This document shows, piece by piece, positions 1 to 64,000 of a DNA stretch of 64,000 nt; the first letter of the stretch is position 1, and each line of letters begins with the position of its first letter. This DNA comes from an uncultured Planktomarina sp. (GTDB lineage: Bacteria; Pseudomonadota; Alphaproteobacteria; Rhodobacterales; Rhodobacteraceae), in NCBI GenBank assembly GCA_905181815.1, contig CAJIZA010000001.1, forward strand, positions 930,001 through 994,000. The letters run 5' to 3'. Both the position numbers and the translations under genes were made by a program. The notes beneath the pieces are model-generated. The model made no database searches. It saw only the letters and a program-made list of their open reading frames with translations, and had not been told where the DNA came from.

Positions 1-1117
1 GGGCGAAAAACACCGGCTGATAGAGCTTTTGCAACACAAAGGCCGGCAAGCCTAATCCGTAAATCGCAGTGGCCAAGGCTGTGGCTTGGGTATCACTGGC
101 CACAAACGCCCCGCGTTCAAATAAAACCGAGACCAATGCCGAAGGGATCACAACTAAGGCCACCGTACAAGGAATGGTCAAAAGCAAAGACAGCTCTGCT
201 GCGCGGTTGAAGGCCTCCTGCCCGCCCGCTTCATCCCCAACACGCAGCCGCCGCGACAGATCCGGCAGGAGCACAATGCCAATGGCAACCCCCACCACAC
301 CAAGCGGCAATTGATACAACCGATCGGCATAATAGAGCCAGGCATTCGCCCCTTCAAAGTAACTGGCAATCTGCCGGCCCACCAGCAAATTGACCTGCAC
401 AACCCCGCCAGCCAGTGCTGCAGGGCCTGCGATTATTGCCAAGCGCTTAAGCTCTGGTGTCATTTTCGGCAAGCGCGGCAACAGCCTAAACCCCGCCCGG
501 AGCGCTGCGATCCACAACACAGCCAGTTGTGCAATCCCAGCCAAAGGCACGCTCCACGCCAGGGTCAAACCGATATCCCAGCCCAGCCATTGCGCCGCAA
601 ATAGTGCCAGAATAAAGCAAACATTCAGTAAAACAGGCGCAGCCGCAGCCGCTACGAACCGCCCGGCTGAATTGAGCACACCCGATATCAAGGCAGCGAG
701 CGAAATGAAAAGAATGTAGGGAAAGGCAATTCGGCCAAACAGCACGGTTAGATCGAAGCGCGCGTCGCCGACAAAGCCGCTTGCCATGGCCCAAACCAAA
801 TAGGGCATCGCCAGCATGGCCAGCGCATTAAGTACAATAAGCAACAGCGCCAAGATCGACAACGCGTCGCGAGCAAACTCAAGCGGCCCATCACCCGAGG
901 CTAACTTTTTTGAAAACATTGGTACGAAGGCGATATTAAACGCCCCTTCGGCGAAAAACCTACGGAACAGATTGGGCAGAGAAAAGGCCAGAAAAAACGC
1001 CTCTGCCACCGGAGAGGCCCCAAGAGCGCCCGCGATCAAAACATCGCGCAAAAACCCCATGAGGCGCGACACTAAGGTCCAAAACCCGACCGTAAAGAAC
1101 CCCCGAATAATCGTCAT
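1..1117 (-). CDS. murJ: Lipid II flippase MurJ (MviN), C-terminus cut off by window edge
   Basis: MurJ flips lipid-linked peptidoglycan precursors (lipid II) across the inner membrane. The reading frame runs off the left edge, so about 372 N-terminal codons are visible of a family length near 510. It opens MTIIRGFFTVGF and continues with the family hallmark GFLRDVLIAGALGAS and FRRFFAEGAFNIAFVPMF, followed by a long series of hydrophobic helices. The ATG at 1117 overlaps the glnD stop by four bases (ATGA), which fixes the start and implies translational coupling. The glnD-murJ order is familiar from Rhodobacterales. No disruption is seen in the visible part. Confidence 0.93.
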   Translation of the reverse strand, partial: MTIIRGFFTVGFWTLVSRLMGFLRDVLIAGALGASPVAEAFFLAFSLPNLFRRFFAEGAFNIAFVPMFSKKLASGDGPLEFARDALSILALLLIVLNALAMLAMPYLVWAMASGFVGDARFDLTVLFGRIAFPYILFISLAALISGVLNSAGRFVAAAAAPVLLNVCFILALFAAQWLGWDIGLTLAWSVPLAGIAQLAVLWIAALRAGFRLLPRLPKMTPELKRLAIIAGPAALAGGVVQVNLLVGRQIASYFEGANAWLYYADRLYQLPLGVVGVAIGIVLLPDLSRRLRVGDEAGGQEAFNRAAELSLLLTIPCTVALVVIPSALVSVLFERGAFVASDTQATALATAIYGLGLPAFVLQKLYQPVFFA

Positions 1118-3882
1118 GATAGCGCCCTCGTCGCACCTTGCTTCAAAGAGTCCCGCAGTTTTTGCTCCAAAATGTCCCGCTTAGCCCTGGAATGCAGCTT
1201 CAGCCCAAACATGTCTTTGACGTAGAACGTATCAACCACCTGTTCACCATAGGTGGCAATCACCGCGCTGGAAATATTCACATTAGCCGCGGCCAGCGTA
1301 CGGGTCAGGTCATACAACAGTCCGAGACGGTCGCGTGTATCAACCTCAATGATTGTGTATATTTCAGAGCCTTCATTGTCAAAACTGATCGAGGTGGGTA
1401 CTTGAAACGCCCGCTCACGTTTTTTGATTTTATCACGCGATTGGATGGCTTCACGAGCCACAAGCGTGCCTTGCAAGGTGTCATTAATCATCTTCTCCAA
1501 CCGTCCAAGTCGCAGGTCCTCATAGGGATGACCTTCCGCATCCTGCACCCAAAAGACCGCAGTGGCGTAACCATCTTTACTTGTGAAGGTGCGCGCGTCG
1601 ACCACATTCGCCCCGCTCAAGGCCAAAGCGCCACAAATCCGGCTGAATACACCCGGGTGATCCGCCATAGCAAAGCAAACCCGTGTCGCGTCGCGATCTT
1701 CATCTGGCTGCAAATCCATGCGGATTTCATCTTCTGGAATATCCAAAAGCAGCCGGGCAAAAATCTGATGCGCTGTTACATGCAAACCTTGCCAATAAGG
1801 CGGATAATGGCGGTTCGTTTCGTGGCGCAGCGAAGCTTTGGACCAATCGGACAGCGCCTTACGCAGGTTTTTCTTGGCCTCGGTGCCGCGGTTTTCTCGG
1901 TTGAGATCTTCCAGCCCAGTCTCCAGCGCCTTTTTAGTTTGCCTGTACAACGCCCGGATCAGCACTGCTTTCCAATTGTTCCAAACCCCTGGGCCTACGC
2001 CTGAAATGTCACAGACGGTCAAGACCGTCAGAAGATCCAGCCGCTTGACCGATTGCACCGCTTTAGCGAAATCACGCACGGTGCGCGGGTCTGCAATATC
2101 ACGTTTTTGCGCCATATCAGACATCAAGAGATGGTGCCGGACGAGCCACTCGACCGTCTCCACCTCGCGGGGCTTGAGCCCCAAATGCGTGGCAACTTCA
2201 CGGGCGATTTTCGCACCAAGTACCGAATGATCTTCGGACCGCCCCTTACCAATATCATGCAGCAGAAGTGCAACATAAAGCACTTTTCGGTTCAGCCCCT
2301 CCACCAATATCCCACTGGCAACCGGCAGCTCTTCTATCAATTCCCCGCGCTCAATCGCAGCCAGATGGCTGATCGTTTGAATGGTGTGCTCATCAACCGT
2401 GTAGGAGTGATACATGTTGAACTGCATCATGGCGACAATCGGTTCAAATTCAGGAATAAAAGCCGCTAAAACTCCTAGCTCGTTCATCCGCCGCAATCCA
2501 CGCTCAGGATTGCCATGTTTCAGCAGAATGTCGATAAAGATACGAATGGCCTCATCCGACTTGCGCATCGACCCATCTATTAAATGCAGGTTTGCCGACA
2601 GAAGACGCATGGTATTCGGATGGATCAAAAGGCCCGTGCGCATGGCCTCCTCAAAGACCCGAAGCAAGTTCATTTTATCTTGTAAAAATGCGTCCGGATT
2701 GGCAATCGCCAGCCGGTTTTGCAGCACACAAAAGCCAAGCTTCAACTTCGGCTTTCGGCGCAACACACGCAGCAAAACAGGCTCTTTCTTCACCTGTGCA
2801 GCCTCAAGGGCCGTCAGGAAAATTCGGGTCAATTCCCCAACTTTTGTCGCGTGGCGAAAATAGGCCTGCATGAAATGCTCCACCGCCCGCCGTCCGCCGC
2901 GGTCTCGATAACCCATCGCCTCGGCAACCTCGACCTGCAACTCAAAGGTCAACTGGTCCATCGCGCGATTAGCAATCAAATGTAGATGACAGCGCACCGC
3001 CCAGAGAAAATTCTGCGCGGCCTCAAATGTGGCGAATTCCTCGGCGCTGAACACACCAGCTTCAACCAATTGCTCCGCATGAAATACGCCGTTGATATAT
3101 TTCTCAATCCAATAAAGTGATTGTAGATCGCGCAGCCCGCCTTTGCCCTCTTTGACATTCGGCTCCACCATGTACCGCTGGCCGCCCTGCTTGAGATGGC
3201 GCGCGTCACGTTCAGCAAGCTTGGCTTCAGTAAATTCGCCTGCGGTATCTTTAAATAGCTTTTTCCGGAGCTGGATTTGAAGTTGCCGGAACATCTCTTG
3301 GTCACCAAGTAAAAACCGCATCTCAACCAAAGATGTGCGAATAGTGTAATCCTCCCGCGCAAGGCGAAGACAATCACGGATCGTGCGGCTAGCATGGCCC
3401 ACTTTAAGGCGCAGATCCCAAAGCACATAAAGCAAGCTTTCAATAACACTTTCAGCCCAAGCGGTCATCTTAAAGGGGATGACGAAGAGCAAATCGACAT
3501 CTGAGAACGGCGCCATGCCGCCCCGACCATAGCCCCCCACAGCCACAATCGTTAATTGCTCCGAGGTGGTCGCAATTTGCCGGGGATGCATATAGCGCAG
3601 CGCCGCATCATAGGCCGCCGCCACCGCGCAATCGGTCAAGTAGCAATAGCTATTCGTCGCGGCCTGCGACGCGAAAGGAGCCGCTTTGAAGGCGGCCGAA
3701 ATCCGCTCCAGCCCTGCCGCGCGGCTCTGGCGCAGGATGTCCACGACAGCCCCACGGATGGCAGTCGCATCGCTGAGATTTACCACTGCGCGGTCAATCT
3801 GCGCCACAACATCCTCGCGGTCAAAGATGTCAGACGCCTCCAGAATGAGATCCGAGGCCACGCGAAGACTGGACTGTTTCAA
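1114..3882 (-). CDS. glnD: Bifunctional [protein-PII] uridylyltransferase / uridylyl-removing enzyme
   Basis: GlnD senses glutamine and adds or removes UMP on PII proteins, controlling nitrogen assimilation. The 922-residue product has the usual length. The nucleotidyltransferase motif GGYGRGGMAPFSDVDLLFV lies near residues 116-134. A GlnE-like linker follows, then an HD domain with LLHDIGKG near residue 545 and two C-terminal ACT domains (first near 735, second near 845). The start used here is TTG at 3882, just two bases downstream of the preceding lipoprotein stop. An upstream in-frame start inside that gene cannot be excluded. The stop overlaps the murJ start. Confidence 0.94.
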   Translation of the reverse strand: MKQSSLRVASDLILEASDIFDREDVVAQIDRAVVNLSDATAIRGAVVDILRQSRAAGLERISAAFKAAPFASQAATNSYCYLTDCAVAAAYDAALRYMHPRQIATTSEQLTIVAVGGYGRGGMAPFSDVDLLFVIPFKMTAWAESVIESLLYVLWDLRLKVGHASRTIRDCLRLAREDYTIRTSLVEMRFLLGDQEMFRQLQIQLRKKLFKDTAGEFTEAKLAERDARHLKQGGQRYMVEPNVKEGKGGLRDLQSLYWIEKYINGVFHAEQLVEAGVFSAEEFATFEAAQNFLWAVRCHLHLIANRAMDQLTFELQVEVAEAMGYRDRGGRRAVEHFMQAYFRHATKVGELTRIFLTALEAAQVKKEPVLLRVLRRKPKLKLGFCVLQNRLAIANPDAFLQDKMNLLRVFEEAMRTGLLIHPNTMRLLSANLHLIDGSMRKSDEAIRIFIDILLKHGNPERGLRRMNELGVLAAFIPEFEPIVAMMQFNMYHSYTVDEHTIQTISHLAAIERGELIEELPVASGILVEGLNRKVLYVALLLHDIGKGRSEDHSVLGAKIAREVATHLGLKPREVETVEWLVRHHLLMSDMAQKRDIADPRTVRDFAKAVQSVKRLDLLTVLTVCDISGVGPGVWNNWKAVLIRALYRQTKKALETGLEDLNRENRGTEAKKNLRKALSDWSKASLRHETNRHYPPYWQGLHVTAHQIFARLLLDIPEDEIRMDLQPDEDRDATRVCFAMADHPGVFSRICGALALSGANVVDARTFTSKDGYATAVFWVQDAEGHPYEDLRLGRLEKMINDTLQGTLVAREAIQSRDKIKKRERAFQVPTSISFDNEGSEIYTIIEVDTRDRLGLLYDLTRTLAAANVNISSAVIATYGEQVVDTFYVKDMFGLKLHSRAKRDILEQKLRDSLKQGATRALS

Positions 3883-3884
3883 GC

Positions 3885-5075
3885 CTAAAATCCAATATTG
3901 AAAAAGCTGCGCGGAGCTGGCGACAGCACCACGACTTTATTGCCTTCAATGGTGGCCACCGCCAAGCCGCGTTCAACCGTGCCATCATCCCGCAACCGGA
4001 AAATGCCTGCCGCGCCCTGAAAACCGCTGTTCAGGGTCAAACCCCGGCGGTTCAAAGCATCTCGATTGCCCGTGGCCACTGAGGCGCCCACCGCGGCCAC
4101 GCCATCATAGGCAATGACCGCTAATGGATGCGGCGCACGGCCATAGACGGTTTGAAAGCGCGCGTTGAATTTTTCGCTGCGCAGCGGGCTTGGCATGGTG
4201 AACCATCCACCCTGAATCGCAGGCAAATGAAAGGCGGAGGGCAATGCGTCCCACTGCGCCAAACCAGCATATTGCACCAGCTGCGGATCCACCCCCGCCT
4301 CTGGCAGTAATTGCGCGATCAAGGGCAAACCGCCGTCGTAATCGGCAGTTAAAAAGACGATATCGGCGTCAATAACCTCATTGCGTTCAGCCACACGGCT
4401 CATCGCTTCAACCAAATCCTGCTGGGTAAATTCATACCCCTCTGCACCGGCCACGAAATTGCCCTGCTCTTCCAAGGCCCGCTGGAGGGCATTGCGCCCA
4501 GCCTGCCCCGGCACCGTGTTGGCATGCACCAAAAGCGCCCGTGATTTTCCCTGCTCAAATGCATAGGCAGCCAAATGTTCGGCCGTGTTCTGAAAAGTAT
4601 GGCCCAAAACATAGACATTGCCACCAGCAATCTCAACATTATTCGATAGGGACAAAACGCTCACACCGCTGCCAGCTACCGCCAGACCCGCCGCATTGGC
4701 GGCACCGGCATAAAGCGGACCAACAATTACCTGCGCGCCCTCTTGGACCGCAAGCAGAGCCATTTCAGCCGCCTGCGTCTCAAGCCCGGCCGTGTCATAA
4801 ACTTGCATCTGCATTTCGACCCGACCTTTAAGATCCGCCATGGCCATACGCGCCGCTTGCTCTGCGGAAAGCGCCAATTCCTGCACCCGTTCATCCGCCG
4901 CTGTGAGCGGCAAGAGCACCGCAACCTGCACTGTTTTGCTGCCATCAAGCCGGAGGCCACCGTCTGAAATTGGCCCACCAGAGGGCGCAACACAAGCGGA
5001 CAGAAGCGCTGAAGCACAAAGCGCCAACACGGCCACGCCGCGCAGCAGCGACATTGATGGGATTAGAAAATTCAT
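3885..5075 (-). CDS. LpoA/LppC-like penicillin-binding protein activator (lipoprotein)
   Basis: Predicted outer-membrane lipoprotein with a type I periplasmic-binding fold, of the family that contains the LpoA C-terminal domain and activates peptidoglycan synthases. The N-terminus is a lipoprotein signal peptide with lipobox LLSAC around residue 28, followed by a flexible PSGG stretch. A core with VAVLLPLTAADERVQELALS and VIVGPLYAGAANAA is typical of this fold. ATG 5075 is preferred over the in-frame TTG at 5081 because GAAGGG sits about 10 bases upstream. It is divergent from rsmI and followed by yraN, which matches the conserved lpoA-rsmI-yraN neighbourhood. The precise partner PBP is not shown. 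Confidence 0.82.
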   Translation of the reverse strand: MNFLIPSMSLLRGVAVLALCASALLSACVAPSGGPISDGGLRLDGSKTVQVAVLLPLTAADERVQELALSAEQAARMAMADLKGRVEMQMQVYDTAGLETQAAEMALLAVQEGAQVIVGPLYAGAANAAGLAVAGSGVSVLSLSNNVEIAGGNVYVLGHTFQNTAEHLAAYAFEQGKSRALLVHANTVPGQAGRNALQRALEEQGNFVAGAEGYEFTQQDLVEAMSRVAERNEVIDADIVFLTADYDGGLPLIAQLLPEAGVDPQLVQYAGLAQWDALPSAFHLPAIQGGWFTMPSPLRSEKFNARFQTVYGRAPHPLAVIAYDGVAAVGASVATGNRDALNRRGLTLNSGFQGAAGIFRLRDDGTVERGLAVATIEGNKVVVLSPAPRSFFNIGF

Positions 5076-5149
5076 AGTCAAAGCGCCCTTCAGAGATTGA
5101 TAGACCTGTGTTAAGTGCAGTTTATTGCAATCCGCAAAGGGGTCCAGAG

Positions 5150-6019
5150 GTGAATCATAATTTGATTAAGTTGGAGCCCGGCTTGTACCTTGTGGCAACA
5201 CCTTTAGGCTCAGCGCGCGATATTACCCTGCGCGCGCTTGATATTTTGGCTTCCGCGGATGTATTGGCCGCCGAAGACACGCGCACTGCACGAAAATTGC
5301 TGGTAATTCATGGTGTGCCCTTGGCCGGAAGGCGAATCATTGCCTATCACGATCACAGCCATGCCAAGGATCGCCAAAAAGTGCTTCATCATATAGCGGA
5401 AGGTAAATCCGTTGCCTATGTGTCAGAAGCAGGAACGCCATTGATCGCAGATCCAGGCTATCAGCTGGTGGCCGATGCCCGGCGCGACGGGTTAACCGTA
5501 CTATCTGCACCGGGACCAGCGGCCTGTATCGCTGCTCTGACTGTGGCCGGCCTGCCGACGGATCAATTTCACTTCGCCGGTTTTTTGGCGCCACAACAGG
5601 TGGCCCGCCAAAAGCAGCTGGCGGAGCTTATGGCCCTGCGCGCAACAATTGTTCTGTATGAATCCCCCAAACGCTTGAATGCACTTCTGGCCGATATCGA
5701 AACGACTGGCGGCCCTGCGCGTCCCATAGCGGTCTGCCGGGAGTTAACCAAGAAATTTGAAGACGTACAATGCGGGACGGTCGAGAGCCTCCGCGCATAC
5801 TACGCCAAAATACCCGCCCGTGGCGAAATTGTGGTGCTAATTGGAGCGAGCGAAGAGGCCAAAGTTGATAAAGGTGATCTTGAGGCGACGCTTGTTCATG
5901 CAATGTTAAATTTTCGTGTAAAAGATGCAGCAGACGCCGTGGCTGGCGCTTACGGCCTGCCGCGGCGCGATATTTACCAATTAGCCCTCAAATTACAGGC
6001 TGTGCAAACCGAAGAGTAA
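5150..6019 (+). CDS. rsmI: 16S rRNA (cytidine(1402)-2'-O)-methyltransferase RsmI
   Basis: RsmI 2'-O-methylates C1402 in the ribosomal P site using SAM. The product, about 289 residues, has the tetrapyrrole-methylase fold. It shows LYLVATPLGSARDITLRAL near the N-terminus, AAEDTRTARKLL, a central SEAGTPLIADPGYQLV loop and VVLIGA towards the end. Start choice: the frame opens at GTG 5108, but GTG 5150 follows an AAAGGGG ribosome-binding site by about 8 bases and gives the usual N-terminus, so 5150 is preferred. It lies head to head with the LpoA-like gene and directly upstream of yraN. Confidence 0.92.
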   Translation: MNHNLIKLEPGLYLVATPLGSARDITLRALDILASADVLAAEDTRTARKLLVIHGVPLAGRRIIAYHDHSHAKDRQKVLHHIAEGKSVAYVSEAGTPLIADPGYQLVADARRDGLTVLSAPGPAACIAALTVAGLPTDQFHFAGFLAPQQVARQKQLAELMALRATIVLYESPKRLNALLADIETTGGPARPIAVCRELTKKFEDVQCGTVESLRAYYAKIPARGEIVVLIGASEEAKVDKGDLEATLVHAMLNFRVKDAADAVAGAYGLPRRDIYQLALKLQAVQTEE

Positions 6020-6023
6020 CGCG

Positions 6024-6387
6024 ATGTTTTACAATGTTGCGCAAGGTACAACCAACCATCTGGCCAGACTGGCCACTGAACATTCAGTGATCGCCGAATA
6101 TGCCGGACGCGCGCACCACATACTGGCCCATCGGTGGCGAGGCTGGCGAAATTGATCTGATTTTTGCAGATGGCAATGTATTGATCTTCATAGAAGTGAA
6201 AAAGAACCGCAGCCATGATGCGGCGTGGCGCAACCTAAGCCACACGCAGCAAAAACTCATCTACCGCCCCGCCACAGAATATCTTGTAGATACCGTCCGC
6301 TCTTTGGCAACAAATATGCGCTTTGATGTGGCCTTAGCCGATAGGCAAGGCAATATTCGAATGATGGAAAATGCCATAATTCAATAG
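6024..6387 (+). pseudogene. yraN: YraN family endonuclease-like protein, split by a frameshift
   Basis: YraN (UPF0102) proteins are small nuclease-fold proteins of unclear function, normally about 120 residues. Here the N-terminal half is read from ATG 6024 (ending AHHILAHRWRG) and stops at 6153-6155. The C-terminal half, GEIDLIFADGNVLIFIEVKK through the end at 6387, lies one frame over. In family members RWRG is followed after one or two residues by GEIDLI. The shift therefore maps to the GGCTGGCG stretch at 6141-6148, and one extra or two missing bases would explain it. Both halves otherwise look conserved, so the lesion is recent or a sequencing error. The gene sits in its usual place between rsmI and gshB. 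Confidence 0.8.
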
Positions 6388-6485
6388 GTCTTTGCCCAAG
6401 GTCCGTGACAGAAACAAATTGCCAAACCACAAGTGGGTCATTAATGAGTTCTGATCCGATCTGGGAACTTGTCTGAGGTACTCAC

Positions 6486-7424
6486 ATGTCAAAAAAAATC
6501 GCTTTTCAAATGGACCCGATGGAATCGATCAATATTGATGCAGACAGCAGTTTTCATTTGGCGATGGAAGCCCAGGCGCGTGGCCATGAAATTTATTATC
6601 ATACGCCCGACCAGCTGGCCTTTGAAAATGGCAAAGTCACGGCCAAAGGACAAAAAATGGTGCTGCGGCGCGAGCGCGGTAATCATGTAGATCTTGGCCC
6701 GCTAGAGCATTTGGATCTTCACAGGTTTGACGTGGTTTGGTTGCGCCAGGACCCACCTTTTGATATGGGATATATCACAACCACGCATTTGTTAGACCTT
6801 TTGAAACCTGATACTTTGGTCATGAATGATCCATTTTGGGTGCGCAATTTTCCTGAAAAGCTCTTGATGTTACAGTTTCCGGACCTGATCCCTCCAACCA
6901 CAATTGCGCGCGACTTGGAGACGCTCAAAGCGTTCCGCGCTCAACATGGTGATGTGATTGTCAAACCGCTCTATGGCAACGGCGGCGCGGGCGTGTTTCG
7001 CCTCACCCCGGACGATCGTAACATCGCCTCTTTGCATGAGCTCTTCACCGGGATAAATTCCGAACCACTGATCATCCAAAAGTTTCTGCCGGCCGTCAGC
7101 CAAGGCGACAAAAGAGTCATTTTGGTGGATGGTGAGGCGGTGGGTGCGATCAACCGCGTGCCCGCTGCAGGGGAGACGCGCTCAAACATGCATGTTGGCG
7201 GCCTGCCTGAAAAAACCGGCCTAACCGCGCGGGACCAAGAAATTTGTGACGCCATTGGGCCCTTACTGCGCGACAAAGGCCAGATTTTCGTCGGCATCGA
7301 CGTGATTGGGAATTATCTGACCGAAATCAACGTCACCTCCCCCACGGGCCTGCAAGAATTGCAACGCTTCGATGGAACGAATGTGTCCCGGTTGATTTGG
7401 GACGCTGTTGAAGCGCGCCTCTAA
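6486..7424 (+). CDS. gshB: Glutathione synthetase
   Basis: GshB ligates gamma-glutamylcysteine and glycine using ATP, the last step of glutathione synthesis in the cytosol. At 312 residues it is full length. The opening KKIAFQMDPMESINIDADSS, the RQDPPFDMGYIT motif, ATP-grasp signatures VKPLYGNGGAGVFR and the C-terminal INVTSPTGLQEL are diagnostic. It follows the broken yraN by about 100 bases in the order rsmI-yraN-gshB that is common in this group. Nothing unusual is visible. Confidence 0.96.
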   Translation: MSKKIAFQMDPMESINIDADSSFHLAMEAQARGHEIYYHTPDQLAFENGKVTAKGQKMVLRRERGNHVDLGPLEHLDLHRFDVVWLRQDPPFDMGYITTTHLLDLLKPDTLVMNDPFWVRNFPEKLLMLQFPDLIPPTTIARDLETLKAFRAQHGDVIVKPLYGNGGAGVFRLTPDDRNIASLHELFTGINSEPLIIQKFLPAVSQGDKRVILVDGEAVGAINRVPAAGETRSNMHVGGLPEKTGLTARDQEICDAIGPLLRDKGQIFVGIDVIGNYLTEINVTSPTGLQELQRFDGTNVSRLIWDAVEARL

Positions 7425-7441
7425 TCACTGTTCTTAAATGC

Positions 7442-8269
7442 TTAGACCTCCACCAAATCTCGGATCCAATCCGCGATTTGCCCCATAACGGCCTCTGCAA
7501 AATTGTCATTACCGCAGGCTTGCAAAAACGCATGTAGTTGATCCTTAGCCAATAAATGCGTAATCGGATGATTGGTATGTGCGGCCAACCAATCATTGTC
7601 ATCGGCAATCGGGTCGCATTCAGCTTTCACCAAGAGCAAGGGCGCTCCCGCTTTTGACAGGCGGGCACGAAATTCCAACATATCTTCACAACCCAAATGC
7701 CCATACATCACCCGGAGCGCTGCATCATTCAGGCCGTCAGAATTCGCTCCATAAGCGTCATGGGATGGACCTTCAAGCCCGCCAAATGCCCCATAAAGAC
7801 TTACCAGCCCCTGTATTTTTGTACGCGACGCCATGCCGCCTGCAGCCCAAAGCACCATGGCTCCACCAGCGCTGTCACCGGCCAGAACGATCTGATCGCG
7901 CCCAGCGGCAAATTGCTCCGCGATCTCAGCCGCTTGATCTGCTTGCGCGGGGAACTTATATTCCGGGGCTAATTCATAAGGGGCCGCAAAGACCCGCCGC
8001 CCAGTCAGTTTTGCCATCCACGAACACAGAGTTTGATGCGTCCAAGGGCTACCAACGATCCAGCCGCCCCCATGAAAATAGAGGATATCAGCGCCTTCAT
8101 GCAGCTCTTGCGGCGTGAAACATAAGCCTGTGCCACTAGCAAAAGAGACCTCATCAATGTCGACTGTATCTGCAGAGAAATGCGAAATTCTAGCCCTCTC
8201 TGTGGCGTAACCCACGCGCAGCTTGGTCACGGGATCGCTCACCCAATCGAGGGTCGGCATGACACTCAT
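7442..8269 (-). CDS. Alpha/beta hydrolase (hormone-sensitive lipase-like esterase)
   Basis: Predicted esterase of the HSL-like alpha/beta hydrolase family. It has the oxyanion-hole motif HGGGW, the nucleophile elbow GDSAGG, and plausible acid and histidine residues near the C-terminus (AECDPIADD and DQLHAF). ATG 8269 overlaps the nusB stop as ATGA, so it is preferred over an upstream in-frame ATG at 8287. It is the last gene of the rib-nusB transcription unit and converges on gshB. The substrate is unknown; nothing ties it to riboflavin. Confidence 0.82.
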   Translation of the reverse strand: MSVMPTLDWVSDPVTKLRVGYATERARISHFSADTVDIDEVSFASGTGLCFTPQELHEGADILYFHGGGWIVGSPWTHQTLCSWMAKLTGRRVFAAPYELAPEYKFPAQADQAAEIAEQFAAGRDQIVLAGDSAGGAMVLWAAGGMASRTKIQGLVSLYGAFGGLEGPSHDAYGANSDGLNDAALRVMYGHLGCEDMLEFRARLSKAGAPLLLVKAECDPIADDNDWLAAHTNHPITHLLAKDQLHAFLQACGNDNFAEAVMGQIADWIRDLVEV

Positions 8270-8745
8270 GCAAATTCCTCCGGCCAAGCCTCGCGGGCCA
8301 TATGGTCAAGAACCGCGTTCACAAATCCGCGTTCTTTGCCATCGGGGGAAAAGGCCAAGGCCACGTCAACATATTCGACAATCGCCACTTTTGGCGGAGT
8401 GTCGCCCTCAACAAACTCCGCCCCCGCCGCACGGAACAAGGCCCGCAATGTCGGGTCCAGCCGGGCAATGGGCCACTTGGCGACCAAGGCCCGATCTGTC
8501 ATCTGATCGATCCGTGCTTGATTGTTCACCGCTCCGGCAATCACCCGATTGAAATGCGCAATATCCCCATCTGCGAGCTGCACCCCGTCAAGCTCAACAC
8601 CCATCCGGTGCTCTTCAAACTCTTTTGACACCACATCAATCGGCAATTTCGAAGCTTCCATCTGGAACAACGCCTGCACGGCGTACAGGCGACTGGCCGA
8701 TTTCATGCGACGCTTTTGATTGCCTGACAAATTAGAAACGCTCAT
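8266..8745 (-). CDS. nusB: Transcription antitermination factor NusB
   Basis: NusB binds BoxA RNA with NusE (S10) in rRNA antitermination. The 159-residue product carries the expected all-helical pattern with RRMKSASRLYAVQALFQME near the start and ALFRAAGAEF plus VALAFSPDGKERGFVNAVLD in the C-terminal half. Its start overlaps the ribH stop (ATGA at 8742-8745) and its stop overlaps the hydrolase start, so the three genes are translationally coupled. ribH-nusB is a widely conserved pair. Confidence 0.95.
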   Translation of the reverse strand: MSVSNLSGNQKRRMKSASRLYAVQALFQMEASKLPIDVVSKEFEEHRMGVELDGVQLADGDIAHFNRVIAGAVNNQARIDQMTDRALVAKWPIARLDPTLRALFRAAGAEFVEGDTPPKVAIVEYVDVALAFSPDGKERGFVNAVLDHMAREAWPEEFA

Positions 8746-9263
8746 GTTTTTGCCGTCTCCTCAGTGGACAAAAATCCAATCTTTCCTTGGGGCTGGCCCC
8801 ATTTGCGTGTCAAAGCGATCAAATGAAGGGCCGCGGCGGCAGCCCCGCCCCCTTTGTTCTGACCGGCGGTCTCAGCGCGCACCTCAGCTTGTTTGCGGTT
8901 TTCAACGGTCAAAATTCCATTACCGATACAGGCGCCCTGCAGGCCCAAAAGCTGCAGCGCGCGGCTGCTGTCGTTGCAAACCGTCTCGTAATGGGTTGTT
9001 TCACCTCGGATCACGCAGCCCAAGGCGACATAGCCGTCAAACTCTGCCCGTCGATGCGCAATTGCAATGGCTGTAGGCACCTCAAGCGCGCCGGGCACTT
9101 CTGCCAGCTCCCACTGACCATCCGCAGCTTCAATCTCCGCCTGGGCACCGGCCACCATTTGATCGGCGATGTCTTTGTAATACGGTGCAACCACAATGAG
9201 CAATTTGACTGGCGCATCCAAAGATGGGCGGTCAAGCGTGTGATGCTGCTGTGTCGCGGCCAT
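8742..9263 (-). CDS. ribH: 6,7-dimethyl-8-ribityllumazine synthase
   Basis: RibH condenses the pyrimidine product of RibD with dihydroxybutanone phosphate to form lumazine, the precursor of riboflavin. The 173-residue product shows VPGALEVPTAIAIA, GYVALGCVIRGETTHYETV (substrate-binding segment) and GNGILTVENRKQAEVRA. The ATG at 9263 shares one base with the ribB stop (TAATG), typical of tight coupling in this operon. Confidence 0.96.
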   Translation of the reverse strand: MAATQQHHTLDRPSLDAPVKLLIVVAPYYKDIADQMVAGAQAEIEAADGQWELAEVPGALEVPTAIAIAHRRAEFDGYVALGCVIRGETTHYETVCNDSSRALQLLGLQGACIGNGILTVENRKQAEVRAETAGQNKGGGAAAAALHLIALTRKWGQPQGKIGFLSTEETAKT

Positions 9264-10399
9264 TAGTTCGATCCCAAAATTTTTTGTGTACCGAGAATTT
9301 CCAACCCGTAAGCCTCAAGTCCAACAATCTTGGGCTCAGGTGAGTTGGTCAAAAGGGTGAGCCGCGACAGGCCCAGGGTAGACAGAATTTGCGCACCTAC
9401 ACCATATTGGCGCAGAGTTTGCGGGCTGCCGTCATCTGAAGCGCTAATTTTCATGTGCAGATCGCGCAACAATACCAAGACCCCGCGCCCCTCGTCGGCG
9501 ATGATTTTCATCGACTGCGAAAATTCAAAGGCCCGCCCCTCGGGACCAGTTCCAATCATATCCAACATCGGATCCAAGGAGTGCATCCGCACCAAAACTG
9601 GGGTATCGCCGCTAATATCTCCTTTAATCAGCGCAATATGCTCTGCCCCTTGGGTTTCATCATTGAAAATCCGCATCTGCCACTCACCACCGAACTCAGA
9701 TAGGATAATTTCTTCGCCTTTGACCCGAACAAGGTTATCGTGCCGGCGCCGGTAAGAAATTAAATCGGAGATGGTGCCAATTTTAAGACCGTGTAGCTGA
9801 GCAAAGCCAATGAGATCGGGCAGGCGCGCCATGCTGCCATCTTCGTTCATGATCTCGCAAATCACGCCAGACGGGTTCAATCCAGCCAAACGTGAGATAT
9901 CGACGGCAGCCTCCGTATGGCCAGCCCGCACCAGTACGCCGCCATCGCGGGAGCGCAAGGGAAAGACGTGACCGGGCGTGGCGATATCAGTGGCAGTTTT
10001 GCCAGCATCAATCGCAACCGCAACCGTATGGGCGCGGTCATGGGCGGAAATACCAGTGGTCACACCCTCGCGCGCTTCGATTGAGATCGTAAAAGCCGTT
10101 TCATGGCGCGAGGAGTTATAACTCGACATCAATTGTAGACCCAAAGCATCAGTCCGCTCACTGGTCATGGCCAAGCAAATCAAACCCCGCCCATAGCGGG
10201 CCATAAAGTTGATCGCCTCTGGCGTCGCCATCTGCGCAGGAATTACCAAATCACCCTCGTTTTCACGGTCTTCGTGATCCACAAGAACAAACATTCGACC
10301 GTTTCGCGCGTCATTAATGATCTGCTCAATGGGCGAAATCACATCAGCCAAATCACGCTCTACGGCGCCCGGCGTTTCGAATGGTAGCAGATCACTCAT
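9263..10399 (-). CDS. ribB: 3,4-dihydroxy-2-butanone 4-phosphate synthase with a degenerate GTP cyclohydrolase II-like domain
   Basis: The N-terminal ~200 residues are a complete RibB domain (DHEDRENEGDLVIPAQ, GLICLAMTSERTDALGLQ, TEAAVDISRLAGLNPSGVI) that makes dihydroxybutanone phosphate from ribulose 5-phosphate. The C-terminal ~170 residues follow the GTP cyclohydrolase II fold (LRQYGVGAQILSTLGLSRL, GLEAYGLEI). They lack the three zinc-ligand cysteines and the RxHSEC-type motif; the equivalent stretch reads VRMHSLDPMLD. Cyclohydrolase activity is therefore unlikely, and a separate ribA should exist outside this window. RibBA-like proteins with a dead second domain are known in alphaproteobacteria. 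Confidence 0.92.
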   Translation of the reverse strand: MSDLLPFETPGAVERDLADVISPIEQIINDARNGRMFVLVDHEDRENEGDLVIPAQMATPEAINFMARYGRGLICLAMTSERTDALGLQLMSSYNSSRHETAFTISIEAREGVTTGISAHDRAHTVAVAIDAGKTATDIATPGHVFPLRSRDGGVLVRAGHTEAAVDISRLAGLNPSGVICEIMNEDGSMARLPDLIGFAQLHGLKIGTISDLISYRRRHDNLVRVKGEEIILSEFGGEWQMRIFNDETQGAEHIALIKGDISGDTPVLVRMHSLDPMLDMIGTGPEGRAFEFSQSMKIIADEGRGVLVLLRDLHMKISASDDGSPQTLRQYGVGAQILSTLGLSRLTLLTNSPEPKIVGLEAYGLEILGTQKILGSN

Positions 10400-10402
10400 G
10401 CC

Positions 10403-10990
10403 CTAACTCCAATCTTGCAAGCGCGCAACGTAGCGTGCCAAAGTATCAATTTCCAGGTTCACGCGGTCGCCCACTGTCGAAGAACCCCAAGTGGTTACTG
10501 CCTTCGTGTGTGGAATAAAGTTGATCCCGAAGTGTGTGCCATTCACTTCGTTCACGGTCAAAGAGGTACCGTTCAATGCGACCGAACCCTTGGGGGCAAT
10601 AAATTTCGCCAAGGCGTTCGGCGCCCGCAGGGTCACCCGCGTACTGTCCCCCTGATCACGCAGGGCGACAATCTCAGCCACACCATCCACGTGACCCGAA
10701 ACGATGTGCCCGCCAAGCTCATCGCCCACTTTCAAGGCCCGTTCCAAGTTGACCGGGTGGCCGGTTTTCCATTCGCCAATATTGGTCAATCCCGCGCTCT
10801 CCGCAGACACATCGACAGAGAAGCTGTCAGAGGTTTTTTCTACCACCGTCAAGCACACGCCATCACAGGCAATCGAAGCGCCCATATCCACCGAGGTCAC
10901 ATCATACCCTGTGGCAATCTCAATCCGCAAATCCCCCCGCTGCGCTACAGATCGGATGGTGCCAATATCAGTAATGATACCTGTAAACAT
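10403..10990 (-). CDS. ribE: Riboflavin synthase, alpha subunit
   Basis: Riboflavin synthase dismutates two lumazine molecules to riboflavin. The product has two repeated beta-barrel halves. The first begins MFTGIITDIGTI and contains DGVCLTVVE, and the second contains GHIVSGHVDGVAEIV and NGTSLTVNEV. The start is taken at ATG 10990, 16 codons inside the longest frame, because AAAGGGG lies about 8 bases upstream and MFTGI is the usual N-terminus. It is separated from ribB by three bases. Upstream lies the kps pseudogene on the other strand rather than ribD directly. Confidence 0.94.
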   Translation of the reverse strand: MFTGIITDIGTIRSVAQRGDLRIEIATGYDVTSVDMGASIACDGVCLTVVEKTSDSFSVDVSAESAGLTNIGEWKTGHPVNLERALKVGDELGGHIVSGHVDGVAEIVALRDQGDSTRVTLRAPNALAKFIAPKGSVALNGTSLTVNEVNGTHFGINFIPHTKAVTTWGSSTVGDRVNLEIDTLARYVARLQDWS

Positions 10991-11148
10991 GATGTTCCCC
11001 TTTGCGCTGTCCCTACCCTCAGACCCCGCTTGGGGCAAGGGTCACAGTTGGAATTGAAACTGCGACAATTCGCAATCAAGAACAACCCAAAGATATTTTT
11101 TCAAAAAAGCTGTCCCATTTCAAACGGCACTCAGCAGGGTATTTCAAA

Positions 11149-12129
11149 ATGGCAGATAGATTCGGACACAATTTCTGTCTGTTACAGGGCCCACATGGTC
11201 CAATCTTTAGCCAGCTAGGGCAATTTTTAGAACAAGCAGGCGCGAGGGCTTGGCGGGCCAGCTTTAATGGCGGTGACGCATTTTTTTTGGGCAATAAAGC
11301 GCGTTTCATCGCCCATACCGAAAGCGTAGAGACTTGGCCTGCCGCGCTCAGCAAGATCATCGCAGAGAGATCCAAAGGGCTTAAAGCCTAATTGGTGCCT
11401 CCGCTCTCCTTGGTGTTGGACCACAAAGGCATTTACTTTGACCCCAAGCGATCTGGAGACTTTGATTGCCAACAGCCTGCACCTACATCCACAGGAGCGG
11501 CAGAGCTGCAAAATTGGCTCATCACCGGCGGAATTTCAAATTATAATCCACGCCAATCTGCGGCGTTGTCATTGCGCCCTTGCCGCCGAGTATTGGTGCC
11601 GGGACAAGTGAATGATGACGCTTTAATTCACCTGGGAACTCGTAATATTTGCACGAATCTGGCTCTGCTACGTCGCACCCACGAACAGAACCCCGATGCC
11701 ATTCTGGTCTATAAGCGCCACCCAGATGTCAAAGTGGGGCTGCAGCCCAGCGCGCTGTCAGAGGAGGCACAATATTACGATATCATAGCGGCGGATCACG
11801 ACACAATCTCTTCTAAAGTCAGGGGGATGAAGTTTGGACGATGACATCTCTGTTGGGGATTGAAGCATTGATCCGGGGCAAGGCAGTAACCTGCCTAGGT
11901 CTGTCCTTTTATTCGGGCTGGGGTTTAACCCAGGACCAGCGTGAGGTGCCAGGACGGCAAGCCCGGCCTGATATTCTTCGATTGATCCATATATATCTTT
12001 ATAAATACAAGTATATATTTATACCTATTGATCAAATTACCCTACCCGCCTGAGGTCGCCGTGGAACGGCTGGTGGAGGCCACGGATCACCCACAAGCTT
12101 GGTATTTGCGGCCATTGGCCAAAGTCTAA
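11149..12129 (+). pseudogene. Collapsed capsule polysaccharide export pseudogene (kpsS 5' end joined to kpsC 3' end)
   Basis: This is the remnant of two adjacent capsule-export glycosyltransferase genes. The first ~75 codons (FCLLQGPHGPIFSQLGQFL, RASFNGGDAFF) match the KpsS N-terminus and end at TAA 11389-11391. The same frame then continues directly with KpsC C-terminal sequence (PPLSLVLDHKGIYFDPKRSG, VLVPGQVNDDALIHLG, NPDAILVYKRHPDVKVGL). A frameshift in the G-run near 11821 moves to EVWTMTSLLGIEALIRGKAV and FYSGWGL. Another shift before 12040 moves to YPPEVAVERLVEA, and the frame ends at 12129. The missing middle implies a large internal deletion. It lies between ribE and ribD on the opposite strand. 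KpsC and KpsS make the Kdo linker of group 2 capsules, so this locus is non-functional. Confidence 0.85.
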
Positions 12130-12265
12130 GGTGCTTTTGCCAGCCAAGCCCATCTGAGGTGCTAATGCATATTCAGCCAAAACGGATATCGGTTTGGCGG
12201 TTCGAACATCCGGTCATTCAATGCCTTGGAAACGGTCCGTCGACTCTAATTCAACAAAACATGCG

Positions 12266-13360
12266 CTAAGGAAGGTGACGCCAATCTTGACGGATATCTG
12301 GACCAATTTTGCGGGCTGAGATGAGCGCAAAGCGCGGTGCCATATGCAAATGGGACAAGGCCAGATCGCCCAAGCCGGCCAGCCCGTCCGCGCCAAGTGC
12401 CAAGCCTGCAGTATATAGGATTACATCGTCAACCAATCCCGCCCGTAACAATGAGGCAGCCAATTGCCCGCCACCCTCACACAACACCGATGTCAGCCCT
12501 TTTTTCGCCAAGGCCTGCATGAGCACTGCCAAATCAAGCTGCCCGTCAGGTGCGAGCGGAACCTGTAAGAGCGCGTCGCACTGGCTTTGCCAAACGCCGC
12601 TCACGCGGGCCTGCGGCCCATGACACAGCCAAAGCGGCGCAACATCCCGACTGGCCTGCAAGTCTGGCGCGTCAAAATCTAAGTGACGCGAGGCTACAAT
12701 GCGGATGGGCTGCCGAACAAGGCCCAAACCGCGCACGTTGAGGCTGGGATTGTCCGCCCGCGCCGTGCCACCACCGACCAATACCGCGTCATGACAGGCG
12801 CGCAGACCATGCACATCGCGCCGCGCGTCAGCGCCCGTGATCCATTGGCTTTCGCCGCTAACCGTAGCAATGCGCCCATCAAAAGATGTGGCCAATTTTA
12901 AAGTTACCCGCGGGCGCCCATTTTGCAACCGGCTAAAAAATCCGCGATGCGCCACCAAAGCCTCTTTAGCCTGGCAGCCAGCACTGACCTCAATTCCCGC
13001 CTCTTGGAGCTTAGTAATTCCCTTGCCGCTGACCCGTGGATCTGGGTCTGTAATCGCCACAACGCAGCGCGCAATCCCCGCCGCAATCAAGGCCTCAGCG
13101 CAGGGTGGAGTGGCCCCGTGGTGGGCACAGGGTTCTAGGGTGACAAAGGCTGTGGCCTGCTGCGCTAAGACCCCAGCCTGTTCCAAAGCCATGGCTTCTG
13201 CATGAGGTCTGCCGCCTGGCTGCGTCCAGCCGCGACCGACAATGCGCGTGCCTTTGACAATGACGCATCCCACCGCCGGATTGGGCCAAACGCATCCTTG
13301 ACCGCGCTGGCCCAAACTGAGGGCCAACGCCATAAAGCGCGCGTCACTTGCAGCACTCAC
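12266..13360 (-). CDS. ribD: Bifunctional diaminohydroxyphosphoribosylaminopyrimidine deaminase / 5-amino-6-(5-phosphoribosylamino)uracil reductase
   Basis: RibD catalyses the deaminase and reductase steps that follow GTP cyclohydrolase in riboflavin synthesis. The N-terminal deaminase domain has the zinc motifs HAEAMAL (near residue 53) and [20 protein letters not shown]. The C-terminal reductase domain has [29 protein letters not shown] and [13 protein letters not shown]. The 364-residue length is normal. The start is GTG 13360, overlapping the nrdR stop as GTGA. The 136 bases between its stop and the kps remnant show no gene. Confidence 0.95.
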
Positions 13361-13824
13361 TCCTCAGGCGGCAGGTTTGGCCGCAGCTCGGAGACGAATT
13401 TATCAAAATCATCTGCAGCTTGGAAATTCTTATAAACACTGGCAAAGCGTACGAAGGCGACCGTATCGATCCGCGCTAAAGACTCCATGACAATCTCACC
13501 GATGGATGTGGACGGGATATCTGTGTCCCCCATGCTTTCCAACCGACGCACGATGCCAGAGATCATTTGATCCATCCGCTCGGGCTCAACCGGACGTTTT
13601 TGCAGGGCAATACGAATAGAGCGCTCAAGCTTGGTCCGATCAAAATCTTCTCTGCGACCATTTGATTTGATGACCACCAAATCACGCAATTGCACGCGCT
13701 CATAGGTAGTGAACCGCCCGCCACAGGCCGGGCAAAACCGACGCCGCCGAATGGCTACATGATCCTCGGCTGGGCGCGAGTCTTTTACCTGAGTGTCAAC
13801 ATTTCCACAAAACGGGCAACGCAT
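13357..13824 (-). CDS. nrdR: Transcriptional repressor NrdR
   Basis: NrdR is an ATP/dATP-sensing repressor of ribonucleotide reductase genes. The protein of 155 residues starts [18 protein letters not shown], has a four-cysteine zinc ribbon (CPFC and CPAC), and continues into an ATP-cone domain ([20 protein letters not shown]). The start at 13824 is preferred over longer in-frame extensions because the zinc ribbon normally begins at residue 1 and GAGGGG lies about 9 bases upstream. nrdR heads the nrdR-ribD unit, a conserved pairing. Confidence 0.95.
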
Positions 13825-13968
13825 GTGCCATCCCCTCTTAGTTTTCCGGTAGCGCCTAGCGCTTAAACTTCCACAATCTTTATAACATCTCACCACGGTT
13901 TGGGTAGAGGAGATTTTAACCCACTGCATTTTGGGGTGGCTGCCCAATGTCGCCATCGCCAAAAATGA

Positions 13969-13996
13969 AAAAGACCTCGCAAAGCGAGGCCTTTGT
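13969..13996 (-). terminator. Rho-independent terminator of rpoD
   Basis: Read on the minus strand just after the rpoD stop, GGCCTCGC pairs with GCGAGGTC (one G-T wobble) across a TTT loop and is followed by TTTTTCATTTTT. The hairpin lies 28-55 bases past rpoD and separates it from nrdR, whose start is a further 145 bases downstream. Confidence 0.8.
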
Positions 13997-14023
13997 CATC
14001 AAGTTTTCAATACTGCGCCGGAC

Positions 14024-15994
14024 CTATTGGTCGAGAAAGCTCCGCAATTTACGGCTGCGGCTTGGATGTTTGAGCTTGCGCAGCGCTTTGGCTTCAATCT
14101 GGCGAATACGTTCGCGGGTCACGCTGAACTGTTGTCCCACCTCTTCCAAAGTGTGATCTGTATTCATACCGATGCCAAAGCGCATCCGCAGCACCCGCTC
14201 TTCGCGCGGCGTAAGACTAGCCAAGACCCGAGTTGTAGTTTCTTTCAGGTTCTCTTGAATCGCACTGTCGAGCGGCAAAACTGCATTCTTATCTTCGATA
14301 AAATCACCAAGCTGCGAGTCTTCCTCATCGCCAATTGGCGTCTCCAAAGAAATTGGCTCTTTGGCAATTTTCATGACCTTACGCACTTTTTCCAAAGGCA
14401 TTTGCAGCTTGGTTGCCAATTCCTCGGGCGTGGGCTCACGGCCAATTTCATGCAGCATTTGGCGCCCGGTACGTACCAGCTTATTGATCGTTTCGATCAT
14501 ATGCACCGGAATACGGATGGTGCGCGCTTGGTCTGCGATAGAGCGGGTTATAGCCTGGCGAATCCACCATGTGGCATAGGTGGAGAATTTATAGCCTCGG
14601 CGATATTCAAACTTATCTACCGCTTTCATGAGGCCAATGTTTCCCTCCTGAATCAAATCCAAGAACTGCAATCCTCGATTTGTATATTTTTTGGCAATGG
14701 AAATCACCAAACGCAGATTGGCCTCAACCATTTCTTTCTTGGCTTGGCGAGCCTCTTTCTCACCTTTTTGCACCTGTTGCACAATACGGCGGAATTCAGA
14801 GATATCGAGCCCGACATATTGGCCGACCTGCGCCATCTCTGCGCGAAGCTCTTCCGCTTTATCGACACTACGTTCCATGAACATGATCCAGCCGCGGCCG
14901 GTTTTCTCGCCCATATCAGTCAACCAGTTAGGGTCCAGCTCGCGGCCGCGATAGGCATCAATGAATTCACGGCGGTTGATCCTCGCTTGGTCAGCCAGTT
15001 TGACCATGGAGCTGTCAATCGACATCACCCGGCGGTTAATGCCGTACAGCTGGTCAATCAACGCCTCAATCCGGTTATTGTGTAGGTGCAATTCATTTAC
15101 CAGCTCAACAATTTCAGAGCGAAGCTTTTGATACTTCGCCTCTGCCCCATCAGAGAAACTCTCATCCTCGTTCAAAGTGGCAGAGATACGCACATCCTGC
15201 ATTTCGGATAGAAGGATGTAATCAGAGGCAATTAGGTCCAGCGTCTCCAACACCTTAGGCTTTAGAGCAGCTTCCATGGCGGCCAGCGACAGATTGGCCC
15301 CTTCGTCATCGTCGTCATCATCTGCAATAATGGGGTTGCCATCCGCATCCAACTCAGGGCCGGCACTGGCTGGGATTTCCGTGGCAACAGGTGCCGCCAC
15401 AACCGGGGTCTCCTCCTCTTCGCCCATGTGGTGACCAAAGGTAGTTTCCAGATCAATCACATCGCGCAGTAAAATGTCTTCACTCAGCAATTCGTCGCGC
15501 CAGATGGTGATCGCTTGAAATGTCAACGGACTCTCACAGAGCCCTAAAATCATCGTATTGCGGCCTGCTTCAATCCGCTTGGCAATAGCAATCTCACCCT
15601 CGCGGCTCAATAGCTCCACCGAGCCCATTTCACGCAGATACATGCGCACTGGATCATCAGTCCGGTCTAGTTTTTCGTTATTTGCCCCCGCGAGCGCCAC
15701 ATCGCGGTTTTGATTGGTGGCCACCAAATCGGTGGGACCTTTGTCTTCGTCTTCCTCAGATTCATGCTCTTCGGTCACCTGAATGCCCATGTCGGAGAGC
15801 ATCGACATTACATCTTCGATTTGATCTGACGACACCTGATCGGGTGGCAAAACTGTATTTAGTTGGTCATAAGTGATATAGCCCCGTTCCCGCGCATCAC
15901 CGATCATCTTTTTGACAGCCGTTTGGCTCATATCGATCATCGGTTCTTTGGCGTCGGCATCTTGCTTGCGGTCGTCGTTATCCTTGGCGGCCAT
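14024..15994 (-). CDS. rpoD: RNA polymerase primary sigma factor RpoD (sigma-70)
   Basis: This is the housekeeping sigma factor. Region 1.2 ([20 protein letters not shown]), a non-conserved region with a very acidic patch ([13 protein letters not shown]), region 2 ([40 protein letters not shown]) and region 4 ([20 protein letters not shown]) are all intact. ATG 15994 is chosen over a TTG at 16036, giving 656 residues, because AAGGAG lies about 10 bases upstream and [10 protein letters not shown] looks like a normal N-terminus. A terminator follows, and an inverted repeat with clustered GANTC sites precedes the gene. Confidence 0.96.
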
Positions 15995-16036
15995 GCGCTG
16001 TGGCTCCTTGTCCTTGGGACTCTCACTAAACGTCAA

Positions 16037-16085
16037 AGCGAATCAGTTTCAAATCTGATTCGCTGTGCTATCTAGCCTGATTCGC
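16037..16085. promoter_or_regulatory. Inverted repeat and clustered GANTC sites upstream of rpoD
   Basis: AGCGAATCAG (16037-16046) and CTGATTCGCT (16055-16064) form a perfect 10-base inverted repeat with an 8-base loop. CTGATTCGC recurs at 16077-16085. Each copy contains a GANTC sequence, the target of the CcrM methyltransferase in alphaproteobacteria. TTGACG follows immediately on the minus strand and could be a -35 element. The hairpin may instead act as a weak dnaG-rpoD attenuator. The function is inferred only. Confidence 0.45.
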
Positions 16086-16110
16086 CCCCCAGTTCCCACC
16101 CCCACCGAGC

Positions 16111-18057
16111 TTAAGGTCGGTTCGGTTTCGAATAATTAATCTGCTGCAGCAGATCATCCAATGTATTTTGTTCCTCTAACTTTACTTTCAGACCGTTTTT
16201 GGCGGTCTTATATTCTGTACTATCTTCCTGCGCACCCTGGGTTGTGGCTTGCAAATGTTTGGCAGATTCACTGATCCGCCAGGTCAGCCCCTCATCATCA
16301 ACATCAGACACATCCAAAACCGCCTCCGCCACCTCGCGCCCATGGGCATCTACAGCAGAAATCTGAGCAAATTCTTGCCGCAAGCATGTGATCACAAAAG
16401 ATACATCCGAGCTGTTGCGCACCGAGGGAGCAATGCGGACGTGGGGAAGCTGTATCAGATTTTCAAGTTGCAGCGGCTCAAAAATTTGCTCTGCCTCTGA
16501 CCAGAGCAGCTCTGGCAATCCAGAAAATCGCAGCAAAAATTGCTGGAGATTGCGGTGCAGTGGCTTTTCAAACTGTAAATCCTCCAACGCCCCCTCGACT
16601 ACCGGCAGGGCTTGTGGGCATTTGAGCAAAGTGGCCAAAATGACCGAATGACGCAAAATATAGCTAGGTTCAGAGCCATTGGCCAAGGCCGAGCTGCGCG
16701 TGCTCGCCTGCGGTGTGACGGGCCTATATCCAATCTTCGCATTGAAGCCGCGCGCCGATCTGGGCGCGGCCTTTGGTCGGAACAACTGCCAGCGCTTGTC
16801 CTTGATCGCCTGGCCATAATGACCACGTATAGAGGGGTCTTTGATCAGCTTAAGCTGTTCGCGAAAGGTTTTGTCCAATGCGGCCTTGCGTTCCGGGCTA
16901 TCAAAATTCTTCCCATAGGTTTCACGCTCCCACAACAGATCAACCATCGGGCGCGCCACGTCCAAAAGCGCCTGCATGGCGCCCGGCCCACCGGCACGCA
17001 GCAAATCATCGGGGTCCTGACCATCGGGCATCACCGCAAAACGCAAAGACTTCCCAGCCTCTAGCAGCGGTAGCGCCAAATCCATGACGCGCTGCGCGGC
17101 GCGTACGCCAGCCGCATCACCATCAAGAGCAATTATCGGCTCATCAGAGATGCGCCACATCAGCTGCAGCTGCGTCTGTGTTATCGCCGTGCCCAATGGC
17201 GCCACAGACGCGCTAAATCCTGACTCGGCGAGAGCGATAACATCCATATAACCCTCCACGACGATCAAGCTCTGCCCCTTGCCCAAAGCCTCCCGCGCCG
17301 GGCCGTGATTGTAGAGCGATCGGCCCTTATCAAAAAGCTCGGTCTCTGGTGAATTGAGGTACTTGGCAGAGTCACTGGGATCCATCGCCCGGCCACCAAA
17401 GCCAATGCAGCGCCTTTGCGGATCACGAATTGGAAAAATAATGCGATTGCGAAATGTATCATAGGGGCGTTTGCCCTTATTGGAGGGTTTGGCCAGCCCT
17501 GCCGCTAAGACCAGCTCTTCATCGACACTCTTCCCCATGAGATGATCCCAAAGCGCCTGCCAGCTATCAGGCGCATACCCGATCTCAAAACGGTCCATTG
17601 CCTGTTGTGACAAAGCGCGACCGCTCAAATAGGCCCGCGCATCTGCCCCGGCTGAGGTGTTCAGCTGCAAGCGGAAAAATTGCAGCGCCTGTTCCATGAT
17701 CTCGGCCAATTGCGTCCTGCGATCAGCTTTTTGCTGCGCCTGCGGGTCGCGCTCGGGCATGGGCATGCCGACCTCACCGGCCAATATCTCCACAGCCTCC
17801 ATGAAAGAGACATTCTCAGTCTCTTTAATAAAGCCCAAAGCATCCCCTTTGGCGTGACAGCCAAAGCAATAATAATATCCTTTTTGATCGTCCACATGAA
17901 AGCTTGCAGTTTTCTCTTGATGAAAAGGGCAAGGTGCCCACATATCGCCCTTACCTTGATTGGATTTGCGACTGTCCCACATGACCTTGCGCCCAACGAC
18001 CTGAGAGATCGAAGCTCGGCTGCGCAATTCGTCCAAAAATCCTGATGGCAATGACAT
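16111..18057 (-). CDS. dnaG: DNA primase
   Basis: DnaG makes RNA primers at the replication fork. The 648-residue product has the N-terminal zinc domain (CPFHQEKTASFHVDDQ and YYCFGCHAKGDALGF), the core domain with the TOPRIM motifs LIVVEGYMDVIALAESGF and ALDGDAAGVRAAQR, and a helical C-terminal DnaB-interaction region. It starts eight bases after soxG stops, so it may be partly transcribed from the sarcosine oxidase operon. rpoD follows, matching the widespread dnaG-rpoD macromolecular-synthesis order but without rpsU. Confidence 0.96.
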   Translation of the reverse strand: MSLPSGFLDELRSRASISQVVGRKVMWDSRKSNQGKGDMWAPCPFHQEKTASFHVDDQKGYYYCFGCHAKGDALGFIKETENVSFMEAVEILAGEVGMPMPERDPQAQQKADRRTQLAEIMEQALQFFRLQLNTSAGADARAYLSGRALSQQAMDRFEIGYAPDSWQALWDHLMGKSVDEELVLAAGLAKPSNKGKRPYDTFRNRIIFPIRDPQRRCIGFGGRAMDPSDSAKYLNSPETELFDKGRSLYNHGPAREALGKGQSLIVVEGYMDVIALAESGFSASVAPLGTAITQTQLQLMWRISDEPIIALDGDAAGVRAAQRVMDLALPLLEAGKSLRFAVMPDGQDPDDLLRAGGPGAMQALLDVARPMVDLLWERETYGKNFDSPERKAALDKTFREQLKLIKDPSIRGHYGQAIKDKRWQLFRPKAAPRSARGFNAKIGYRPVTPQASTRSSALANGSEPSYILRHSVILATLLKCPQALPVVEGALEDLQFEKPLHRNLQQFLLRFSGLPELLWSEAEQIFEPLQLENLIQLPHVRIAPSVRNSSDVSFVITCLRQEFAQISAVDAHGREVAEAVLDVSDVDDEGLTWRISESAKHLQATTQGAQEDSTEYKTAKNGLKVKLEEQNTLDDLLQQINYSKPNRP

Positions 18058-18065
18058 GAGGTAAT

Positions 18066-18617
18066 CTAAACCAAATGCGCGCGCGCGGCCACTGATTCCA
18101 TTGCGGTCGTCAAATCATGCAGCAGGGTTTGCGTCATGGAGCGAAACACCATCACACGAAACCGCGACTTGCTGAGGCAAGAGATCACCGCCTGCATATG
18201 CATCAGTGAGCTACGCTGGCTAATACCCGTTTTGAAATGTTTGACCCGCAGATCCAAAGGTGTGATACGAGCCATAACAGCGCGCACATCCGCACCGTTT
18301 AGCTCCAAAACAGTCCAACCATCACTAACATCGGTCACCGCCGCATGACGGGCCAAGCGGCCTGATGGCGTGGTTCCCATCACAGCAATATGCGCGTGAT
18401 CAAACCAGAGCGCATAGACCCCACCTTTGCGTTTTAGCTCATTGGGACCGGGCCATTCCAATCCCATTTGCGTGTTGAAAGCAGACGCCGCCTGAACAGC
18501 CTGCCCCCTGTAGGGCGCCAGCAGATGCAGCGATGTTTGCACTTCACGGACCGAAACCGTGCCGATCTCTAGAGGCAACCCCTCGCCCGCAGGCGATGTT
18601 TTATAAAGCTCAACCAC
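18066..18617 (-). CDS. soxG: Sarcosine oxidase gamma subunit
   Basis: SoxG is the smallest catalytic-complex subunit of heterotetrameric sarcosine oxidase and helps hold the folate-binding region. The product (184 residues) contains LNGADVRAVMARITPLDLR and a C-terminal SRFRVMVFRSMTQTLLHDL pattern typical of the family. The start is taken as GTG 18617, which overlaps the soxA end by eight bases with a G-rich ribosome-binding site 9 bases upstream. A longer frame to 18683 would overlap soxA by 74 bases and is less likely. Confidence 0.85.
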   Translation of the reverse strand: MVELYKTSPAGEGLPLEIGTVSVREVQTSLHLLAPYRGQAVQAASAFNTQMGLEWPGPNELKRKGGVYALWFDHAHIAVMGTTPSGRLARHAAVTDVSDGWTVLELNGADVRAVMARITPLDLRVKHFKTGISQRSSLMHMQAVISCLSKSRFRVMVFRSMTQTLLHDLTTAMESVAARAHLV

Positions 18618-21546
18618 GAAGCCGCCCCCCCTCTGGATCAAAAAATACTGGTGCACAAACCTCACAAAGCGTTGTGACGCCACTCAAATGCTCCACCATC
18701 TTGATCTGCTGACCATGGCGATTGCGCCCATCGCTCAGAAATGCTTGCGCAATGACCGAACCTAAAGTTGGAGAATAGCACATGGACGTAACATAACCCT
18801 CGTCGTTCTCGGAAACGGCTTCCGCTTCAGGCGCAAAAAGATGCGCGCCGGGGATAATTTGCTTCACTTTGCCGACGGGCCGCAACCCTACAAGCTGATC
18901 GCGCTTTAATCCCACAAGCCCGGGCCGCGCCGCCATGGTTTTGCCGATACAATCTTTCGCCTCTGACACCATCCGCTCGAGGCCAATGTCAAACGCGGTG
19001 GTGCGCCCATGAATTTCCGCATGGGTGATAAAGCCCTTTTCAATGCGCAAGACATTCAGCGCTTCCAGACCGTAAGCCCCGCCACCCAGCGCCTCGGCCC
19101 GCTCAAACAGCAGTTGAAAGAGGCCTTCGCCATAGCGCGCGGGCACCGCCAATTCATAAGCATGTTCCCCAGAAAAAGAGATCCTAAACAACCGCGCGGC
19201 AATGCCGCCCAATTGCACAGCTTTACAGCCCATATACGGCAGGGTTTTGTTGCTGATCTTGCGATCCAATATACCGTTGAGTAAGGTGCGAGCTTCTGGA
19301 CCCGCCACGGCAAATTGCGCCCAATGCTCTGTGACAGATGTGAAGCTCACGTCAAAATTTGGCCGCAGCCCTTGATGGACAAAATCCATATGCCGCATCA
19401 CCTGTCCAGCGGCTGCGGTGGTCGTGGTCATCAGGTAGTGAGCCGCGCCAATTCTGGCACAGGTGCCATCATCCATCACGTGACCGTCTTCACGCAACAT
19501 CAACCCATAGCGCACTCGGCCCTGTTTAAGACTGGCAAAAGAGTTGGTGTAAAGAAAATCTAAGAAAGCCGCCGCATCCGGGCCTTGTATATCGATTTTG
19601 CCTAAGGTTGAGACATCACAAATACCAACGGTCGCGCGCACCATCTGCACCTCACGGTCACAGGCTTGCCGCCAATGGGTCTCACCCCCCTGCGGGAAAT
19701 AGCTCGGTCGATACCACAGGCCCGCCTCAACCATCGGCGCGCCACGTTCTCTGCTGATCCTATCAGACGTCAACAACCGCTCTGGCGCAAACCCTTTGCC
19801 ATGCCCACCAGCCCCAAGGGCCGCCAGGGCGACAGGCACATAGGGCGGGCGGAAGGTGGTCGTACCAGTTTCAGGAATGCCTCGGCCGGTGGCATCAGCC
19901 AAAACCGCCAGCGCCGCGACATTGGAATTTTTACCCTGATCTGTGGCCATGCCTTGGGTGGTATAGCGCTTCATATGCTCGACCGAGCGAAAGTTTTCCT
20001 GCACAGCCTGTTTGATATCTTTGACCGTCACATCATTTTGAAAATCGAGCCATCCACGTCCGGTGCCACCAACATCCCAAAACGGCGTTATCTCATAGGG
20101 GGTGGCGTCCGCAATAGGCAAGGCGCTTGGCTTGACCCGTTTGCCCAGCGCCTTGGCCAGAGTGAGAGCCTCCGCCTGCCCCTGCGCCAAGGCGCCTTGC
20201 GTGCTCATCTCACCTGCAGCAGAACCCGCCGCCACCAGGCCGGGAATGGCGCCTGGCTGTGGCGTGAAACTCGCCAAAGCCGGGTCCCAAATCGGACGGC
20301 CGTTCATATGACACGTTAAATGTACCGACGGATTCCAGCCGCCCGAAACGCCCAGCACATCGCAGTCAATCGTTTTAACAGATCCATCGCTTTGCCGAAT
20401 TTCAATGCTTTTCAAACCCAATCGCCCGCGACTGCCCGTCACCACCGCGCCTGTATAAAGAGGATAATCGCCCAACGGTTGCGCCTCAGCGCGGCTGTCA
20501 ATCATGGCCACAACCTCAACGCCCGCTTCCGCAAAATCTCGCGCCGTGCGATGCGCATCAGCGTTGTTGCCAAAGATCGCCACCCTTTGGCCGGGGCTCA
20601 CCCCAAACCGGTTGAGGTAGCCGCGCATCGCGCCCGCGGCCATGATGCCGGGGCGATCATTGTTTGCAAAGGCGATTTGCCGCTCCAAAGCGCCTGCGCA
20701 TAGGATCGCACCGTTTGTGTAAATACGCCAAAAGGTTTCGCGCGGCAATCCGTCCGGCATCGCCTCCAACCCCGGCCCTACGCGCTCCAAGGCGCCAAAC
20801 ACCCCTTGGTCATAGGCGCCGGTCACTGTCGTATTCGTCATGATCCGTACAGAGGCTATCCCAGCCAATTCAGCCAATGCAGCCTGAACCCAAGCCGCAG
20901 CAGGCATCCCGTCTATATGCTCCATTTCCGACAAGAGCCGGCCGCCCAACTGGTCATGTTCGTCGGCCAGAATGACATCCAATCCAGCCCGTCCCGCCGT
21001 CAAGGCTGCCATAAGCCCAGCTGGCCCAGCGCCGATGATCAATACATCGCAATGCGCATAGGCTTTTTCATAAAGCTCATGATCGTAACGCGTCGTCAGG
21101 GCCCCGAGCCCCGCTGCGTGCCGGATGGCAGGCTCATAAACCCACTCCCAAAATTTGCGCGGCCACATGAAGGTTTTGTAATAAAATCCTGCCGACAGAA
21201 AGGGCGCCAAAACGTCATTCACGGCCAAGACATCAAATTTCAACGACGGCCAAGCATTTTGCGGCCTGGCCACAAGCCCGTCATACAGCGGCTGCATCGT
21301 GGCGCGGCTGTTCGGCTCGCGCGCAAAACCGCGCTCCAAAGTCACCAGAGCATTCGGCTCTTCCGACCCGGCAGTGACAATCCCTCTTGGACGATGGTAT
21401 TTGAATGATCGGCCAATTAGCCTTTGATCATTGGCCAAAAGAGCGCTGGCCAAAGTGTCGCCTGCAAAGCCCTCAAAGCTCTGCCCGCCAAAGGTGAACC
21501 TCAGCACGCGATTTCGGTCAATCAATCCTTTTCCAGCCACTCTCAC
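18610..21546 (-). CDS. soxA: Sarcosine oxidase alpha subunit
   Basis: SoxA is the largest subunit. It binds NAD and the folate that accepts the methyl group released from sarcosine. The ~978-residue protein begins with a 2Fe-2S-like N-terminal domain (LRFTFGGQSFEGFAGDTLAS), then an FAD/NAD-binding fold (CDVLIIGAGPAGLMAALTAG near residue 165), and ends in a GcvT-like aminomethyltransferase domain (YGLMLREDGHVMDDGTCARI, GLEALNVLRIEKGFI). GTG 21546 overlaps the soxD stop (GTGA) and has AAGGGG about 7 bases upstream, so it is preferred over a frame opening at 21618. Confidence 0.94.
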   Translation of the reverse strand: MRVAGKGLIDRNRVLRFTFGGQSFEGFAGDTLASALLANDQRLIGRSFKYHRPRGIVTAGSEEPNALVTLERGFAREPNSRATMQPLYDGLVARPQNAWPSLKFDVLAVNDVLAPFLSAGFYYKTFMWPRKFWEWVYEPAIRHAAGLGALTTRYDHELYEKAYAHCDVLIIGAGPAGLMAALTAGRAGLDVILADEHDQLGGRLLSEMEHIDGMPAAAWVQAALAELAGIASVRIMTNTTVTGAYDQGVFGALERVGPGLEAMPDGLPRETFWRIYTNGAILCAGALERQIAFANNDRPGIMAAGAMRGYLNRFGVSPGQRVAIFGNNADAHRTARDFAEAGVEVVAMIDSRAEAQPLGDYPLYTGAVVTGSRGRLGLKSIEIRQSDGSVKTIDCDVLGVSGGWNPSVHLTCHMNGRPIWDPALASFTPQPGAIPGLVAAGSAAGEMSTQGALAQGQAEALTLAKALGKRVKPSALPIADATPYEITPFWDVGGTGRGWLDFQNDVTVKDIKQAVQENFRSVEHMKRYTTQGMATDQGKNSNVAALAVLADATGRGIPETGTTTFRPPYVPVALAALGAGGHGKGFAPERLLTSDRISRERGAPMVEAGLWYRPSYFPQGGETHWRQACDREVQMVRATVGICDVSTLGKIDIQGPDAAAFLDFLYTNSFASLKQGRVRYGLMLREDGHVMDDGTCARIGAAHYLMTTTTAAAGQVMRHMDFVHQGLRPNFDVSFTSVTEHWAQFAVAGPEARTLLNGILDRKISNKTLPYMGCKAVQLGGIAARLFRISFSGEHAYELAVPARYGEGLFQLLFERAEALGGGAYGLEALNVLRIEKGFITHAEIHGRTTAFDIGLERMVSEAKDCIGKTMAARPGLVGLKRDQLVGLRPVGKVKQIIPGAHLFAPEAEAVSENDEGYVTSMCYSPTLGSVIAQAFLSDGRNRHGQQIKMVEHLSGVTTLCEVCAPVFFDPEGGRLRG

Positions 21547-21806
21547 AGCTGATCCCCCTTGACCAAACGCGCAGACAAAACCGCATGCGAAACCGTATCG
21601 CGGCGCACCACGAGCCAAGCACCGCAGCCAAATTCATGATGCCAAAGGTCCTCGGTTATTCCGGCAGGATTCTCGCGGTTGTGCAGATAGTCATCCCAGA
21701 CCTCCGCCCCCGCATCAGGCGCCGGCCGCGCAAGAGCGGTGGCATGGCCGGAATAGTAAAACTCACGCCGATCTCGCATGCCGCAAAGAGGACACTCTAT
21801 GCGCAT
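21543..21806 (-). CDS. soxD: Sarcosine oxidase delta subunit
   Basis: SoxD is the small zinc-binding subunit. The 87-residue protein has MRIECPLCGMRDRREFYYSG at the N-terminus, giving two zinc cysteines, and HHEFGCGAWLVVRRDTVSHA, which contributes the remaining histidine and cysteine ligands. It sits in the standard soxB-soxD-soxA-soxG order and overlaps the soxA start. Confidence 0.95.
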   Translation of the reverse strand: MRIECPLCGMRDRREFYYSGHATALARPAPDAGAEVWDDYLHNRENPAGITEDLWHHEFGCGAWLVVRRDTVSHAVLSARLVKGDQL

Positions 21807-21866
21807 GGGCGGCCTCCTTTGGTGCAGCGGACAGACACATTATGATCTAAAAACATCCGACCTATC

Positions 21867-23120
21867 CTAATGCAAATTATGTTGGGCACCGGTGCCCTCT
21901 TCATCCATCAACCCACTCCCACCGCGGAACCGATCCAGGCGGAAGCGCGCGGCGGCGGCATGCGGGCGATCTGCGGCTAAAAGATGTGCAAAACAATGGC
22001 CAGAAGCCGGCACAGCCTTAAAACCACCATAGCACCAGCCCGCGTTCAAATATAAACCCTCAATATGAGTTTTATCTATAATGGGTGACCCGTCGGGAGT
22101 CATATCCATGATGCCACCCCAACTGCGCAGCATCCGCGCCTTGCCGATCATCGGCATAAGCGTCATCCCAGCCTCCGCCACATGCTCCACCATTGGCAGA
22201 TTGCCGCGGGCGGCATAGCTGGAATACATATCCAGATCCCCACCAAAGACCAAACCACCCTTGTCCGATTGGCTGATATAAAAATGCCCCATGCCAAAGC
22301 TGATCACGTGATCAATACAGGGTTTCAGCCCCTCAGTGACAAAGGCCTGCAGCACGTGGCTTTCAATGGGAAGGCGCATGCCCGCCATAGCCGCTACCTG
22401 GCTCGAGCGCCCCGCGACGACCATCGCCACTTTTTTTGCGCTTATGGCACCGCGGCTGGTTTGTACGCCGCGCACCACGCCTTGCGCGATGTCGATGCCC
22501 GTCACCTCGCAATTCTGGATCAAATCCACACCAAGCCGATCCGCCCCACGCGCATAGCCCCAAGCAACCGCATCATGCCGCGCCGTGCCCGCCCGCCGCT
22601 GCAACAGGCCGCCATAAATCGGGAACCGCCCCTGATTATAGTCCAAGTAAGGCACCATTTTGCGCAATTGCGCCACGGACAACAACTCCGCATCATCGCC
22701 TTGGTTTAGAATGGAATTGGCTCGGCGAATGGCCGCGTCTCTTTGCCCATCACTGTGAAACAGGGCAATTTGCCCACGCTGGGAATGCATGACATTGTAA
22801 TTGAGATCCGCCTCCAGTCCTTCCCAGAGCTTCAAGGAATGCGAATAGAATTCCGAGTTCCCCGGCAAAAAGTAATTGGCCCGAACAATGGTTGTATTAC
22901 GTCCAATATTGCCGCCACCAATGTAGCCCTTCTCCAGCACGGCAATGCGCTTGAGCCCATGTTCTTTTGCCAGGTAGTAGGCGGTCGATAGGCCATGCCC
23001 ACCGCCTCCAATGATCACAATATCGTAGGCCTCCGCTGGCTCAGGATCACGCCAATGCTCCCGCCAACCACGGTTACCGGTCAACCCTTGGGTGAGGACT
23101 TTCAGAGCTGAAAAGCGCAT
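21867..23120 (-). CDS. soxB: Sarcosine oxidase beta subunit
   Basis: SoxB carries FAD and the covalent FMN and oxidises sarcosine to glycine, formaldehyde equivalents and hydrogen peroxide. The 417-residue protein has the dinucleotide-binding motif VIIGGGGHGLSTAYYLAKEH near residue 35, the conserved GYIGGGNIGRNTTIVRANY and a C-terminal YLNAGWCYGGFKAVPASG. It heads the soxBDAG operon. The glyA, folD and purU genes that often accompany sox operons are not here. About 110 bases separate it from psd, with no obvious regulator. Confidence 0.95.
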   Translation of the reverse strand: MRFSALKVLTQGLTGNRGWREHWRDPEPAEAYDIVIIGGGGHGLSTAYYLAKEHGLKRIAVLEKGYIGGGNIGRNTTIVRANYFLPGNSEFYSHSLKLWEGLEADLNYNVMHSQRGQIALFHSDGQRDAAIRRANSILNQGDDAELLSVAQLRKMVPYLDYNQGRFPIYGGLLQRRAGTARHDAVAWGYARGADRLGVDLIQNCEVTGIDIAQGVVRGVQTSRGAISAKKVAMVVAGRSSQVAAMAGMRLPIESHVLQAFVTEGLKPCIDHVISFGMGHFYISQSDKGGLVFGGDLDMYSSYAARGNLPMVEHVAEAGMTLMPMIGKARMLRSWGGIMDMTPDGSPIIDKTHIEGLYLNAGWCYGGFKAVPASGHCFAHLLAADRPHAAAARFRLDRFRGGSGLMDEEGTGAQHNLH

Positions 23121-23232
23121 ATCTTAAACCTGCAAATTGGAACAAAAGTTAGTGAATAAAAATATCCCGACTTTGGCAAGGGGGAATGCAAAGGTCCACG
23201 GCTCTGATCGCGACAACTCTTGTATCAGTACA

Positions 23233-23925
23233 TTAAATCGGTTGAATGGGCCAGTCTTCAGCAGGCACGTTCAAGCGGGCTAAAATAGTTTCACCGGCCA
23301 CCGCTGTCTGCCCCAAGCCCACAGCAGGCTCCACGCCTTCGGGCAGGAAGATATCCAAACGGCTGCCAAAACGGATTAAGCCAAACCGCTCGCCCACGCT
23401 CAAGCTCTCGCCCACATTTGTAAAACAGACAATACGGCGCGCCACGAGTCCGGCGATCTGCGTCACCCCAATTCGGGTTTTATCTGCAGATTCAATGGTG
23501 ATGGAGTTACGCTCATTGTGCTCGCTCGCCTTGTCCAAGGACGCGTTGAGAAACTTGCCATGGTGGTAACAAGTCGCAACCACAGAGCCGGCCATGGGCG
23601 CACGATTCACATGGCAGTTGAAGACATTCATGAACACAGACACGCGTGTCAATAGCTTGTCGCCCAGTTGCATATCCGCTGGCGGGACGGTCTTAGTGAT
23701 CAAAGACACCACCCCATCAGCGGGGGAGAGGATAAGCCCCGGTCTTTGCGCCACAGAGCGTACCGGGTCGCGGAAAAAGTAATAGCACCATACGGTCAGT
23801 CCCAAGCCAAGCCAAAATAACGGCTCCCAGACCAGCCAAAGCACAGCCGTCACGGCCGCAAATGTCGCCACAAATTTACGTCCTTCAGGGTGCATCGGGA
23901 CGGCGATGACTTTCATCATATTCAT
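23233..23925 (-). CDS. psd: Phosphatidylserine decarboxylase proenzyme
   Basis: Psd converts phosphatidylserine to phosphatidylethanolamine at the inner membrane. The 230-residue form is the short archaeal/alphaproteobacterial type. It has a hydrophobic N-terminal segment, [31 protein letters not shown], and the self-cleavage site [16 protein letters not shown], where cleavage at G-S makes the pyruvoyl group. It follows dgkA by four bases in the unit pssA-dgkA-psd. Confidence 0.95.
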
Positions 23926-23929
23926 CAGA

Positions 23930-24181
23930 TTAATTCCAATTCAAAGTTGTTAAGATCACAAAAAGCGCAAAAATCCCATTCAGACAAAGCACATAGAAAA
24001 CTGCGAATGATCCGAGGTCTTTGGCATGTTTTGTGGGAAGTGACCACTCCGGTGTCACCAGATCGACAATTTCTTCAATCGCCGTATCGAGCGCTTCGGC
24101 CACAGCGGCAGCTGCAGCTGCCACAAGCATCAACGGATGCAACTGTCTTATCCATGTCATCACTTGAGACCTTTTGGCCAT
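23930..24181 (-). CDS. Short DgkA-family diacylglycerol kinase-like protein, N-terminally truncated
   Basis: The 83-residue protein matches the C-terminal two thirds of prokaryotic diacylglycerol kinase (about 120 residues). The catalytic stretch [14 protein letters not shown], then the conserved [12 protein letters not shown], and a last membrane helix are present. The amphipathic N-terminus and first membrane helix, including the metal-binding Glu equivalent to E. coli Glu28, are missing. It starts two bases after pssA. The start region (ATGGCCAAAAGGTCT) nearly repeats the end of pssA (ATGGCTAAAAACTCT), so the current start may have arisen by local duplication after loss of the true 5' end. 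It may be non-functional. Confidence 0.7.
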
Positions 24182-24183
24182 TT

Positions 24184-24927
24184 TTAAGAGTTTTTAGCCA
24201 TTTTTGCACGTTTTGAGAGACTAAAAATTGGGATCATCGCCAAGTAAATCGCATTGGCAAACAACAGCGTGTACCAAGGGAACACAAACAGGCAGATCAC
24301 AAAGACAACCGCCAGCAAAATCACCGGCAGCCGCATGGAAGCGGGGAAAGTTGTGCCCTTGAGTGACATGGTTGGGAATGTGCCCACGGCAAGACCTGCA
24401 CAAATCACAACAAATGCAATAGCCGCCTCAACATAATGGCCGGCCACATCCACCCCGGCCATTACCAAAAACAGCGGCGACAGTCCCAAACAGGCCAATG
24501 CGGGCGCGGGCACTCCGATAAAATCAACCGATTTTACCCCATCCGATTGACTGACATTAAAGCGCGCCAAGCGGAGGGCGCAGCAGATCGAAAAGATCAT
24601 GACAGCGATCCACCCAAATCTCGCGGCATCCGAGTCTACAAAGATTGTAAAATAAATCACCAAAGGCGTCGCGATCCCGAAATTGAAAAAATCGGCCAGC
24701 GTGTCCAATTCAGCACCAATTTTACTTTCACTTTTCAAAGCCCGCGCAAGCCGGCCATCGGCGGCATCCAAAATCATCGCCAAAACCAGCAAATATAAAG
24801 CCACACTGACGTTGCCTTGCAGCGCAGAACGCACCGCCGTTAACCCGACGCAAATACCGAAAATCGTTACAATATTCGGCAACATCTTGGATAGTGGCTC
24901 TCTTGGAGTGGAAGACGAAGATTTCAT
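24184..24927 (-). CDS. pssA: CDP-diacylglycerol--serine O-phosphatidyltransferase
   Basis: PssA makes phosphatidylserine from CDP-diacylglycerol and serine, upstream of Psd. The CDP-alcohol phosphatidyltransferase signature is clear: DAADGRLARALKSESKIGAELDTLADF (D-G-x2-A-R-x8-G-x3-D-x3-D) near residues 53-79. About eight membrane helices follow. Its ATG overlaps the stop of the decayed PAP2 frame (ATGA), so it was once coupled to that gene. Confidence 0.94.
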   Translation of the reverse strand: MKSSSSTPREPLSKMLPNIVTIFGICVGLTAVRSALQGNVSVALYLLVLAMILDAADGRLARALKSESKIGAELDTLADFFNFGIATPLVIYFTIFVDSDAARFGWIAVMIFSICCALRLARFNVSQSDGVKSVDFIGVPAPALACLGLSPLFLVMAGVDVAGHYVEAAIAFVVICAGLAVGTFPTMSLKGTTFPASMRLPVILLAVVFVICLFVFPWYTLLFANAIYLAMIPIFSLSKRAKMAKNS

Positions 24928-25500
24928 GTGACCCCAAAGAAGCGCGCTATTTGACGGCGAAAATCAGACAGTTTTGTCGAAAACAATGCCGCCACCAACA
25001 GTCTAAACCTAACAGAGTTTAACGTAGCAGAAATCGTATGCTTGTCCAACATAACTGGTGCGTACATCGTAAACAGCAAAACGGGGATCACAATGACACC
25101 AAACCAAATACTATACCGACGCATAATAAAATAGGCACAAGCCCCCACAAGGATTGAATACCCTGACGGCATATAATGTTTCGGGTGGTCGAATTGGCCC
25201 TTGCCCCAGCCGTGTGCCCATAATTTCAACATCATTGAGTAGTCACTTTGGACCGTGTGACGCCAAAATCCCTGGAACCTATATCATGCCTAACTACTTC
25301 CAGCACTCTTTGCCTTTCAGGACCAAGGCGAGTACAAATGGCAGAAGGGTCTTAATATGACGCCCATAATCTTCAAACGCCAAAACCACTGGTCGCTCAT
25401 GCCCACCTTTTGAGACTGCATAGTCGTTTTTCATATCGCTAGGACAGAGGGTCGCCGCAAGAATGCTCAACAACACCATGCACACCACAACACTATGGCG
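24924..25500 (-). pseudogene. PAP2-family membrane phosphatase, broken
   Basis: Two separated frames together resemble a PAP2 lipid phosphatase. The N-terminal piece (about 25294-25500) reads CPSDMKNDYAVSKGGHERPV and FEDYGRHIKTLLPFVLAL and stops at a TAG. Further stops and a frame change follow (LASHGPKVTTQ), and the C-terminal piece 24924-25235 has HYMPSGYSILVGACAYFIMR. The PAP2 signature PSGH has become PSGY, and the final Arg-His-Asp motif is not recognisable (MLDKHTISATLN). Loss of the histidines and the breaks make it inactive. Its stop overlaps the pssA start, so it was once the upstream member of this operon. Confidence 0.65.
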
Positions 25501-25541
25501 GTAAATAACTTTTAAAGGTTAGGATAAAAATTCTCTGGATG

Positions 25542-26225
25542 TCATAGGCCGCCTACTCCACCAATGACCAAGACCATAACATCTTTACGCGCTATGTGCG
25601 CAGTTATGAAATATGCATCGGGTAGTAGGACTTGTTCACAGTTGTCCATAGCGACGCGATTGAAGTGCCACCCATCGTTTACAATACAGGACCATGGCGG
25701 AATTTTACTGCCCATGCGCGATGCATGCCGATCGTACCAAAGCATCGTGAAAGAGGTTATTGCAATCCATGCGGCCAGCAGGCCAATTGCCTCAAGCATC
25801 AAGGCAAAGCGCCAAATGCGCTTTGGACCCTGCACTCTGATTTCAAAACCAAAACAGCCGGAATTACTCCCAAGAACGGCACATAATGCAAAAGCGACAG
25901 ATGCAAGAGCTCTGCAGCTTCGCACTGGTCGGTGTTTATACTATGCCCAACCATCGTCCAATCAATTTCAACTCCGAAAGTCAGCATGCAATATAGCGCG
26001 AACACCGTATGCATCAGCCAAAGCGCGATGGCTTACAGAATGCAGGCAAGGGTGGCCAAAAGGTAAAATTGCAGCACTCGCAATTATAGGATTTGCACCC
26101 AGTCCTCGACCGTGTGCAGGTCACTGAACCGCAATGCATAGGCTAGCAAAGGCATTTGAGATGCTGCCAAAGTGAACACACAGACAGCAGCTGTAAAGCT
26201 CACTAATCTAACAGGTCTGGTCAGT
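25542..26225 (-). pseudogene. EptA-like phosphoethanolamine transferase, N-terminal membrane domain remnant
   Basis: Three pieces in different frames can be joined. The first is LTRPVRLVSFTAAVCVFTLA and LLAYALRFSD (ending at a stop at 26084). The second is FGVEIDWTMVGHSINTDQCE and ELLHLSLLHYVPFLGVIPAV (25799-26014). The third is AIGLLAAWIAITSFTMLWYD (ending at 25542). The order and motifs follow the EptA/DUF1705 membrane domain, in which a YGV-DxxMIxNVLxTDPAEA segment precedes LLxxGVLPALLL. After VMVLVIGGVGGL, where the catalytic sulfatase-like domain should begin, the sequence stops and is replaced by the PAP2 remnant. EptA modifies lipid A with phosphoethanolamine and releases diacylglycerol, which explains the dgkA neighbour. 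Confidence 0.6.
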
Positions 26226-26331
26226 ATGTTTTCAAACTAATCCCACACAAAAATACATTTCCGAATGGGAGCTGCAAATTATCGCAGCCCCGATGGCTAC
26301 CGACCTTTTCGGTCGCGCAATGTCAATTGCG

Positions 26332-27769
26332 CTACAATCCCTTGTTTTTGTAAGATGCCGCGACCTTTTGGATGCTGACCAGATAGGCCGCGGTACGCAG
26401 ATCGGGCACGTCGGCACGCCGCCGCCACACCTCTGCCATGTCATTGTATGCGCCGCGCATCGTGTCATCGAGGCCAGAGCGCACCAGCTCTAATTCGCTC
26501 GCTCCTTTAAGATATTTCTCTTTAAAATTCGGGAGTCAGCTGCCAATTAACGTTGCTGGATTTGCTTAACCGCTCCAACTCATTGACAATAAGCTGGTTG
26601 CGCGATTCCTCGCGGCGACGCTCCAGGCGGCCAAAGCGGATATGGCTAAGATTTTTCACCCATTCGAAATAAGACACTGTCACCCCGCCCGCATTGGCAT
26701 ACATATCCGGGATAATCACCACGCCCCGCTCACGAAGGATCGCATCCGCTCCGGCCGTCACAGGCCCATTCGCCGCCTCGACGATCAAACGCGCTTGCAC
26801 CCGATTGGCGTTGTCATAGTGGACAACCCCTTCCAAAGCGGCAGGGATCAAAATATCACAATCTGCCTCCAAAACGCTGGCCCCATCGGCGGTATAGCTG
26901 CCGCCCTCAAACCCCTTCACCCCGCCATGTTCGGCGATCCAAGACTTTAGCGCCTCAATATCCAAGCCGTCAGGATTTTGTACCGCCCCATCCCGCTCAA
27001 TCACCCCAGTGATCCGCGCACCATCTTCCTCACTCAAGAATTTAGCTGCGTGGTACCCCACATTGCCCAGCCCCTGCACAATAATGGCTTTGGCATCGAG
27101 CCCCCCCGACAGCCCAGCGGCCGCAAGATCTTCGGGATGACGGAAGTACTCTTGCAAGGCATATTGGACCCCGCGGCCAGTCGCCTCAGTGCGCCCTTCA
27201 ATCCCGCCACCGCTCACTGGCTTACCAGTTACGCAGGCTCGTGCATTGATATCAGTTGTATGCATCCGCTGATATTGATCGGCAATCCAAGCCATTTCCC
27301 GCTCGCCCGTGCCCATATCCGGTGCCGGCACGTTTTGCGACGGGTGGATCAAATCACGTTTAATAAGCTCATAGGCAAAGCGTCGGGTGATTTGCTCCAA
27401 TTCATGCTCATCATAGGCCAAAGGATCAATCCGTAGGCCGCCCTTGGAGCCGCCATAAGGCGCATCAACCAGAGCACATTTATACGTCATCAAAGCAGCA
27501 AGCGCCTCTACCTCATCTTGGTTGACGCCAAGCGCATAACGAATGCCACCTTTTACAGGCTCCATATGTTCCGAATGCACCGCGCGGTAGCCTGTGAATG
27601 TGGTCATCTGGCCCCGCAGGCGCACACCAAAGCGCACCGTATAGGTGGCATTACAGACCCTTATCTTTTCCGCCAATCCCGGCGATAAATCCAAAAGCGC
27701 CACTGCGCGACTGAACATTATATCAACACTATCGCGAAAACTTGGCTCAGATGCGTTGGTGTCGTTCAT
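26332..27769 (-). pseudogene. Glutamate dehydrogenase (Glu/Leu/Phe/Val family) with a C-terminal frameshift
   Basis: From ATG 27769 the frame encodes a normal glutamate dehydrogenase (NAD(P)-dependent deamination of glutamate): MEPVKGGIRYALGVNQDEVE, ALVDAPYGGSKGGLRIDP, Rossmann motif GLGNVGYHAAKFL, and ANAGGVTVSYFEWVKNLSHI. It stops at 26522-26524 after LTPEF, 415 codons in. The expected ending KEKYLKGASELELVRSGLDD through VSIQKVAASYKNKGL is present one frame over and ends at TAG 26332-26334. One extra T in the T4 run at 26524-26527 explains the shift. If real, the protein loses about 62 residues of the C-terminal helices. Activity of the short form is uncertain. Confidence 0.82.
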
Positions 27770-27847
27770 TAAACCTATCCTGAATGGTAGTTGAAATATA
27801 CTGCCAGCAGCCTACCGCGGCTCATTTGAAATAAAAAGCCTGTTTTC

Positions 27848-28345
27848 TCATAATTTCATGTTCATTAAGGGAGAATCTGCGCGCTCTTCGAGCAAAACAG
27901 CTAAACTGTCCGACATAAATTTAGCCTCTGACGGCGCTGTCACTCCGCCGATGCCAACCCGCGTGCCGAATTTCCAATATAAGCCTGGGATCCAGGCCCG
28001 CTCAGTCTTGTTTTGCAGGGTCACAACGAAGCCATTGGAAGGTTTGAATGCAAACACGCCGCGCTCCACGCGCGAAATATCATCCATAGCGGCCAAAACT
28101 CGGCCATCTTCGAAATATAGACCAGAGGCGCGCAACTCAATATGGCCCCTGGTGCCCCTTTGCATGGCACGCGCCATCCACAACACAGCCGCAGCAACGA
28201 CGACCAAGAACGCCTTATGCACAAATCCCGCATTTATGGTGGCCGTCAGGTACACGACCAAAAATCCGAGCAGCATCATGACAAAAAGAGCAAAGCCGCG
28301 ACGCACCGTCGAGGCTTTAAGTCGCGCTATTACAGAATCTGACAT
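27848..28345 (-). CDS. Hypothetical membrane protein
   Basis: No family was recognised. The protein (165 residues from ATG 28345, which has GAGGAAGG about 5 bases upstream) has two N-terminal membrane helices (GFALFVMMLLGFLVVYLTAT and KAFLVVVAAAVLWMARAM). A soluble beta-rich C-terminal domain follows (ELRASGLYFEDGRVLAAMDD, RVERGVFAFKPSNGFVVTLQ) and resembles membrane-anchored PH-like proteins in outline only. It lies between gdh and a beta-hydroxyacid dehydrogenase, same strand, with short gaps to each. Confidence 0.75.
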   Translation of the reverse strand: MSDSVIARLKASTVRRGFALFVMMLLGFLVVYLTATINAGFVHKAFLVVVAAAVLWMARAMQRGTRGHIELRASGLYFEDGRVLAAMDDISRVERGVFAFKPSNGFVVTLQNKTERAWIPGLYWKFGTRVGIGGVTAPSEAKFMSDSLAVLLEERADSPLMNMKL

Positions 28346-28434
28346 TTCAGCCTTCCTCAAATTTCACCTTTGACGCTGGCGCCCCGCGATCTACCTGCCT
28401 TGAAACGCGCCAAAATGGAAGGTTAAACTTTGCC

Positions 28435-29379
28435 TTAGCGGCGCACCACCACCTCATAGCCGCGCTCTTCGGGTTCATCATCGATGAGTTCTTGCGGAAA
28501 GCCAGGAGCATGAATGCTCAATCCGGTAGCCTGCTCCAGACGCTCAATGATCCGATCAGATTGCGCGCGGACACCGTAGCGTTTTTGCCCGTCGCTCATG
28601 ATGTCAATAATCATCGGTGAGATTTCTAAAGGCACGCCGTGATCATCGGCAATTTTTTGAAACAAGCCAATGTCTTTTTGCACCAAATCCATCGTAAAAT
28701 TCACATCTCGCGATCCCGAAAGGATCAACTGGCTTTCGGTTTCATGCACAAAAGAGGTGCCAGAAGACATCGCGATGGCCTCGTAGGTCATGCCAAGATC
28801 CATTCCAGCGGCTTTCATCACGGTCAGTGCTTCGCAAACCGTGATCAAATTGGCTGTGGCGAGGTAATTGGTCATCACTTTTAAAGTACTGGAATTTCCA
28901 ATCTCTCCCACATGCAAAATGCGCCGCCCAATATGGGTTAAGATTGGCAGAACTTTATCGAAGGTCGCACGGGTACAGCCAGCATAGATCGAGATATTGC
29001 CTGTATCGGCCCGATGGCAGCCGCCTGACACCGGACAATCCACAGCTTCACCGCCGGCGGCCAGAACCAACGCCCCTAGCCGCTTCACCTCTCTGGCATC
29101 TGTCGTTGACATCTCCATCCAAATCTTGCCACGCCCAGCATGGGGCAGCATCTCACTCACCACCGCATCACAGGCCGCAGGACTGGGCAGGCAGGTAATC
29201 ACTACATCACAGTCTTGCATCAACTGCGCTGGGCTTGACCCATCTTTGGCCCCACGCGCCACGAAATCTGCCACAAAGGCAGCATTAAGATCATGAACGC
29301 TGAGATCCATGCCGTTGCGCAGCAAACTGCCCGCCAATTTGCCCCCAACATTGCCCAACCCAATAAACCCAACTTTCAT
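28435..29379 (-). CDS. NAD(P)-dependent beta-hydroxyacid dehydrogenase (3-hydroxyisobutyrate dehydrogenase family)
   Basis: Oxidoreductase of the beta-hydroxyacid dehydrogenase family. The Rossmann motif MKVGFIGLGNVGGKLAGSLL is at the N-terminus, the substrate motif DCPVSGGCHRADTGNISIYA is near residue 118, and the catalytic lysine lies in NSSTLKVMTNYLATANL near residue 165. The 314-residue length is slightly above the usual ~295 because of a charged tail (DDEPEERGYEVVVRR). The substrate is not defined by sequence. It is divergent from the dehalogenase-like gene, leaving about 107 bases for shared regulation. Confidence 0.85.
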   Translation of the reverse strand: MKVGFIGLGNVGGKLAGSLLRNGMDLSVHDLNAAFVADFVARGAKDGSSPAQLMQDCDVVITCLPSPAACDAVVSEMLPHAGRGKIWMEMSTTDAREVKRLGALVLAAGGEAVDCPVSGGCHRADTGNISIYAGCTRATFDKVLPILTHIGRRILHVGEIGNSSTLKVMTNYLATANLITVCEALTVMKAAGMDLGMTYEAIAMSSGTSFVHETESQLILSGSRDVNFTMDLVQKDIGLFQKIADDHGVPLEISPMIIDIMSDGQKRYGVRAQSDRIIERLEQATGLSIHAPGFPQELIDDEPEERGYEVVVRR

Positions 29380-29442
29380 ACGTTTTCTCCCAAATGAACT
29401 TTGATCCTAGAAAATCAGCCATTGCCGACATGTCGCCCTCAT

Positions 29443-29470
29443 TTGCGACGCTTGTCATCTCCCTTATGAT
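29443..29470 (+). promoter_or_regulatory. Possible sigma-70 promoter for the dehalogenase-like gene
   Basis: TTGCGA (29443-29448) and TATGAT (29465-29470) are separated by 16 bases. Transcription would begin near 29477, about 10 bases before ATG 29487. This supports 29487 rather than 29394 as the start codon. The match is moderate and could be chance. Confidence 0.3.
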
Positions 29471-29486
29471 TTTGCAGGGTATTTTC

Positions 29487-30632
29487 ATGGAAAACCCAGA
29501 TGATCTTGCCGCTGGCATTGAAATCACACCGCAATTCGAAAGATTTTCGCAACGAAATGATGTGTTCTCCCGCGCATTTTGGGACGATACTGTCCGCAGC
29601 GCGGCGTCACAGGCCTTTTTTGCTAGCTATCGCATGGAAACCATCCCCCGCCGTGGCGACGGATTCACGCAAAAAGATTTTGCCCTGCGCAATGCCAGTT
29701 GGTTAATTTCAGACATTATGACGGATCGTTTCGCCGCCGACGGTAGGCGAGAAGGCTTTCAAGCCCCTATCAGCAACGATACTCCCGTAGCTGTGGAAAA
29801 GGTGCGTTTTGAAACCCCAAGCGACGCCGCCGCCAATGTTAAAAAAGCAGCGCGATTCTTTGGTGCAGGTCTCTGCGGTGTGACCGGCCTAGATCCGCGC
29901 TGGCTTTATGAGGATCGCGTAGATGTACGCGATATGTCCAAAGCGCCACTTGGCCTGCCAGAGGGGCTGACGCATGTGGTGGTGCTCGGTCACGAAATGG
30001 ATCAAGAATTGGTGCGCAGTTACCCCTCCGCCCTTGGAGGTGCCGCCACGGGGCGCGAATACAGCCATGAGGCAGCTATTGTCATGCAGCTGGCAGCCTA
30101 TATTCGCAATCTAGGCTATCAAGCCGTGGCCTCCATGAACGACACCGGCCTGGTCATCCCCATGGCTGTGCAGGCAGGGTTGGGCGAATACGCTAGAAAT
30201 CAATTGGTTATCACGCAAAAGTTCGGGCCAAGGCTGCGGTTTTCAAAAATTTTTACCGATATACCGCTGGAGGTGGACCGGCCGAAACGACCGGGTGTCG
30301 CAAAGTTTTGCGATATATGCACCAAATGTGCCGATGCCTGCCCGGTTAAAGCACTCCCAGTGGGGCCACCCAAATTTGGTGGTGGCCGATCTGCCATTCA
30401 AGGTGTCAAAAAATGGACCTCTGATGCGGAGAAATGCTTCTCGTTTTGGACCAAACTCAGCAGTGATTGTGCGATTTGTATGCGGGTTTGCCCCTTCAAC
30501 CGCGACTTCAGGAGCTGGCCACAGCGGCTTTGGCTCAAACTGGCCCTCTCACCGGCCCGAGGCCTAGCGCTTTGGCTCGACCGCTGGCGCCAGGGACGGT
30601 TGAAACCCGCGCAATGGTGGTCACGGCCTTGA
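29487..30632 (+). CDS. Reductive dehalogenase-like corrinoid/iron-sulfur protein (cytosolic)
   Basis: The protein resembles the RdhA catalytic core, the cobamide-dependent enzymes that remove halogens from organohalides. Visible hallmarks are KKAARFFGAGLCGVTGLDPR, AAYIRNLGYQAVA, MAVQAGLGEYARNQLVITQK and FGPRLRFSKIFTDIPLE. Two ferredoxin-type clusters follow: FCDICTKCADACP, and then KWTSDAEKCFSFW leading to DCAICMRVCPFN. There is no twin-arginine signal, no RdhB anchor next to it and no fused reductase domain, unlike respiratory RdhA or self-sufficient catabolic forms. ATG 29487 gives about 381 residues; an in-frame ATG at 29394 is possible. The distantly related QueG is an alternative, but the K-W-x2-D-x3-C-F-x-F-W pattern favours RdhA. 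The substrate is unknown. Confidence 0.78.
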   Translation: MENPDDLAAGIEITPQFERFSQRNDVFSRAFWDDTVRSAASQAFFASYRMETIPRRGDGFTQKDFALRNASWLISDIMTDRFAADGRREGFQAPISNDTPVAVEKVRFETPSDAAANVKKAARFFGAGLCGVTGLDPRWLYEDRVDVRDMSKAPLGLPEGLTHVVVLGHEMDQELVRSYPSALGGAATGREYSHEAAIVMQLAAYIRNLGYQAVASMNDTGLVIPMAVQAGLGEYARNQLVITQKFGPRLRFSKIFTDIPLEVDRPKRPGVAKFCDICTKCADACPVKALPVGPPKFGGGRSAIQGVKKWTSDAEKCFSFWTKLSSDCAICMRVCPFNRDFRSWPQRLWLKLALSPARGLALWLDRWRQGRLKPAQWWSRP

Positions 30633-30688
30633 TGTTGATCTCGCGACGCTGTGGCTTATCTCTCAAACAAGCCACAAAGGATAAGCCC

Positions 30689-31600
30689 ATGTCACTACGC
30701 CCCACACTTGAAACACGGCAAGCCACCCCAACCTTGGAAGGGGCCGGCGTCAAACTGCACCGCGCTTTTGGATTTCAAGATCCCTCGGAAATGGATCCCT
30801 TTTTGTTGTTTGACGATTTTCGCAATGAATTGCCGGAAGATTTTGAAAAAGGCTTTCCTTGGCATCCGCACCGCGGCATTGAAACCATTACCTATGTGCT
30901 GTCGGGCAGTGTTGAACATGGCGATAGCCTTGGAAACAAAGGCACACTAGGCGCAGGAGACGTACAATGGATGACCGCGGGCCGGGGAATCATGCATCAA
31001 GAAATGCCCCAGGGCAATCGCAACGGACAGATGCATGGCTTCCAACTGTGGGGAAACTTACCCGGCAGTTTGAAAATGACGGACCCAAGATATCAAGATG
31101 TAGCCGGCAAGGAAATTCCCGAGGCCATTGACGACGATGGCACGCGCGTGAAGGTAATTGTCGGCGAATATTGGGGTAAAAAAAGTCCGGTCGACGGCAT
31201 AGCCGCCGATCCGCAATATCTTGACATATATGTACCGCCAGGAGTTCAAAAGACCTTTAAAATAGACACTTATCGTCGGACCTTTGCTTATGTCTTCGAG
31301 GGCGCTGCGGCATTTGTGGATGCGGCAAAACCGACGGGCGTGCTGCTTGAAAAAGAAGTGGCCGGCCAAGAGGTAAATATTCGTGATCTTTCGGGCAATC
31401 GCACTTTGATTCGGTTTGGCAATGGCGATGAGATCAGCCTACACGCCGGCGCAGAAGGCGTGCGGTTTTTGTTGATCTCCGGTGCCCCTATTGATGAGCC
31501 CGTCGCCTGGCACGGTCCGATTGTAATGAACACCCGCGAAGAGCTGATGCAAGCCTTCAGCGAACTACGCAATGGCACGTTTATCAAGCCAGCGCATTAA
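30689..31600 (+). CDS. Pirin family protein
   Basis: Pirins are bicupin proteins. Some members act as quercetinases and others as regulators of central metabolism. The 303-residue product shows the N-terminal cupin with metal-binding residues in GFPWHPHRGIETITYVLSG and GRGIMHQEMP, and QLWGNLPGSLKMTDPRYQD. A C-terminal cupin ends in VNIRDLSGNRTLIRFGNGDE. ATG 30689 has AAAGGA about 7 bases upstream, and a longer frame from 30467 overlaps the dehalogenase-like gene and is rejected. Its 3' end overlaps the convergent TetR gene by 17 bases. Confidence 0.92.
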   Translation: MSLRPTLETRQATPTLEGAGVKLHRAFGFQDPSEMDPFLLFDDFRNELPEDFEKGFPWHPHRGIETITYVLSGSVEHGDSLGNKGTLGAGDVQWMTAGRGIMHQEMPQGNRNGQMHGFQLWGNLPGSLKMTDPRYQDVAGKEIPEAIDDDGTRVKVIVGEYWGKKSPVDGIAADPQYLDIYVPPGVQKTFKIDTYRRTFAYVFEGAAAFVDAAKPTGVLLEKEVAGQEVNIRDLSGNRTLIRFGNGDEISLHAGAEGVRFLLISGAPIDEPVAWHGPIVMNTREELMQAFSELRNGTFIKPAH

Positions 31601-32183
31601 CCCCCAAAGTTTGACGCACCAAAGCACAATATTGGCGCGTCAACTCTTCCCTGGACAATCGGCCATCTTCACGGAACCAATCCACCACCCCGGTGAGCAT
31701 AGCAATCAAAGCAAAACTGGTGATTTTGGCGTCAGGGACCTGAAAATCTCCCGAGAGAACGCCCTTTCGGATCATGTCATAAACAATTTTCTCATAGCGG
31801 CTGCGCTGCTCTTCAATAGCCTTGAAGTTTTCCTCGGTGAGATTGCGCAGCTCCATATAAGAAATGAAAACTAACTCCGGGCGCTGAATGTGAAAATCCA
31901 GATGGAAAGCCACAAAGTGATCCAGTGCCGCAACCGGATTGCCCGGCACTTGTTCTTCGGTCCAGCGGACCAAAAGATCGGCCATATGACCGTGCAAAAG
32001 ATCAAATAAAAGCGCTTGTTTGTCGGGGGTGTAGTTGTAAATGGCTCCCGCCTGCACACCCACCCGCGCCGCTATTTGGCGCATGGTCACAGCTGCGAAG
32101 CCATAGCGCGCGAAAAGCTGAAGCGCGGCTTGCTTGATTTTTGGGCCAGTAATTTTCGAATGTGAACCAGTTTTGCGCGCCAT
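31584..32183 (-). CDS. TetR/AcrR family transcriptional regulator
   Basis: The N-terminal helix-turn-helix (KQAALQLFARYGFAAVTMRQ, IAARVGVQAGAIYNYTPDK) is classic TetR. The ~140-residue C-terminal ligand domain (YMELRNLTEENFKAIEEQRS, MLTGVVDWFREDGRLS) resembles regulators of acyl-CoA or fatty-acid metabolism, but the ligand cannot be read from sequence. A small palindrome directly upstream of its start suggests autoregulation. Pirin is convergent and a small lipoprotein gene is divergent. Confidence 0.9.
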   Translation of the reverse strand: MARKTGSHSKITGPKIKQAALQLFARYGFAAVTMRQIAARVGVQAGAIYNYTPDKQALLFDLLHGHMADLLVRWTEEQVPGNPVAALDHFVAFHLDFHIQRPELVFISYMELRNLTEENFKAIEEQRSRYEKIVYDMIRKGVLSGDFQVPDAKITSFALIAMLTGVVDWFREDGRLSREELTRQYCALVRQTLGVNALA

Positions 32184-32197
32184 GAGGAAATATTAAC

Positions 32198-32211
32198 TGA
32201 ACTAACGTTCA
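32198..32211. promoter_or_regulatory. Candidate TetR operator
   Basis: TGAAC (32198-32202) and GTTCA (32207-32211) form an inverted repeat around TAAC, 15 bases upstream of the TetR start and in the short divergent gap to the small lipoprotein gene. Arm length and position fit an autoregulatory TetR site. Confidence 0.45.
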
Positions 32212-32262
32212 AATCAATGATCATTACTTGCTGCAGATCACTTTGCACGCTACGTATTTCTG

Positions 32263-32517
32263 ATGACAAGATATGCATATACGTACCATCTCTGCCTCGC
32301 AGCTCTCCTAGCCAGCTGTGCCTCTATTCCGCAGCTCGATGAGGCTCAACCGACCGCAGAACAGGCCAGTGCCCACCCCGCTTTTCTTTCAGCCAGCGAT
32401 CTACGCGCCGCTGTCGGCGCATATCTGCAGTCGCAGCCCGCCAAAGATATTTCTCAGCAGGCGCTATTGGACCAAAGGGCAAAGGCGCTGCGCAGGCAAG
32501 ATCTGACGGGCGGGTAA
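32263..32517 (+). CDS. Small predicted lipoprotein
   Basis: An 84-residue protein with a short signal sequence and a lipobox (LAALLASC, cysteine at residue 19). A small soluble helical part follows (RAAVGAYLQSQPAKDIS, LLDQRAKALRRQDLTG). No named family was recognised. It sits just upstream of hom in the same direction and is divergent from the TetR gene. The start ATG 32263 is the only reasonable one before the hydrophobic segment, though no strong ribosome-binding site is visible. Confidence 0.65.
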   Translation: MTRYAYTYHLCLAALLASCASIPQLDEAQPTAEQASAHPAFLSASDLRAAVGAYLQSQPAKDISQQALLDQRAKALRRQDLTGG

Positions 32518-32637
32518 GCTCAAACCCACCCAAAAATATCTGTTAAATTGGATCGAGTTCCACTCCCGCCCCCGTTGCGGTTGCGGGGTTTTACGATTAG
32601 ACACGGGCGACAATTTCGTGACCGGAAGGAAGTAACC

Positions 32638-33927
32638 ATGACCGCTGCTCCTCTTAGACTTGGCATTGCAGGGCTCGGCACTGTTGGCGTTGGCGTTTTG
32701 AAAATGATCCAAAAAAATGCAGTATTGATAACGCAGCGCACGGGTCGTGAGGTCACAGTTTCTGCCGTCTGCGCCCAATCGCGTGATAAAGACCGCGGGG
32801 TAGATCTGTCAGGCTATGCTTGGGAAGATGATCCGGTCGTCCTGGCCAAACGGGATGATGTGGATGTCTTTGTCGAATTGATCGGCGGAAGCACAGGCCC
32901 GGCCAAACAGGCAACACAGGCCGCCATTGCCGCTGGCAAAGATGTGATCACAGCCAACAAAGCAATGCTGGCAGAACATGGGCATTCATTGGCCCTCTCA
33001 GCAGAAGCTGCGGGACGTGTGATCCGCTATGAAGCCGCTGTTGCAGGCGGTATCCCCGTGGTGAAAGCACTGACCGAGGGCCTGGCGGGTAATGAAGTTC
33101 AGCGCGTTCTGGGGGTCATGAATGGCAGTTGCAACTATATCCTCACGCGCATGGAAGATGCCGGTCTGACTTATGAAGAGGTCTTTGCCGAGGCCGATGG
33201 TCTGGGATATCTCGAAGCAGATCCAAACCTTGATGTGGGCGGTATTGATGCGGCACATAAATTGGCAATTCTCGCCTCCATCGCTTTTGGTACAGAGGTA
33301 GATTTCGCATCTGTGGTGATCGAAGGCATTGGAGCCATCACAATTGAGGACATTCGTGCCGCCGCCGATATGGGGTATCGCGTCAAACTTTTGGGTGTCG
33401 CTCAAAAGACCGGCCGCGGGCTTGAGCAGCGCATGACGCCCTGTTTGGTTCCGGCCAATTCGCCCTTGGGCCAACTCCAAGGAGGAACCAATATGGTGAT
33501 CTTGGAAGGGGGCGATGTGGGACAAATCGTGCTGCGGGGTGCAGGCGCTGGCGAGGGACCAACGGCCTCCGCCGTAATGTCAGATGTATTGGATCTCGCG
33601 CGCGGTCTGCGCCTCAATACCTTTGGGCAGGCGGCGACAGGATTGGAGAAATCTCAACCAGCCATGACGGCAACAACCGCGCCGTTTTATTTGCGCCTGC
33701 AATTGCTCGATAAGCCCGGCGCCTTGGCCAAAGTGGCCGCTGTTATTGGCGAAGCGGGAGTCTCCATCGACCGAATGCGCCAATATGGCCACGATGCCGA
33801 GCAAGCCCCTGTGCTAATCGTCACCCATAAGACAACCCGCGCGGCAATTGATCAAATTTTAGAAGACTTTGCCAAGACGCAAGTTGTTGAGAGCCAGCCT
33901 GTTGCCCTTCGCATTGAAGCAGTGTGA
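32638..33927 (+). CDS. hom: Homoserine dehydrogenase
   Basis: Hom reduces aspartate semialdehyde to homoserine for threonine and methionine synthesis. The 429-residue product has the Rossmann motif LGIAGLGTVGVGVLKMI, the signature GNEVQRVLGVMNGSCNYILT, LDVGGIDAAHKLAILASIAF and a C-terminal ACT domain (YLRLQLLDKPGALAKVAAVI). ATG 32638 follows GGAAGGA by about 6 bases; a longer frame from 32548 lacks homology. The order hom-glpX-recJ is conserved in Rhodobacterales. Confidence 0.96.
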   Translation: MTAAPLRLGIAGLGTVGVGVLKMIQKNAVLITQRTGREVTVSAVCAQSRDKDRGVDLSGYAWEDDPVVLAKRDDVDVFVELIGGSTGPAKQATQAAIAAGKDVITANKAMLAEHGHSLALSAEAAGRVIRYEAAVAGGIPVVKALTEGLAGNEVQRVLGVMNGSCNYILTRMEDAGLTYEEVFAEADGLGYLEADPNLDVGGIDAAHKLAILASIAFGTEVDFASVVIEGIGAITIEDIRAAADMGYRVKLLGVAQKTGRGLEQRMTPCLVPANSPLGQLQGGTNMVILEGGDVGQIVLRGAGAGEGPTASAVMSDVLDLARGLRLNTFGQAATGLEKSQPAMTATTAPFYLRLQLLDKPGALAKVAAVIGEAGVSIDRMRQYGHDAEQAPVLIVTHKTTRAAIDQILEDFAKTQVVESQPVALRIEAV

Positions 33928-34058
33928 CCCGGCCTGTTGGAGCGCCAGCACAGGCTTTGAGGGCCAATTGCAAAGAACTGCGAAACTGTTAGCGCGCGCA
34001 GTCTTGCCACGACCGGCACCGCTGCGCTAGGGCAGGCGGAATGAATAAAGGAAATCAT

Positions 34059-35024
34059 ATGTCTGATGCTACAGAATTTCGCGATCGCGCACTCTCTTTA
34101 GGACTGGCCCGTGTCGCCGAACAAGCCGCGCTGGCCTCTGCCAAACTTATTGGTCGCGGCGATGAAAAGGCCGCAGATCAGGCCGCTGTCAACGCCATGC
34201 GCACGCAGTTGAACCTTTTGGACATCGCCGGTGTGGTTGTCATTGGCGAGGGCGAGCGCGATGAGGCGCCAATGCTCTATATTGGTGAGGAGGTCGGCTC
34301 GGGCAACGGGCCTGCTGTTGATATCGCTCTTGATCCTCTCGAAGGAACGACATTGACAGCGAAAGACATGCCCAACGCTTTAACAGTTATAGCCATGGGG
34401 CCGCGCGGCTCCATGCTGCATGCACCCGACGTTTACATGGAAAAACTCGCGGTGGGGCCAGGCTTGCCAGAGAATGTCGTTTCCTTAACCATGGATCCGG
34501 CAACCCGGGTTATGGCGCTGGCGGCCGCTAAAAACTGCGCACCCGAAAATATCACTGTCTGCGTCCTTGAACGCCCGCGCCACGAGGCCATGATTGCCGA
34601 GTTGCGCACCACGAGCTGCGCCATTCGTCTCATCACCGACGGCGATGTTGCCGGCGTTATTCACTGCGCAGAATCAGATACGACCGGCATTGATATGTAT
34701 ATGGGGCTTGGCGGTGCTCCCGAGGGGGTTTTGGCCGCCGCCGCCTTGAAGTGTATGGGCGGGCAAATGTGGGGCCGGTTAACCTTCCGCAATGATGATG
34801 AGCGCGGCCGGGCCGCCAAGGCCGGAATAACGGATCTGGACCGGATTTACAGCCGCGATGAGATGGTGATGCAGGATGTCATTTTCGCCGCCACAGGTGT
34901 TACGGATGGCTCCATCCTTGCGGGCATCAAGCGCGAACCGGGATTTTTGACCACGGAAACCATTTTGATGCGGTCAAAAACCGGCTCGGTGCGGCGCATG
35001 ACCTACCGCGCGCCGTCACATTAA
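34059..35024 (+). CDS. glpX: Class II fructose-1,6-bisphosphatase
   Basis: GlpX dephosphorylates fructose 1,6-bisphosphate in gluconeogenesis. The 321-residue protein contains VVIGEGERDEAPMLYIGEEV, DIALDPLEGTTLTAKDMPNA and MYMGLGGAPEGVLAAAALK, which are lithium-sensitive phosphatase signatures. ATG 34059 has AAAGGA about 6 bases upstream and is preferred over ATG 34041. It is one base from recJ. Confidence 0.95.
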   Translation: MSDATEFRDRALSLGLARVAEQAALASAKLIGRGDEKAADQAAVNAMRTQLNLLDIAGVVVIGEGERDEAPMLYIGEEVGSGNGPAVDIALDPLEGTTLTAKDMPNALTVIAMGPRGSMLHAPDVYMEKLAVGPGLPENVVSLTMDPATRVMALAAAKNCAPENITVCVLERPRHEAMIAELRTTSCAIRLITDGDVAGVIHCAESDTTGIDMYMGLGGAPEGVLAAAALKCMGGQMWGRLTFRNDDERGRAAKAGITDLDRIYSRDEMVMQDVIFAATGVTDGSILAGIKREPGFLTTETILMRSKTGSVRRMTYRAPSH

Positions 35025-35025
35025 A

Positions 35026-36762
35026 ATGTATCTGGGCGTCGAACAGTCGATTTCAAACCGCCGTTGGCTCGGGCCACCTCTCGCGATTGAACGTGATGCT
35101 TTGACGCTCCATCAACAGTGCGATTTGCCGTTGCCTCTGTGCTATGTAATGGCCCGTTTGGGGGTTGCTCCGACAGAGGTGGCCGATTTCCTCAACCCGA
35201 CCCTACGCGCCAGTATGAGCGATCCACAATCTCTCAAAGACTGCGCCGAGGCGGCGGACATCCTACTAACGGCCATTCAAAATCAACAAAAAATTGCTAT
35301 TTTTGCCGATTATGATGTGGATGGTGGCACCTCTGCGGTATTGTTGATTGATTTTCTCGGGCAATTGGCCATTGAACCCACCCTCTATGTGCCCAACCGG
35401 GTCTCAGAGGGCTATGGGCCCAATCCCAAAGCTATGGCAGCTTTGGCAGATAGTCATGATCTGATCATCTGCGTGGACTGCGGCACCTTAGCCTATGAGG
35501 CACTTGACGCGGCGCGGGCCGCAGATGTAGTGGTTTTGGATCATCATTTGGGCGGAGAAATTTTGCCCGAAGCTCGGGCCGTGGTCAATCCAAACCGGCA
35601 GGATGAGACGGGCGATTTGGCCCATCTCTGCGCTGCGGCCGTGGTTTTTATGGTTCTGACCCAAGTGGCCCGGATGATGCGGGCAAATGGACAAACCCCA
35701 CCCAATTTGATCAATACGCTCGACCTTGTGGCCTTGGCCACAGTGGCCGATGTCGCGCCGTTGGTCGGGGTAAACCGGGCCTTTGTGCGGCAAGGATTGA
35801 AAGTCATGGGCCAGCGCAAACGCGTGGGATTAAACGCCCTGTCGGATGTAGCAGGCCTGAACGCTGCGCCAAGCACCTATCATCTTGGCTATGTGTTAGG
35901 ACCGCGAATCAATGCAGGTGGGCGAATTGGCAAAGCGGATTTGGGGGCTCGGCTTTTGGCCTGCAACAACCCGCATGAAGCGGCTGTCATGGCGGAAAAA
36001 TTGGAAGAGCTGAATACCGAGCGGCGCAACGTAGAGGCCATGGTGAGACTGGCGGCACTGGAGCAGGCTGAAGCGCGCGGGCTGGATTTACCGCTGGCTT
36101 GGGCCGCAGAAGAAGGCTGGCATCCTGGCGTGGTCGGTATTGTTGCAGCACGGCTCAAAGAAAAAACCAACCGTCCTGCAGTGGTCATTGGCTTTGATGG
36201 CGACATTGGCAAAGGCAGCGGCCGATCTGTCAGCGGGATTGATCTGGGTGCAGCCATCCATAAATTGGCGCGCGAAGGGTTGATCACGGCAGGGGGCGGT
36301 CACAAAATGGCGGCGGGCCTGTCACTCACCCGTGCGCAACTCGAACCGGCCATGGAGAAATTGGGGCAGTTGCTAGACGCTCAAGGAGCTGGTGCGCTGG
36401 GTCCAGCGGATCTCAAGATTGACGGCACGTTGATGCCAGGCGGTGCCACGGTTGAGTTGATTGAGCAGCTTGAGCAGGCCGGCCCCTTCGGTGCGGGCGC
36501 CTCTGCGCCGCGATTTGTTTTTCCCGATTGCACCATCGCCTTTGCAAAGCCAGTGGGAGACTCCCACCTGAAAATCACCCTTAGCGACGGGTTCGGGACA
36601 AAATTAGATGCGATTTGCTTTGGCGCATTTGATGGACCGCTCGGCCCCGCGCTCACCGCTGCCCAGGGTGGAAAAATGCACATCTCGGGGCGTTTAGAGA
36701 TCAACACTTGGGGCGGGCGCTCACGTCCACAACTGCGCATCGAAGACGCCAGCCCCGCCTAA
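35026..36762 (+). CDS. recJ: Single-stranded-DNA-specific exonuclease RecJ
   Basis: RecJ degrades single-stranded DNA 5' to 3' in recombination and repair. The DHH domain is clear: IFADYDVDGGTSAVLLIDFL near residue 90, LIICVDCGTLAYEALDAARA, VVLDHHLGGEILPEARAVVN, then the DHHA1 part with GPRINAGGRIGKADLGARLL, GVVGIVAARLKEKTNRPAVV and the GGGHKMAAG motif. At 578 residues it is full length. It follows glpX by one base, suggesting coupling. The next gene downstream is tRNA-Glu. Confidence 0.96.
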   Translation: MYLGVEQSISNRRWLGPPLAIERDALTLHQQCDLPLPLCYVMARLGVAPTEVADFLNPTLRASMSDPQSLKDCAEAADILLTAIQNQQKIAIFADYDVDGGTSAVLLIDFLGQLAIEPTLYVPNRVSEGYGPNPKAMAALADSHDLIICVDCGTLAYEALDAARAADVVVLDHHLGGEILPEARAVVNPNRQDETGDLAHLCAAAVVFMVLTQVARMMRANGQTPPNLINTLDLVALATVADVAPLVGVNRAFVRQGLKVMGQRKRVGLNALSDVAGLNAAPSTYHLGYVLGPRINAGGRIGKADLGARLLACNNPHEAAVMAEKLEELNTERRNVEAMVRLAALEQAEARGLDLPLAWAAEEGWHPGVVGIVAARLKEKTNRPAVVIGFDGDIGKGSGRSVSGIDLGAAIHKLAREGLITAGGGHKMAAGLSLTRAQLEPAMEKLGQLLDAQGAGALGPADLKIDGTLMPGGATVELIEQLEQAGPFGAGASAPRFVFPDCTIAFAKPVGDSHLKITLSDGFGTKLDAICFGAFDGPLGPALTAAQGGKMHISGRLEINTWGGRSRPQLRIEDASPA

Positions 36763-36815
36763 AACCATGCCAAAGGCGGGAGCGCAAAAACATCGATAAA
36801 AAGTAAAGAATCGAC

Positions 36816-36844
36816 TTGCCACCCGCCGCTGCTTTCCATAAATA
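36816..36844 (+). promoter_or_regulatory. Promoter of tRNA-Glu
   Basis: TTGCCA (36816-36821) and TAAATA (36839-36844) are spaced by exactly 17 bases, a good sigma-70 promoter. Transcription would begin near 36851, about 10 bases before the mature tRNA 5' end. Confidence 0.6.
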
Positions 36845-36860
36845 GCGGCGTATCAGAAGT

Positions 36861-36935
36861 GTCCCGTTCGTCTATCGGTTAGGACGTCAGGTTTTCAACC
36901 TGAAAAGACGAGTTCGATTCTCGTACGGGATGCCA
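36861..36935 (+). tRNA. tRNA-Glu (UUC)
   Basis: All arms fold. The acceptor is GTCCCGT with ACGGGAT (G-U at the first pair), the D-arm is GTC with GAC, and the anticodon stem is TCAGG with CCTGA enclosing loop TTTTCAA, anticodon TTC. The T-arm is ACGAG with CTCGT and loop TTCGATT. CCA is encoded at 36933-36935. A well-spaced promoter lies just upstream. Confidence 0.93.
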
Positions 36936-37311
36936 TCATTTCTAGTCCTTAAGCATCATTAGCCCCTGATTTTCTTTGGTTTACAGCGGCACCCTATTTC
37001 TGCAAGATTCCGTCTAGATAATCACAGAACCCGCGAAATCCCGCAATTACGCGGTCCAAACGCGGTTCAGAGAGGGGGAATATCACATCGTGAAACGGTG
37101 GGAATCAGACGCGAAAGTGCCAGGGCTAACCATCAGCCGGGGCACAACGTACGTTTTCAGATACACAGGTCGATGCCCTAGTGCGCCGCCGCTGTTGGCT
37201 TGCCACATCCAAAAATTACGCAGTCCACACGCAGCCAAAGGGCAGAAAAAATATTTTTCAACTGTCATTTTTTGCTTGAAATTCAGATTTCATTAGCCGT
37301 TTCACCACTGT
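36936..37311. other. Gap between the two tRNA-Glu copies; possible integration scar
   Basis: No intact gene is seen in these 376 bases. An imperfect direct repeat of the form ATTACGCRGTCCAMACGCRG occurs at 37046-37065 and 37215-37234. A short plus-strand frame at 37090-37296 begins MKRWESDAKVPGLTISRGTT, which loosely recalls integrase N-termini but is too short to assign. Together with the flanking tRNA copies this suggests the remains of an integrated element. Confidence 0.35.
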
Positions 37312-37385
37312 GGCCCGTTCGTCTATCGGTTAGAACGCCAAGTTTTCAACCTAAAAGAGGGGTTCGATTCCCCTACGGGATGCCA
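37312..37385 (+). pseudogene. Degenerate second tRNA-Glu copy
   Basis: This stretch aligns with the intact tRNA-Glu over its whole length, including the TTC anticodon, TTCGATT loop and encoded CCA, but several stems are damaged. The acceptor has a G-A mismatch at the second pair, the D-stem has a C-A mismatch, and the anticodon stem (CCAAG with CCTAA) keeps only two of five pairs. One base is lost after the anticodon arm. The T-stem is intact with a different sequence (GGGG with CCCC). It is probably a decayed duplicate or an integration-site remnant; a functional diverged copy is less likely. Confidence 0.7.
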
Positions 37386-37554
37386 TTAGCTTTCTAGACA
37401 TTGCGAACCAAATAAAAAGCGCAAGCTTGTGCGGGGTAATGTCGCTCGAAAAATCCACCACAACCGTGCCATGGCCAGAGAAATTCCAAACGATACGCCT
37501 TGGCATTTCATCCCTTCACTGGGCAAATTGCACATGCAAAAATTCCTAAAGGGC

Positions 37555-37584
37555 AAAAAAGGCCCGCCAATCTCTTGGCGGGCC
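37555..37584 (-). terminator. Terminator of the hps-com operon
   Basis: On the minus strand GGCCCGCCAA and TTGGCGGGCC form a perfect 10-base stem with a GAGA loop, followed by TTTTTT. It lies 25 bases past the comE stop, ending the hpsNOP-comDE transcript. The 37386-37554 stretch between the tRNA copy and this hairpin holds no gene. Confidence 0.9.
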
Positions 37585-37608
37585 TCAAACCTACTTGAAG
37601 TGCATCAC

Positions 37609-38172
37609 TTAAGCGTTGCGGCGTGTAACCTCGGTCATGAAACGGTCTCGGATGACAACCGGATCTTTCGCAATAACCGGTACTTTGATATTGCCGCTCT
37701 CACATTTGGACACGATCACAGTCATTTTCTTCGACTCAATCGCCGCTTTGAGCACCCCGCCAGTTTCTTCGGCTTGACATTCGATCACCGTCTCACAGCC
37801 ACAGGCCTTCGCCACAGCAGCAAGAGAGGTTTTCCCGCCCGCATAGGTGGGTTGATCACCCGTGGAGCCATAGCTGCCATTGTCGATGATCAAAAGAATA
37901 AAGTTGTCTGCCACGTTATTTGCAATCGTAGGCAATGTGCCGAAGTTGGTCAGAACTGAACCGTCGCCGTCAATGGAGATCACGGTTTTATCTTGGGCCA
38001 GCGCAACTCCAAGACCGATGGATGATGACAGGCCCATGGTGCCAAGCATATAGAAGTTGCTGGCTTGGTCGTCGATCATATGCAGCTCTTGGCTGGGCAG
38101 ACCGATGTTACAAACAACCAATTGGTCGCGCAGAATTGGAGCGATGTCGCGGATGATTTCAGAACGGATCAT
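37609..38172 (-). CDS. comE: Sulfopyruvate decarboxylase, beta subunit
   Basis: With ComD this ThDP enzyme decarboxylates 3-sulfopyruvate to sulfoacetaldehyde. The 187-residue product carries the ThDP-binding motif GDGSVLTNFGTLPTIANN followed by ILLIIDNGSYGSTGDQPTY, and MLGTMGLSSSIGLGVALAQD. ATG 38172 overlaps the end of comD, which stops at 38174, almost end to start. GGGGAGG lies about 8 bases upstream, so this start is preferred over the longer frame to 38199. A strong terminator follows. Confidence 0.88.
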   Translation of the reverse strand: MIRSEIIRDIAPILRDQLVVCNIGLPSQELHMIDDQASNFYMLGTMGLSSSIGLGVALAQDKTVISIDGDGSVLTNFGTLPTIANNVADNFILLIIDNGSYGSTGDQPTYAGGKTSLAAVAKACGCETVIECQAEETGGVLKAAIESKKMTVIVSKCESGNIKVPVIAKDPVVIRDRFMTEVTRRNA

Positions 38173-38173
38173 A

Positions 38174-38671
38174 TTAGTAACCTCCCCAGAAAGTTGCATC
38201 AGTCAAAATTGCTACCGGTTTGTTGCACATGAAGGTGTATTTCAAAATCGCATCCAACTCGTCCTCATCGCCCAACTTATGGAAATGATAGGTTGGGATG
38301 TTCAATTGGTTGAGCAGAGCTTTGGTATGCACCGCCATTTCCACCTGACAGGCCACAGGCTCTTTCAATTCACCCCGATAAGAGATGAGCATCGGCAGGG
38401 GCATGCGGTAAAATTGGGTCAGTGTCACTAATGTGTTCACTGTTACACCAATGGCCGTATTTTGCATGATAATGGCTGGACGTTTGCCCCCCATGAAAGC
38501 ACCTGCACATAGGCCCATGCCCTCATCTTCTTTATTCGAGGGAATGTGATAGATGCTGGGTTCTTTTTCAACCGCATCAATCACACCACCAAGCTGCTTG
38601 CACGGTACGGTTGTGACAAATTCGATGCCATTTGCAACGAAATCAGCCACTATTTTCTCACTAACGGACAT
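38174..38671 (-). CDS. comD: Sulfopyruvate decarboxylase, alpha subunit
   Basis: The 165-residue alpha subunit supplies the pyrimidine-binding half of the ThDP active site. It has FVTTVPCKQLGGVIDAV, HIPSNKEDEGMGLCAGAFMG, in which the conserved Glu activates ThDP, and NTAIGVTVNTLVTLTQFYRM. AAAGGAG lies about 6 bases before the ATG. It follows hpsP by ten bases in the sulfonate operon. In bacteria, ComDE homologues feed sulfoacetaldehyde to Xsc, which is not in this window. Confidence 0.88.
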   Translation of the reverse strand: MSVSEKIVADFVANGIEFVTTVPCKQLGGVIDAVEKEPSIYHIPSNKEDEGMGLCAGAFMGGKRPAIIMQNTAIGVTVNTLVTLTQFYRMPLPMLISYRGELKEPVACQVEMAVHTKALLNQLNIPTYHFHKLGDEDELDAILKYTFMCNKPVAILTDATFWGGY

Positions 38672-38681
38672 GATGCTCCTT

Positions 38682-39677
38682 TCAGGGGATTAGAATAATT
38701 TTGGGCGCAGGGGTGTTGCCACCGCGGATATCATCAAAGGCGCTTTGCCCCTCTGACAAATGTCGGATTTCGACCCAATCCAAAGGTCCCATTTTACCAG
38801 CAAAAATTGCCTCGCCGGTCTCCTGGAAGTCCCTAGGGGTATAGGTATAGCAGCCGATCAGAGTGATCTCATGCAGGGTCATACGGCGCACATCGACGCC
38901 TCCTTCACCCGAGCCCAAGCCGATATGCGAGATCACCCCACCCGGCTTGGCCAATTCACAGGCCGCCGCCCGGGTGGCCGCATAGCCAACGCCGTCAATC
39001 ACCAAATCGGCACTGCCATCTTTTGGTGCATCGGCGTCCTTGCCATCGCTGGCTTTAAAACCGTCCATGCCCTTCAGTGTGGCCAGACGCAGCGGGTTGA
39101 CCTCAATCAAAGTGATGTCTTGGGCGCCCATCGCCCGCAGGCAGAGCGCCGCGCCAAGCCCGATGGCACCGCCACCGAGGACCACGCAGGCTAGGTTCTC
39201 CACCGGATCATCTTGCAAGCGCAGGCCAAGGCGTGCGGCATGCCAGCTACAGGCCAAAGGTTCTGTCAAAGCCGCGGATTGCAGAAGCTCCGCCCGTGGC
39301 ACCACCAATAGATTTTCGCTCGGAATGGCCACCATTTCAGCAAACGCACCAGGACGTGGCGGCATGGAAATAATTTGGCGCCCCAGACAAATATTTGGCT
39401 TTCCCGATCGGCAGGCATGGCATGTGCCACAGCCATTCAGCGGATTGATGGTGACCAACGTGCCATGGCGCGGCCCGCCAACAATCGTCCCCGAGGCTTC
39501 ATGTCCCAAAATAATCGGCGTAGGTCGGCGCGCATCATGGCCCAAAAATGCATGCATATCCGATCCGCAAATGCCTGAATATTGGATGCGAACCATCTCT
39601 TCGCCGGCTTTGGCGATTGGGTCTGCCTGCTCCATATAGGTTAGCGTCTCTACGCCCGTGTTCACTAATGCCTTCAT
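38682..39677 (-). CDS. hpsP: Zinc-dependent alcohol dehydrogenase, probable DHPS 2-dehydrogenase HpsP
   Basis: Medium-chain zinc alcohol dehydrogenase of 331 residues. Catalytic-zinc residues lie in YSGICGSDMHAFLGHD and LGHEASG, structural-zinc cysteines in GCGTCHACRSGKPNIC, and the Rossmann motif is VVLGGGAIGLGAALCL. ATG 39677 overlaps the hpsO stop (ATGA), so it is preferred over a frame to 39743. In known 2,3-dihydroxypropane-1-sulfonate (DHPS) clusters, HpsO and HpsP interconvert DHPS enantiomers so that HpsN can use both. The assignment rests mainly on this context. Confidence 0.78.
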   Translation of the reverse strand: MKALVNTGVETLTYMEQADPIAKAGEEMVRIQYSGICGSDMHAFLGHDARRPTPIILGHEASGTIVGGPRHGTLVTINPLNGCGTCHACRSGKPNICLGRQIISMPPRPGAFAEMVAIPSENLLVVPRAELLQSAALTEPLACSWHAARLGLRLQDDPVENLACVVLGGGAIGLGAALCLRAMGAQDITLIEVNPLRLATLKGMDGFKASDGKDADAPKDGSADLVIDGVGYAATRAAACELAKPGGVISHIGLGSGEGGVDVRRMTLHEITLIGCYTYTPRDFQETGEAIFAGKMGPLDWVEIRHLSEGQSAFDDIRGGNTPAPKIILIP

Positions 39678-40432
39678 TTTGCCGTATACCCTCCATCTAC
39701 AAAGAGAACCTGCCCTGTCACGTAGTCTGAGGCGGCAGAACAAAGAAACATCATAGGCCCATCCATATCACGAACCTGACCATTACGCCCGATGCAGGTT
39801 TGTCCAGCATTGCGGGCCGCAAGATCCGGGTCTGCGAAAACTGGCGCCGTCAATTCTGTATGAAAGAAACCCGGCGCGAGGGCATTGGCCGTGATGCCAC
39901 TCGCGGACCACGTTTCAGCCATCGCACGAGTCATCTGCTCAACGGCCCCTTTGGAAGCCCCATAGCTGATACCATTGGCAAAAGCCCGGCGCGATTGCAG
40001 GGAGGCAAAGTTGATGATCCGCCCCCAACCCTTCTCCCGCATCCCTGGCACCATATATTTGGCCACAAAGAATGGCGCGGCAACATTTAGGTTTTGGGTC
40101 ACATCCCAATCGGCATCCGTCATCTCATCAGCTGGCCGGCGGGTGTTGATCCCCGCGGCACTAATCAAAATATCCGGTGCACCGAAGGGTTTGGCGGCTT
40201 GTGCCGCCACATCGGCCAGACAAGAGCGATCTGACAGATCCGCAGCCAGAATGGCAGTTTCGCCCGGGGTCTGTTCAGACCAAGCCGCAAGAGCATCCGC
40301 GCGGCGGGCAATCGCAACCACCTGTGCCCCATGAGCTGCAAGCAGGCTGGCCGCCCCCTGCCCCAAACCGCTGGACGCACCGGTCACAACGGCAATCTTA
40401 CCCTCAACGCTGAACAGTGACGCAGACCTCAT
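39674..40432 (-). CDS. hpsO: Short-chain dehydrogenase, probable DHPS 2-dehydrogenase HpsO
   Basis: A 252-residue classical SDR. The cofactor motif is VTGASSGLGQGAASLLAAHG, the ISAAGINTR segment corresponds to NNAG, and the catalytic Tyr-Lys lies in NGISYGASKGAVEQM with Ser upstream in NFASLQSRRAF. The C-terminus is typical (FLCSAASDYVTGQVLFVDGG). It lies three bases after hpsN and overlaps hpsP. The role in DHPS epimerisation through sulfo-dihydroxyacetone is inferred from the hpsN-hpsO-hpsP order. Confidence 0.78.
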   Translation of the reverse strand: MRSASLFSVEGKIAVVTGASSGLGQGAASLLAAHGAQVVAIARRADALAAWSEQTPGETAILAADLSDRSCLADVAAQAAKPFGAPDILISAAGINTRRPADEMTDADWDVTQNLNVAAPFFVAKYMVPGMREKGWGRIINFASLQSRRAFANGISYGASKGAVEQMTRAMAETWSASGITANALAPGFFHTELTAPVFADPDLAARNAGQTCIGRNGQVRDMDGPMMFLCSAASDYVTGQVLFVDGGYTAK

Positions 40433-40435
40433 CGG

Positions 40436-41743
40436 TTAGCCCTGCGCTGACAGATCAAAGTTTTCACCCGGATAATATTTCGCCAAACGAATATCCGCGG
40501 TGCGCGCATGGCCCTCCATGCCCTCAAGCCGAGAAATGCGTGCAGTGGCAATCGCCACGTCTTTGGCTCCATCACGGGTGGCGCGCTGCCAAGTGACCAG
40601 TTTCATGTATTTATGTACGGACAGGCCACCAGTGTATTTGGCCGAACGCGAGGTGGGTAAGCAATGGTTCGTACCAGAGGCCTTATCGCCGTAGGCAACA
40701 GTGGTTTCCTCACCAAGGAACAAAGAGCCATAGCAGCTCAAACGATCAAGCCACCAATCCAAATCATCGGCCTGAACGGTTAAATGCTCGGGCGCATATT
40801 CATCGGAGGTGGCAGCCATTTCTTCACGATCTTTACACAGAATAACTTCCGCATAATCCCGCCAGGCCGCTTCCGCATTGATCCGATTAAGCTCAGGCAA
40901 ATCCGCAATCAGGCCGGGGACAATTTCCAGGACTTTTTGCGCCAAAGGCTCATTATCCGTCACCAGCCACACGGGTGAATTATACCCATGTTCCGCCTGT
41001 CCAACCAAATCGGCGGCAACAATCTCGGCATCCGCGGTGCGATCGGCAATCACCAAGCTATCGGTTGGACCAGCAATCATATCAATACCAACACGGCCAA
41101 ACAAAATGCGCTTGGCCTCGGCCACAAATTGGTTGCCCGGCCCGACAATGATGTCCGCCTCAGGCAGGCCAAACAGTCCGAAGGTCATCGAGGCCACGCC
41201 TTGAACCCCGCCCATGGCCAAAATCTTATCAGCGCCGCAGTGGTGGGCCGCATAGATAATCGCTGGCGCGATGCCTGCGTCTTTGGCGGGAGGCGAACAG
41301 GCCGTGATATGCTGGCAACCAGCAACTTTAGCTGTGGTCACAGTCATAATCGCACTGGCGATATGGCTGTAACGCCCGCCAGGGATGTAGCAGCCAGCCG
41401 CATTGCAAGGGATGCTCTTTTGCCCTGCAATCAAGCCCGGCACGATTTCCGTCTCAAAATCTGTGACAGTACCGCGCTGCGCCTCGGCAAAGCGTTTCAC
41501 ATTGGCATGAGCAAATTGAATGTCTTGTTTCAGCTTTTCTGGCACCAAATCACAAGCCACTTGGATTTCTGCCTCAGTTAAAATCAAATTTCCATCATAG
41601 CCATCAAACTTCGCCGCATATTCAAGCGCGGCAGAGTCCCCCCCCGTTTCGATATCATTGAGAATCCCCATGACCGTTGCGCGCACATCATCGCTGCCAG
41701 TCGAAGCGGTTTTTGTAGATTTCTTAAGATAGACCCGAGCCAT
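40436..41743 (-). CDS. hpsN: Sulfopropanediol 3-dehydrogenase HpsN (histidinol dehydrogenase-like)
   Basis: HpsN oxidises (R)-DHPS in two steps to (R)-sulfolactate. It belongs to the histidinol dehydrogenase fold: CYIPGGRYSHIASAIMTVTT, FGLPEADIIVGPGNQFVAEA, RVGIDMIAGPTDSLVIADRT, AEHGYNSPVWLVT and SGTNHCLPTSRSAKYTGGLS, all with intact zinc-ligand positions. Absence of other his genes and the SDR, ADH and comDE neighbours favour HpsN over HisD. ATG 41743 has AAGGA 8 bases upstream. An alternative ATG is at 41752. It is first in the operon, behind the double LacI-type operator. Confidence 0.88.
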   Translation of the reverse strand: MARVYLKKSTKTASTGSDDVRATVMGILNDIETGGDSAALEYAAKFDGYDGNLILTEAEIQVACDLVPEKLKQDIQFAHANVKRFAEAQRGTVTDFETEIVPGLIAGQKSIPCNAAGCYIPGGRYSHIASAIMTVTTAKVAGCQHITACSPPAKDAGIAPAIIYAAHHCGADKILAMGGVQGVASMTFGLFGLPEADIIVGPGNQFVAEAKRILFGRVGIDMIAGPTDSLVIADRTADAEIVAADLVGQAEHGYNSPVWLVTDNEPLAQKVLEIVPGLIADLPELNRINAEAAWRDYAEVILCKDREEMAATSDEYAPEHLTVQADDLDWWLDRLSCYGSLFLGEETTVAYGDKASGTNHCLPTSRSAKYTGGLSVHKYMKLVTWQRATRDGAKDVAIATARISRLEGMEGHARTADIRLAKYYPGENFDLSAQG

Positions 41744-41784
41744 TGCAAACATCCTTGAAAGCTATTTGTGTTTTCGACTCATTG

Positions 41785-41820
41785 TGTAAGCGCTTGCATT
41801 GCGGTATGCAAGCGCTTACA
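41785..41820. promoter_or_regulatory. Tandem LacI-family operators forming a large perfect inverted repeat
   Basis: TGTAAGCGCTTGCAT (41785-41799) and ATGCAAGCGCTTACA (41806-41820) are perfect reverse complements separated by TGCGGT. Each arm itself contains a near-palindromic operator, TGTAAGCGCTTGCA and TGCAAGCGCTTACA, with the central AAGCGCTT that LacI/PurR-type proteins prefer. Their centres are 22 bases apart, about two helical turns. The site lies between hpsN and the divergent lacI-type gene, so it can control both. Confidence 0.85.
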
Positions 41821-41850
41821 TTGATCTAAAGCAATGAATGGGAAATTATC

Positions 41851-42864
41851 ATGCGCGACAGCAATCGTCCAAGCCTCGAAGACGTGGCCGGATTGGCAGG
41901 CGTGTCCACAGCTTCCATTTCACGTTGCATTAATTCGCCCCAAAAAGTAGCGGAACCCACGCGACAGCGCATTCAAAATGCCATTGAGACACTCGGCTAT
42001 GTGCCCCATTTCGGTGGCCGAGCTTTGGCACGCAATCGCACCAATACCATTGGCGCTATCATCCCGACGATGGACAACGCTATGTTCGCCAGCGGCCTGC
42101 AAGCCTTTCAAGAGGCACTCAGCGCCGCGGGGGTGACCCTGCTGGTTGGCAGCTCAAACTATGACCCTGAACAAGAATTCGAAGCCATTCGCTCTTTGCT
42201 GTCACAGGGCGCTGATGGATTATTGCTGATTGGGGCGGCACGGCCCGAGAAAACCCAGGCTTTTTTAACACAACACGCCGTACCGCATGTCTTGGCATGG
42301 TGCTGCCCAAAAACAGGCCACTCGCCAAGCGTCGGCTTTGACAATCAAAAATCAGGCTATGATATCACTGCGCATGTTTTGGCCCATGGGCATCGGAAAC
42401 TGGCGGTTATTTGCGGTCTGAGAGAGGCCAATGACCGCGCCGCCGCCCGCGTCGTAGGCATCAAACAAGCAATTGCGACCCAAAGCGATGCGCAATTGTT
42501 GGGGCTTGAAGAATGTAAATATAGTTTTGAGGAGGCCAGCGCTGCTTTCGCGCAGCTGCTGTCCAGACCAGAAAAACCCTCAGCAGTGATTTGCGGCAGT
42601 GATGTTCTAGCAGTGGGTGCCATGCTGCAAGCTCGCGAGATGGGACTGCGCGTGCCAGAAGATATTTCAATCACCGGATTTGACGATATTTCCCTGGCGC
42701 GCGTCACCACGCCCAGCCTGACAACCGTGCGCGTGCCACAGCACTCTATGGGCCGCAAGGCAGCAGAGGTCTTACTGGCCTTGCTCAATCAAGAGCCCGG
42801 GCAAAACCTGCGGCACGAGCTGATGACAACCATCGTCGACCGAGGCACCCTTACGCGGATCTAG
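41851..42864 (+). CDS. LacI family transcriptional regulator of the hps-com operon
   Basis: A 337-residue LacI/GalR protein. The N-terminal helix-turn-helix is SLEDVAGLAGVSTASISRCI, and the hinge helix contains ALARNRTNTIGAIIP. The periplasmic-binding-like sensor domain includes GYDITAHVLAHGHRKLAVIC and SAVICGSDVLAVGAMLQARE, ending with ITGFDDISLARVTTPSLTTV. It is divergent from hpsN, and a double LacI operator lies in the 107-base gap. It therefore most likely represses the sulfonate operon and itself, with DHPS or an intermediate as inducer. Its end overlaps the convergent IclR gene by 14 bases. Confidence 0.9.
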   Translation: MRDSNRPSLEDVAGLAGVSTASISRCINSPQKVAEPTRQRIQNAIETLGYVPHFGGRALARNRTNTIGAIIPTMDNAMFASGLQAFQEALSAAGVTLLVGSSNYDPEQEFEAIRSLLSQGADGLLLIGAARPEKTQAFLTQHAVPHVLAWCCPKTGHSPSVGFDNQKSGYDITAHVLAHGHRKLAVICGLREANDRAAARVVGIKQAIATQSDAQLLGLEECKYSFEEASAAFAQLLSRPEKPSAVICGSDVLAVGAMLQAREMGLRVPEDISITGFDDISLARVTTPSLTTVRVPQHSMGRKAAEVLLALLNQEPGQNLRHELMTTIVDRGTLTRI

Positions 42865-43657
42865 GGCGTGTCGATGTTACCTGGGCGACCGAGCCTGTTG
42901 ATTGTTCAAACAAGACGTCACGCATCAATCGCGCGCCATCAATGAGAACCTGCCGCTTTGACCAGGCGTCTTCATAGGTCAATCTCTGAACCGGGCCATG
43001 AAAGGCCAAAGAGGCCACATAACGCCTGCGTTCATCCAGAATCGGCACTGCCATCGCTACCATACCAATGAACCATTCCTCGCGGTCAAAGGCATAGCCA
43101 TTTTTCGCCACCTGCTTGAGCTCGGCCAAAAGCGCGTCTTCTGTGCAAAGTGTATTGGACGTGAAATCCTTGAGCTGCAAACTGCGCACCATCGCTTGGC
43201 GGGCCTTGGGTGCCAGGCTGGCCAGAAAGGTTTTACCGCTGGCCGTGCAGTGAAACGGCACATGGGTGCCCACAGGCAATTGCACCCGAAAGGGCCAGTC
43301 GGTTTCGACCCGGTCCACATAGATCATCCCTTCGCTATCGGGGACCACGAAGTTGACCGTCTCACCAACTTCATCCGCCACACGCTGCATAACCTGGTGA
43401 CGCGCGATGTGATGGCGTGAGGCATGCAGAAGACCTGACGCCATAAGCCGCGAGCGCCGCGTCGGGCGCAGTTTTTTGCCGTCTTCTTCGCGGGCCAAAA
43501 AACCCTCTTGCTCCAGCTTGGCGCAGAGGCGGTGAATGGTTTGCTTAGGCAGGCCTATAGATTGGTTGATTTCAGTGGGCGATAGCGCACGATCCGACGT
43601 CCCCAAAACCTCGAGGATCAGCAATGTACGTAAATTCGTCGGAATGCGATCTACCAT
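42851..43657 (-). CDS. IclR family transcriptional regulator
   Basis: A 268-residue IclR protein. The winged helix lies at the N-terminus (LSPTEINQSIGLPKQTIHRL, CAKLEQEGFLAREEDGKK). The GAF-like effector domain includes GMIYVDRVETDWPFRVQLPV, HCTASGKTFLASLAPKARQ and FDREEWFIGMVAMAVPILDE. It is divergent from the GMC oxidoreductase, with a palindromic A/T-rich sequence in the 144-base gap, so that gene and perhaps the following ones are its likely targets. Confidence 0.9.
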   Translation of the reverse strand: MVDRIPTNLRTLLILEVLGTSDRALSPTEINQSIGLPKQTIHRLCAKLEQEGFLAREEDGKKLRPTRRSRLMASGLLHASRHHIARHQVMQRVADEVGETVNFVVPDSEGMIYVDRVETDWPFRVQLPVGTHVPFHCTASGKTFLASLAPKARQAMVRSLQLKDFTSNTLCTEDALLAELKQVAKNGYAFDREEWFIGMVAMAVPILDERRRYVASLAFHGPVQRLTYEDAWSKRQVLIDGARLMRDVLFEQSTGSVAQVTSTRPRSA

Positions 43658-43753
43658 AGTTCTCCCGCTTCAATCTCTCGACCCAAATTTTGCGCTTCAC
43701 TCATGCAAAATTATATTGCCGAATCTCATCTTTCCTGCATACTAACATAAATG

Positions 43754-43787
43754 TTATAAAAACGAGAAAAAAAGTCTCATTTTATAA
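43754..43787. promoter_or_regulatory. Candidate IclR operator upstream of the GMC oxidoreductase
   Basis: TTATAAAAACGAGA (43754-43767) and TCTCATTTTATAA (43775-43787) form a near-perfect inverted repeat with a 7-base spacer. It lies in the divergent IclR-GMC gap, ending 14 bases before the TTG start. IclR proteins bind such A/T-rich palindromes. On the RNA it could also form a hairpin next to the ribosome-binding site. Confidence 0.5.
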
Positions 43788-43801
43788 TTATTGGAGCGAA
43801 A

Positions 43802-45403
43802 TTGGAATTTGACTTTGTAATAATTGGAGCGGGATCAGCCGGCTGTGCATTGGCAAATCGGCTGTCGGCAGATCCAAAATGCTCTGTGGCTTTGCTGGAA
43901 GCCGGTGGGCGTGACATCAATCCGTGGATCCATATCCCAGTTGGTTATTTCAAAACGATGGACAACCCCAAAACCGATTGGCGCTATCGCACGGAAAGTG
44001 ATCCGGGCCTGAATGGCCGGGATATCCCCTGGCCGCGAGGCCGAGTTTTAGGGGGCTCCAGCTCGATCAACGGCCTGCTTTATGTTCGCGGGCAAGCCGA
44101 AGATTTCAATCATTGGCGGCAGCTGGGCAATGCCGGCTGGGCTTGGGAGGATGTTCTCCCCTATTTTAAACGTGCTGAGACTTGGAAGGGTGATGGCACA
44201 AGCAATCCAGAGCGCGGCAAGGACGGTCCGCTGTCCGTCTCCCCCACCCGTTTGAAGCGCGAAATCGTGGACAAATGGCTCGATGCGGCCGTCGCCGCAG
44301 GATATAAGCGCAATCCCGATTACAATGGTTCTGATCAAGAAGGGGTGGGGTATTTCCAACTGACGCTCGACAAAGGGCGGCGCTGCTCCAGCGCGGTGGC
44401 CTACCTGAAGCCCGCGCGCACTCGCAAAAACCTCACCATCATCACCCATGCACAAGCTGAGAAATTGCTGATTGAAGAGGGCGAGGCCAAGGGCGTTGTT
44501 GCCAATATCAAAGGCCAAAGTCAAACCATCCGCGCCCGTCGAGAAGTGATCTTGAGCGCAGGCGCCATTGGCTCACCGCAAATTCTCATGCTCTCAGGCA
44601 TTGGCGCCGCACAGGAATTGAAGGCAAAGGGCATCGAGCCAATTTGCGATCTGCCTGGGGTTGGAAAAAATCTGCAAGACCATTTGCAAGCGCGGCCAGT
44701 TTTCAAGACGAACCTTTCAACCATCAACATTGAAACCAACAGCATTTTCAAACAAGGCATGATCGCCCTGCAATATGCTGTAAGCCAAACCGGGCCGATG
44801 ACTATGGCCGCCAGTCTTGGTACCGGATTTTTAAAAACAGATCCGATGCTGGCCACACCAGATATTCAGTTTCACATCCAACCGTTCAGCGCGTCTGCGC
44901 CTGCTGATGGGCCACATAAGTTTTCAGCCTTCACCGCCTCCGTGCTGCAAATGCGCCCAGAGAGCACTGGTCATCTTGAGCTAAAATCAGCTGATTGGCG
45001 GGATCACCCCGCGATTCACCCCAATTACTTGGCGACAAAACTCGATCAAGACACCATCGTGAAGGGCATCCAAATTGCTCGCCGCATTGCGCAGTTTGAG
45101 CCTTTGAAATCGCATATTACTGAAGAGTTCACCCCCGGGGCAAAGGTCAGCATGGACGATTATGACGCGACGCTGAATTGGGCCCGCGACAATAGCGTGA
45201 CTATCTATCACCCAACTGGCACCTGCAAAATGGGTCAAGACGATCTGGCCGTTGTCGATGCACGTTTGAAAGTTCGTGGCATCCAAGGTTTGCGCGTAGC
45301 TGATTGCTCCATCATGCCCACGATCACCTCCGGAAACACCAATGCGCCAGCCATAATGATCGGCGAAAAATTGTCTGACATGATTTTGGAGGATGCGCAT
45401 TGA
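43802..45403 (+). CDS. GMC family FAD oxidoreductase (choline dehydrogenase-like)
   Basis: A 533-residue glucose-methanol-choline oxidoreductase. The FAD motif FVIIGAGSAGCALANRLSAD is at the N-terminus. GMC signature 1 is GRVLGGSSSINGLLYVRGQ, signature 2 is LSAGAIGSPQILMLSGIG, and the C-terminal catalytic histidine region is YHPTGTCKMGQDDLAVVDAR. The start is TTG 43802, supported by TTGGAG 7 bases upstream. The substrate is some alcohol; choline is only one possibility, since many marine GMC proteins act on other alcohols. Downstream are terC and the TRAP genes on the same strand. Confidence 0.87.
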   Translation: MEFDFVIIGAGSAGCALANRLSADPKCSVALLEAGGRDINPWIHIPVGYFKTMDNPKTDWRYRTESDPGLNGRDIPWPRGRVLGGSSSINGLLYVRGQAEDFNHWRQLGNAGWAWEDVLPYFKRAETWKGDGTSNPERGKDGPLSVSPTRLKREIVDKWLDAAVAAGYKRNPDYNGSDQEGVGYFQLTLDKGRRCSSAVAYLKPARTRKNLTIITHAQAEKLLIEEGEAKGVVANIKGQSQTIRARREVILSAGAIGSPQILMLSGIGAAQELKAKGIEPICDLPGVGKNLQDHLQARPVFKTNLSTINIETNSIFKQGMIALQYAVSQTGPMTMAASLGTGFLKTDPMLATPDIQFHIQPFSASAPADGPHKFSAFTASVLQMRPESTGHLELKSADWRDHPAIHPNYLATKLDQDTIVKGIQIARRIAQFEPLKSHITEEFTPGAKVSMDDYDATLNWARDNSVTIYHPTGTCKMGQDDLAVVDARLKVRGIQGLRVADCSIMPTITSGNTNAPAIMIGEKLSDMILEDAH

Positions 45404-45436
45404 CCACTTCACAATATACTTCGAAGGAAAATCACC

Positions 45437-46105
45437 TTGTTTGATACGGTAATGGCCTACGGGCAAATTGTGATCGCGGATTTGATCCTGTCAGGTGACA
45501 ATGCATTGATCATCGGCATGGCTGCCGCCGGTCTATCTCCCGAGCTGCGTAAGCGGGCTATATTGTACGGAATGGTAATCGCAGCAGTCTTGCGGATTGC
45601 TTTTGCAGTAATTGCTACGACACTGCTAGAAATTCCAGGTATCCTCTTTATTGGATCTGGACTGCTCTTTTGGGTTTGCTGGCGTCTATTTTGCGAAATA
45701 CGTGAAGGCATGGAACGCGAAGCAAAAGAGGCCACGCTGACCGCTGAAAATCTGGATCAGGGTTATACCGGTTCTCCGCGCAAGACTATGGCTGGCGCCC
45801 TGATTTCGATCACAATTGCCGACGTATCTATGTCACTCGACAATGTTTTGGCAGTCGCTGCGATTGCCGACGGCGACAAGCAAATCTTGATCTTTGGTCT
45901 GGGATTAGCAATCATACTCATGGCGTTTGCCGCCACATTGATTATGAAATTGTTAACAAACTATCCTTGGATATCCTGGCTTGGATTAATTGTGCTTGTC
46001 TATGTTGCAGGAGAAATGATGTACCGTGGCTTTTTTGATATCAACCACGGCGTGGGACCTCTCTTGGGGCTCTTGGAGGGCTGGGAGATCAGTAAAAGCC
46101 ACTAA
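45437..46105 (+). CDS. TerC/YjbE family integral membrane protein
   Basis: A 222-residue multi-span membrane protein with the two TerC acidic motifs: DLILSGDNALIIGMAAAGLS near residue 15 and ITIADVSMSLDNVLAVAAIA near residue 130. Members of this family export manganese or accompany secreted metalloenzymes. The start is TTG 45437 with AAGGA about 8 bases upstream. It follows the GMC gene by 33 bases, but a functional link is not evident. Confidence 0.85.
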   Translation: MFDTVMAYGQIVIADLILSGDNALIIGMAAAGLSPELRKRAILYGMVIAAVLRIAFAVIATTLLEIPGILFIGSGLLFWVCWRLFCEIREGMEREAKEATLTAENLDQGYTGSPRKTMAGALISITIADVSMSLDNVLAVAAIADGDKQILIFGLGLAIILMAFAATLIMKLLTNYPWISWLGLIVLVYVAGEMMYRGFFDINHGVGPLLGLLEGWEISKSH

Positions 46106-46223
46106 CAAGAATTGGGATTTGGCGGAATTAAGATGAAGCCAATACTCTACGACCCGATGGTGTGCCTTCGGCCCGGGTCCAAAACAAGACAATGAAGGCA
46201 CAACGTAAGGGAGGAAAACTTAA

Positions 46224-47336
46224 ATGTTTAACCTGAAAACACTTGTCAAGACAGCTGCGATTACTGCGGTCAGCTTGGCTTTTGCACCAGCGGCGTTTGC
46301 CGATGGTCATACAAAAGTACTGCGCATTCAATCAGTCTTACCCACCACGGGTGATGAGATTAAAATGGTGAGGGACTTTGGTGAAGACGTCTATGCCTTG
46401 ACCGGTGGATCTTTGAAGCTTGAAGTTCTTGCTGCCGGTGCTGTGGTGGGATCCAGAGATGTTATGGATGCCGTGGATGCAGGGCTGGTTGAGGGTGGCT
46501 TTGCCTGGACACACTATTGGGCCGGCAAACACGTCGCCGCCAACCTCTTTGGTGCTCCCATCGCTGGCGCCGGCGTTGGCTTGGACGCACTGTCGTTCTT
46601 GTCATGGTTCCAATATGGCGGCGGCAAAGAGCTGTATGACCAACTTTGGGATGAAATGGGAGTCAATGTAAAAGGCTTTATGCTCCAACCTGTGGGTCCA
46701 GAAGCACTAGGTTGGTTCTCTGAACCAATCGCCTCCATGGACGACTTCCGCAAATACCGCTTCCGCGCCCCTCCAGGCATGGTTGGTCAAGCCTATAAAG
46801 ACATCGGCGTTGCGTCCGTAGCGATGGGTGGAGGCGACATCCTTCCTGCCTTGGAAAAAGGCACAATCGACGCAGCTGAATGGTGCTGTCCAGTGGCAGA
46901 TATGGCTTTTGGATTTCAAAAAGTTCTGAAGCATTACTACCTGCAGGGTCTGCACCAGGTCGTGGTTAATGCTGACCTGTATGTAAACGGAGACTTCTAT
47001 GATGCTCTGACCGATACCGAGAAAAAAGCTCTTGAAGTAGCAGCTAATGCTTCTCTCTCGAAGTCAATGTCATATCGTATCCTTGCAAACGGTAAGGCGC
47101 TAAAAGATCTCACTGACAACCACGGCGTTATCTTGCATGACACTCCAGCAGATTATTTCCCGGCTTACATGGGTGCTGCCAAGGCACTCCTTGAAAAAGG
47201 CGCTGAAGAAAACGAATTCTTTGCTGAAGTTTGGCAGTCTCAAAAAGACTTTGCGGACGTTGCGGTTCCCTTCTGGGCCGGCGCACAGGCTTCAAATGCC
47301 GCTCTAGGCAAGGCACACGCTGATAGCTTGAAGTAA
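46224..47336 (+). CDS. TRAP transporter substrate-binding protein (DctP family)
   Basis: Periplasmic solute-binding protein of a TRAP transporter, 370 residues. It has a Sec signal peptide (TLVKTAAITAVSLAFAPAAF, then ADG) and the DctP core, with YRFRAPPGMVGQAYKDIGVA, LPALEKGTIDAAEWCCPVAD and KHYYLQGLHQVVVNADLYVN. The conserved Arg that binds the substrate carboxylate or sulfonate is in the FRAPPG segment. GGAGG is about 8 bases upstream of the ATG. It is followed by a hairpin and then the fused membrane component. Given the adjacent DHPS operon the ligand may be a sulfonate, but this is not shown. Confidence 0.9.
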   Translation: MFNLKTLVKTAAITAVSLAFAPAAFADGHTKVLRIQSVLPTTGDEIKMVRDFGEDVYALTGGSLKLEVLAAGAVVGSRDVMDAVDAGLVEGGFAWTHYWAGKHVAANLFGAPIAGAGVGLDALSFLSWFQYGGGKELYDQLWDEMGVNVKGFMLQPVGPEALGWFSEPIASMDDFRKYRFRAPPGMVGQAYKDIGVASVAMGGGDILPALEKGTIDAAEWCCPVADMAFGFQKVLKHYYLQGLHQVVVNADLYVNGDFYDALTDTEKKALEVAANASLSKSMSYRILANGKALKDLTDNHGVILHDTPADYFPAYMGAAKALLEKGAEENEFFAEVWQSQKDFADVAVPFWAGAQASNAALGKAHADSLK

Positions 47337-47343
47337 AACATTA

Positions 47344-47377
47344 AAATACGAGGCCAAACGGCCTCGTATTTCTTCTT
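47344..47377 (+). terminator. Hairpin between dctP-like and dctQM-like genes
   Basis: AAATACGAGGCC (47344-47355) and GGCCTCGTATTT (47360-47371) are perfectly complementary around AAAC, followed by CTTCTT. Such intercistronic terminators allow more binding protein than membrane component to be made, because most transcripts end here and some read through. Confidence 0.8.
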
Positions 47378-47455
47378 ATAAAAGCATTTTATATAAAAGT
47401 TTTCATAAGAAGAAATTAGAAAATTTTCTGGGAATAAAACCCATGGGAGGGCCGG

Positions 47456-49930
47456 ATGGCTGAAGAAGTTGATCCAAAAAAGCTAGAAATAGCCGATGAG
47501 CTAATCGCTGAGCGTCGTGCTGAACGGCCTGGGGAAACACCAGATGACATGACGCCTTGGCAGAAGCCAATTACTGCAGCAATCGATATTACCAACGATT
47601 GGGCCGGCAAGCTTTTGTGCTTACTTATGGTTCCTCTAATCGGAGTAGTAGTGTTTGAAGTGGTAGCCCGAAATTCTTTTGCAATTATGTCGAGCTATGG
47701 ATGGGATGAACTGGCTCGAAATTTAGGACTAGGACCAACTGTTTTTGCTTATGACATCAGCCGTATGATTGCCGGAGTGCTGTTCATGGGCGCAGCAGGA
47801 TATGGCTTAATGCGTGGCGTGCATATTCGTGCTGATTTTATTTATCGGAATTGGAGTGATAAAACGCAGGCTACAGTTGATGCGTTACTATATCTGGCGT
47901 TCTTTATTCCATCGATGACTTTCTTCACTATAATTGCATCACAATACTGGCTTGTTGCTTACAATTCCGGAGAGACGGCGTTTGACAGTACCTGGGGACC
48001 GCTCCTTTGGCCAGCTCGCTTAGCTATGCCGGTCGGTGGATTATTGCTATTGCTGCAAGGGTTTCCAGAGTTATTTCGAGCTTTTCACAAAATGGGCAAA
48101 GAGCGTGAGGCAATATTTGTTAAAGGATTAGTTCCGTATTTCATCATCGTCAGCGTAATAGTAGTTTCAGTTTTCTACCCAAATGTTTTACCAATTGCAG
48201 ACTGGTTTTCTGGGATAATGGGAGATGGTCGTAGCCTGTCAAAACCAACCATTGGTCTGATAATGCTGGGCGCTATGTTATTCGTAATTTTTATTGGGTT
48301 TCCAATTTCCTTTACATTAATCTTTTTGGCATTCGTGTTTGGGATCTGGGGCTCAAACTTTAAGTTGACCACCCTTTTGATGACTCTCAACACCAATTCG
48401 ACCATGCTAAACGATCAATTGATGGCAGTGCCCCTATTCATTTTGATGGGCATTGTCATGGAAGCTGCAGGCTTAATGGAACGTTTATTTGCATCAATCC
48501 AGATGATTATGTCACGTATACGGGGCTCATTATACATAGCTGTTCTGATTGTATCTACAATATTTGCCGCCGCTACTGGCATTGTTGGCGCTTCAGTTAC
48601 CCTTCTAGGTATTATGGCTGGTGCAACAATGACCCGTTCAGGCTACAATGTACAACTGGCCGCAGGTACAATTACAGCAGGGGGCACTTTAGGAATCCTA
48701 ATTCCACCATCAATAATGCTGATCGTGATGGGCCCTGTCCTAGATGTTTCAACATTGGATTTGTTCCGCGGAGCCTTTATTCCAGGTGCCATTTTAGCAA
48801 CTCTATACTTGGTTTACACACTGGGCCGCTGCTGGCTCAATCCAACATTAGGCCCAATTCTAGCTGAAGAAGATCAACCAGAAACTTCCAAGAACTATGG
48901 GTTGGAAGTTATTCTAATATGTATGGGTGTACTGGCCATTTGTCGGGTATTTGGTTTGGCTCTAGGCGGCGCCTTGGGGTTCGTTCCTTTCGGGGGCCTA
49001 CTCACACTGATCGCAGTTTTGTTAGTTGCCTATCGTGCATTCAAGCATTTGACGATCCTACGTATCGTGGTGCCAATTGCAGTGACGGTCCAAGCAGCTT
49101 GGGCTGTAATACAATTGACGAATTCAAATGAATTAGGATTTGGGGTCTTTTACCATTCAATGTGGCTGTTATTTATGTGTTTCACCGCGTACAAATCTTT
49201 GGCTTTATACCGGTTGGACACTGCTGAAAACTTCCATTTCTCAGAACTTTGGAATGAATTTTTTGCAGGCCTGATGCCTCCAACGATACTAATTTCCTTC
49301 GCCCTAGGTTCTATACTGTTAGGGTTTGCAACACCTGCAGAAGCAGCCGCAATGGGTGCATTTGGTGCAATACTGTTGTCTATAAGTTATGGTAAATTTG
49401 AAATTTCTGGATTTTTTGATAGCATGATCAAAGCTTTAGAAATCACCGTGTTGATCATGTTCTTGGTTGCCGCCTCTAACTTCTTTGGAGCCGAATTTTC
49501 TTCACTCGGGACTCCCAAAATGATGACTGAAGCCTTGCTCCAGCTGGATATGTCTCCGTATATGATCTTAATATTGATAATGGTATTGATATTCCTTCTC
49601 GGCTGGCCGTTGGAATGGGTTCCAATCGTTTTAATTGTAATCCCCGTACTACTACCAACGGTGATGGCATTGGATTTACCAGGGTTTGATAGCCAATACG
49701 ACAAGATGGTTTGGTTCGGCATCATGGTAGCAGTAAACTTACAAACTGCATGGCTAAGTCCACCAGTCGCTTTATCTGCCTACTTCCTAAAAGGCGTAGT
49801 GCCCAATTGGGATTTAAAAGATATCTACCTGGGAATGATGCAATTCATGGTAGTGCAGTTAATTGGACTTATATTGATATTTTTATTCCCACAACTCGTA
49901 CTTTGGCTACCTAAAGTTATGGGGGGATAA
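47456..49930 (+). CDS. TRAP transporter fused membrane protein (DctQ-DctM)
   Basis: The 824-residue protein joins the small (DctQ) and large (DctM) membrane subunits. Residues about 40-210 form a four-helix DctQ part (YDISRMIAGVLFMGAAGYGL, RGVHIRADFIYRNWSDKTQA). From about 265 on comes DctM, with FVIFIGFPISFTLIFLAFVF, GAGTITAGGTLGILIPPSIM-like sequence (seen as AAGTITAGGTLGILIPPSI), a middle insert of extra helices, and WLSPPVALSAYFLKGVVPNW at the end. GGGAGG lies 5 bases before the ATG. The codons look more A/T-rich than in neighbouring genes, which may indicate transfer. A terminator follows. Confidence 0.9.
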   Translation: MAEEVDPKKLEIADELIAERRAERPGETPDDMTPWQKPITAAIDITNDWAGKLLCLLMVPLIGVVVFEVVARNSFAIMSSYGWDELARNLGLGPTVFAYDISRMIAGVLFMGAAGYGLMRGVHIRADFIYRNWSDKTQATVDALLYLAFFIPSMTFFTIIASQYWLVAYNSGETAFDSTWGPLLWPARLAMPVGGLLLLLQGFPELFRAFHKMGKEREAIFVKGLVPYFIIVSVIVVSVFYPNVLPIADWFSGIMGDGRSLSKPTIGLIMLGAMLFVIFIGFPISFTLIFLAFVFGIWGSNFKLTTLLMTLNTNSTMLNDQLMAVPLFILMGIVMEAAGLMERLFASIQMIMSRIRGSLYIAVLIVSTIFAAATGIVGASVTLLGIMAGATMTRSGYNVQLAAGTITAGGTLGILIPPSIMLIVMGPVLDVSTLDLFRGAFIPGAILATLYLVYTLGRCWLNPTLGPILAEEDQPETSKNYGLEVILICMGVLAICRVFGLALGGALGFVPFGGLLTLIAVLLVAYRAFKHLTILRIVVPIAVTVQAAWAVIQLTNSNELGFGVFYHSMWLLFMCFTAYKSLALYRLDTAENFHFSELWNEFFAGLMPPTILISFALGSILLGFATPAEAAAMGAFGAILLSISYGKFEISGFFDSMIKALEITVLIMFLVAASNFFGAEFSSLGTPKMMTEALLQLDMSPYMILILIMVLIFLLGWPLEWVPIVLIVIPVLLPTVMALDLPGFDSQYDKMVWFGIMVAVNLQTAWLSPPVALSAYFLKGVVPNWDLKDIYLGMMQFMVVQLIGLILIFLFPQLVLWLPKVMGG

Positions 49931-49938
49931 TACAAAGC

Positions 49939-49970
49939 GGGCGATCCAGTTGGGTCGCCCACTTTTCTTC
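49939..49970 (+). terminator. Terminator of the TRAP transporter genes
   Basis: GGGCGATCC (49939-49947) pairs with GGGTCGCCC (49952-49960) around AGTT with one wobble pair, followed by ACTTTTCTTC. It lies 8 bases past the dctQM-like stop. The 49971-50103 stretch beyond it holds no gene. Confidence 0.75.
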
Positions 49971-50103
49971 ATTAGTCAAAAATTCATCACGTAAAAAATT
50001 GCCAGCGCGAAAAAAATTGAACTGGGTTTGCTTGCCGATTTCAAAGTTCGCCAGTTTGGTAATGTTAGTTTCAGTAAAAATGGCGTCGAAAGTATAATTA
50101 CAA

Positions 50104-51654
50104 TCAAAAATCAGTTGGCGCCCCACCTTCAGATACGCGGCGATCGACGAAAGCCCGCAACTCTTCATGAATGGCCTCGTCCATAGGCGGTTTCTTATAA
50201 TCCGCCATGATCTCCTTGTATTTGGCCGAGGCCCGCTCAGCCGTCCAAATACCACCCGCCAGCTCCCAGCCTTCATAATTGCGCCAATCGCTGATGAATG
50301 GCTGGTGGAAGGCGGTTTCATAGCGATCTTGGGTATGCTGAACTCCGAAGAAATGCCCCGAAGATCCAACTTCCTTTATGGCCTCAATGGCGATATCTTC
50401 TGGCTCTGTCCGCGTAATAATCGGTTCAAAATACCGCTGAACCAGCTGTAATACTTCGCAATCCATAATGAACTTCTCCGGCGAGGCAATCAGCCCCCCC
50501 TCCAACCAGCCGGCAGCATGATATACCACATTCGAACCCGACTGCACGGCAGCCCAGAGTGAATTTGATGTCTCCCACATCGCCTGCCCATCAGGGACAT
50601 TGGCAGCACAGACTCCTGAGGAGCGGATGGGCAGTTTATAAAACCGGCCCATTTGCCCCGTCATCTGCGTGGCCCGCATATATTCAGCAGTGCCAAAGGC
50701 CGGTGCACCAGTTTTCATATCCACATTCGACGTAAACGTGCCAATCACACAGGGGATTCCTGGGCGCACATATTGAAACAACGCGATGGCACAAAGCGCC
50801 TCAGCGATGGATTGCGTCACTGCCCCCGCCATGGTGACCGGAGCCATCGCACCGGCTAAGGTGAAAGGTGTGACGAAAATCGCCTGCCCGCGCCGCGCGA
50901 GCCGCAAGCAGCCGTCAATCATTGGCCAGTCATGCTTCAAAGGGCTGGTGGAATTGATATTGGTATACATGTGCGGCTTAGATTCAAATTCTTCATGGCT
51001 GAGCCCGCCGGCGATACGCACCATCTCCATTGTGTCTTCCACCCGTTCTGAGCCCAAACAATAAGTATGGGCCGCTTTGTCCGTCAGTGTCAGCTTATCA
51101 TAGGTCGCCTCAAGATGACGAATGGAGGCATGCACATCAACAGGCTCCACGGGGTAGCCACCTACAAAATGAATGCAGTTGAAATATTGGCTGAGCCTGA
51201 AAAAATCTTTGCATTTCTCCCGGGTGCCCGACACCTTTCGGCCCAATTCCATATCCCAATAATTCGGTGGTGAAGAGACATTGCCAAACAGTAATTTATT
51301 GCCCCCAACCGTCAACTCATGAGCTGGGTTGCGCGGCGTGATGGTAAATTCCGATGGCGCTTGCCCAATCATCTTCATCACCCAATGGCGATCAAGAAAA
51401 ACTTTCTCATCCTCGACCTTACATCCTGCATCCTTAAAAATCGCGAGCGCTTCTGTGTTCAGAAATTCAATTCCAATGTCTTCCAATATGGTCATCGCCC
51501 CTTCGTGGATGGCTTGAATACCTTCCTCAGTCAGCGGTTCAATTGGGCGATCCGTGTTTTCCACAATGCGCCAAGGCATCTGCTCAATCGCCCCACGATT
51601 GCCACGGGTATTTCCAGCGCGTCCACCGCTCCGGCGTCTTGGGGCATCACTCAT
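50104..51654 (-). CDS. MttB/MtgB-type trimethylamine methyltransferase family protein (non-pyrrolysine)
   Basis: A 516-residue TIM-barrel methyltransferase of the MttB superfamily, which moves methyl groups from quaternary amines to a corrinoid protein. Visible motifs are EGIQAIHEGAMTILEDIGIE, HELTVGGNKLLFGNVSSPPN, VTMAGAVTQSIAEALCAIAL and NVVYHAAGWLEGGLIASPEK. The frame has no internal TAG, so it belongs to the non-pyrrolysine group, which includes glycine betaine methyltransferase MtgB. No corrinoid protein (MttC-like) or reactivase is adjacent. ATG 51654 (the third of three consecutive ATGs, with GGAG just upstream) is preferred over a frame to 51768 that overlaps the HAD gene. The substrate is inferred at best. 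Confidence 0.85.
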   Translation of the reverse strand: MSDAPRRRSGGRAGNTRGNRGAIEQMPWRIVENTDRPIEPLTEEGIQAIHEGAMTILEDIGIEFLNTEALAIFKDAGCKVEDEKVFLDRHWVMKMIGQAPSEFTITPRNPAHELTVGGNKLLFGNVSSPPNYWDMELGRKVSGTREKCKDFFRLSQYFNCIHFVGGYPVEPVDVHASIRHLEATYDKLTLTDKAAHTYCLGSERVEDTMEMVRIAGGLSHEEFESKPHMYTNINSTSPLKHDWPMIDGCLRLARRGQAIFVTPFTLAGAMAPVTMAGAVTQSIAEALCAIALFQYVRPGIPCVIGTFTSNVDMKTGAPAFGTAEYMRATQMTGQMGRFYKLPIRSSGVCAANVPDGQAMWETSNSLWAAVQSGSNVVYHAAGWLEGGLIASPEKFIMDCEVLQLVQRYFEPIITRTEPEDIAIEAIKEVGSSGHFFGVQHTQDRYETAFHQPFISDWRNYEGWELAGGIWTAERASAKYKEIMADYKKPPMDEAIHEELRAFVDRRVSEGGAPTDF

Positions 51655-51743
51655 CATCATCTCCAACGGTTGCTTGCCTTCACAATGCCCAAGCCCTGCG
51701 AATTTTGCGGTCAAATTGCGACATTTGCTGTCTACCTCTGAAC

Positions 51744-52442
51744 CTAACTGTTTTGCGCAGATATCCAAGCGGGAAGATAGGACACATCGGGCAGCACAGC
51801 GTCAGCAAGTGGCGCCAATTCAGCCACTTTGGCCAATCCCGTCAGCACAGCCACTACGCGCATTCCAGCCGCACGGCCGGCATGCAGATCATGGGTGCTG
51901 TCGCCTACCATGACGCAGGCCGCAGCTGGAATATCCATTTTATCAGCCAAAGCCAGCAGCGGCGCGGCATCTGGTTTTGCGCCAAATCCGCTGTCACTGC
52001 CGATAACAAAATCAAACAGATCTAGCGCCTCAACTGACGCAAGATGTGCGCGTGCAGGGTTCTCGGCATCATTTGTCATGACACAAAGCCCAAGATTTAT
52101 GCGTCGCAACTCAGCTGTTAATCTGTGCAAATCTGTAACCAATACCTGCGGCGCAGTTTCAGCCTCCTTATTGAGCCAGTCAAAGATCTGCGTTTGGCTC
52201 ATCGCAGGCATGTAGCCGTGGATCACCGCTGCAATTTCCATAGGGGTACCTGCAACGATCACACTGCCAGGCTGCACTCTGCGGGCTTCCGTGTCATAGC
52301 CGAGGGCCCGCGCAAGTTGCCCTAATAGCGCCCCATCAGACCCGGCGATGCGCACCAAAATCTGCGCTGTCCAAATGCCCCAGGTGCTTTGGAAATCAAA
52401 CAGCGTGCCGTCCTTGTCGAAAATGACACCACGAATATTCAT
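51744..52442 (-). CDS. HAD family hydrolase (phosphoglycolate phosphatase-like)
   Basis: A 232-residue HAD hydrolase. Motif I is VIFDKDGTLFDFQ, motif II is VMTNDAE, the motif III lysine is in GFGAKPDAAPLLALADK, and motif IV is VMVGDSTHDLHAGRAAGM. The start ATG 52442 shares one base with the preceding DUF3572 stop (TGATG). It resembles Gph-type phosphatases, but the substrate is not fixed by sequence. The 89-base gap to the MttB-like gene suggests possible co-transcription. Confidence 0.87.
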   Translation of the reverse strand: MNIRGVIFDKDGTLFDFQSTWGIWTAQILVRIAGSDGALLGQLARALGYDTEARRVQPGSVIVAGTPMEIAAVIHGYMPAMSQTQIFDWLNKEAETAPQVLVTDLHRLTAELRRINLGLCVMTNDAENPARAHLASVEALDLFDFVIGSDSGFGAKPDAAPLLALADKMDIPAAACVMVGDSTHDLHAGRAAGMRVVAVLTGLAKVAELAPLADAVLPDVSYLPAWISAQNS

Positions 52443-52723
52443 CAGGTCCAATCTACCTGTTCACCGCCAGGCAAAGCCTGTCGTGCCATCATGGGATCCA
52501 TGTAATTGGCAATGCCCACATCATCGCAAAACCGCGTAACCCAGGCATCATCCATACAGATAAAATCGAGCAATGAGGCCAGAAACATGGGGTCGGATAC
52601 CCCTGCGCGCAAATCACTTTCTGAGGCCCCAGAAGCGCCCAAAAAGACCTCTCTCAAATCATCTTCACCAATCATCCAAGCCAGTGCTTCCACCGCTAGG
52701 GTTTGTGCAAGATCTGGGGTCAT
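52442..52723 (-). CDS. DUF3572 family protein
   Basis: A 93-residue helical protein beginning TPDLAQTLAVEALAWMIGED and containing GVSDPMFLASLLDFICMDDA and DDVGIANYMDPMMARQALPG, the pattern of the DUF3572 family that is common in alphaproteobacteria. Its function is unknown. It overlaps the HAD gene by one base and probably shares its transcript. Confidence 0.85.
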   Translation of the reverse strand: MTPDLAQTLAVEALAWMIGEDDLREVFLGASGASESDLRAGVSDPMFLASLLDFICMDDAWVTRFCDDVGIANYMDPMMARQALPGGEQVDWT

Positions 52724-53086
52724 ATCATTACCACTTTACGCATTTATTTCTTTTCATAATCTGTCCCCCAGGGCCAGCGCAAGAGGCACGTTGCCGCTTT
52801 TTTAAGTCCCTTGAGCAGAGCCTGCACCAACTGGTCACCCGCCATCACCAGCGAGCTCTCCAACATTGCAGTTGCAGCCAATGCGAAAATTGCAATTTTT
52901 TTTCATTATCTTTGTCCTAAGTTTATGCGTTTTCATATGAACCGCGCAGTATTTTTGCGCTTGGTATAGGTAAAACGCAGCAGCAATAATTTTCCGTCGC
53001 TAAATATTAAAAAATCTTGTGGCAGTTTGCCCAATTGTCATTTTCTAGGCAGGGCTTGATAGAGACAGCAGATACAGGAGATCGCT
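52724..53086. other. Intergenic gap without a confident gene
   Basis: Between the DUF3572 and DUF983 genes, which point away from each other, lie 363 bases with promoters for both probably inside. A 40-codon minus-strand frame at 52744-52866 (MLESSLVMAGDQLVQALLKG, ending WPWGTDYEKK) is possible, but it has no ribosome-binding site and no recognised family. The remainder is A/T-rich with no clear hairpin. Confidence 0.4.
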
Positions 53087-53482
53087 ATGTCGATAAATCG
53101 CCCGCTCAAACCCGCACTTCTCCACGGATGGCGCCGTTGTTGCCCAAGTTGTGGCAAAGGTGCGCTGCTTCATAAATATCTCAAAGTGCATGACAGCTGC
53201 AAGGCGTGCGGCCAAGAGCTGCATCATCACCGCGCTGATGACGGGCCAGCCTATCTCACGATCTTAATTGTTGGCCATATCCTTGCGCCCTTATTGCATG
53301 TGGTATTTGTGCAGTTTCGCCCTGAGCCATGGATCATGGCACTAGGCTTTGGTGTCGGGTCCATGGCGCTCTGCCTCTACCTGCTCCCACGCATAAAAGG
53401 CGGAGTCGTTGCGTTTCAATGGGCGCGCAGACTTAATGGATTTGGGGCGGAAGCCTCTGGCAATGTGCTCAAAACCCACTAG
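53087..53482 (+). CDS. DUF983 family membrane protein
   Basis: A 131-residue protein with a zinc-ribbon-like N-terminus (RCCPSCGKGALLHKYLKV, then SCKACGQELHHHRADDGPAY) and two membrane helices (LTILIVGHILAPLLHVVFVQ, IMALGFGVGSMALCLYLLP). This is the usual layout of DUF983, a family often found near cytochrome oxidase or Nudix genes; its function is unknown. ACAGGAG lies about 7 bases before the ATG. It is nine bases upstream of the Nudix gene. Confidence 0.9.
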   Translation: MSINRPLKPALLHGWRRCCPSCGKGALLHKYLKVHDSCKACGQELHHHRADDGPAYLTILIVGHILAPLLHVVFVQFRPEPWIMALGFGVGSMALCLYLLPRIKGGVVAFQWARRLNGFGAEASGNVLKTH

Positions 53483-53491
53483 ATTGGCCTT

Positions 53492-54178
53492 ATGACTGAT
53501 ACACCGATCCGCTCCGCCGCAACCGTCATCACATTGCGCAATGTGAACACCTCACCGCAGGTACTCATGGGTCAGCGTGGATCGAAAGCAGCGTTTATGC
53601 CAAATAAATTTGTCTTTCCAGGTGGCGCGGTCGATGCGGACGACAGCGTCATTCCTCTGGCCAAGCCTTTGGTGCAGGACTGCCACGCGCGGCTTTTGAA
53701 AGATAACAGCGGCCCCTCACCCGAGACCCTCGCCGTGGCTGCCATTCGCGAGCTGTGGGAGGAGACCGGGTTAATCCTGGGAGCACCAGAGGATTGGCAT
53801 GATGCGCCAAAAGATTGGAGCGGCTTTGCCAAGGCGGGCTTTCGTCCCTCAGCCGAGAAGATGTATTTCTTTTTTCGCGCCATCACCCCACCCGGTCCGC
53901 CCCGCCGGTTTGATGCGCGGTTCTTTTTGGTGGATGCCAATCAACTGGCTGGAGATTTGGACGATTTTTCCGGCGCATCTGATGAGCTGTCCCATTTGCA
54001 ATGGGTGCCGCTGGATGAGGCCCGCACCTTAAATTTGCCCTTCATTACCTCGATCGTGCTGGGGGAATTAGCCGCGTTGCGCGAGATACGCCCGCCGGCC
54101 TCGGTGCCGTTTTTCAAAAACCAAGATGAAGAAAGCCTGTTTCTGCGTCTCTACGGCTCAGAGCAACAGTATCAATAA
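53492..54178 (+). CDS. NUDIX hydrolase
   Basis: A 228-residue Nudix protein. The Nudix box is split as in the large NUDT19-like group: KFVFPGGAVDADD, then an insert, then AVAAIRELWEETGLILG carrying the catalytic REx2EE. Members hydrolyse nucleotide diphosphates, CoA or related compounds, so the substrate is open. It follows DUF983 in the same unit. Its 3' end overlaps the convergent transporter gene by 21 bases. Confidence 0.9.
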   Translation: MTDTPIRSAATVITLRNVNTSPQVLMGQRGSKAAFMPNKFVFPGGAVDADDSVIPLAKPLVQDCHARLLKDNSGPSPETLAVAAIRELWEETGLILGAPEDWHDAPKDWSGFAKAGFRPSAEKMYFFFRAITPPGPPRRFDARFFLVDANQLAGDLDDFSGASDELSHLQWVPLDEARTLNLPFITSIVLGELAALREIRPPASVPFFKNQDEESLFLRLYGSEQQYQ

Positions 54179-55057
54179 AACTACCGAAACAGATAGGAAC
54201 GCGATGCCCACAGCCTCGCTGCGGCGCATTTTTTCGCCGAAGACACATACCGATATGGCAAATGAGGCCAAAATTTCCACCTGACCCAGAGCTTTGACAT
54301 AGGCCGCATTTTGCAAGGTGAAAGCGGTAAACCAGGCCAAAGAGCCCAGCAAAGACAACAGCCCCACCCAAATGGCGACGCGCCAAGCGCGGATCACCTC
54401 GGTGATTTGCCCGGGCTCGCGCCACCTCAAATAAAGCGCCATGCCTAGAAATTGCATTGAAATTGCCACCATGAGAGTCACGCTGGAACGAGCGAATACA
54501 TCTGCGGCAGAAATATGCAGGGTTGCCCCGCGATAAAAAACGGCGCATGCGCCGAAAAAGACAGCACAGGACAGGCCCAATGCAGTGGCTTTGTTGAAAA
54601 AGCGCGGCCCCTCCGAACCGACCACCTGCGGCGCGTCCGAAATGACTAAAACACCCAACACACCAAGTGAGATCGCTCCCAGCGCTGGCAGGCTGACTCC
54701 CTCGCCCAGAAACAAAAGCCCAAAGCCGGCAGCCAGCAAAACTTCAACTTTCTTGAAAGTGATGCCGATAGTGAAATTGCGCTGCTGAAACAGGGCCACG
54801 ACGCACATGGTGGCGCAGATTTGGCAAAACCCTCCCACCGCCGCGAAGGCCCAAAACCGCCATTCCATCACAGGCATTCCATACCCACGCACCGACGCGT
54901 AGCCAATTGCCACCAGAGCAATCAGAGGCGCTGCATATAAAAATCGCGCGAAAGTTGCGCCTCCAGTCGACAGCGTGCTGATGCGCAATCGCTTTTGGAA
55001 CATGAAACGCAAGGTTTGCGCCACGGCCGCCAAAAGGGTGATGGGAATCCATAACAT
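54158..55057 (-). CDS. EamA/DMT superfamily transporter
   Basis: A 299-residue membrane protein with ten predicted helices in two EamA repeats, for example FWAFAAVGGFCQICATMCVV in the first half and VAIWVGLLSLLGSLAWFTAF in the second. The family moves small metabolites, often outward; the substrate is unknown. It is three bases downstream of the desaturase gene, so the two are probably co-transcribed. Confidence 0.87.
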   Translation of the reverse strand: MLWIPITLLAAVAQTLRFMFQKRLRISTLSTGGATFARFLYAAPLIALVAIGYASVRGYGMPVMEWRFWAFAAVGGFCQICATMCVVALFQQRNFTIGITFKKVEVLLAAGFGLLFLGEGVSLPALGAISLGVLGVLVISDAPQVVGSEGPRFFNKATALGLSCAVFFGACAVFYRGATLHISAADVFARSSVTLMVAISMQFLGMALYLRWREPGQITEVIRAWRVAIWVGLLSLLGSLAWFTAFTLQNAAYVKALGQVEILASFAISVCVFGEKMRRSEAVGIAFLSVSVVLLILLL

Positions 55058-55060
55058 GGA

Positions 55061-56137
55061 TCAAGACTTAGGCGAGTCCCCGGTGCTAGGCCAGAGCGGA
55101 TGGGGCACCGGTTCTTTGCAATGAAAGAAGTGACGCGCGAAAAGTTGACGATAGCCCTTGTAGATATACCCTTGGTTACCCAGCATGAATTTCCCTTTTT
55201 GTGCCTGATAAAGGCCAGGCAAAGCGTACCACGAGATATGCGGATACATGTGGTGCACCGAATGGAAGTTGTTGTTCAAGAACAAAAACGCAAAAAATCC
55301 GCGATCTTCAATGACAGCTGTGCGGGCCTGTACGTCTTCATGGGCGCGGTGCTCGGCAAATGTACGGATCTTGAGAAGCGCGAGCCCACCGTAAGCGGCG
55401 AGAAAATAGGCCCAAAGCGGATAGCCGGTCGCAATGACGATCCAAATCACCAGAGCCGCAGCCGGAATATGCAAGAGCCAATCTCGGAGCACATCCTTAC
55501 GCCCTGCGCATATGTCCCGAAGATCACTACGCATGAAATAATATTGCGAAATCAACACGCCGATCAGCAGGCGCCCAGCGAGGGTCGCGTTCAATACATG
55601 CACCCTTTGCAGCCAAGTCGGAAGGGCATTCCAAACGGCTGGATCTAGATAATTGCTCTCGGGATCATCATAGGGATCAGTCAGCCATTCGTCTGTGTGA
55701 TGGGCCAAATGCGTGTCGTGAAACCGGCCATAAGGAATTAGAAGATTGAGCGAGGCGAACACCAAAGCCACATTCAGCCATGGGTACCTTGTCGGGTGGC
55801 CGTGAATGATTTCATGCTGCAGCGAAGATTGCAGTGCGATCATTACCGCCAGACCCGGCACAGACAGCCAAAGCGGCCCGAAGAGTAAAGCAATCCATCC
55901 GCCATAGCAGCCCAGAAGGGCCGCAAATGTCGGCCATTCGGCAATTAAAGACGGGCGCTGAATCTGTGGATGGGCCAATATCTCGGCTGCGGACGCCACA
56001 CCGTTCTGATCGTAGGATTCTATAATTGATGTTAGGACTCTTTTTTCGATATTGCCTGGGTCTGACAAGCCAAGGTCGTCTTCGATACCCTGGACCATCA
56101 TTTGGAGATCAACCAATGTTTTAAATGGTGTTGTCAA
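55061..56137 (-). CDS. Membrane fatty acid desaturase family protein
   Basis: A 358-residue di-iron membrane desaturase. The three histidine boxes are present: QHEIIHGHP near residue 109, HDTHLAHHTDEW near 141, and NNNFHSVHHMYPH near 288, with hydrophobic helices between them. An N-terminal extension of about 60 residues precedes the first helix. The start is TTG 56137, strongly supported by GGAGG six bases upstream. The desaturated lipid is not known; carotenoid hydroxylase/ketolase relatives share the fold. The divergent XRE regulator and an inverted repeat in the gap suggest it is regulated. Confidence 0.85.
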   Translation of the reverse strand: MTTPFKTLVDLQMMVQGIEDDLGLSDPGNIEKRVLTSIIESYDQNGVASAAEILAHPQIQRPSLIAEWPTFAALLGCYGGWIALLFGPLWLSVPGLAVMIALQSSLQHEIIHGHPTRYPWLNVALVFASLNLLIPYGRFHDTHLAHHTDEWLTDPYDDPESNYLDPAVWNALPTWLQRVHVLNATLAGRLLIGVLISQYYFMRSDLRDICAGRKDVLRDWLLHIPAAALVIWIVIATGYPLWAYFLAAYGGLALLKIRTFAEHRAHEDVQARTAVIEDRGFFAFLFLNNNFHSVHHMYPHISWYALPGLYQAQKGKFMLGNQGYIYKGYRQLFARHFFHCKEPVPHPLWPSTGDSPKS

Positions 56138-56228
56138 TTCAAACCTCCGATGAGACTTCGTTGTTTATATCCGTTTCATAGGTGAAGATTAAATCCTTTT
56201 GCACCATTGTGGAATTAAGAGAATTGTG

Positions 56229-56249
56229 TAACTTAAATCATATAAGTTA
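56229..56249. promoter_or_regulatory. Candidate XRE operator between desaturase and regulator
   Basis: TAACTTA (56229-56235) and TAAGTTA (56243-56249) are a perfect inverted repeat with a 7-base spacer, ending 25 bases before the ATG of the XRE gene. The centre-to-centre distance and the divergent position suit a helix-turn-helix dimer controlling itself and the desaturase. Confidence 0.5.
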
Positions 56250-56274
56250 ATTAAAATCATCAAATGTGATAAAT

Positions 56275-57135
56275 ATGGATAAGCGCGCCCGCTCTGATCT
56301 CTTTCGCAATCGGCTACAACAGGCCATGGTCTTCAGCGGTGATACGCAGTCAAGCCTGGCGCGCAAAACTGGGGCGGACCGCTCAACCCTGTCGCAAATT
56401 CTAGCGGGCACGACAGCGCGCCTGCCCAATGGACAGTTGGTAGGGCAATGCGCTCAAAGCCTTGGGGTTTCTGCCGATTGGCTTTTGGGGCTATCCGATC
56501 AACCCGGCTCCCTCGAACAAATTTTGGCACAGGCCCTGACCATGGTGGATGCACCACGAGCGCTGATCGACGCACAGCTCTTTGCTTGGCATCAGGAGGC
56601 CGCAGGATATAAAGTCCGCCATGTGCCCGCGGGATTGCCTGATATGGTAAAAATTCGCCCCATGTTGGAATGGGAATATGCCCCCAGCCTTGGGCACACC
56701 ATCGATCTCGCGATTTCCTCAGCCGAAGATCGGCTCAATTGGATGTACCAAGCGCAATCTGATTATGAAATTGCCCTGCCCATCCACGAATTGCAGGCCT
56801 TCGCGCGTGCCGAAGGCTATTACAGCGGCTGCCCACAGCAAATTCGCATTGAACAGCTCAAACATCTGGCCCATCTGACAGCGCAACTTTATCCCGTGAT
56901 GCGCGTCTCTTTATTTGACGCCCGAAAAATTTACTCAGCACCTATCACCATCTTCGGCCCTTTGCGCGCTGTGATCTACCTCGGACAAAAATATCTGGTC
57001 TTCCGCGTTCCTGATCGTATCCAAGCGCTGAGCCAACATTTCGACGGGCTCATCCGTGAGGCGGAAATTGGCACCCGTGACCTGCCCGCGGTTATCGACG
57101 GTCTGTTGCAAGAGCTAGGTGCAGTCGCGGATTAG
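56275..57135 (+). CDS. XRE family transcriptional regulator
   Basis: A 286-residue protein whose N-terminal third is a Cro/CI-type helix-turn-helix (GDTQSSLARKTGADRSTLSQ, ILAGTTARLPNGQLV). The rest, containing GLPDMVKIRPMLEWEYAPSL and DYEIALPIHELQAFARAEGY, is of unrecognised fold and may sense a ligand. ATG 56275 is preferred; GTG 56266 is three codons upstream in frame. It is divergent from the desaturase-EamA pair and overlaps the convergent SDR by four bases at the 3' end. Confidence 0.83.
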   Translation: MDKRARSDLFRNRLQQAMVFSGDTQSSLARKTGADRSTLSQILAGTTARLPNGQLVGQCAQSLGVSADWLLGLSDQPGSLEQILAQALTMVDAPRALIDAQLFAWHQEAAGYKVRHVPAGLPDMVKIRPMLEWEYAPSLGHTIDLAISSAEDRLNWMYQAQSDYEIALPIHELQAFARAEGYYSGCPQQIRIEQLKHLAHLTAQLYPVMRVSLFDARKIYSAPITIFGPLRAVIYLGQKYLVFRVPDRIQALSQHFDGLIREAEIGTRDLPAVIDGLLQELGAVAD

Positions 57136-57887
57136 ACCTTTGGATCTGGATTTTCCGTATGCCCGTCAACGGCGATGACCTGCCCAGAAACCAAACGCGC
57201 CCCAATGCTGCATAAAAACACTGCCATATTGGCAATATCTTCCGCAGTGACCAGACTACGCATTGAAGTTCCAGAGGCATAGCCATCATAGATGTGCTGC
57301 ACATCTGTACTCTTGGCCGCCGCCTCGCGCTCCATCACCCCTTGCATCCGCGGCCCTTCAACCGCACCGGGACAAATCGCATTAACGCGCACACCCTCAG
57401 GCCCCCATTCCATCGCAAGGGTCTTCATCAAGCCGATGATGCCCCATTTCGCCGCCGCATAGGGCGCCCGATTAGGATAGCCGTAAATTCCAGCCGTGGA
57501 AGAGGTCAATGCCATTGCACCACGCGCAGCTTTTAGCATCGGCCCACCATATTTTGCCGCGAGAAAAGCGCCTTCCAAATTGACCGATACGCAGCGTTGC
57601 CACGCAAACAGATCAATCTCTTCTACGGCCGCCGTGGGCCCGGCAATGCCCGCGTTGGCGCATATCGCCTCGATCCTGCCCCAAGTCTTTTGGATATCAG
57701 TAAACAGCTGGGCAACCTGAGTCTCATCACTGGCATCAACTAGGCTTTTTTGCCAGTCTGCGGGGCAAGCATCCAGACTGGCGGCCTCCACATCCGTCAC
57801 CCAGACCCGAAAGCCCGCTGCCGCGAAGGCCTGCCCCATCGCCAGGCCAATGCCATTGCCCCCCGCCGTGATCAGAACCCCATTCAT
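57132..57887 (-). CDS. Short-chain dehydrogenase/reductase in the carnitine cluster
   Basis: A 251-residue SDR. The cofactor motif is VLITAGGNGIGLAMGQAFAA, CANAG follows, and the active site is Ser in LTSSTAGIYG with YAAAKWGIIGLMK. The C-terminus FLCSIGARLVSGQVIAVDGH is typical. The start overlaps the end of the carnitine dehydrogenase gene (ATGA), so it is coupled to it. Its exact reaction in carnitine or betaine metabolism is unknown. Confidence 0.86.
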   Translation of the reverse strand: MNGVLITAGGNGIGLAMGQAFAAAGFRVWVTDVEAASLDACPADWQKSLVDASDETQVAQLFTDIQKTWGRIEAICANAGIAGPTAAVEEIDLFAWQRCVSVNLEGAFLAAKYGGPMLKAARGAMALTSSTAGIYGYPNRAPYAAAKWGIIGLMKTLAMEWGPEGVRVNAICPGAVEGPRMQGVMEREAAAKSTDVQHIYDGYASGTSMRSLVTAEDIANMAVFLCSIGARLVSGQVIAVDGHTENPDPKV

Positions 57888-59353
57888 TTCCGCCCCACAC
57901 TGCGCCCCAAGCCCTCGGGCAGCGCAAGCGTTCTATGGGCGGTTGCAATACGCTCCAAGTTTTCCGCAATCTGCGCACTTGGCATACTGGACTTGCGGGT
58001 TTCAAGCGACACATGGATCAGCATATGCTCGCCCGTAGCCAAAAGCCGATCACCCTCAAACATCTGGTGGAACAAATGCATTTTCTTTCCTGCCCCTTCG
58101 GCACAATAGGTCTCAACCCGGATCACTTTGCCCGCATGCACTTCGTCAATATGCCGAATATGGGTTTCGGCGGTGAAGTAACTGCCGCCAGAGGCGATAT
58201 AGACGGCATCACAGCCAACAATCTCCATAAAACGGTCTGTGGCGTCGCCAAAGGCCTGTAAGTAGCGCGCTTCATTCATATGGCCGTTGTAATCGGTCCA
58301 ATCCAAAGGCACCGCACGGCGCAGGGTTTCGGTCAAGCCGCCCACTTGCAGGTCCACCACTTGCCGCACCATGCCCGCTTGCGCGCTGAGCTGCTGATCT
58401 TGGTCCTTGAGCAGCGCTCCGGCGCCCCAGTTTTGGGCCTTCAAGGCACGCATCATACCAACCAGATTATTGTCCCGGATGCGTTCAAGTTCGCGGATAG
58501 AATGCATGCCCGATTGTGCATCTGATTGGTCAGAAATCATACCCACCAAGTCATCGGTAAGCTCCGGCACATCCATCAATTTTGTCCATGGCCATTTAAG
58601 AGCCGGGCCGAATTGCGCCATGAAATGCCGCATGCCCGCTTCCCCACCGGCCACGCGATAGGTCTCAAACAATCCCATTTGCGCCCAGCGAATGCCAAAA
58701 CCATAGCGAATGGCATTATCAATCTCTTCGGTAGTGGCTATGCCATCTTTGATCAGCCAGAGGGCCTCGCGCCAGACCGCCTCCAAAAAACGATCTGCGA
58801 TATGGGCGTCAATCTCTTTGCGCACCCGCAAGGGATACATCCCCATCTGGCGCAAAATATCCTCCGCACGCTCAACAATGGCAAGGTCACTTTGCCCGGT
58901 CGGCACCACTTCAATCAGCGGCAACAGATATACAGGATTGAAAGGATGGCACACCATGATTTGCGCCGGGCGCAGCGCAGCCTCTTGCAGCTCGGACGGC
59001 TTAAATCCAGAGGTTGAAGAGCCCAACACCGCCGCAGGGTCACAATGGGCTTGAATAGCGCGATAGACCTTTTGCTTCATGGCCAGTTGCTCAGGCACGC
59101 TTTCCTGGATCCATGCCGCTCCAGTCACCGCCTCAGAGATTTCCGAATGAAAGCTCAAGCGCCCTTCAGCTGGCAAGGGTGCCTCATACAGCCCTGGCAA
59201 GGACCGCCGTGCATTGGCCAGCACCTCGCCGATTTTGCGTTCAGCCTCGGGGTCAGGATCAAAGACACACACGTCCCACCCATTGAGCAAGAAGCGCGCG
59301 GCCCAGCCGCCGCCAATAACACCACCTCCGATGATTGCTGCAACCTGTTTCAT
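57884..59353 (-). CDS. lcdH: L-carnitine 3-dehydrogenase fused to a betainyl-CoA thioesterase domain
   Basis: The N-terminal ~315 residues are a 3-hydroxyacyl-CoA-dehydrogenase-type carnitine dehydrogenase, with AIIGGGVIGGGWAARFLLNG, LGSSTSGFKPSELQEAAL and HPFNPVYLLPLIEVVPT. It oxidises L-carnitine to 3-dehydrocarnitine. The C-terminal ~150 residues are a hot-dog thioesterase (DWTDYNGHMNEARYLQAFGD), matching the betainyl-CoA thioesterase that releases glycine betaine. Such fusions are known in proteobacteria. ATG 59353 has AGGGA about 6 bases upstream. The BKACE enzyme that works between the two steps is the next gene upstream. Confidence 0.9.
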   Translation of the reverse strand: MKQVAAIIGGGVIGGGWAARFLLNGWDVCVFDPDPEAERKIGEVLANARRSLPGLYEAPLPAEGRLSFHSEISEAVTGAAWIQESVPEQLAMKQKVYRAIQAHCDPAAVLGSSTSGFKPSELQEAALRPAQIMVCHPFNPVYLLPLIEVVPTGQSDLAIVERAEDILRQMGMYPLRVRKEIDAHIADRFLEAVWREALWLIKDGIATTEEIDNAIRYGFGIRWAQMGLFETYRVAGGEAGMRHFMAQFGPALKWPWTKLMDVPELTDDLVGMISDQSDAQSGMHSIRELERIRDNNLVGMMRALKAQNWGAGALLKDQDQQLSAQAGMVRQVVDLQVGGLTETLRRAVPLDWTDYNGHMNEARYLQAFGDATDRFMEIVGCDAVYIASGGSYFTAETHIRHIDEVHAGKVIRVETYCAEGAGKKMHLFHQMFEGDRLLATGEHMLIHVSLETRKSSMPSAQIAENLERIATAHRTLALPEGLGRSVGRK

Positions 59354-59388
59354 GGAAATCCCTATCAAGTTGTATAAAATATTAAAAA

Positions 59389-60303
59389 TTACTTACCAAC
59401 CGGGGCCCGCTTCACAAGCCCCAGCTTTTCGCGCACCTCTGCCGGACTAATGACCCTCGCGCCCAGATTTTCAATCAGGCTGACGGCCCGATCGACCAAC
59501 TGATAATTTTGCGCCAAAATCCCACGGTCGAGCATCAGATTATCTTCCAAACCTACGCGGACATTGCCCCCCGCCAGAACTGAGGCGGCCACCATCGGCA
59601 TTTGATGTCGCCCCAGCCCGAAGGCGCTGAATGACCATCCGTCGGGAATATTGTTGACCATGGCCATCAGCGTGTTGAGATCATCGGGTGCGCCCCAGGG
59701 CACGCCCATGCACAGCTGTACCAAAGCATTGGGTTCAAGCACCCCGTCGGAAACCAATTGCTTGGCATACCAAAGATGACCGGTGTCAAAGGCTTCAATC
59801 TCAGGTTTCACCCCCAATTCGGTCATCATCCGACCCATAGCGGTCAGCGTGCCAGGCGTGTTGGTCATCACATAATCAGCCTCAGCAAAATTCATCGTCC
59901 CGCAATCGAGCGTGCAAATTTCCGGGCGGCATTCAGCCACATGAGCCACCCGTTCAGTCGCGCCAGCCATATCCGTGCCCGCAACCGGTGGCAGGGGGTT
60001 TTCAACGTCGCCAAAAACGATGTCACCGCCCATTCCAGCCGTCAGATTGAGCACTACATCAACCTCAGCATCCCGGATCCGGTCTGTGACTTCGCGAAAC
60101 ATTTCCGGATCTCTACTTGGCGCGCCAGTTTTAGGGTCGCGCACATGGCAATGCACCACCGCCGCACCAGATTTGGCTGCCAAAATCGCACTCTCCGCGA
60201 TCTGCTTTGGACTACGTGGCACATGGGGGCTTTTGTCTTGCGTCGCGCCAGAGCCTGTGACGGCGCAAGTTATAAAAACCTCACGGTTCATTTCTAAGGG
60301 CAT
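59389..60303 (-). CDS. BKACE family beta-keto acid cleavage enzyme, probable dehydrocarnitine cleavage enzyme
   Basis: A 304-residue DUF849/BKACE protein. It has the zinc-binding HCHVRDPKTGAPSRD near residue 51, LNLTAGMGGDIVFG and GVPWGAPDDLNTLMAMVNNI, and the final metal region with GNVRVGLEDNLMLDRG. In the carnitine pathway this enzyme condenses dehydrocarnitine with acetyl-CoA to give betainyl-CoA and acetoacetate. The assignment follows from direct linkage to the carnitine dehydrogenase-thioesterase fusion. AAGGAG lies 6 bases before ATG 60303. Confidence 0.87.
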   Translation of the reverse strand: MPLEMNREVFITCAVTGSGATQDKSPHVPRSPKQIAESAILAAKSGAAVVHCHVRDPKTGAPSRDPEMFREVTDRIRDAEVDVVLNLTAGMGGDIVFGDVENPLPPVAGTDMAGATERVAHVAECRPEICTLDCGTMNFAEADYVMTNTPGTLTAMGRMMTELGVKPEIEAFDTGHLWYAKQLVSDGVLEPNALVQLCMGVPWGAPDDLNTLMAMVNNIPDGWSFSAFGLGRHQMPMVAASVLAGGNVRVGLEDNLMLDRGILAQNYQLVDRAVSLIENLGARVISPAEVREKLGLVKRAPVGK

Positions 60304-60376
60304 GATCTTCTCCTTCTATGTTTAGCAATCTGCGAGAGTTGCAAAAGAAAATTTGTCAATATACGAATGATTTTTA

Positions 60377-61348
60377 ATGAAAGACGCAAATAACATCTGG
60401 CAATCTGGTTCCAAGCCACTGCATGTTGGGCTTTTGCTGCTTGATGAGAGCAACACGCTTTCCCTTGCCGCCGCTGTTGATCCCATGCGCGCCTGCAACC
60501 GCCGGGCCAATCGCAGGCTGTTTTCTTGGCAATTTCTATCGCAAACTGGCAAGCCCGTGCATCTCACCTCGGGCATGACGGTGCAGACGGAAGAGCTGCG
60601 TGGGTTTGCAGGGGATCTGCTGATCCTCGTGGCCGGTTTTCGCCTCGAAGCCCAGTGCACCCCACCCCTGATTTCAGCGCTACGGCGGTACGTGGCGGAT
60701 GGCTGCCAGCTATGGGGGGTTGATGGGGGCAGTTGGATAATGGCTCAGGCGGGGCTCTTGGATGGCCACCGCGCGACGTGCCATTGGGAGGATGCAGAGG
60801 CGTTCTCACGCCGGTTTCCAGCAGTCAATCTGGTGCCAGATCGTTATGCTATCAGCGCGCCCTTCGCAACGACAGGCGGCGCATCTCCTTGTATTGATTT
60901 GATGCTGCATCTAATCACCTGCCGCCATGGGCGGGCTTTGTCGGAGCGCGTGGCCTCGGCCTTTATCTACGATCCACTTCATACCGGTGATGCACCGCAA
61001 CAGATGATCGCCACAACCCGCATTTCCAGAAAACATCCCCGAATTGCGCGGGTGTTGAAGCAGATGGAAAACCTCATCGACAGCCCGCCGACAATCGCAG
61101 CATTGGCCCGCGCCAATGGCATTTCCACCCGCAAATTGGAACTTGAATTTAAAGCGGCCACCGGCCGGGCGCCGGGGCGTTATTTTCTAGAACTTCGCCT
61201 GTCCGAAGCGCGCCGCCGCGCTATCGACAGCGCGCAAGGCGTGCAAGAAATCGCTCTGGCCTGCGGGTTCACCTCACAGGCCAGCCTGGCCCGCGCCTTC
61301 CATCAAGCTTTTGGTCAATCCATCAGCGCCCTGCGCCGTCACCATTAA
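60377..61348 (+). CDS. GlxA/CdhR family AraC-type regulator of carnitine catabolism
   Basis: A 323-residue regulator with an N-terminal DJ-1/PfpI-like domain (LHVGLLLLDESNTLSLAAAV, DGGSWIMAQAGLLDGHRATC) and a C-terminal AraC helix-turn-helix (TIAALARANGISTRKLELEF, GVQEIALACGFTSQASLARA). This architecture matches CdhR-type activators of carnitine dehydrogenase genes. It is divergent from the BKACE-lcdH-SDR unit across a 73-base gap containing GCAA and TTGC half-repeats. It converges on the aldo/keto reductase. Confidence 0.87.
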   Translation: MKDANNIWQSGSKPLHVGLLLLDESNTLSLAAAVDPMRACNRRANRRLFSWQFLSQTGKPVHLTSGMTVQTEELRGFAGDLLILVAGFRLEAQCTPPLISALRRYVADGCQLWGVDGGSWIMAQAGLLDGHRATCHWEDAEAFSRRFPAVNLVPDRYAISAPFATTGGASPCIDLMLHLITCRHGRALSERVASAFIYDPLHTGDAPQQMIATTRISRKHPRIARVLKQMENLIDSPPTIAALARANGISTRKLELEFKAATGRAPGRYFLELRLSEARRRAIDSAQGVQEIALACGFTSQASLARAFHQAFGQSISALRRHH

Positions 61349-61353
61349 TCAGA

Positions 61354-62397
61354 TCAGTAGGGCATAGGGTGGGCGCGATGGGTCTTGTTGAGATCTGCAA
61401 GAACCTGGTCCGACAATTCAATGTCTTTACCCTCAATGATATGCGCCAATTGTACAGCCGTCGTGGCGCCAAAGATGACGGAGGCCATAAATGGACGCCC
61501 AGCGCACCAGGCCAATGCCATATGCACCGGATCCAGCCCATGTTTTCGCGCCACCTCCATATAGGCTATGGCAGCCAGATGGGCGCTGCCCGTATTGCGT
61601 CCGCCCAGCTCAGGCGACACACTCATCCGGCTGCCATCAGGCACCGCATTGGCGGCGTATTTCCCAGTTAGCAACCCAGTCGCCAAAGGTGAGAAAGCCA
61701 GCAAGCCCACGTCCTCATTTACACTCAATTCTGCTAAATCCGTGTCATACATGCGGCACATCAGGGAATATTCATTTTGAATGGACGCCACGCGCGGCCC
61801 ATGCCCGTCCTCAGAAGCCCGCAGCCATTGCGCCGTGCCCCACGCGCTCTCATTCGATAGGCCAAAAGCGCGAATTCGGCCACGCGACACTTCTTTTTGC
61901 AGCGCACCCAGGCAGTCATGCATATGCTGAATCGTCTCAGATTTTTTTTGCTTTGAGGGATCATAATTCCAATTTTGTCGGAACATATAGGAGCCACGGT
62001 TGGGCCAATGGAATTGGTAAAGGTCTATCACATCTGTCTGCAACCGCTTTAGGCTGCCGTCAATCGCCACTGGAATTGAGCTAGCGGTGATCGGCGCTCT
62101 GTCGCGGATATGTTTGATCCCCATGCCAGAATGTTTGGTGGCCAGAACCACTTGATTGCGCTTGCCGCTGGCCTGAACCCATTCGCCAACCACACGTTCA
62201 CTGTCACCTTGAGTCTCCGCCGTGATCGGATTGACCGGATACATCTCCGCGGTGTCAATGATATTGAGTCCCGCATCCACAGCCATATCCATCTGCGCGA
62301 AGGCATCCGCTTGATCTGTCTGTGTGCCGTAGGTCATAGTCCCAAGACAGAGGTCAGAAATCATAATCCCGCTGCGGCCCAATTCATTCATTTTCAT
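61354..62397 (-). CDS. Aldo/keto reductase (YajO/Tas-like)
   Basis: A 347-residue NADPH-dependent aldo/keto reductase. It has LCLGTMTYGTQTDQADAFAQ, the catalytic Asp-Tyr segment IIDTAEMYPVNP near residue 50, VVLATKHSG with the catalytic Lys, and YQFHWPNRGSYMF with the catalytic His. The sequence is typical of the Tas-like subfamily. ATG 62397 follows AAGGGG by about 8 bases. A longer frame to 62481 overlaps the divergent SOS-box region and is rejected. The substrate is unknown. Confidence 0.87.
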   Translation of the reverse strand: MKMNELGRSGIMISDLCLGTMTYGTQTDQADAFAQMDMAVDAGLNIIDTAEMYPVNPITAETQGDSERVVGEWVQASGKRNQVVLATKHSGMGIKHIRDRAPITASSIPVAIDGSLKRLQTDVIDLYQFHWPNRGSYMFRQNWNYDPSKQKKSETIQHMHDCLGALQKEVSRGRIRAFGLSNESAWGTAQWLRASEDGHGPRVASIQNEYSLMCRMYDTDLAELSVNEDVGLLAFSPLATGLLTGKYAANAVPDGSRMSVSPELGGRNTGSAHLAAIAYMEVARKHGLDPVHMALAWCAGRPFMASVIFGATTAVQLAHIIEGKDIELSDQVLADLNKTHRAHPMPY

Positions 62398-62464
62398 TCT
62401 ACATTCCCCTTGCTGCGGGTAAGTTAGCCGAAGGTTTTTGAGCTGCAAGCTGAAAATCTCTTGA

Positions 62465-62479
62465 GAACAAACAAGGAAC
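62465..62479 (+). promoter_or_regulatory. SOS (LexA) box of the ImuA-like gene
   Basis: GAAC (62465-62468) and GAAC (62476-62479) are separated by exactly seven bases, the direct-repeat LexA box of alphaproteobacteria (GTTC-N7-GTTC on the other strand). TATACT at 62482-62487 follows as a likely -10 element, 10 bases before ATG 62497. Position and spacing are what an SOS-controlled promoter needs. Confidence 0.82.
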
Positions 62480-62496
62480 AATATACTCTTATAAAA

Positions 62497-63111
62497 ATGC
62501 CACCCTTTATTTCATCTGTCCACAGACCGCAGGCGGCTCTATTGGAGCTTTGGCCTGGCATTAGCCTGACGCTAGCGCGTGCCCATGAGGCTTGTGGCCA
62601 ATTTCGGCGCAGTTTTGCAATGATGGTGGCGCAAAACACACAAGGACCTGTGTTTTGGGTTGCACCAGAGTGGAGCACAGATCGGCTGCACGCAGAGGGG
62701 GTCACCCCTTTTTTCTCTCCAGGGCGTCTGACCTTTGTGAGCCCAAAACGCGCAGAGGATATCCTGTGGTGCGTTGAAGAGATCCTGCGCAGCAGCGCCG
62801 TACCGCTTGTGGTGGCCGATCTGCCTGGCCTACCCGCCCTAACCCCTGTGCGGCGCCTGCATCTGGCGGCCGAGATTGGCGCGCGCGAAGGCGACTGTGC
62901 CCCACTGGCTCTTTTGCTCACCCCCGGCACAGGCGGTGCACCAGGCATTGAAAGCCGCTGGCACATGGGCCCCATCCCTCAAGCCGGCATGGACCACTGG
63001 CAACTCACCCGCATACGCAGCCGCAGCGCGCCACCGCGCCGCTGGCATGTGGCGCGGCAGGAAGGGCGCTATCGGCTGGCCTCTGCCACGCAGGGAAACC
63101 CCCAAGTTTAG
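62497..63111 (+). CDS. ImuA-like SOS mutagenesis protein
   Basis: A 204-residue protein resembling the RecA-like ImuA family, which in alphaproteobacteria acts with ImuB and DnaE2 in SOS translesion synthesis. Characteristic pieces are ALLELWPGISLTLARAHEAC, QGPVFWVAPEWSTDRLHAEG, RAEDILWCVEEILRSSAVPL, VVADLPGLPALTPVRRLHLA and PPRRWHVARQEGRYRL near the end. The Walker A lysine region is degenerate, as is common in ImuA. ATG 62497 is chosen because the SOS box and -10 element lie just upstream; a TTG at 62461 would place the box inside the gene. The next gene is an MFS transporter, not imuB. Confidence 0.75.
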   Translation: MPPFISSVHRPQAALLELWPGISLTLARAHEACGQFRRSFAMMVAQNTQGPVFWVAPEWSTDRLHAEGVTPFFSPGRLTFVSPKRAEDILWCVEEILRSSAVPLVVADLPGLPALTPVRRLHLAAEIGAREGDCAPLALLLTPGTGGAPGIESRWHMGPIPQAGMDHWQLTRIRSRSAPPRRWHVARQEGRYRLASATQGNPQV

Positions 63112-63205
63112 AGTCACCACCAAGGACCTGACCAAGCCCGAAAAATCCATGCCAAAGGATCACATCCCACTTGCCACTCAGCAGGACCCAGCAGATGGTT
63201 GCTCT

Positions 63206-64000
63206 ATGCGACTCATCTTATCCTTTGCGGCGCTTTTCTTGTCCGTCATCCTCTTGCAGCTGTCCTCCGGTGGGGTTGGCCCCTTGGACGCCCTAACAGG
63301 GCTTGAACAGGGCTTTACCAAAGGGCAAATCGGCATCTTGGGCTCTTCGCATTTCCTTGGGTTTTTCATCGGCTGCTGGTGGGCCCCCCGGGTAATGGGC
63401 AGCGTGGGGCATTCACGCGCTTTTGCGGTCTTCACCGCTATGGGCGCCATTGGCATGCTGGGCCATACCTTGCTCACAGACCCCACAGCCTGGGCCGTGA
63501 TGCGCGTCGCCTCAGGGCTTTGTGTGGCGGGCTGCTATACGGTAGTTGAGGCCTGGCTGCAGGCGAAAGCCAGCAATGCCAATCGCGGACGCACCATGGC
63601 GGTTTATCGCGTGGTAGATATCTCTGCCTCGCTTGGAGCGCAGATGATGATTGGCGCTTTGGCCTCTATTGAGACCTATCTGGCCTATAACCTCCTGACA
63701 CTCTTTTGCTGTGCCTCCCTTTTGCCGCTTGCCCTGACCAAAGCCAGCCCACCCATTACAAAAGCAGCCCCACGCCTGCGGCCTCTTTTGGCGCTTAGCC
63801 GCTCCCCCCTTGCCGTCTTTGCGGTTATGGTCAGCGGCCTGACTTCTGCAGCCTATCGAATGATTGGACCCATCTATGGCACAGAGCTCAATTTGAACGC
63901 CTCGCAAATTGGCCTGTTTCTTGCCAGTTACGTTTTGGGAGGGGCAATTTCGCAATATCCGGCGGGCTGGCTGGCTGACAAATTTGATCGCCGTTGGGTG
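63206..64000 (+). CDS. MFS transporter (YcaD-like), C-terminus cut off by window edge
   Basis: Major facilitator protein with at least seven helices visible, including LILSFAALFLSVILLQLSSG, FLGFFIGCWWAPRVMGSVGH (the loop motif between helices 2 and 3), and MRVASGLCVAGCYTVVEAWL, the family feature of helix 4. The frame is open to the right edge, with about 265 codons visible of perhaps 400. ATG 63206 places the first helix at the N-terminus; an in-frame ATG at 63149 is an equally possible start, and neither has a clear ribosome-binding site. The substrate is unknown. Confidence 0.85.
   Translation, partial: MRLILSFAALFLSVILLQLSSGGVGPLDALTGLEQGFTKGQIGILGSSHFLGFFIGCWWAPRVMGSVGHSRAFAVFTAMGAIGMLGHTLLTDPTAWAVMRVASGLCVAGCYTVVEAWLQAKASNANRGRTMAVYRVVDISASLGAQMMIGALASIETYLAYNLLTLFCCASLLPLALTKASPPITKAAPRLRPLLALSRSPLAVFAVMVSGLTSAAYRMIGPIYGTELNLNASQIGLFLASYVLGGAISQYPAGWLADKFDRRWV

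Follow-up and report, generated by a model that had tools for sequence, protein, structure and literature searches.

A predicted cytosolic, stand-alone reductive dehalogenase of Planktomarina and its likely halophenol substrates

The rdhA locus and its start

The window (the whole 64,000-nucleotide stretch of Planktomarina DNA analysed here) carries, at 29394-30632 on the forward strand, an open frame of 412 aa by ORF translation, which contains GLGEYARNQLVI together with two 4Fe-4S motifs, CDICTKCADACP and CAICMRVCP. This rdhA gene is flanked by two genes that we do not count as parts of the system: a divergent gene for a 3-hydroxyisobutyrate-dehydrogenase-like protein (28435..29379, reverse strand; Pfam NAD_binding_2 and NAD_binding_11), which relatives keep without rdhA, and a gene for a pirin of 303 aa (30689..31600, forward strand; Pfam Pirin and Pirin_C), which stands intact beside a broken or lost rdhA in four genomes. 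Since only 56 bases separate the rdhA stop from the pirin start, no rdhB lies directly downstream, and with the dehydrogenase and pirin genes as the next genes on either side, rdhA has no adjoining rdhB at this locus, in line with the original prediction of no rdhB membrane anchor.

The coding sequence is probably shorter than the open frame. Three pairwise comparisons with close relatives from Planktomarina gave dN/dS values of 0.046, 0.092 and 0.051 for codons 32-412, as opposed to 2.8, 1.5 and 0.8 for codons 1-31, where most changes fall at codon position 1. In five Planktomarina loci (L030-L034), rdhA starts at the equivalent of Met32; the open frame ahead of this point contains no start codon, and the orthologues are 380-381 aa long. 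Position 29394 is, moreover, separated from the start of the divergent dehydrogenase by only 14 bases. Because of the contrast in dN/dS, the starts in L030-L034 and this narrow gap, we place the rdhA start at ATG 29487, so that the stand-alone RdhA would be encoded by 29487..30632 (forward strand, 381 aa; the TIGR02486 match given below was scored on the 412-aa reading), and codons 1-31 (29394..29486, forward strand; dN/dS 0.8-2.8) would be a leader, probably not coding, that is wrongly counted in the 412-aa frame. With this start, the hydrophobic stretch that begins at residue 9 of the 412-aa frame would belong to the untranslated leader, and would thus be neither a signal nor a membrane segment.

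The leader DNA is partly conserved in Planktomarina. A promoter-like site (TTGCGA-16-TATGAT, 29443..29470, forward strand) falls within the partly conserved block, although the count of such sites is not above chance (one found vs. 1.7 expected in shuffles). At another locus (L151, G005:C8), the coding part of rdhA has been lost from between the dehydrogenase and pirin genes, and a leader equivalent to window codons 1-31 is kept.

Family membership, fold and pocket residues

The RdhA-type core with two 4Fe-4S motifs that the original prediction saw at 29394..30632 is confirmed by the presence of both motifs and by the reductive dehalogenase profile TIGR02486 (RDH), which scores the 412-aa reading at 174.3 bits vs. 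a curated cut-off of 160.35. Pfam PF13486, a domain that Ros_A3X954, an assayed orthologue, is reported to contain (PMC13101508), comes just under its gathering cut-off of 24.3 in the same reading (22.8 bits, E 6e-5). Matches to PDB sequences are led by the respiratory RdhA 8q4h (1.5e-51), followed by PceA of S. multivorans (4.4e-43), NpRdhA (1.2e-27) and QueG (2.6e-11). Two further expectations were borne out, as the window RdhA has neither the RRxFxK Tat motif (found at residue 11 of a Sulfurospirillum control) nor, within the 412 aa, a Pfam or NCBIfam match to the flavin/2Fe-2S domain of a fused NAD(P)H reductase; such matches are present in the fused RdhA encoded elsewhere in this genome.

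Structure prediction, proposed earlier as a check for a corrinoid pocket, yielded a model (from an alignment of 39 of 80 loci plus 3) that suggests a corrinoid-enzyme fold with conserved pocket residues. Residues 5-380 of this predicted model align to NpRdhA residues 268-615 only, and no vestigial duplicate of the cobalamin domain is found ahead of the core. The first 4Fe-4S motif, CDICTKCADACP, occupies residues 275-286 (30309..30344, forward strand), and the second, CAICMRVCP, residues 328-336 (30468..30494, forward strand), with Cys317 upstream of it; the two agree with the RdhA consensus CXXCXXCXXXCP and CXXCXXXCP, as defined in PMC6797604, and the same pair is reported for Ros_A3X954 (PMC13101508).

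Sequence alignment to PceA, with one single-residue gap ahead of the Trp, equates Tyr192 (30060..30062), Asn218 (30138..30140), Arg251 (30237..30239) and Trp321 (30447..30449), all on the forward strand, with PceA Tyr246, Asn272, Arg305 and Trp376, respectively. In PceA, the tyrosine can reportedly supply a proton, which makes Tyr192 a possible proton donor, and the other three are described as part of a ring limiting access to cobalt (PMC5500849). All four columns are invariant in the 33 stand-alone rows of our alignment. The Tyr column holds Tyr in every row, including 10/10 QueG rows, and Asn is found in 1/5 respiratory and 3/4 non-fused catabolic rows, so that these two columns do not set RdhA apart. 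The Arg column, on the other hand, has Lys in the 10 fused and four other catabolic rows and Phe in the 10 QueG rows; the Trp column, with Trp in 4/5 respiratory rows, has Arg in the same 14 catabolic rows and Leu in QueG. The combination of a catalytic Tyr with Arg or Lys that marks an RdhA is present here as Tyr192 and Arg251, of which the Arg is absent from QueG and the Tyr common to it.

A tree of 76 rows, comprising 26 of the 80 contig-scan loci (the best 80 of 132 relatives), six of 16 further stand-alone loci and chosen representatives of other groups, places the window RdhA within a stand-alone clade of 33 rows (support 89/98) and, inside it, within a crown of 30 rows (99/92). The enzymes of Roseobacter sp. 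MED193 and of Pararhodobacter aggregans belong to this crown as well, in two sub-branches other than that of the window protein. Fused and other catabolic RdhAs form a separate clade of 14 rows (100/99), and so do 13 of the 14 short RdhA-like rows (97/99), the remaining one (L144) standing alone on a long branch, and the 10 QueG rows (100/100). The bootstrap of the whole stand-alone clade is only 89, and, because several respiratory rows have long branches, the deepest branching order is uncertain. Phylogeny against RdhA and QueG had been named in advance as a check, with clustering inside QueG as the outcome that would speak against a dehalogenase, and the window protein falls outside that clade. 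A QueG-type epoxyqueuosine reductase or tRNA-related paralogue, which would share the class III cobalamin fold with two 4Fe-4S clusters, the Tyr of the catalytic column and a match to the QueG profile TIGR00276, is therefore rejected as scarcely credible, in view of the separate QueG clade and of a TIGR00276 score of 52.8 bits, far below the cut-off of 200. Together, these results support the reading of the window protein as a cytosolic stand-alone RdhA outside QueG.

Compared with known systems, the window RdhA resembles PceA and 8q4h in predicted fold, in its two clusters and in the equivalents of the four PceA pocket residues, but differs from them in having neither a Tat signal nor an adjoining rdhB. 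BhbA and JtRdhA (both fused) and NpRdhA (truncated) are likewise cytosolic and act on ortho-halophenols; unlike them, the window RdhA has no vestigial N-terminal half and no reductase, carries Arg where they have Lys, and belongs to another clade (the tree represents this catabolic group without JtRdhA itself).

The short RdhA-like rows deserve separate mention. This clade of about 330 aa (L138:3223-4209, L139, L140:2545-3537, L142, L143, L147, L150 and L023) scores 90-119 bits with TIGR02486 in the three members scanned, below the cut-off; Tyr and Arg are conserved in 14/14 short rows and the cluster Cys in all but one cell. A hydantoinase A gene adjoins the sole Planktomarina locus of the clade that was scanned (L138). 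In one alphaproteobacterial genome (L141:1955-8046, G453:C11), five RdhA-like genes encoding proteins of 343-392 aa stand in tandem on the same strand, with an AraC-type regulator upstream of the array.

Likely substrates and source of electrons

The closest functional information comes from two orthologues, the MED193 copy (L094) and the P. aggregans copy (L095), each 69% identical to the window RdhA by alignment. The former, Ros_A3X954, is described as a Tat-less RdhA that was expressed and assayed, and is reported to be 72.2% identical to the P. aggregans enzyme (PMC13101508). According to the same paper, it reduces 2,6-dibromophenol to 2-bromophenol (kcat 1.1 per s, KM 71 uM) with titanium citrate and methyl viologen in the assays, activity being reported for one of six compounds screened; it contains 8.1 iron, 5.6 sulfur and 0.11 cobalt per protein and is highly oxygen-sensitive in vitro, its activity being lost after exposure to oxygen (PMC13101508). 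The P. aggregans RdhA, A0A2T7UTL8, is reported to reduce 2,4,6-triiodophenol to phenol (Ng and Silver 2024, via PMC13101508). The window RdhA shares with Ros_A3X954 the clade, the 4Fe-4S motifs, the single core and the absence of a Tat signal and of a reductase domain, but comes from another genus, and the activity, with its oxygen sensitivity in vitro, is known only for Ros_A3X954. It likewise belongs to the same clade as A0A2T7UTL8, whose gene is flanked by genes other than those of the window; L095 itself scores 155.3 bits with TIGR02486, just under the cut-off, in a scored stretch trimmed to the match.

As the stand-alone clade has been assayed in print (PMC13101508), and as Tat-less RdhAs are described in Asgard archaea too (PMC6737245), the novelty of a third, stand-alone type of RdhA is not supported; what is added here is Planktomarina, a roseobacter lineage of major standing in oceans from the temperate to the polar zones (PMC10675870), as a further host of a clade of cytosolic debrominases for which assays are already in the literature. 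The literature searched, including PMC11837498, carries no report of a reductive dehalogenase for Planktomarina in its titles or abstract openings, and a text search of the main text of the RCA-cluster paper PMC10675870 returned none of "dehalogen", "halogen" and "bromo".

Since both 69%-identical orthologues act on halophenols (2,6-dibromophenol and 2,4,6-triiodophenol, respectively), halophenols are the likely substrates of the window RdhA as well, and by this analogy the brominated phenols put forward in the original prediction gain support. The gene very probably encodes a cytosolic, single-core, cobamide-dependent RdhA, an orthologue of Ros_A3X954, that would reduce halophenols with electrons from a general low-potential carrier. 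Of this reading, the present analysis provides the family, the predicted fold, the residues of the clusters and the pocket, the orthology and the lack of a convincing ferredoxin gene nearby. The published work on orthologues contributes halophenol reduction as well as iron and sulfur for about two clusters, with little cobalt. The window copy would be expected to have the same activity. Electrons drawn from a general low-potential carrier, e.g., a housekeeping ferredoxin or flavodoxin, would reach a base-off cobamide through the two 4Fe-4S clusters, as they do in PceA. Once reduced, the cobamide would drive the loss of an ortho-bromine or iodine from the phenol; Tyr192 would be the likely source of the proton, and Arg251, Asn218 and Trp321 would give the pocket its shape. 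The product would be a phenol with one halogen fewer, and the reaction may serve carbon use or detoxification. B12 synthesis is likely in this organism, as its genome encodes CobN.

An unlikely alternative is that the protein is a cobamide reductase retained from an RdhA ancestor and acting on a substrate other than a halophenol. It is favored by the facts that the literature consulted reports no physiological substrate for any member of the stand-alone clade and that the screen of Ros_A3X954 covered six compounds; against it, conversion of halophenols is reported for two orthologues, from two other crown sub-branches, and none of the four pocket residues varies across the 33 stand-alone rows. 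Several points weigh against the preferred reading of the window protein as a halophenol-reducing RdhA: the oxygen sensitivity of Ros_A3X954, which fits poorly with an aerobic surface-water host, its low cobalt content and its activity on one compound of six, as well as the PF13486 score just under the cut-off, the apparent dispensability of the gene within the genus, the Tyr and Asn columns shared with or variable in other groups, and the bootstrap of 89 for the stand-alone clade with long respiratory branches. We suggest only tentatively, as a proposal that may well fail, that surface-ocean roseobacters including Planktomarina debrominate natural algal phenols by a PceA-like, single-core RdhA that was relocated to the cytosol and runs without a dedicated partner on the ferredoxin/flavodoxin pool, despite oxygen. 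If true, this would represent a widespread oxic debromination step that relies on a kind of enzyme familiar, apart from this case, from anaerobic respiration. The gene makes testable both the identity of the donor of a partnerless RdhA and the way in which an oxygen-sensitive B12 enzyme works in oxic water.

The need for a separate electron donor, another element of the original prediction, is supported by the absence of both a reductase domain and a gene partner, so that electrons would have to come from a general cellular carrier; we infer that a housekeeping ferredoxin or flavodoxin takes this part. Gene order was read for 81 rdhA loci from frames of 90 aa or more, 15 of the loci requiring a second choice of ORF. 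Pfam matches (E <= 1e-8) of 20 chosen rdhA neighbours included no ferredoxin, flavodoxin or ferredoxin reductase, four of the 20 having no match, and larger neighbours beyond these 20 are possible candidate donors. Small ferredoxins were also sought by their cysteine patterns: frames of 50-130 aa lying up to 3 kb from rdhA at the 81 loci (68 with the full 3 kb on both sides) included no convincing gene, and the two hits, at L052 and L082, resemble shadow frames that overlap the dehydrogenase and the start of rdhA. As a side observation, an NAD(P) transhydrogenase gene occurs near rdhA in three roseobacters (L041, L048, L051), and one adjoins BhbA in Comamonas.

Outside the window, the same genome encodes another RdhA (L185:6589-9840, G000:C1), a fused protein of about 1,083 aa that carries a flavin/2Fe-2S reductase domain; its gene is adjoined by XdhC-like, hydroxyisobutyrate-dehydrogenase-like, SDR, IlvD/EDD and FAA-hydrolase genes. 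That the reductase domain of such a fused RdhA feeds the stand-alone enzyme of its own genome in trans is, in our estimate, very unlikely. Within a family sample of 159 genomes, 23 hold a stand-alone rdhA (two partial, G515 and G567, and one broken, G545), and a fused RdhA is indeed more frequent among them (16/23 vs. 51/136 of the others; one-sided Fisher p 0.004, with kinship not removed). Seven of the 23, however, have no fused RdhA: in five (G022, G459, G497, G544, G549) the stand-alone match is unbroken and near full length, and the other two are the partial matches. On this ground, the fused enzyme is rejected as sole donor.

Neighbouring genes and distribution among relatives

Among 20 Planktomarina genomes, 12 carry an open rdhA. 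The copies of G004 and G009 are broken, G005 retains only the leader, and no rdhA was found in G010, G012, G013, G018 and G019; the function thus looks dispensable, given these eight genomes, several of them incomplete, with a broken, leader-only or missing gene. A dehydrogenase orthologue (>=70% identity) is present in 18/20, and in G018 the adjoining dehydrogenase is not found either. Relatives with a broken or lost rdhA offer natural comparisons.

The original prediction also raised the possibility that rdhA shares a pathway with the beta-hydroxyacid dehydrogenase and the pirin, which is not borne out, as this pair occurs apart from rdhA in many genomes; we consider a single three-gene pathway highly improbable. 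What speaks for it is that, of the 23 family genomes with rdhA, 11 have the dehydrogenase and nine the pirin no more than 3 kb away from it, and that rdhA and pirin are both missing from the locus in G012, G013 and G019. Across the 159 genomes, however, dehydrogenase matches (E <= 1e-70) occur in 84 (six of these at only 43-44% identity) and pirin matches (E <= 1e-60) in 90, vs. stand-alone rdhA in 23. The two genes lie 160-218 bp apart with no rdhA between them in 11 genomes and 1.0-2.2 kb apart, also without rdhA, in six further ones, and rdhA stands between them in six genomes, in one as a broken copy. The proposed shared pathway was rejected on the evidence of the 11 closely spaced pairs and of G004, G005, G009 and G010, where both neighbours are intact beside a broken or lost rdhA (the pirin at 82-97% identity). 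Conversely, rdhA is intact and the pirin gone in L031 and L032, and the genes that flank rdhA in other lineages are unrelated ones. Most likely, rdhA is an accessory gene in the midst of an older dehydrogenase-pirin pair.

In several Leisingera-like loci (L064, L067, L078, L096 and similar), a gene belonging to one cluster lies between the dehydrogenase and rdhA; its member in L096 is a LysR-type regulator and, as such, a candidate regulator of rdhA.
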